From a virus: a stretch of DNA of 23,135 nucleotides. A model generated the notes under the pieces. It was given only the letters and a program-made list of their open reading frames with translations, had not been told where the DNA came from and ran no database searches. The number at the start of each line of letters is the position of its first letter. Position 1 is the first letter of the stretch. Where the stretch lies: positions 1 to 23,135 of the IMG/VR virus record IMGVR_UViG_3300044547_001113; one strand, given 5' to 3'. Below, one piece after another: positions 1-23,135 of the stretch. The position numbers were made by a program, and so were the translations under genes.

Positions 1-832
1 GTTGGTCAACATTAAAATGTTTTTTACAACCAAATTTAACCAATAACCCATCAGTTACAAATTCCAAATATTGTTTCATCAAATTTGAATTCATACCGAT
101 TAAAGATACAGGTAAAGACTCTGTAATGAACTCTTTTTCAATCTCTAATGCAGATAATAATATTTCTTTAATTCTTTTCTCACTTGGTTTGTTTTCAACA
201 TGATTATTAATCAAATGAATAGCAAAATCACAATGTAAGTTCTCATCTTTAAAGATTAATGAGTTAGCATTACATAATCCTTGCATAATTCCTCTTGATT
301 TCATCCAAAAGATTGAACAGAATGAACCTGAGAAGAATATACCTTCAACTGCTGCGAATGCAACTAATCTTTCTTGGAAGGAAGCGTTTTCAATCCAATC
401 AAGAGCCCATTTCGCTTTCTTTTGAACAGCCGGTAATCGGTCAATGGCGTGGAAACATTCGTCTTTTTCTTTATCATCAGACACATAGGTATCAATTAAT
501 AATGAATACATTAACGAATGGATGTTCTCCATCATAATTTGGAATCCGTAAAAGAACTTCGCTTCAGCGTACTGAACCTCTTTTAAGAAATTCTCGGCTA
601 AGTTCTCATTTACAATACCATCAGACGCAGCAAAAAACGCCAATATATTTTTAAGGAAGTATCTCTCATTATCAGATAGGTTTTCCCAATCTCTAATATC
701 GTTAGATAAATCCACTTCTTCCGCGGTCCAAAACGCCGCTTGATGTTGTTTATAAAATTCCCATATATCATTATGTTCGATAGGGAATATGACAAATCTG
801 TCATTATTTGGTTCTAAAATTTTTTCCTTCAT
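1..832 (-). CDS. nrdB: Ribonucleoside-diphosphate reductase class I, small (R2) subunit; C-terminus cut by window edge
   Basis: This is the radical-carrying subunit of class I ribonucleotide reductase. With the large subunit NrdA it converts ribonucleoside diphosphates to deoxyribonucleotides for phage DNA synthesis. I translated it by hand: ATG at 832-830, then 277 codons open to the left edge, so the C-terminus lies outside. The diiron ligands are all visible at family spacing: Asp71, Glu102 and His105 (MENIHS), Glu163 (VEGIFF), Glu197 and His200 (DENLH). Tyr109 lies four residues after His105, as the radical tyrosine Tyr122 does in E. coli R2. The start is preceded by TTTAAAAC and has no Shine-Dalgarno. 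It follows the helicase stop by 8 bases, so the two are probably co-transcribed. No intron interrupts the visible part. Class I assignment is firm; the Fe/Mn subclass cannot be settled here. Confidence 0.96.
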
Positions 833-840
833 GTTTTAAA

Positions 841-2223
841 TTAAATTTGTTGTTGACTCTGTTCTCTTTGTTTTCTTTTTTCTAATAGTTCTTTAACCCT
901 ATCTCTTTTTCTATCTTCTTGTTGTTCCTCGAATCCTAAGAATGTTACTGAACTTTCAGTATCAATCTCAAGTAATTCATTATTGAATTTACAATTCTCA
1001 AAAACAACCCCATCCTGGCCTAAACGACTTTTAGTAATCGCAATAGTTGCAAGACCCATTTCTTTTTGTTGTAATGTTTTAGCCACGGAAATAATTACGT
1101 GACCAACTTGTGCCTTTTTAATTGACCCACCCATCTGGTCTGTAGTTACAACTTCTGATGAAATTGAAGCTCTGTTACCTTGTGTTGCCGTCCAACCAAC
1201 TAAATCAAGTTCATGACACATCGCCTCAAACCCTCTCATTACAGACCCTTCAGCTTTCCATTCATCTTTACTACTTGATTCCGGTAATACACAATCAATA
1301 TAGTCTAATAAAACCATATCAAGTTTAACACCATCCGCAATCATCTTTCTAACCTGATTCTTAATTTGACTCATAGTCATCGTGTCCGATGCTAACTTTT
1401 TCAAAACCAATCGATTTTGCATTGTCTCTTTAATCTCAGTAATTTTACTCATTACCTCTTCTTTATTTTGAACCAAATTATCCGGTTCAATACCAGTCCA
1501 CATTGTGAAGTGTTTTCTTTGAATAATCTTTGGATTATCCTCAAAAAATATTTGAAGAACATTGTACCCAAGATTAAACGCGGTATTTGAAATTTTAGAT
1601 AAGATAGTTGTTTTACCAACACCGGTTGGTGCTAATATTACTCCAATTTCACCTTTAGCTAATCCACCTTTAAGTAATTTATCAATCCCCTTAATTCCCA
1701 TTGGAATTGGGTGACGATAGTCCTCATCAAGTACGGTGTCTAAATTAGCGAAGATATCCGTTTGACCTTTATCTATCTCCCCAACCTGTAACGCCTCTCT
1801 TACAAGTCCTTCTACCTTATCGTAAGATTCGAAATCCCCTTGAGTAATAATCTTTTGAGCTTTGTCCATCGCCTTTTGAAGTTCTTGTTGTTTACAGAAC
1901 TTCAAGGCCTTCTCCTGAACGAAAGTGGTTCCTTCAAATGGAGCCTCTTTAACTTGAGTTAATGTGTCCAAAACAATCTTGGCAACCATCTCTTGGGAGA
2001 TTTCAGACTTAACTATCTGCTCAAGAGTATCGAAATTAGGAGTAGATTCATATTTCTTGTGATACTCCTTTGTCATCTGTAAAATGATTTTAAAGTACTT
2101 GTTGTCGAAATAGATTGGCTCAATAACATCCATAATTGAAGATGAAAAGTCCTTATCTAATATAATCTGATTCAGTAATTGTAATTGAAATGTGTTCCCT
2201 AAATAATCGAAATTTTTGTTCAT
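841..2223 (-). CDS. Replicative DNA helicase, DnaB/T4 gp41-like
   Basis: Hexameric 5'-3' replicative helicase that unwinds the fork and works with a primase. The 460-residue length matches T4 gp41 (475) and DnaB. Residues 1-150 form an alpha-helical N-terminal domain and linker. The RecA-like motor follows: Walker A APTGVGKTT at 198-206, a catalytic-type Glu at 228 in FFEDN, Walker B hydrophobic strand ending LLDYID with Asp307, a sensor Gln348 in TATQGNR, and an arginine-finger type KSRLGQDG at 398-405. The tail after about 430 is charged (EEQQEDRKRDR and a Gln-rich end). It starts 37 bases after the 150-residue gene and nrdB follows after 8 bases. The leader reads AAAACAATTT-ATG, with no Shine-Dalgarno. 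I see no primase or gp59-type loader gene in this window. I am confident in the family; gp41 orthology specifically rests on context. Confidence 0.93.
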   Translation of the reverse strand: MNKNFDYLGNTFQLQLLNQIILDKDFSSSIMDVIEPIYFDNKYFKIILQMTKEYHKKYESTPNFDTLEQIVKSEISQEMVAKIVLDTLTQVKEAPFEGTTFVQEKALKFCKQQELQKAMDKAQKIITQGDFESYDKVEGLVREALQVGEIDKGQTDIFANLDTVLDEDYRHPIPMGIKGIDKLLKGGLAKGEIGVILAPTGVGKTTILSKISNTAFNLGYNVLQIFFEDNPKIIQRKHFTMWTGIEPDNLVQNKEEVMSKITEIKETMQNRLVLKKLASDTMTMSQIKNQVRKMIADGVKLDMVLLDYIDCVLPESSSKDEWKAEGSVMRGFEAMCHELDLVGWTATQGNRASISSEVVTTDQMGGSIKKAQVGHVIISVAKTLQQKEMGLATIAITKSRLGQDGVVFENCKFNNELLEIDTESSVTFLGFEEQQEDRKRDRVKELLEKRKQREQSQQQI

Positions 2224-2260
2224 AAATTGTTTTAAAAGTTACCCTTGTATTATTAAATAC

Positions 2261-2713
2261 TTACTTACTTAAGTCAAGTTCCAAATAATTGTAACTTAAT
2301 TTTTTATCTGAAAAAATGTCAGTCAATCCTCGAAGAGTTTCCTTCAGGAAAGGTCTTACATCGACAGTATAACGAACTTTTGGTGGATAAAATTTTCCAT
2401 CAAAAATTCTATGACAAATTGTCTGTTCCCCTAATTTGATAATAATGTTAAACATTTCAGGTCCATCAGTGAACGATGTGTCCATAATACTTGGGTCGTG
2501 AATGATAGAATCTTTATTGTCCATCATGTAGACTAAAGTCTTCATTTTCAAGTATTCTTGAAGTTCTTCTTTGAATTCTGCAAGGAATTCATATAGCTCA
2601 ACCGAACTTTTTGCTTTTGGGTTAAACCCTCTTACGTTAAAGAATCTTTGGACTACGATGTTATCGTTTAATGTCAATAAAAATTCCATCTTAGTGCTTT
2701 CTTGCTCTCTCAT
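2261..2713 (-). CDS. Conserved-looking 150-residue protein of unknown function in the replication module
   Basis: I do not recognise a named family. The protein is mixed alpha/beta in appearance, with a start such as MREQESTKMEFLLTLNDN and a second possible Met at residue 9 (MEFLLT), which would start at 2689. Residues about 9-30 alternate hydrophobic strands with an FNVRGFN motif, 39-57 look helical and acidic, and the C-terminal half (KFYPPKVRYTVDVRPFLKE) again looks strand-helix. There is no signal peptide, membrane segment or nucleotide-binding motif. It starts 4 bases after the stop of the 5' nuclease gene and sits before the helicase gene, so it is probably co-translated with replication enzymes. 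A helicase-loading or recombination-mediator role would fit the position (T4 has gp59 and UvsY), but neither family's sequence is evident, and the role is a guess. Confidence 0.8.
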   Translation of the reverse strand: MREQESTKMEFLLTLNDNIVVQRFFNVRGFNPKAKSSVELYEFLAEFKEELQEYLKMKTLVYMMDNKDSIIHDPSIMDTSFTDGPEMFNIIIKLGEQTICHRIFDGKFYPPKVRYTVDVRPFLKETLRGLTDIFSDKKLSYNYLELDLSK

Positions 2714-2717
2714 AAAT

Positions 2718-3719
2718 TTAATTTTTGTTTGTGTTTCGTTTTTCTTTTCTTGTTAATTTCATGAATGGTCTTAGGAAGTTTACCCAAGCTTCATCGTTTT
2801 TTGGAAGATATTTGAAGAGTCCGTCCTCCATCATCATCCTCATTAAGTTTTTGTATCCCCTATCTGTCGGGTCAATAGTGTCTGTGATAATTTGGTCAAC
2901 TAATTCTTTTCCATCGTCAGTTATTAAGGGGTTAGATAAATCAACTATTTTTTTGTTTGTGTCGTAAAACTCTTCACCAAGTATACCATTTTTTGTTTTA
3001 CCAGTCAAAATATTTTCCAATACTTTTGATTTCTTTTCCTGCACGATAATTCCGGCATTAACCCTTATTTCGTTGATAGTGCATGGTTTAACCAACATAT
3101 CAGGGAATAATTTAACTAAAGTTTTTTCCCCTAAACCTTCAATTCCACTAATGTTATCTGAACTATCTCCGGTAAGAATCTTACAAAGTAATACATTATA
3201 GTGAGGTATCTGAATTTTATTAATTGTAATCATATCACCCTGTTTAAAGTATTGTTTTGCGTTTGGAGAGTAAATGGTTACCTTATCTGAAATAAGCTGT
3301 GTAAGGTCTTTATCTGATGAAAAAATGGTAATCTCTTCATTAGTTGCTTTCAGACAATAATAAGCAATCAAGTCATCCGCCTCATTATAAACCATCTCAA
3401 CTTGTCTAACAAAGACTTCCTCAAGATATTCTTTAATACGAGCGTTTTGTTGTAGATATGATTCGTACTTAAACTCATTCATATCTTGTTTTCTATTTCC
3501 TTTATATTGTGGATAAAGTTCTTTCCGAGTGGATGAACTATGTTCGGCATCCCAGAACACAACTACCTTATCGTAGTTATGTTCCTCAAGGAATTTCCGA
3601 ATTGTATTTATAAAGTGGTAAATAGCACCTAAGTGACTTCCGTCACTATAGAGGTCTTTTACTCCGTGGAATCCAATCTTCATTAAGTTGGACCCATCTA
3701 CTAATAATGTTTTAATCAC
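2718..3719 (-). CDS. 5'-3' exonuclease / RNase H of the FEN family (T4 Rnh-like), GTG start
   Basis: Structure-specific 5' nuclease that removes RNA primers and flaps from lagging-strand fragments. The 333 residues compare with 305 in T4 RNase H. The PIN-like metal-binding core shows Asp8 (LLVDGSN), Asp57 (VVFWDAEH), an acidic cluster Glu113/Asp115/Asp116 (NEADD), Asp136/Asp138 (SSDKDL) and Asp185/Asp188 (TGDSSDN). The last group precedes a helix-3-turn-helix DNA-binding segment (IEGLGEKTLVKLFP, about 193-206). An in-frame TAA lies 12 bases upstream of the GTG at 3719, and the next Met (13) would delete the first catalytic Asp, so GTG is the best start. It lies 27 bases after the recombinase stop and 4 bases before the next gene. 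The C-terminal basic tail (KLTRKEKRNTNKN) is of a kind that could contact DNA or gp32. Confidence 0.93.
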   Translation of the reverse strand: MIKTLLVDGSNLMKIGFHGVKDLYSDGSHLGAIYHFINTIRKFLEEHNYDKVVVFWDAEHSSSTRKELYPQYKGNRKQDMNEFKYESYLQQNARIKEYLEEVFVRQVEMVYNEADDLIAYYCLKATNEEITIFSSDKDLTQLISDKVTIYSPNAKQYFKQGDMITINKIQIPHYNVLLCKILTGDSSDNISGIEGLGEKTLVKLFPDMLVKPCTINEIRVNAGIIVQEKKSKVLENILTGKTKNGILGEEFYDTNKKIVDLSNPLITDDGKELVDQIITDTIDPTDRGYKNLMRMMMEDGLFKYLPKNDEAWVNFLRPFMKLTRKEKRNTNKN

Positions 3720-3746
3720 ATTGGTGATTTAGAGGTGAATAATATT

Positions 3747-4757
3747 TTAAAATTCTCTTTCTTCTTTTTCTTCTTTTAGGTCGAAGTCACCATCAGTTCC
3801 GATGATATCCTTCCAATATTCTGCGTATTCTTTTTTATATTTTTCAATATTAGTTTTTTCTTCCGCACTATCTTTACCCGCAATGAATCCGTGTGGTGTT
3901 ACAATAATTTTTCCATCATCATAACCTAATCCGTTGATGTGATTCTTCATTACCGAAACTTTTGTTCTTGAAGCAAACTTAATAGTTCGTTTATCTTTAG
4001 TTGCAGTAATCTTAGTTGTTCCAGCACCTTTTTGGTTTCCAAATAAATAAACCAATGATGAGTTTAACCAAATCGCCTCTCCACCTTTAGCTTTAATCTT
4101 CGGTTGTCCAAAAGGATTATCCGGTAATTCAACCCATGGTTGATTAACAATAATCAAAGTGTTTTCGTATTTTGAATCAGACTTACGAGAACCCGAAATT
4201 CTTTGGTTAATACCCATTCCAATCTTATCCGCTAATGCAGATGCATTGTGTTGTTTACCACCTTTACCTTCATAAGTCATTTTACAAGGTACAGAACCTA
4301 CTGAATCCCACATAAAACATAAACTATAATCTAAGTTTCCTTTTTCTTGTTCGTCTAATAAATTATTAATGTAATCAGTAATTTGTTCGATATAATTAAA
4401 GTTATTATTAAAGATGTAAAATCCATCCCAATCTAATTCACCCGTTTCTTCATCAACAACTTCCTGACAATCAAACCCCATTAACTTAGCATGTTCAAAT
4501 GACCATTTTTGTTCGGTAATAATAAAGACAGGTAAAATACCTTTCTTTTGTGCATCAACGGCAGTTTTTACAAGTGCTGTTGTTTTACCTGTATCGGAGT
4601 GACCCAAGAACATATTAAGGTGTCCAATAGCCGGTCCCGGTAATCCAACCGCATCCAAGAAATCAGGACCTAAGTCAAAAAATCTTTGTGGTTTGTATTT
4701 TGCCGATACCGAGAATTTATCTTTAATTGATTTGAAATCGTTTTTCTTAATTGCCAT
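3747..4757 (-). CDS. RecA-like recombinase, UvsX type
   Basis: ATP-dependent strand-exchange protein, expected to coat ssDNA after gp32 displacement and drive recombination-dependent replication and repair. At 336 residues it is shorter than T4 UvsX (about 390). Visible are the N-terminal region to about 45, Walker A GHSDTGKTT at 52-60, a Glu at 82 (ITEQ) in the position of the catalytic Glu of RecA-like ATPases, and Walker B strand CFMWDSVGS with Asp151. A glycine- and lysine-rich loop EGKGGKQHNAS (163-173) could be the DNA-binding L1/L2 area, and NQPW with Gln206 could be the sensor. The tail after about 300 is strongly acidic and charged (DLKEEKEEREF end). It lies downstream of the gp32-like gene, separated by 64 bases that contain a hairpin terminator. 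The recombinase family is clear; UvsX rather than another phage RecA paralogue is inferred from its neighbours. Confidence 0.88.
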   Translation of the reverse strand: MAIKKNDFKSIKDKFSVSAKYKPQRFFDLGPDFLDAVGLPGPAIGHLNMFLGHSDTGKTTALVKTAVDAQKKGILPVFIITEQKWSFEHAKLMGFDCQEVVDEETGELDWDGFYIFNNNFNYIEQITDYINNLLDEQEKGNLDYSLCFMWDSVGSVPCKMTYEGKGGKQHNASALADKIGMGINQRISGSRKSDSKYENTLIIVNQPWVELPDNPFGQPKIKAKGGEAIWLNSSLVYLFGNQKGAGTTKITATKDKRTIKFASRTKVSVMKNHINGLGYDDGKIIVTPHGFIAGKDSAEEKTNIEKYKKEYAEYWKDIIGTDGDFDLKEEKEEREF

Positions 4758-4770
4758 ATAATAATATTAT

Positions 4771-4809
4771 AAAAACTTGGACAAAGTGTCTAACTAAATG
4801 TCCAAGTTT
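4771..4809 (-). terminator. Rho-independent terminator after the gp32-like gene
   Basis: Perfect 11-bp stem AAACTTGGACA / TGTCCAAGTTT (4773-4783 and 4799-4809) with a 15-base loop. Read on the minus strand it is followed by a TTTTT tract. It begins 13 bases after the gp32-like stop and ends 14 bases before the recombinase start. It would give abundant short gp32 mRNA with partial read-through into the recombinase and nuclease genes. T4 gene 32 is likewise followed by a terminator. Confidence 0.85.
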
Positions 4810-4821
4810 GATTGTTTTATT

Positions 4822-5676
4822 TTAGAAAGGTAAATCCTCGTCTGGAAAGTCGTTTGCTTGAGGGTCAACCGGTGCTGAACTTTGAGATTTTCCACCACCA
4901 AATGATTCTGTATTTACTGAATCACTTTCGTAAGCATATCCACCTTTTTCTGAATCCCATCTTGGTGTTTCTCCACGAGCAATCGCCTCAAGATATTCAA
5001 CAGGTTTTTTAGAATAAACATCTAACCAAGTTAATTCGTCAGTAATCCAAGCGTTTGCTTGAGCCGGGTCAGTATGTACCGGACCTTGGTCTTCGTACAT
5101 AATTGTAGATACTGCAGTATATTCTTTACCATTTGGAGCCTTTGTTTTATTTAATTCAATGATTAAATCTCTACCGATATTAGCATCAGTAATATCTCCT
5201 TTGTTTCTCCAAATTGGAATGATTTTATCTAAGATACCATCATTTTTGTAGTTGTGTTTAAATCTCCAAAATTTTGGTCCGTCTTCTTCCTTATCTCTAT
5301 CTATAACTTTTACGATATAGAATTTACGAGAACGATACTGAGCAGCCAATTGTTTGTCTGATTCTTTTCCGGTTGAGATTAACTCTTCATAAACCTCATT
5401 TAAAGGTGAACGTTCGTTATCGTTTTTTCCCGGGTCATAAAATTTTTGCCATTGTCCTCCTACTTGTATCTCATGATACCAAGCTTCTTTAAATGGTGAT
5501 GAACCATCGCTTGTAGGTAAGATTCTAACTCTTCTTTGTCCAGATTGCTCCTTATCACTTAAGATAAGTGCAAAATATTTTTTCATTCTTTCGTCTTGCG
5601 ACATTTTCCCTTGGGCCCCTCCCCCTGATTGTTTTGAATTTTCGTACTGTGCCAATACGGCGTCTAATGAACTCAT
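4822..5676 (-). CDS. Single-stranded DNA-binding protein, T4 gp32-like
   Basis: Cooperative ssDNA-binding protein that coats template at the fork and organises helicase, nuclease and recombinase. At 284 residues it is close to T4 gp32 (301). The order matches gp32: a basic/flexible N-terminus (1-50), then an OB-fold core beginning at RVRILP (49-54) with aromatic-rich strands (AWYHEI, WQKFY, KFYIVKVID, KFWRFKHNYK). After about 250 there is a Gly/Ser/Pro-rich linker and an acidic end DFPDEDLPF. Two oddities are seen directly. The protein contains no cysteine, so the gp32 zinc site cannot form; the stretch aligned to it reads NERSPLNEVYEEL (87-99). The last residues also resemble the tip of bacterial SSB (DDDIPF) more than T4 gp32 (DDLLNDL). 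It has its own promoter and its own terminator, consistent with high expression. The gp32 assignment rests on pattern and neighbours. Confidence 0.87.
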   Translation of the reverse strand: MSSLDAVLAQYENSKQSGGGAQGKMSQDERMKKYFALILSDKEQSGQRRVRILPTSDGSSPFKEAWYHEIQVGGQWQKFYDPGKNDNERSPLNEVYEELISTGKESDKQLAAQYRSRKFYIVKVIDRDKEEDGPKFWRFKHNYKNDGILDKIIPIWRNKGDITDANIGRDLIIELNKTKAPNGKEYTAVSTIMYEDQGPVHTDPAQANAWITDELTWLDVYSKKPVEYLEAIARGETPRWDSEKGGYAYESDSVNTESFGGGKSQSSAPVDPQANDFPDEDLPF

Positions 5677-5704
5677 GTGTTATAAAATTAAATTGTTAAA
5701 TTGT
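5677..5704 (-). promoter_or_regulatory. A/U-rich, unstructured 5' leader of gp32-like mRNA; possible autoregulatory site
   Basis: Between the predicted transcript start (about 5704) and the ATG, the minus strand reads ACAATTTAACAATTTAA followed by TTTTATAACAC. It includes the repeat ACAATTTA twice and nearly no G. T4 gp32 represses its own translation by binding an unstructured A/U-rich leader, so this could serve the same purpose. That role is inference from composition and position only; there is no Shine-Dalgarno. Confidence 0.35.
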
Positions 5705-5708
5705 CCTT

Positions 5709-5740
5709 TAAATATAGGTGATAAAACTTGTGAAGTCAAA
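5709..5740 (-). promoter_or_regulatory. Promoter for the replication module (gp32-like gene)
   Basis: On the minus strand TTGACT (5739-5734) and TATATT (5716-5711) are separated by exactly 17 bases, a good sigma70-type promoter. The same site also fits the Bacteroidota consensus: TTTG (5740-5737), 20 bases, then TATATTTA (5716-5709) against TAnnTTTG. It lies directly after the terminator that closes the tail module. This is the best promoter match found in the window and it explains separate, early-type expression of the replication genes. Confidence 0.7.
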
Positions 5741-5741
5741 T

Positions 5742-5769
5742 AAAAAAAGGTGTCCGTTGAGACACCTTT
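5742..5769 (-). terminator. Rho-independent terminator closing the tail/baseplate module
   Basis: A 9-bp perfect stem AAAGGTGTC / GACACCTTT (5746-5754 and 5761-5769) with a 6-base loop, followed on the minus strand by a run of seven T including the end of the stem. It starts 10 bases after the stop of the 232-residue gene and immediately precedes the gp32 promoter, so it marks the boundary between the two modules. Confidence 0.87.
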
Positions 5770-5779
5770 GAATTTTTTA

Positions 5780-6478
5780 TTATCGTTTGAATGATGTTTT
5801 GTATTCATCTTCTTGAGAACCAGGTTGGAATGAATTTTTAATATCATTCACATTAATATCTTCAACTTCGTCTGAGGTTAAAACATAATCATTTTTTCCT
5901 GTTTTCTCCATCTCTTCTTGTTTGTCATCGAAGAATTGTGAAAGTTTTTGGTTAAATGGGTATGAATCATAACTTCTCAACTCTAATTTTTCTTGAGGGG
6001 TTTTTTCACGATATTTCTCAATCTTATTTTCAAGTGAGTTTAATTTGTTCATAACATTATCCATCTCACCCAATTTAGCTTCTAAATTAGAAAGTTGGTT
6101 AAACAAGTTTTCAAAATACTCTTCTTGTTTTGTTTCAATATTTTTTTGAGAATTAACCAAATCAGTTATTTCAAGTTCTTCAGATTCTTCACCTTCAGTT
6201 CCTGTTTCTTCTGATTGTCCCTCATCGTCAATTTTTTCAACGTCAGGGTCATTCTCAACATCAATTGGTTGTGGTGCTCCTTCTCCCGGTGCCGGTGGTG
6301 GTACTGCCTCAGAAGGTGCAGGTGCCGGTGGAGTCTCTCCTCCTGCCGCTGGCGGTGGTGTTAAAGCTTCTAACCCTGCTGTTGGGTCTTCGGGTAAATC
6401 AGCCTCTTGTTCCATAATATACTTGTTGATATTATGATATCTTGCGATTTCTTGTATTAATTTCTTGTCTAAACCCAT
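5780..6478 (-). CDS. Unrecognised acidic protein with Pro/Ala-rich linker and coiled coil
   Basis: No family recognised. The N-terminal 25 residues look helical (LIQEIARYHNINKYIMEQ). Residues about 28-75 are a low-complexity Pro/Ala/Gly/Glu linker, and 75-105 are strongly acidic. Residues 107-160 show hydrophobic heptad spacing (ENLFNQLSNLEAKLGEM and further) typical of a parallel coiled coil. The C-terminal 70 residues are charged and end KTSFKR. There are no cysteines and no membrane segment. It starts 5 bases after the stop of the 74-residue gene and shares its transcript; the strong terminator follows. An elongated virion, scaffold or assembly protein would be consistent with the composition and the late-module location, but nothing in the sequence proves it. 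Confidence 0.8.
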   Translation of the reverse strand: MGLDKKLIQEIARYHNINKYIMEQEADLPEDPTAGLEALTPPPAAGGETPPAPAPSEAVPPPAPGEGAPQPIDVENDPDVEKIDDEGQSEETGTEGEESEELEITDLVNSQKNIETKQEEYFENLFNQLSNLEAKLGEMDNVMNKLNSLENKIEKYREKTPQEKLELRSYDSYPFNQKLSQFFDDKQEEMEKTGKNDYVLTSDEVEDINVNDIKNSFQPGSQEDEYKTSFKR

Positions 6479-6483
6479 TTCGA

Positions 6484-6708
6484 TTATCCGTTTAATAATT
6501 GTTTAATTCCTCCTGCCGTCTCAACTCTAACTTTTCTATTAATAGTTGTTTGGTGTCCGGCTCTTTCAATAAGACCATCTCTTTCTCTGATTGTATAACA
6601 ATCCCCTGTGTCTAAATCACAAACTTGTTGTGTTCCGTCACCGTTATCTGTTTGAGAAACTCTAGTCGATTTCCCAAGATAGTTGTCTAATGCTGATTTT
6701 ATGTTCAT
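6484..6708 (-). CDS. Unrecognised 74-residue protein downstream of the hub gene
   Basis: A small protein with no known family that I can name. It has a helical-looking N-terminus (IKSALDNYLGKSTR), then what looks like a small beta-rich core with two cysteines seven residues apart (VCDLDTGDCYTI) followed by an RERDGLIER segment, and ends in a helix (GGIKQLLNG). The ATG at 6708 follows AAAACAATTTT and lies 22 bases downstream of the TATTTATAAT motif. The gene is followed after 5 bases by the 232-residue gene. Coding is supported by tight spacing to its neighbour and by being open between a plausible promoter and that gene. Function is unknown. Confidence 0.72.
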   Translation of the reverse strand: MNIKSALDNYLGKSTRVSQTDNGDGTQQVCDLDTGDCYTIRERDGLIERAGHQTTINRKVRVETAGGIKQLLNG

Positions 6709-6715
6709 AAAATTG

Positions 6716-6730
6716 TTTTTATTATAAATA
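6716..6730 (-). promoter_or_regulatory. Candidate late promoter motif before the 74-residue gene
   Basis: The minus strand reads TATTTATAATAAAAA, 22 bases before the ATG and just after the stop of the hub gene. The same core occurs in front of three other tail-module genes (21615-21628, 19782-19798, 23114-23129). The reverse complement of its first eight bases is TATAAATA, the T4 late promoter sequence, but here in the opposite orientation to the gene. Its role is inferred from recurrence. Confidence 0.45.
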
Positions 6731-6740
6731 TATCGTTATG

Positions 6741-9700
6741 TTATAAAGTGAATGGAGGACTAGTAACCAATTCTTTTATTGCATCACCACCGAACCCTTT
6801 TGGATAATATTCCATAACTAATGTAAACACCCCTAAACCATTAACAGTACAAACTTTTGTACCATTTGTACTCTCTCCAGCGATACAACTTGAAGGAACC
6901 GGAAATGAATCTCCGGGTTTAAAGAATTGAGAAGAACCAACCCATTGGAAATTAAATGGTCGATTACCAGTATCAAACTTGAATGAGATGTAACCACCCG
7001 CGGGTTTTTTAATGTTAATATAATTAAACGCGTTTCCTTGTATATTAGGACTCTCACCAAGAGATATTATTGATAATTGTGATGTAGTTGCCGGTTGTGA
7101 ATTAGGAGTAAGAGTAGATGGTTTAAAATAAAAATTAACACATCTAAGAGCTTTATTAGGGTATTTAACTTTATCAACGGCACTTGAGGTCACACAAAAT
7201 TCAATTGTAACAACTTGTTTATTTCTAATTGGATTTTGGGCAAATTGACTAATAGGTGTATTAATTAACATATCAGCAATTTGGCTATATGTAATTGTAA
7301 AAATATTATTATTCACATAATTTGTAATATCTGTTTTTACCGTTCTATTTAAAGTTGTTTTGACTTTATTATTTTCTAATGTCTCATCAAATATTGAAAT
7401 AGTCATTTCAACTTTAGTGTCAAGTACCCAAGCCCCAACTTGTGGGTTAACCGAAATTGTTACTTTCTCAGTAACTTTACCACTTACTAAATCTTGACTT
7501 GTCGATATTAGTGGTTCCGGCCCATATAATTGTTGATTAGAATTTGGTGCGTCTGCTTTAGGAGCATTTACAATTTGATTCTGTGGGTTTTGATATCCTC
7601 CCGGTGATGCCGCGGCAGATGCTGGTAATGCGGGGTCATAAGTATATTGGTCAATTGTTGTAAATGTACCAAAATCAGTAGTGACAACAATAAACCCTTT
7701 CTTAACCACATTATTAGGTAAGAATTTAGGTGTAATAACTCTCATCGTTGAATCATTAAACACCGTTATACCTGTCATTCCAACCTCAACTCCGTTAACT
7801 TTAACCGATTTAACACCATTAAAGTTTCTACCATTAAGTTGTACAATCGTCCCCGTATTACCTGATAATGGTGAGAATGATGATATAACCGGTGGTGGAC
7901 AAGATTGACCAGGTAATGGTGGAATCGGTGAAGGTGTTGGTGTAACACCCGGACTACTACCTTTATTATCGGTTTCATTTATCTGATTTAATAAATCCGC
8001 AACAATTTCTTTAGTTGCAACCTCAACCCCTTTAGACAATGCAGACGTTAAAGCCTTTTCCATTGTCCTTTTTAAAGTTTTATACTCATCGATATTTTTA
8101 TCGTAATCACTTGGTGAAACATTCTTTTGAGGGTAGAAACAAACATAATATTTTACCAAACCAATATCTAAAACTCTGTCAATATTATTAATCAACCTAT
8201 CTCTCATAAAAGTAATATATGTATCGAGTGTTGAAAAACTTGCCAACGGTAATGAAATATTAGTCGATGGATTTGTTTGAACATTAACACAAGAATAAGG
8301 TTTTAAAAATAATGTTGATGTTGCTCCGTAGTTAATATCTAATGAAACTGATGCCCAATTATTATTCCACCCATTAAATTTACCCGCGTTACTATTACTA
8401 ATTTTTTCAAATGAACGAGCATAAGAGATACAATAAATAATAGTTTGAAGTACCGGTAGATTTGGTATTAACCTCTTAAGAGCCGACGCAAATTCTGCCT
8501 CAGTAATACTAGTTTTGGTCGCGTCAACCACATTATATCCCGCGTTAAGATATACTGGAAGAACTTTACTACTACAAGTATTTGAAGCTGCTTTAGTTGA
8601 ATTAGCGTTTTGTTGAATATTTTTACTTTTATTTGAATCAGTTGATGCCGATAATACATTAATAACATCTTTCTTAATTTTAAGAATTGATTCTAATTTA
8701 GTTAATAAGTTCTGATTAACACTTTGAATGAAGTTATCTATCGCGGGTAAATCATATACTCCTTGTCTAATCCCTTGAAATGATGTTTGAAATTGACCCG
8801 GTTGAATACTATGTTCAACTTGTTGTATCATATATGGTCCATTAAACATTGGGACGTGTCTTAAATTAAAATACATGGTTGGTTGTAATAACGCATTTCC
8901 TAAACAAACAACATTACATTTATAACTTCTCTGTTTGTATAGATTATATAAACTTGCATTTTGAGTTGTAACATTTTTTCCTGATGATTGGTCAATCATA
9001 TTAATTTGAGCATTTATCGATTCTGATGTTGCGGTCCCATTATCTTGGGAAACACTAAATGAATAGAATATACTCTGATTACGAGTTCCAATATCAACAT
9101 TAAATCCAACACATTTGTTAGATAAAGCCCAATCTTTTTTACCCTGTTGATTTTCAATTAATGGATTTTCAGACGCTCTTCTCATTTCAAAACCATCATC
9201 TCTAAATCTAAAATTACCTTTTGGTAAATCTAAATATTGAGATGGTTTACCTACATAAAAACAAACCATTTTTGAACTCGATTTTCTATAGTCGACATCC
9301 AAGAATGTTCCCCACATACTATTAGCAAATCCTAATGAACCCTCTGATTTATTTGGAATAACTGTTCCATCAACATCTTGAACATTATAAAAATTAATAT
9401 AAGCAGGTAAATTCATTACTGTGAAATTATTACTAATTAATAATCCACTAATGAAGGTGTAAACACTCATAGCTTGGTTTAACGAATAATCACCATCTTT
9501 ACCACCAACTCCAAACATCCCTTGTATATCAAAGATGTTTAATATGATAGTATCACCAATATTTCTTGATGCCCTATCTAAAAATAACATATCCTCAAAT
9601 AATGTTTTTGTTTTAAAGTCACCACCCGCAATCCACTTATCATTAAGAGCTTTGAATACTTCGTAATTTTCAACTTTACTTTGTTCCCCATCAATAGCAC

Positions 9701-12700
9701 TCCTATTTACCCTTTCAGGTAATTGTTGTTGGTTTGGTAAATCTCTTCTAACCCCATCTAAAACTAAATTTAAGAAATTGTCTTGTAATACACTTTCATT
9801 GTTCAAGTACTGATTAATTTGATTTTGAAATTGAGCAACCGTAATTGTTGGGTTTTTTAATTTTTGAGTTGCGTACATCTTAATTATTGGTGCCAATAAA
9901 ACAACATTATCCGTTGTAAATTCAATATTATTATTCACAAAGAAATCCGTTATGTATGAACCGGTACTACTATATTCAACATTTCTTATCGTTGAAAATC
10001 CAACTTCAGTTTCGAGTGCTATCCACGCGTTAGGATTTAACCCTTTTGATTGAGAAACCGTTAACGTACCTCCATTTGTTGGAAGAGTATTTTGAATGTA
10101 AGGTCTAAATTTAACAGGGTCAACAACTTTTTGAGTGTTATTATGAGATAAATAAGAATTAAAAAGTCTTCTTTTATAATCAGATGGATTACCATATCTA
10201 AATAAAACATCATAATTCATAAAATCTTTAATACCACCTTGGAATGTATTATATTGATTAGTAATTGTATTATTAAAATATTCGTCTTCCGTCGCACTTG
10301 CAGATTTTGCAGGAACTGACATTAACCCTCTAAATAATGATTGAAAATTTTTAAAATTATTATTATCATCAACGGTTGAGGTATAAAAAGAAGTTGTTTC
10401 TTTTATTGTTGAAATATCAGTAATTGGTTTACAGAAATTTAAAAACTCTTGTTCAAATGAGTCTAAAATTTTCTTCTCAAATACTGAAAGGATTTCTTCA
10501 ATTTTAGTATACTTATCCTCATTTAATAATGACATAGGAGATTGTTCCTCACCATTATTAATAAAGTTTAAATATGAGTCAGGCTGAGGGTATTTAATCT
10601 GATTGTTATCAAAATAACCATAATTTGGTGCAGACCATAGAGTTCTAACCGAACCATTGTATATATTCGGATTAAATGTAAAATCAACTACAGCGTTATT
10701 AGTTGTTGTTAAATTTTCAACACAAGCAATTTGAGTTTGGTTATAAAAAGTACCAAAAGAAGGTACAACAAAATATTCAACACCTTTAGTATTATTAGTA
10801 GGGTCACAATCTATTCCGGTACCAAAATCTTTATTTTCTAACAACACTGAATATGTAAATAAATTTAACGTTTTACTATTTCGAGACGCAGTAATATTTG
10901 AGTTTTCAAAATTATAAATTTTCATTCCATTATTAACACTACTTTGAATCTCGTCATTAGTATAATTGTCATATAACTCAAACCCCTTGTAAAACACGTT
11001 AAAGTCATTTACAACTTTAGGATAAAAACCAATTTGCATTTTAACATCAGTTGAATTCTCCTGTTGTAATGTAATAGTTGTTGGTACGTTATTTATTTTA
11101 AAATCATATGTTTGAGTAACCGAACTTAAAATAGGACTATAATTGGTAGTATAATCAAAATTCTTCCAAGCACTATCCAAAATATCTGTATTCGATTCTT
11201 TATATTTTTTATAACGATGCCAAACAGAACCATATTTTAAAATCCAAGCGTATGGTAATTTGTGAATAGCACCAAACTTATTAAAACATGACGCGATATA
11301 ATCTAAGTCAGTTGTAATATCATTTGACAATGATTTATATCTTTCTCTTAGTGATGCTAATGGTAACGAATTCAAAAACAAATAAGCCGATTGAACAAAC
11401 GGATATGGGTCACTTGTTCTAATATTTTGTACACCATTTTGAATTGAATTAACAAAATAAGGTGTGTTCAATATTGAAGTTGTAGTTCTAAATGGTAAAG
11501 CATTTGTTGGGGTTATGTAATCACAATACCCTTCAGTCGCCACAAAAGTTTTTGGTGTTCGAAACTCATAAAAACCATTTAATCCCAATAATGCAAACAC
11601 AGTAGGATTTTGATTTTGATAAAAAGAAAAATTTGTTACAGGTCTATTCGTAGTAAAATCATATACGTCTGTGAAATTTGCAATAACTTTTCTTGGTTCA
11701 AAAACTTTTAAAGTTTGTTTTGTATTAAAAACTTCATTTCCAACCGATTTATTACTTGAACTTAAATTGTTTAGACACCAAGTAGGGTCCGTATAAGGTA
11801 ACGTATCAATAATCAATGGCTCGTTAGATGCATTCGATAATAAAGATTGTAACGCGTCTGATTTAGTACTTGATTGTGGTAGTTTACCAATATCATTAGT
11901 ATTTAAAATACTGTAAGAATTTTCTGTTAAATTTTTAATATATGGAGTAACAAAAAAATCTCTAATATAATCTTGATAAGCCCTACCGGTTCCTGAATTT
12001 GAAATAGTTTTTAAAAACTCCGGATAATTTGAGGCCTTTAAATCGTAATTTTTTAATTTTAAACTTAAATATGGAGAACTCACACCAATCCCTTTAACAA
12101 TATTATTAACCTCAGCCTCAGAATTTAATTTAATTAATGAATCAATTTGATTTTGATTAGCTCTAATTAAATTTGAATAATGTGATGTTAAAAATTGTCT
12201 TTCCCATATTTCATAAAAGAATTTAACTTCTTCTTTGTTAACATAAGGTAATCCTTCTGATGGAAACTCAATTGCATTAATATTAATCCTATTCGTATCT
12301 CTTTGATTATCTAATGGTGGTGGTGCTGACGGCTGGCTAAATTTTTGAGTTAAACCAATCATATATTCTTCCACAAATTCAACCTCAGGCCATTTGTCAT
12401 ATAAATAACCTTGGGTTAAGTCAACAACTGATGGGTCCGCAATATATTTTAATTGGAATCTTCCTTTAGTGTCTTCAGGTGTTTCAACAAAAAATAACGG
12501 CCATGGATAGACAGGTATCTCAGAATTACTTAAACCTTGATTTGATTGTTGTGCCTCTGTTGTAATAACCACTTTTTGTACTGTCTCCGAACTTGGCGCT
12601 GACGAAGGATTATCTAATATTGCTTGTTTTCTAACCGGGTCATATTTTACGTTCCATGCGTTTGTATGAACGTCATCCATTAAACGAATAAACGCTTCAG

Positions 12701-14429
12701 CCGAAGCCATTACAACTGCAATCATATTTCTAACCGTTGGTTTGAATCCAATACCTGTGTCAGTATCTTCAATTTTTCTTAACAATTCAGCTGAAATTGA
12801 CGCCTCATATTCTGACAATTTTTTATTTGCCTGTGCCTCTATTAATGATATTTGATTGTCAAATCTCCCATTACCTTCAAATATAAAAAATTTTGTATTA
12901 ACTATATCAACCGAGGTCTTACCATTGGTTTCAGTTTTTGCCGCCGCAGGTGTTTTTGTACGATAAATCAATTCTTTAACTTTTTGTTCATCCTCAATGG
13001 TTGGTAATACTTTACCTGTTTGTAACCTAACTGTTTCGTTCCAATTAATAGTCTCATCCGTTGGTGGGGCTATTTCAATCGTTTTTAATAATATTGGATT
13101 AGCAATTGGAGATTCTCCATTTTTACCTAAAGTGGCATTTTCAGACAAAGCATTATTAAATTTTGTTATATAAGATTCCAATAATGTCATCGCATAGTCC
13201 TTATCTTCTCGACTCAGTTCCTTAAAGAAATATATTTTTTGATTCCCATTAGTCACAATAGGTTTTGGATTTAAATATTTATTGAACCATGAGATATTTG
13301 AACCTCTAACAGCATCAAAGTATTGTTTTAGAACTTCTTTATAACTTCTAATATTAGTAAGAGGGGCAACTTTTGCTGGAGGGAAAGATGCCATTATATT
13401 ATTCTCAAACGTTTGTAATTTAGTCATTAACTGAAATAAAGTTAATTCCGGTAAATCAGGTGGAATTAATCCTTTGGATTTATATTCACTATAAACCTCA
13501 ACAATTTTTTGATAACCTTTTTCAGAAACAATTTGAGTAACAACCTCATCTTGACTTAAGGCATTATTTTGAGAAGCCTTACCCTCAACTTTAGATTGAG
13601 ATTCAGCTTGTTTGTTAGATTCTTGAGTACCTCCAGGAGTTGTAGATATGTCAAATCTTTGACCATACATATGTGGTACCGCAAGTAAATGTCCCATAGA
13701 TATTTCATTTAGAACATTAAACTTATAACCTTTAAACTTTAAACTAACTTGGTAATTTCCACTAAACGAATTAAATCGAGCATTAAAAGTTTCTAAATTT
13801 AACTGATATCTAATGGCCTGACCATAATATCCTTTAAGTGTTAAATAAAATTGTGGATATGGTAAATTAAAAAACGCAGCGTATGGTGAATTATTACCCA
13901 ATTGAAATAACGCTTTCCCTTGAACGTCTTCCAATTCCATTGTAACTGAAGGAACAAATGATGAATTAGTGGTAACATTAATCTGTGTAATACCTAATAA
14001 ACCATTATCGAAAACTTCTTTTAAATTTGCGGGAGAACTAGTAAAATAAGGGGCATCACCATTTTTTGGGTCATTAACCTTTTCCATCATTTGATTAGCT
14101 CCTTTAAATTGGGTTGAATTTTCACCTGTTAACTCATCGTAGTAACCCACTCCTAAAAACGAATCTTTAGTTGGTTTCAACATATTCATTTTGGCAACAG
14201 AAATAGTTCTAATTCTATCTTCAGGACTACCCCCTACGGCTAATTTAGTTCTTGGGAGAACTTCCGCTTCCAAATTTGCATACATAACCAAACTCTCATG
14301 GTCAACCAATCTTTCTTGAATTTTACCCTGAGAGTCAATTGTTTTATTTGGGTCAACTACAATAATATTGTTGTAATCAAACTCAACTAAAATATTTCCG
14401 CTGTTGTCTGCTTGTAAGTTACCTGCCAT
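6741..14429 (-). CDS. Giant baseplate hub-like structural protein with IPT/TIG domain
   Basis: 2562 residues, the largest gene of the window and far longer than the T4 hub proteins gp27 (391) and gp5 (575). Residues about 140-250 carry a strand-rich region (GYYGQAIRYQLNLETFNARF) of the type found in hub/tube domains. Residues about 1865-1895 read YMIQQVEHSIQPGQFQTSF, the V-H...G.F.T pattern that closes many tail hub domains. The segment 1895-2155 is helical, with RSFEKIS, GWNNNW and FMRDRL, and could be a cell-wall-active domain, though I cannot assign one. A Pro-rich linker (PTPSPIPPLPG, about 2160) leads to an IPT/TIG immunoglobulin-like domain (about 2173-2260: PVISSFSPLSGNTGTIV). The last 300 residues look beta-rich. 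The ATG overlaps the stop of the preceding gp53-like gene by 11 bases, so translation is probably coupled. T4 also has gene 53 next to gene 5. The baseplate location is well supported; the exact equivalence to T4 genes is not. Confidence 0.8.
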   Translation of the reverse strand: MAGNLQADNSGNILVEFDYNNIIVVDPNKTIDSQGKIQERLVDHESLVMYANLEAEVLPRTKLAVGGSPEDRIRTISVAKMNMLKPTKDSFLGVGYYDELTGENSTQFKGANQMMEKVNDPKNGDAPYFTSSPANLKEVFDNGLLGITQINVTTNSSFVPSVTMELEDVQGKALFQLGNNSPYAAFFNLPYPQFYLTLKGYYGQAIRYQLNLETFNARFNSFSGNYQVSLKFKGYKFNVLNEISMGHLLAVPHMYGQRFDISTTPGGTQESNKQAESQSKVEGKASQNNALSQDEVVTQIVSEKGYQKIVEVYSEYKSKGLIPPDLPELTLFQLMTKLQTFENNIMASFPPAKVAPLTNIRSYKEVLKQYFDAVRGSNISWFNKYLNPKPIVTNGNQKIYFFKELSREDKDYAMTLLESYITKFNNALSENATLGKNGESPIANPILLKTIEIAPPTDETINWNETVRLQTGKVLPTIEDEQKVKELIYRTKTPAAAKTETNGKTSVDIVNTKFFIFEGNGRFDNQISLIEAQANKKLSEYEASISAELLRKIEDTDTGIGFKPTVRNMIAVVMASAEAFIRLMDDVHTNAWNVKYDPVRKQAILDNPSSAPSSETVQKVVITTEAQQSNQGLSNSEIPVYPWPLFFVETPEDTKGRFQLKYIADPSVVDLTQGYLYDKWPEVEFVEEYMIGLTQKFSQPSAPPPLDNQRDTNRININAIEFPSEGLPYVNKEEVKFFYEIWERQFLTSHYSNLIRANQNQIDSLIKLNSEAEVNNIVKGIGVSSPYLSLKLKNYDLKASNYPEFLKTISNSGTGRAYQDYIRDFFVTPYIKNLTENSYSILNTNDIGKLPQSSTKSDALQSLLSNASNEPLIIDTLPYTDPTWCLNNLSSSNKSVGNEVFNTKQTLKVFEPRKVIANFTDVYDFTTNRPVTNFSFYQNQNPTVFALLGLNGFYEFRTPKTFVATEGYCDYITPTNALPFRTTTSILNTPYFVNSIQNGVQNIRTSDPYPFVQSAYLFLNSLPLASLRERYKSLSNDITTDLDYIASCFNKFGAIHKLPYAWILKYGSVWHRYKKYKESNTDILDSAWKNFDYTTNYSPILSSVTQTYDFKINNVPTTITLQQENSTDVKMQIGFYPKVVNDFNVFYKGFELYDNYTNDEIQSSVNNGMKIYNFENSNITASRNSKTLNLFTYSVLLENKDFGTGIDCDPTNNTKGVEYFVVPSFGTFYNQTQIACVENLTTTNNAVVDFTFNPNIYNGSVRTLWSAPNYGYFDNNQIKYPQPDSYLNFINNGEEQSPMSLLNEDKYTKIEEILSVFEKKILDSFEQEFLNFCKPITDISTIKETTSFYTSTVDDNNNFKNFQSLFRGLMSVPAKSASATEDEYFNNTITNQYNTFQGGIKDFMNYDVLFRYGNPSDYKRRLFNSYLSHNNTQKVVDPVKFRPYIQNTLPTNGGTLTVSQSKGLNPNAWIALETEVGFSTIRNVEYSSTGSYITDFFVNNNIEFTTDNVVLLAPIIKMYATQKLKNPTITVAQFQNQINQYLNNESVLQDNFLNLVLDGVRRDLPNQQQLPERVNRSAIDGEQSKVENYEVFKALNDKWIAGGDFKTKTLFEDMLFLDRASRNIGDTIILNIFDIQGMFGVGGKDGDYSLNQAMSVYTFISGLLISNNFTVMNLPAYINFYNVQDVDGTVIPNKSEGSLGFANSMWGTFLDVDYRKSSSKMVCFYVGKPSQYLDLPKGNFRFRDDGFEMRRASENPLIENQQGKKDWALSNKCVGFNVDIGTRNQSIFYSFSVSQDNGTATSESINAQINMIDQSSGKNVTTQNASLYNLYKQRSYKCNVVCLGNALLQPTMYFNLRHVPMFNGPYMIQQVEHSIQPGQFQTSFQGIRQGVYDLPAIDNFIQSVNQNLLTKLESILKIKKDVINVLSASTDSNKSKNIQQNANSTKAASNTCSSKVLPVYLNAGYNVVDATKTSITEAEFASALKRLIPNLPVLQTIIYCISYARSFEKISNSNAGKFNGWNNNWASVSLDINYGATSTLFLKPYSCVNVQTNPSTNISLPLASFSTLDTYITFMRDRLINNIDRVLDIGLVKYYVCFYPQKNVSPSDYDKNIDEYKTLKRTMEKALTSALSKGVEVATKEIVADLLNQINETDNKGSSPGVTPTPSPIPPLPGQSCPPPVISSFSPLSGNTGTIVQLNGRNFNGVKSVKVNGVEVGMTGITVFNDSTMRVITPKFLPNNVVKKGFIVVTTDFGTFTTIDQYTYDPALPASAAASPGGYQNPQNQIVNAPKADAPNSNQQLYGPEPLISTSQDLVSGKVTEKVTISVNPQVGAWVLDTKVEMTISIFDETLENNKVKTTLNRTVKTDITNYVNNNIFTITYSQIADMLINTPISQFAQNPIRNKQVVTIEFCVTSSAVDKVKYPNKALRCVNFYFKPSTLTPNSQPATTSQLSIISLGESPNIQGNAFNYINIKKPAGGYISFKFDTGNRPFNFQWVGSSQFFKPGDSFPVPSSCIAGESTNGTKVCTVNGLGVFTLVMEYYPKGFGGDAIKELVTSPPFTL

Positions 14430-14742
14430 AATAATAAAAATGATTTTCTAACGCTGCCTTATAATCCTGTAAAGATGGTAGTAAAGGAAATGGAATTATC
14501 AAGATAGCCCCGTCATATATATAATTTTCCAACCCACCAAATTGAGGATTAGCTTGTAAAATTAACCAACTAAAATATGGTGAATTATAATACTCTTGTG
14601 AAACTTTATCCAATCTACTTTTAGCAACTTTATAGATATAAGCTTTGTCAGTAGTTTTTTGAGGTAGTTGCACATACGGAACTACGGTTTGTTCACCGTT
14701 AATTAAAAATTCACTGTATCTATTCCAATATTGAAAAGCCAT
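14419..14742 (-). CDS. Small LysM-like baseplate wedge protein, gp53 type
   Basis: 107 residues. The core, from YIYKV (about 36) to GAILIIPFPL (about 79-88), follows the LysM pattern: strand, a helix with RLDKVSQEYYNSP, the W-L-I-L-Q-A-N segment, then a closing strand that ends in IP. In tailed phages short LysM-like proteins of this kind hold the baseplate wedges to the hub, and T4 gp53 carries such a fold. The start codon overlaps the stop of the 1677-residue gene by one base (TAATG), and its own end overlaps the giant hub gene by 11 bases, so all three are probably translated in a coupled manner. The N-terminal MAFQYWNRYSEF is aromatic-rich, typical for an interface. It could instead be a generic LysM tail protein. 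Confidence 0.75.
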   Translation of the reverse strand: MAFQYWNRYSEFLINGEQTVVPYVQLPQKTTDKAYIYKVAKSRLDKVSQEYYNSPYFSWLILQANPQFGGLENYIYDGAILIIPFPLLPSLQDYKAALENHFYYYGR

Positions 14743-17700
14743 TAATTAAGTTTTACTTTTGAAATATATGCCGCTGAATTAACTCCATCTTCACTATTCC
14801 ATTTGTTTATGTCAGTATTTCTATTTGTTGTATCACCCAATGATGAAATCATAGTTTGTTGAGATTTCTTTTTATTATCAGGAGCATTACTTAATGTTGT
14901 ATAAGTGAACTCTCGGGTTTTTTTATCAAAAGGAGTATATATCATGAAATTTTTTAGTGGTGTTTTTTCAATATTATCAATGAATGATTTTGTAATATTT
15001 GTTTCATTCAAAAATAATGGTTTTGTTTTAACCAACCAATAATCATCAAATTTTTTCTCAATATCGTCAAACCCGGTTCCAATAATACTAGCATTACCAA
15101 TTATATTACCAATCATCGCAGTTTTAAATGTTTCATATTTTTTTGAATCAAGAATATCATCTGAAATAATCATATAAACTCGTTTGAAAATATCATTTTG
15201 GAAGTCATTATTTTTACTAAAAGGATTAAACACTTTTTCAACTGTAGGTGCATCGATACCCGTTTTACCTTTAGTGTCAGTTCCATAAACTAAAATACCT
15301 GTATATTTTTGTCCCTCATACGTGAAATCATAAGGACTCGAAATAATTTTATTAAATTCAGTAATACCGGTTTTAATTGTATCGATATCATTAACTAATT
15401 CAATTAATGTGTTCGCAACATCATTTGATGTAATATTAACATTTGTTGTACCACTTGTGTTATAAACCTTAACAGGTCCTGATTTCGCTTGATATCCATC
15501 AGTACCCATATCAGTCATCCCTTGAAAAATAATAGTATTAGCTCTACCTAATGTTTGAATATAAGTTTGTTCAATATTCGTAACATCTTGAGTTATTTTA
15601 CTAATCGCATTTTGAAATGAACCTCTTTTGTTTTTAACTAAATTTATATAATTATCCTTAAGTTGTCGAATTACCTTAGTTGAAAACCCAAATGAAGGAG
15701 ATGACATCCATTGTATAAGTCCTTCATCTCCATCTGAAATATTCTTCTGTAATGACGCAAAAATTTCATCAAATCTTTTTTCAACATTACTTGGTTTACC
15801 AAATAATACAGTTGGATTTTCAGATACTCTTATAGAACCTTGAGTATATGACCTTTCTAACATCCATTGTTGACGAACAGCGTTGTTATATTGATTAACA
15901 CTTTCTTTTGTTTTATTAACAATTGTTTGAAAATAAGTTTGAGTTTCTTTAACAACTTTAACCATAAAATCAGAATAACTTAAAGTACCTTTTTCCTCAG
16001 TTGCCGTAACCTCATTTGTTGAAATTGTTCCAATTGTACTATTATTATTTTGTCCATTTTCAACCTCTGCTTGATTCAGTGTAGGTGGTGACGGAGGTGG
16101 TGCCATCGCCAAAAATTCTCTATCTAATGACTCAAAAAATTCCGTATTTTTGGTAGTAACATCCGCTCTATCGTCCCAAATCTCGGTATTAGCATAATAA
16201 TTAAACGTTAACGCATTTTGTAACTTATCAATTGACTCTTTTAATCCACTACCACCAACAAAATTAAATCCCATTGTTACATTTGCAATCATAGGTTGAA
16301 TACCAATACCCTCAGGATTGATATCAAGTGATTCATATTGTAATGACAATGACGTTGGTATTATTTTAGTATTATAAAAATCCCCAACACGTAATATCAA
16401 TACTGGAGGTGCTCCAAAAGAGGTATTAGTAGCATTATTATACTGTAATTGAGGAGTACCATTTATTTCTTTAATTGTTGGAATAGTGTCTCCCGGTCTT
16501 AAACATTGTTGTAAAAATGTTAGACGAGAGTTTAACCCTTCCGGAGTTGTTGAATGGAATGCCGGTTGAAAGAATTTTAACTTATCTCTCAAGTTATCAT
16601 AAACCATAGGTGTTTCTGCCTTTATTGTTTCAAAATAATCACATTCTGATAATAACGCTCTTAAAACTCTTTTAGTAATATTATCTCTAGGTTTATATTC
16701 TTGACTAATAACCTCTTCTTTAACCGTTTTTAATACTTTATTCTCTTCAAGAACTGTAGTAAATTGTGCCGGAGGTGTAGTTGTTGGGTTATTTAAAGTT
16801 GATTTAATTGCACTAATATAGGCTCTTCTACATGCCATTGCACCATAAGTATAAACTTCTTTAGCCCCCACTTTAATATCACCACCTACAACACTAGAAT
16901 CTTGGTCGGTACAATTTACACTTTGTTTACTAACAAAAGGTAACGTATATGGGGCCTGTCTTGATTTAGAAGCTAAAGGTAATGTAGTGGTTTGTTCCCC
17001 TAAACTCCTACCTTGATTTACTAATAATCGTTTACCAAACTCCTTTTTAGTATTTTCATTTTGTTGGAAAAATTTAATTGCCGATTCAATCCTTCTTGTC
17101 GCTAATTCAGTATTATACGACGGACTCGCAGGTGCGGAACAACTTGCGTCAATTGTTATTGTCACAATACCCTGAGTATTAGCACTTAATTGTTTACCAA
17201 TATCAATAGCCAATTGTTTCATTACCTCATAATTAGGTGTTACAACCGTATTAAAAACCTCAGTAGTTTGTGCCGCGTTTGGTTTACCAGCATAAGTACC
17301 TTTATTACCAATATATAAATCGTATTGAGATGGGTAAGCACTTACATTATTTTTTTGAGGGTAATCATTTTCAAAATAAAACCCTAAATCTTTATACTTC
17401 CCAAATAAATCTTCACTACTTGCTTGAGATACGTTTGTGTCTGCGCCTGTAGGAGAATTATTACCTGTCTGAATTGTTTTTTTAATATATTCAGTTTGTT
17501 CTTTTGTTGTTTCTTTTGAAGTTATTGCTTGTTGTAACAAATATAAATCATTAGGATTAACCGTATAATATTTTTTTGCTAATTCATATAAATCATATTT
17601 TCTACATCCGGCAAAGAATGAATCTAAAATACTATCAATTCTTACTTTATTTGTTTCATTAGCTAAAACTTTATTAACAACAACATTTAAAGATGACGGA

Positions 17701-19775
17701 TGGTCAACAACTATTTTCCAAGTTAAAGTACCAGTACGAGAAGTATTTTTATAAGTGTAAACAGGTTCCGGTCTTCCAAGAAATTCAGATGTGTTCCAAT
17801 TTGCAGATACTTGTTCACTAAATGTTAAACCATATGGTGGAAACCACATAACTCGACCTCCATTAGGACCTCTCTCACAAACAGGTAAATCAGAAATCGC
17901 AAAACCAGGAGTACTTGATGTTCTCCACGCCAAATTTTCTAATGAAAACATATACTTTTTAGCATATGCGTCATTTTGAGTTCCAATCAAATTAGTCGAA
18001 TCTTGTCCACCTTCTTGTTTGTTTGGAGCAATATTTAAATTATAGGTATTATCAAACACTGAATCTGCAAATCTTCGACCTGATGTTGTAATACCGTCTA
18101 CTTTTTGTAAATCATTATATTGTAGGTAAGGTACATCTTTTGCAAAAATACGACAATACTCTGTTCCAACTTCTTGTCCCACAGCACCAACATATCGATA
18201 TACTCTTGAACCTTTAGTTATTTCTTTATATCCATCATGGAAAACTTTACTAACTTGGTCAATTGCATTACCTACGTGTTGTAATCTTCGACCTCCTTGA
18301 GGTTGGCTATTAATTATTCTCTGAGTATCATCTAAAATAGAACCACCTTTAAAAGTCCTGTTTGTCGATTCAGTTGTATTATATGACGATGGTTTAAAAT
18401 CTTCATCTTGATTTGTTACAACCCCACCTAATCCAACTTTTTTTCCGGCATTATCTTTATACTTTGGAGAAACCCAAGTAAAACCACCTTCAATACCACC
18501 ACCATTAGAATAAGTAGGACCATTAGCCCCTAACCTAACTTCTTGACTTGGTCCTTCATAAAGTTGAGCCAACTCTTGAGGTCCGTATACCGGTGATTGT
18601 TGCTCTTTTCCAAATTGGTCAACAGGTAAATCACCACCTGGAGAAAACACTCGAGACGGTTCAGAAGACACAGAACCAATATAGTAATTACTATTATCAG
18701 ATAAAGTTCCGGTTAATACACCCGCAACTCTATCAAATATACCTCTAACTAAATTTGGTTTATATTTGTTATAATCAATATTTTTAAATAAACGAGACCT
18801 TTGACCAGCACCTGTGTTGTTGTAAAATATTTGAGAACCTGTTTGTGTTCCACCTAATAACTGATTAAAGAAATTACCAATACCAGTACCAGCAATTGCA
18901 TTGGTTACTTGTTGGATGGTTGTTGGTTGTCCCGGATTAATTGTTGGGTCAAAATAAGAACCAGGTATTAAGGAAACAGGTAAAATACTTCCACCTAATC
19001 TTAAAGCAAAATCAGCCGCTGCTGTTAATGGATTTGCAGGAACGGTAATTTGCCAATTTGGTTCTAATATTGGAACTTGTCCTGAAATGATATTCAATAA
19101 ATCATTCCCACTATTAACATTTAATATATTGGCTTGTCCTATTGTCTCTAATCTAATTCTAGTTGCGATTCTTTCTTGAAACTCATTTCTAAGTGTTTGA
19201 GCACCTAAACGAGCTATATATGAATCCTGACTTAGATTACCATTACTACCGGTTGGGTTTGTCGATAATAAAATAGATAACGGAGAATATGATGATGGAA
19301 CAATTGGCCCCGGATACGGTTGTCCATTACTTTGTCTGTCTTGGTCAGGTCTAACTGTTTCTAAACTTGAAAATGATTCCGCCGAGTCAAACACATTTAA
19401 CCCATCAGCATAAGCGTTTAATGGTCTCCATAACCTTACCGCATCATAACCCTCATCAACAATATGAGCATCTTGTTGACCAGGTCCATATTCACCTTGA
19501 TTAGAAATACTATTAGTTAATCCATTTGGGTCAGGAACTTGTTGATATCCTCCCTCATTACCATATCTATTTAAAGGATATAGTTGGTTTGCTAATGATG
19601 GATTATCAATAAGTTGGTCAGGACTATCAATTACAGAGAAATCCGATGAAATATATTCATACGGAACTTGGACAGAAGGTCTGTTTGGAGATTTAGCATA
19701 AGGTACTAAATTTCTCGTTATAAGTTTTTTTCTGAACGAATCCGAGTTAATTAAATCTAATGGACTATTTGACAT
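14742..19775 (-). CDS. Large baseplate / tail-tube-initiator-like structural protein with an OmpA-like segment
   Basis: 1677 residues. Residues 1-240 are low in hydrophobics and rich in Pro/Gly/Asn/Ser. Residues about 625-690 (VMWFPPYGLTFSEQVSANW, then FLGRPEPVYTYKNTSRTGTL) match the FP...W...GR..P...Y..T.R pattern of tail-tube-like and baseplate tube-initiator domains such as T4 gp48/gp54. A second tube-like stretch lies at about 1118-1205 (GIGIQPMIANVTMGFNFVGG, then LQNALTFNYYANT), a pattern I associate with large structural proteins of T4-like phages. Between them, about 850-1000, is an OmpA-like pattern: a strand TITIDAS, NTELATRRIESAIKFF, and later CRRAYISAI. A Pro-rich stretch (APPPSPPT) sits near 1225. 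The C-terminal 400 residues are largely helical. It follows the tape-measure gene after 28 bases and overlaps the next start by one base. The role in the virion is confident; the exact T4 counterpart is not. Confidence 0.8.
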   Translation of the reverse strand: MSNSPLDLINSDSFRKKLITRNLVPYAKSPNRPSVQVPYEYISSDFSVIDSPDQLIDNPSLANQLYPLNRYGNEGGYQQVPDPNGLTNSISNQGEYGPGQQDAHIVDEGYDAVRLWRPLNAYADGLNVFDSAESFSSLETVRPDQDRQSNGQPYPGPIVPSSYSPLSILLSTNPTGSNGNLSQDSYIARLGAQTLRNEFQERIATRIRLETIGQANILNVNSGNDLLNIISGQVPILEPNWQITVPANPLTAAADFALRLGGSILPVSLIPGSYFDPTINPGQPTTIQQVTNAIAGTGIGNFFNQLLGGTQTGSQIFYNNTGAGQRSRLFKNIDYNKYKPNLVRGIFDRVAGVLTGTLSDNSNYYIGSVSSEPSRVFSPGGDLPVDQFGKEQQSPVYGPQELAQLYEGPSQEVRLGANGPTYSNGGGIEGGFTWVSPKYKDNAGKKVGLGGVVTNQDEDFKPSSYNTTESTNRTFKGGSILDDTQRIINSQPQGGRRLQHVGNAIDQVSKVFHDGYKEITKGSRVYRYVGAVGQEVGTEYCRIFAKDVPYLQYNDLQKVDGITTSGRRFADSVFDNTYNLNIAPNKQEGGQDSTNLIGTQNDAYAKKYMFSLENLAWRTSSTPGFAISDLPVCERGPNGGRVMWFPPYGLTFSEQVSANWNTSEFLGRPEPVYTYKNTSRTGTLTWKIVVDHPSSLNVVVNKVLANETNKVRIDSILDSFFAGCRKYDLYELAKKYYTVNPNDLYLLQQAITSKETTKEQTEYIKKTIQTGNNSPTGADTNVSQASSEDLFGKYKDLGFYFENDYPQKNNVSAYPSQYDLYIGNKGTYAGKPNAAQTTEVFNTVVTPNYEVMKQLAIDIGKQLSANTQGIVTITIDASCSAPASPSYNTELATRRIESAIKFFQQNENTKKEFGKRLLVNQGRSLGEQTTTLPLASKSRQAPYTLPFVSKQSVNCTDQDSSVVGGDIKVGAKEVYTYGAMACRRAYISAIKSTLNNPTTTPPAQFTTVLEENKVLKTVKEEVISQEYKPRDNITKRVLRALLSECDYFETIKAETPMVYDNLRDKLKFFQPAFHSTTPEGLNSRLTFLQQCLRPGDTIPTIKEINGTPQLQYNNATNTSFGAPPVLILRVGDFYNTKIIPTSLSLQYESLDINPEGIGIQPMIANVTMGFNFVGGSGLKESIDKLQNALTFNYYANTEIWDDRADVTTKNTEFFESLDREFLAMAPPPSPPTLNQAEVENGQNNNSTIGTISTNEVTATEEKGTLSYSDFMVKVVKETQTYFQTIVNKTKESVNQYNNAVRQQWMLERSYTQGSIRVSENPTVLFGKPSNVEKRFDEIFASLQKNISDGDEGLIQWMSSPSFGFSTKVIRQLKDNYINLVKNKRGSFQNAISKITQDVTNIEQTYIQTLGRANTIIFQGMTDMGTDGYQAKSGPVKVYNTSGTTNVNITSNDVANTLIELVNDIDTIKTGITEFNKIISSPYDFTYEGQKYTGILVYGTDTKGKTGIDAPTVEKVFNPFSKNNDFQNDIFKRVYMIISDDILDSKKYETFKTAMIGNIIGNASIIGTGFDDIEKKFDDYWLVKTKPLFLNETNITKSFIDNIEKTPLKNFMIYTPFDKKTREFTYTTLSNAPDNKKKSQQTMISSLGDTTNRNTDINKWNSEDGVNSAAYISKVKLN

Positions 19776-19781
19776 CTATGA

Positions 19782-19798
19782 TTTTTATTTTATAAATA
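19782..19798 (-). promoter_or_regulatory. Candidate late promoter motif before the 1677-residue gene
   Basis: The minus strand reads TATTTATAAAATAAAAA within the 28-base gap between the tape-measure stop and the next ATG, 23 bases upstream of that start. It shares TATTTATAA and the following A-rich tail with the other copies. Confidence 0.42.
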
Positions 19799-19803
19799 GA
19801 TTA

Positions 19804-21600
19804 TTAGTAAGTTTTTGAAACAGGTTCTTTTGAGTCACCAGGTATTAACCTAACAATATAATCCTTAAATCTTGACTCATTAAAGGTAGTATCTAAAATT
19901 TGTTTTAGTTGTTCTGATGAAAGTCCTGCAGGAACTTTAACATCGACTTCAATTTTTCCTCCAACATCAACAGTACTTTTAGTGGTTATATTTTGATTTT
20001 GATAAATTGTTTTTTCATTTGTAATTTTATTGGCATTTGAATCTATTGGGGCAGTCTTAGATGATGCTCCCGCACCACTTATTGATGAAGCTGCATTAAC
20101 CCCTGCAGCTGCAACTTTCTCAATCGGTGTATCACCTAATTTACTAGTAACATTTTTACCATACTCTTTTAATGCATCAGTAAACTTATTTTGAACTGAT
20201 TCCATTTGATTACCAACTTTCATTAAGTAATCCGATAATGTTTGAGTTGCGGGTTTAATACCCTCTTTAAAATCCATTGCCATAGTACCCAAATCTTTCA
20301 ATGCTGTTTCAACTTCTACCCTAGCACTTTTAGTGTCTCCAAATTTTTTAGAAGCTTCACCACCTAATACATCCGCAGTTTTTTGAGCTCCAATTATAGT
20401 TTCTTTAACAGGTTTTGCGGTTGCGGTACCTCCAAGAAAAGCGTTTTTAATTGCCGCAACATCCCCTTTAACGGTTTCCGAAATGTTCATTTGAACTCTG
20501 GCAATCTCCTCTAAACTCTTTGGACCGTCTTTTTGTTCTTGTATTAATTTATCAAATTCTTTTTGAGTTACTTCTGATAATTTTTTAGTTTCTTCTTCTC
20601 CTTTTTCATTTTTGATTTTAACTTCATACTCTCCAGTTTCACCCATTTTAGCAATATTTGCCAAGAATTGTTTATCTTCTTCAGTACCTATTGTTATTCC
20701 AGCCAAATTAACTGCCGATAATCTTTTGTCTAATTCCGCCGCGGCTAACCCCATTTTACTCATTTCCGCAGCACTAACACCGGTTTGTTTTTCCATCTCT
20801 CTAAGTGTTAACACACCTTGAGGATTTATTTTAAAGGTTTTTGTTTTCTCATCAAAATATGTAAATTGTTTTGCAACATCCGCTAAACTATCTTGTAAAC
20901 CTGATGGGTCATTAATAGACATATTCATTAATTGGAATGGGTCTGCTAATGCACCTGCCGAAACTCCTAATCTTTGAAATGCAGATGCAACTTCAATCGC
21001 TCCGTCAGGGTCTAATACTTTATCCGCCAATCTAAAGGTCTCATTCATATTAAACCTCAACATTGATGCTTGTGCTGCCATTTTAGTTAAACCAACAACA
21101 CCACCTTCAAATTGGAACCTATTCATTTGTTCCATATTGCTAGTAACAGATTTCATTACCGCTTGTGTGTTACCACCAATACTTTGAATATATTCTATAG
21201 ACTCTTCTAATTGTTTAGGAATCTGAGCCAAACCAACACCAATATCTAAAAAAGAATTGGTCATTTCCCTTGCACTAATACCTAATACTTTCTGAGCCGC
21301 GTAAAGTTTTTCAACCTCCTCAGTGCTCGCAATAACATTTCGACCAGATGCATCAGCAACTTCACCAATAGTTTTGGCAACATCAGTCATTGACCCACCT
21401 AAACGATTGACCATAGGGAGTGCATCTGCGATACTTGACATTAGTATACCAACTCGTTCTCTACCCTGACCAAAAACCTTATTTATCTCAATAGATGATT
21501 TTTGTATCTCAACAACGTATGACGCCAATTCTGTCGCAACATCAAGAGAGCCAATAAGTGATTTTTTATATTCTTCCGGTGATTGTTCAGCTGCTTGCAT
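19804..21600 (-). CDS. Tail tape-measure protein, T4 gp29-like
   Basis: 598 residues, almost the same as T4 gp29 (590). It would lie inside the tail tube and set its length; at about 1.5 angstrom per residue the tail would be about 900 angstrom, close to T4. The sequence is mostly helical and rich in Ala, Lys, Glu, Met and Gln with few aromatics (VATELASYVVEIQKSSIEIN; MTDVAKTIGEVADASGRN). This is typical of tape measures. A loop of charged residues (NEKGEEETKK, about 330) breaks it. The last 70 residues switch to beta-type sequence (TKSTVDVGGKIEVDVKVP), as expected for a compact C-terminal end bound to the hub. It follows the tail tube and the chaperone-like gene, the usual gene order for tape measures. 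The ATG at 21600 follows TTTTAAATT with no Shine-Dalgarno. Confidence 0.83.
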   Translation of the reverse strand: MQAAEQSPEEYKKSLIGSLDVATELASYVVEIQKSSIEINKVFGQGRERVGILMSSIADALPMVNRLGGSMTDVAKTIGEVADASGRNVIASTEEVEKLYAAQKVLGISAREMTNSFLDIGVGLAQIPKQLEESIEYIQSIGGNTQAVMKSVTSNMEQMNRFQFEGGVVGLTKMAAQASMLRFNMNETFRLADKVLDPDGAIEVASAFQRLGVSAGALADPFQLMNMSINDPSGLQDSLADVAKQFTYFDEKTKTFKINPQGVLTLREMEKQTGVSAAEMSKMGLAAAELDKRLSAVNLAGITIGTEEDKQFLANIAKMGETGEYEVKIKNEKGEEETKKLSEVTQKEFDKLIQEQKDGPKSLEEIARVQMNISETVKGDVAAIKNAFLGGTATAKPVKETIIGAQKTADVLGGEASKKFGDTKSARVEVETALKDLGTMAMDFKEGIKPATQTLSDYLMKVGNQMESVQNKFTDALKEYGKNVTSKLGDTPIEKVAAAGVNAASSISGAGASSKTAPIDSNANKITNEKTIYQNQNITTKSTVDVGGKIEVDVKVPAGLSSEQLKQILDTTFNESRFKDYIVRLIPGDSKEPVSKTY

Positions 21601-21614
21601 AATTTAAAATAGTA

Positions 21615-21628
21615 TTTTATTATAAATA
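21615..21628 (-). promoter_or_regulatory. Candidate late promoter motif before the tape-measure gene
   Basis: The minus strand reads TATTTATAATAAAA, 28 bases before the ATG and immediately after the hairpin that ends the preceding gene. It is identical over 14 bases to the copy at 6717-6730. Confidence 0.48.
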
Positions 21629-21629
21629 C

Positions 21630-21655
21630 AAAAGGACTGAGTTTTCAGTCCTTTT
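21630..21655 (-). terminator. Hairpin terminator overlapping the end of the frameshift reading frame
   Basis: Perfect 11-bp stem AAAAGGACTGA / TCAGTCCTTTT with a 4-base loop (21641-21644). On the minus strand it ends TTTTGTATTTATA, so the U-tract is short; on the plus strand it ends in TTTTT, so it may act in both directions. The TGA that ends the out-of-frame extension (21647-21645) is built into the stem. Confidence 0.65.
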
Positions 21656-21797
21656 TATTATCTTCTAACCATTTATCTAACAAATATTTTCTAACAAATA
21701 AGGGCATCGTTACAAAATCTTGATAGGATATGTTCATTAATTTGTTCAAATAATAGAATTCATCTATTTGTCCCTTCCTATAATCAGAAGAAAGGGC
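21645..21797 (-). CDS. Out-of-frame 50-codon extension of the tail chaperone (probable +1 frameshift product)
   Basis: Read in the +1 frame relative to the 247-residue gene, the sequence after the T6 run stays open for 50 codons: ALSSDYRKGQIDEFYYLN, then a short joint, then YQDFVTMPLFVRKYLLDKWL and an acidic end with KKD and a TGA at 21647-21645. The segment has the look of a real small helical domain (amphipathic helices, MP-x-x-x-RKY). It fills a stretch that would otherwise be untranslated. Joined to the first 243 residues of the upstream gene it makes a 293-residue protein. The only ATG in this frame (21737) would give 30 residues and cut the first helix. Order and size match the T part of lambda G/GT: tail tube, chaperone, out-of-frame extension, tape measure. 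A T-run sequencing error that splits one gene is the main alternative. Confidence 0.65.
   Translation of the reverse strand, partial: ALSSDYRKGQIDEFYYLNKLMNISYQDFVTMPLFVRKYLLDKWLEDNKKD
21772..21796 (-). promoter_or_regulatory. Hairpin just downstream of the putative slip site
   Basis: On the minus strand CCCTTTCT (21796-21789) can pair with AGGAAGGG (21779-21772): eight pairs, one of them G-U. The 9-base loop TCTGATTAT contains the zero-frame TGA stop. It begins two bases after the T6-C run. Structures after a slip site often stimulate frameshifting; here the role is inferred. Confidence 0.45.
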
Positions 21798-22527
21798 GAA
21801 AAAAGTCCACCCCAAATCCGACGTTAACTGTCATCTTTTCTCCTGATGGGGTGCTTACAACTCGACTCATGTCCAATTTTGGTTCATTTTCATTCATAAA
21901 TTGTCTAATATACTTAGAATCTGAAATAGGCATTTGTTCAACAAATTTAGATATTTCTGACTTATCCGTATTTCCGTTTACTTCAACAATCTCTTTTTGA
22001 AGTCTCCAAGTTATTTTTGGAACTACTCTACCTTGAGGGTACGTCGATTCTAACTTACTAATTTCCATTATTTCACCATAATTTAATGGTTTTAATTTAA
22101 TTGTTGCATTAGATTTTGGTAATATAGTTGTAAATGTACCATCCTCATTTGGAGACTGACCTTTAATAACATTTAATTCATCAAGAGCTACTGTCGTTTT
22201 GAATGGTTTTTTAGTAACCGGGTCAATTAAATTTAAATCCATTTCAGGTCCAAAACCAGTATTTCTTAAAAATACTAATATTGACTCAACATCACCTTCA
22301 ATCATATCTTCAATCCTAAGGTCTGGTTCGTAAATTTTATTTCTTAATAAATTTGTGGTAATATCTAACCCACCTGCCATTAAAATATTTTCATCAGAGG
22401 CGGTTAAATAACCCACCTTGATTGATTTTTTTTTGTTTTTGTAAAAAACTCCACCTGATGGTAATGGTACCACATCGTGAGGTAAAGTAAAATTTTGTTG
22501 TCCGTAATCTGTTGTTTGATTTTCCAT
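21784..22527 (-). CDS. Baseplate hub / tail-assembly chaperone protein of the T4 gp26-gp51 type
   Basis: 247 residues ending GVDFFRPFF. The N-terminal signature PLPSGGVFYKNKKKSIKVGYL, then TASDENILM (residues about 21-50), is typical of the T4 baseplate protein family that includes gp26 and gp51. Other visible parts are an acidic helix around LRIEDMIEGDVESILVFLRN (70-89), a beta-type region to 170, and a basic-acidic helical end. Gene order (tail tube, this gene, tape measure) is that of tail-assembly chaperones such as lambda gpG, which keep the tape measure soluble while the tube grows; a T4-family chaperone role is therefore inferred. The ATG is only 3 bases after the T-tract of a hairpin. 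Near the 3' end the codons TTT TTT CGC precede a 50-codon overlapping frame, so a longer 293-residue form is likely (see that entry). Confidence 0.77.
   Translation of the reverse strand: MENQTTDYGQQNFTLPHDVVPLPSGGVFYKNKKKSIKVGYLTASDENILMAGGLDITTNLLRNKIYEPDLRIEDMIEGDVESILVFLRNTGFGPEMDLNLIDPVTKKPFKTTVALDELNVIKGQSPNEDGTFTTILPKSNATIKLKPLNYGEIMEISKLESTYPQGRVVPKITWRLQKEIVEVNGNTDKSEISKFVEQMPISDSKYIRQFMNENEPKLDMSRVVSTPSGEKMTVNVGFGVDFFRPFF
21798..21804 (-). promoter_or_regulatory. Putative +1 ribosomal frameshift site (TTT TTT C)
   Basis: In the zero frame the codons are GAC TTT TTT CGC, with TGA four codons after CGC. A Phe-tRNA sitting on TTT can re-pair with TTC one base forward, and the next codon CGC should be poorly served in an AT-rich genome. 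Both favour a +1 slip. The new frame stays open for 50 codons. The site is read directly; slippage is inferred. Confidence 0.6.
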
Positions 22528-22530
22528 ATA

Positions 22531-22565
22531 AAAAAATAACCGTAAAGTTTATTGTCTTTACGGTT
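22531..22565 (-). terminator. Terminator between tail tube gene and chaperone gene
   Basis: Perfect 10-bp stem AACCGTAAAG / CTTTACGGTT (22538-22547 and 22556-22565), 8-base loop, followed on the minus strand by ATTTTTTT. It lies 34 bases after the tail tube stop and ends 3 bases before the next ATG, so it would both limit read-through and crowd the ribosome at that start. This fits a need for many tube subunits and few chaperones. Confidence 0.83.
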
Positions 22566-22599
22566 AAATATAATTAGTATTGATTTTTTATAAAGAGTA

Positions 22600-23088
22600 T
22601 TAGTAAACTAAAACACATCTATCCATTCTTAATGATGCTGTAATATCCGCAAGAGCGTCAGTACTATATCCTAATGAACCAAAATTCACTCCTGTTAAGA
22701 ATGTACCATATAAAATCCATTTCTCAACAACAACTCCTGTTGGGTCTAACATCTCAAGGTCAATGTCTTTTTTATAACCTGCAGCATAACCCATACGACC
22801 TGTTACAGATTCTGCGTGTAAACGAACCCACTCCATAAGAGCTTGAGACGCAGATGGTCCAATTGGGTCTCTGAATTTAACTGAAATCTCATCCCAGTTA
22901 AATCTTCCCGCAACATAAGTTGAGGTATTTAAAAATTGAATTTCCGTAGATGCAATTTTAATTGAAGGTCTTGAAGCACTTTCCACGAACCATTCGTTAA
23001 TTCCTAAACTTGATGGAAACCTTAGTATGAATCGATTCTGTCTTTTCGGTTCGTAAGGAATCGGCATTTTCATCAATAAATCAGCCAT
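22600..23088 (-). CDS. Major tail tube protein, T4 gp19-like
   Basis: 162 residues against 163 in T4 gp19. It polymerises as hexameric rings into the inner tail tube. The N-terminal PIPYEPKRQNRFILRFPSSL, followed by a Trp-Phe-Val-Glu strand (about residues 33-36) and SASRPSIK, is typical. RFNWDEISVKFRDPIGPS (about 62-79) forms the central strand pair, ALMEWVRLHAESVTGRMG is the single helix, and DIDLEMLDPTGVVVEKWIL with GTFLTGVNFGSLGYSTDALADI gives the second sheet. Only one cysteine is present, close to the C-terminus. The gene is the first of the visible tail module and is followed by its own terminator, as expected for an abundant virion protein. The start is preceded by TTTAAAATAAT and no Shine-Dalgarno. 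Confidence 0.93.
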   Translation of the reverse strand: MADLLMKMPIPYEPKRQNRFILRFPSSLGINEWFVESASRPSIKIASTEIQFLNTSTYVAGRFNWDEISVKFRDPIGPSASQALMEWVRLHAESVTGRMGYAAGYKKDIDLEMLDPTGVVVEKWILYGTFLTGVNFGSLGYSTDALADITASLRMDRCVLVY

Positions 23089-23113
23089 ATTATTTTAAAT
23101 TAGTTTTTCTTTG

Positions 23114-23129
23114 TTTATTATCATAAATA
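23114..23129 (-). promoter_or_regulatory. Candidate late promoter motif before the tail tube gene
   Basis: The minus strand reads TATTTATGATAATAAA, 41 bases upstream of the tail tube ATG. It differs by one base from the TATTTATAAT core seen at the other three positions. The remaining bases to the right edge hold no other recognisable feature. Confidence 0.4.
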
Positions 23130-23135
23130 TATCCA

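What the first reader, a model, noticed from the sequence alone, without database searches (positions are those of the whole stretch)
21645..22527. Probable +1 programmed frameshift in the tail chaperone gene of a T4-like phage
Seen: the 247-codon gene ends GAC TTT TTT CGC CCT TTC TTC TGA. In the +1 frame, after the T6 run, 50 further codons are open and read like a small helical domain (DYRKGQIDEFYYL; FVTMPLFVRKYLLDKWL). The frame fills the whole gap up to a terminator hairpin. Known: many tailed phages place a frameshifted chaperone pair (lambda G and GT) between tail tube and tape measure genes, and this gene is exactly there, between a gp19-like and a gp29-like gene. Inferred: Phe-tRNA slips from TTT to TTC with a rare CGC in the A site, giving a 293-residue form. 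Most described cases use -1, so a +1 site in a gp26/gp51-type protein would be unusual.
Basis: partly seen in the sequence, partly recalled or inferred. Interest (0 to 1): 0.85.

Follow-up and report, generated by a model that had tools for sequence, protein, structure and literature searches.

The report
+1 frameshift in phage tail chaperone
A tail-building helper gene of a T4-like phage is made in a short and a long form because some ribosomes are predicted to jump one base forward at a conserved site; the two-form trick is known from other phages, but the forward direction, kept in some 270 related phage sequences, differs from the usual backward jump.

Summary
The gene (22527-21784, minus strand) is a T4 gp26/gp51-type tail assembly chaperone (phrog_150, PF12322) next to a gp19-like tube gene. 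Its +1 frame continues for 50 codons after TTT CGC, giving 293 residues. One sequence alone would be weak evidence: 24% of genes in two related phages have such an open frame. Relatives decide it. Of 278 relatives, 273 keep the +1 frame open for at least 30 codons past the stop. The extension is under purifying selection in that frame (pN/pS 0.12, against 0.95 and 2.27), folds confidently as three helices, and extends the phrog_150 match. Isolated phages have it too (immuto, SP-15, LIS04, RM378), so it is not a sequencing error. The slip codon is TTT before C or T, CTT before T, or apparently CCC before A. T3-only and CCC sites argue against transcriptional slippage and favour +1 over -2. In a 97% identical relative, the A-site CGC is the only CGC codon in 75 long ORFs. 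Cyanophage S-PM2 has the same domain in the -1 frame, and T4 uses two genes. Frameshifted T4-like chaperones are already published (Vladimirov 2022, not readable here). I call this a +1 variant of a known kind. Translation itself is untested.

The parts
21784..22527 (-). 0-frame gene, 247 codons: short tail assembly chaperone (TAC-N), T4 gp26/gp51 family
   Evidence: phrog_150 E 7e-13; PF12322 29.1 bits, cut-off 24.5; AlphaFold model pLDDT 86 matches SP-15 and T4-like hub proteins in BFVD
21810..21813 (-). GGGG with invariant GGG glycine codon 239, four codons before the slip codon; possible Shine-Dalgarno-like stimulator
   Evidence: GGG fixed in 63 unique genes where Gly is mostly GGT/GGA; at codon -4 in 58 of 60 unique window-clade sites
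21799..21804 (-). T6 run; the P-site slip codon is the second TTT (21801-21799, codon 243)
   Evidence: TTT fixed in all 63 unique genes; TTT followed by CGN at 182 sites among relatives
21796..21798 (-). 0-frame A-site codon CGC; its C (21798) is the base predicted to be skipped
   Evidence: 0 CGC in 6,975 other window codons; the only CGC in 75 long ORFs of relative G002
21784..21786 (-). 0-frame stop TGA, three sense codons after CGC
   Evidence: TGA, TAA or TAG in relatives, so stop identity is not fixed
21645..21797 (-). +1-frame extension (TAC-C), 50 codons plus TGA; long form 293 aa
   Evidence: pN/pS 0.12; three-helix model pLDDT 93; fused protein extends the phrog_150 match from 49.6 to 56.0 bits
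21630..21655 (-). terminator-like hairpin containing the end of the extension
   Evidence: 11-pair stem, T-rich tail
22600..23088 (-). upstream tail tube protein, gp19-like
   Evidence: phrog_4542 6e-24, phrog_45 4e-9
19804..21600 (-). downstream 598-aa gene, tape measure protein by position only
   Evidence: Position matches the tape measure genes of immuto and SP-15; no sequence support

Best explanation
[quoted passage not shown] Most ribosomes read frame 0 and make the 247-residue TAC-N, ending FFRPFF. A minority stall with tRNA-Phe on TTT in the P site and the very rare CGC in the A site; tRNA-Phe re-pairs one base forward on TTC, GCC enters the A site, and the ribosome makes the 293-residue TAC-NC ending in a small three-helix domain. 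By analogy with lambda G/GT, many TAC-N and few TAC-NC coat the tape measure protein and the extra domain recruits tail tube subunits. Shown here: the conserved arrangement, selection on the extension, family membership, the site variants. Inferred: that the shift occurs, its direction (+1 rather than -2), its rate, the rare-codon stall and the chaperone role.
For: 273 of 278 relatives have the +1 frame open at least 30 codons past the stop, against 18 in the other frame; the three 'none' cases run into contig ends. Extension pN/pS 0.12 in frame, 0.95 and 2.27 out of frame; differences by codon position 639/210/1475. Same +1 domain in isolated phages immuto, SP-15, LIS04, GXN1, Mel-JY01, RM378. 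Slip-codon classes all allow full re-pairing at +1: TTT-C, TTT-T, CTT-T; six further sites lack these but carry CCC-A. TTC TTT CGC and CTT TGG sites lack a long T run. GGG239 and TTT243, upstream of the dual-coded part, are codon-fixed. CGC is the rarest codon and in G002 is used in long ORFs only here. Fused protein extends the phrog_150 match; TAC-NC profile matches T4 gp26 over 188 columns (hhalign probability 78.5, E 1.7e-5) and the gp51 C-terminus over 27 (probability 5.9, E 0.0065).
Against: No protein or ribosome-profiling data. TGG, the A-site codon at about a quarter of sites, is not very rare (7.9-11.9 per thousand), and phage G003 encodes tRNA-Arg(ACG), tRNA-Trp and tRNA-Phe, so the rare-codon stall is not universal. 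The GGG element lies 8 nt before the slip codon, not 3 as recalled for prfB, and Flavobacteria barely use Shine-Dalgarno pairing (my knowledge). No conserved downstream RNA structure was found. The +1/-2 choice rests on re-pairing logic; 70 of 81 TTT-C sites re-pair equally at -2.
Confidence: 0.88

Rival explanations
1. The ribosome shifts -2 rather than +1 at the same site; the product is one residue longer.
For: Frame is identical for +1 and -2; with TTT TTT, tRNA-Phe also re-pairs after -2 (70 of 81 unique TTT-C sites).
Against: 11 of 81 TTT-C sites lose pairing at -2 but none at +1. The six sites lacking a TTT-Y or CTT-T site carry AAT CCC AGT, where by inspection only +1 re-pairs (CCC to CCA).
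Confidence: 0.06
2. The downstream ORF is a separate small gene with its own start, as annotated in immuto gp038, SP15_046 and RM378p030.
For: Public records annotate 37-58-residue ORFs there.
Against: Conserved +1 residues (LSS.YR...DE) begin right after the slip site, but the first in-frame start-like codon is usually at extension codon 16 to 30 and varies. The dual-coded codons 245-247 are codon-fixed. T4 gp51 carries N part and C domain in one chain (phrog_150 positions 3-281).
Confidence: 0.03
3. RNA polymerase slippage on the T6 run makes mRNAs of altered length (transcriptional slippage).
For: T6 run in most sites.
Against: Homologous sites with only T3 (TTC TTT CGC; TTT CTT TGG) or CCC AGT keep the same frame relation; T6 is short for slippage (my knowledge).
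Confidence: 0.02
4. Sequencing or assembly error, or a decayed gene.
For: None beyond the frame break itself.
Against: Same break in 273 relatives including complete genomes of isolates, with purifying selection on both sides.
Confidence: 0.01

Closest known systems
Lambda G/GT tail assembly chaperone frameshift
   Same: Short and frameshift-extended long form of a non-tube gene beside the tail tube gene; short helical C-terminal domain in the shifted frame
   Different: Lambda shifts -1 at a homopolymer heptamer; here +1 at TTT CGC. Sequence relation to lambda G was not tested
T4 gp26 and gp51 (phrog_150, PF12322; identified as tail assembly chaperones by Vladimirov, Gautam and Davidson 2022, Virology 566:9, known here only through citing papers)
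   Same: Homologous N part; same C-terminal domain position in the profile
   Different: T4 encodes N (gp26) and NC (gp51) as two genes without a shift
Cyanophage S-PM2 phrog_150 locus
   Same: N part plus C domain in another frame, followed by a long ORF
   Different: The C domain lies in the -1 frame there, +1 here
Listeria phage PSA +1 frameshifts (PMC5009743) and halovirus HSTV-2 +1 G-T shift (PMC5009743)
   Same: +1 programmed shift in phage tail genes; CCC re-pairing like the six CCC AGT relatives
   Different: PSA shifts are in capsid and tail shaft genes, at CCC; HSTV-2 is an archaeal virus
Bacterial prfB (RF2) +1 frameshift
   Same: Forward re-pairing of a P-site tRNA on CTT T in the immuto-type relatives; G-rich element upstream
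   Different: prfB has UGA in the A site and a Shine-Dalgarno 3 nt upstream (recalled); here a sense codon and 8 nt spacing

Membership tests
T4 gp26/gp51 family (phrog_150 / PF12322) | Significant match to the family profile | tested here: met
   phrog_150 E 7e-13, PF12322 above cut-off; structure matches T4-like hub proteins down to Aeromonas phage 25 gp26
T4 gp26/gp51 family (phrog_150 / PF12322) | C-terminal domain (profile about 234-281) present | tested here: met
   Fused 293-aa protein matches to profile position 253 and gains 6.4 bits over the short form; weak gp51 C-terminal hhalign match
Lambda G/GT-type tail assembly chaperone | Gene lies between tail tube and tape measure genes | tested here: inconclusive
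   Tube gene confirmed; tape measure gene by position only
Lambda G/GT-type tail assembly chaperone | Shifted-frame extension near the 3' end, conserved as protein | tested here: met
Lambda G/GT-type tail assembly chaperone | -1 slippery heptamer and -1 extension frame | tested here: not met
   Extension is in the +1 frame; the -1 frame is open only a median of 6 codons past the stop in relatives
Lambda G/GT-type tail assembly chaperone | Both forms made, bind tape measure and tube proteins, absent from virions | not testable with these tools
   Needs proteomics and binding assays
prfB-type +1 frameshift | Stop codon in the A site at the shift | tested here: not met
   A-site codon is mostly CGN or TGG; the stop is mostly 4 to 6 codons further on
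Transcriptional slippage site | Long homopolymer run conserved | tested here: not met
   T3 and CCC variants keep the frame relation

The most novel reading that the evidence does not exclude
A large, so far undescribed lineage of T4-like phages makes its tail chaperone long form by +1 programmed frameshifting at UUU-C (or UUU-U, CUU-U, CCC-A), with an A-site CGC that the phage avoids almost everywhere else, and the same gene family has switched between +1, -1 and separate genes during evolution.
Probability: 0.5. Interest if true: 0.65.

Novelty: new variant of a known kind. Interest (0 to 1): 0.5.

Why it matters
Forward (+1) programmed frameshifting is rare in bacteria, with prfB and a few Listeria phage genes as the main cases (PMC5009743 and general knowledge). 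A gene present in hundreds of phage contigs, with natural variants of the slip codon (TTT, CTT, CCC) and of the A-site codon (CGC, CGT, CGG, TGG), gives a ready panel to learn what drives +1 shifting, possibly in hosts that hardly use Shine-Dalgarno pairing. One gene family with +1, -1 and no shift lets one ask how shift direction evolves. It also corrects annotations in isolates such as immuto, SP-15 and RM378.

Tried and rejected
Conserved downstream RNA structure: none (RNAalifold energy 0 on 92 unique sequences; mean z-scores near 0, except -1.6 for a window starting at the slip codon, which I attribute by inspection to a lineage-specific CCTTTC/GAAAGG pairing). A terminator-like stem over the slip site (GGGGTGGA/TTCGCCCT): by inspection not kept where GTG is GTT and CGC is CGT. 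Solved-structure relatives: none by sequence or fold. Fold search of the 50-residue extension: no significant hit, though two tail assembly chaperones are among the sub-threshold ones. Gene similarity of the tape measure candidate: none. Full text of Vladimirov 2022 and of the HSTV-2 paper not held. A test for a phage tRNA explaining the shift: G003 carries ordinary tRNA-Phe(GAA) and tRNA-Arg(ACG), no clear link.

Full report
What is there. The minus-strand gene 22527-21784 has 247 codons and ends GAC TTT TTT CGC CCT TTC TTC TGA. Reading on in the +1 frame after the second TTT gives 50 more codons and a 293-residue protein. The extension ends inside a terminator-like hairpin at 21655-21630. 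Upstream is a gp19-like tube gene. Downstream is a 598-residue protein in the tape measure position, without sequence support for that name.

Family. The 0-frame protein matches phrog_150 (7e-13) and PF12322 above its cut-off. Its AlphaFold model (pLDDT 86) matches SP-15 and many T4-like hub or hub-assembly proteins. phrog_150 finds both T4 gp51, over its full length, and T4 gp26, over the N part only. The fused 293-residue form scores 56.0 bits against 49.6 for the short form and reaches further into the profile. A profile of the fused proteins aligns to T4 gp26 over 188 columns (hhalign probability 78.5, E 1.7e-5) and, weakly, to the C-terminus of gp51 over 27 columns (probability 5.9, E 0.0065).

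Is the extension real? In two related phage contigs 66 of 271 genes have at least 46 open +1 codons after their stop, mostly the next gene, so one open frame proves little. Relatives settle it. All 80 closest IMG/VR loci end at the same site; the extension reads through in those long enough to show it (L044 ends at the contig end). Two more family searches and a wider repeat of the first gave 278 loci with a readable stop; 273 keep the +1 frame open at least 30 codons past the stop, 18 the other frame. Three exceptions are contig ends; L204 and L206 look -1, as does LR756511. In 64 unique extensions of equal length pN/pS is 0.12 in the +1 frame and 0.95 and 2.27 in the others. The extension folds as three helices with pLDDT 93. 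Isolated phages immuto, SP-15, LIS04, GXN1, Mel-JY01 and RM378 have the same domain in the same relative frame; their records annotate at most a separate small ORF. Error and decay are excluded.

The site. Slip classes are TTT-CGN (182), TTT-TGG (60), CTT-TGG (17), CTT-TAC (3), a few others, and six loci without such a site that carry CCC-AGT. For TTT and CTT classes the P-site tRNA re-pairs fully one base forward in every unique site. Sites with TTC TTT CGC, TTT CTT TGG or AAT CCC AGT show that the T6 run is not needed, which argues against transcriptional slippage; eleven TTT-C sites lose pairing at -2 and CCC AGT does by inspection, which favours +1. Upstream +1 stops bound the shift to the last seven sense codons in a dozen relatives. 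In 63 unique genes only 7 of 122 amino-acid-conserved codon columns are fixed for one codon, and five are in the last nine: GGG239, TTT243, CCT245, TTC246, TTC247. The last three are read in both frames, which explains them; GGG239 and TTT243 are not and are candidate signals. GGG is at this position in 58 of 60 unique window-clade sites and 37 of 71 immuto-type TTT-TGG, CTT-TGG and CTT-TAC sites.

The A-site codon. CGC is absent from 6,975 other codons of the window, and TTT is followed by CGN once in 251 cases. In G002, whose chaperone is 97% identical, 30,738 codons of 75 ORFs of at least 150 codons contain one CGC, and it is this one; counting ORFs down to 60 codons there are 3 in 33,386, and short ORFs include false ones. 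This fits a stall at a rare codon. TGG sites and a phage tRNA-Arg(ACG) in G003 show that rarity cannot be the whole story.

Comparison. PMC5009743 states that the G-T frameshift is widely conserved 'except T4' and that HSTV-2 very likely uses +1; it describes +1 in Listeria phages. Vladimirov, Gautam and Davidson 2022 identified T4-like chaperones; I could not read it, and know it from its title and from PMC12846349, which cites it for poly-T -1 signals in T4-like chaperone genes. I recall its abstract as reporting frameshifting in several T4-like groups and separate genes 26 and 51 in T4. S-PM2 has the C domain in the -1 frame. So a frameshifted T4-like chaperone is known; +1 in this lineage is, as far as I could check, a variant. 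If Vladimirov 2022 already assigned +1, novelty drops to a new member.

Not shown: that the long form is made, its ratio, its partners, and the host of this phage.

Noticed in passing
L304:9240-9316 and L294:6185-6272 (phage contig G003, 309 kb): ARAGORN reports tRNA-like genes with four-base anticodons (gtaa, aagg) beside a set of over 20 ordinary phage tRNAs. They may be artefacts or expanded-loop tRNAs; neither would read the TTTC at this site.
   Followed up: partly
L088 (LR756511), L204, L206: Most distant relatives seem to carry the extension in the -1 frame instead of +1, so shift direction may have changed within the family.
   Followed up: partly
L082:4857-4967, L083:4740-4859, L087:1698-1874, L086:1781-2017: Public annotations of immuto, SP-15, RM378 and Mel-JY01 list a separate hypothetical gene over the extension region.
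   Followed up: partly
window 6741-14429 and 14742-19775, minus strand: Two very large proteins (2562 and 1677 aa) downstream of the tail genes; the part of the first that was scanned (6741-11429) and the whole second have no PHROG match; probably baseplate or virion parts.
   Followed up: no
window 22537-22566, minus strand: A second terminator-like hairpin (11 pairs, T-rich tail) separates the tube gene from the chaperone gene, so the chaperone may sit in its own transcription unit.
   Followed up: no
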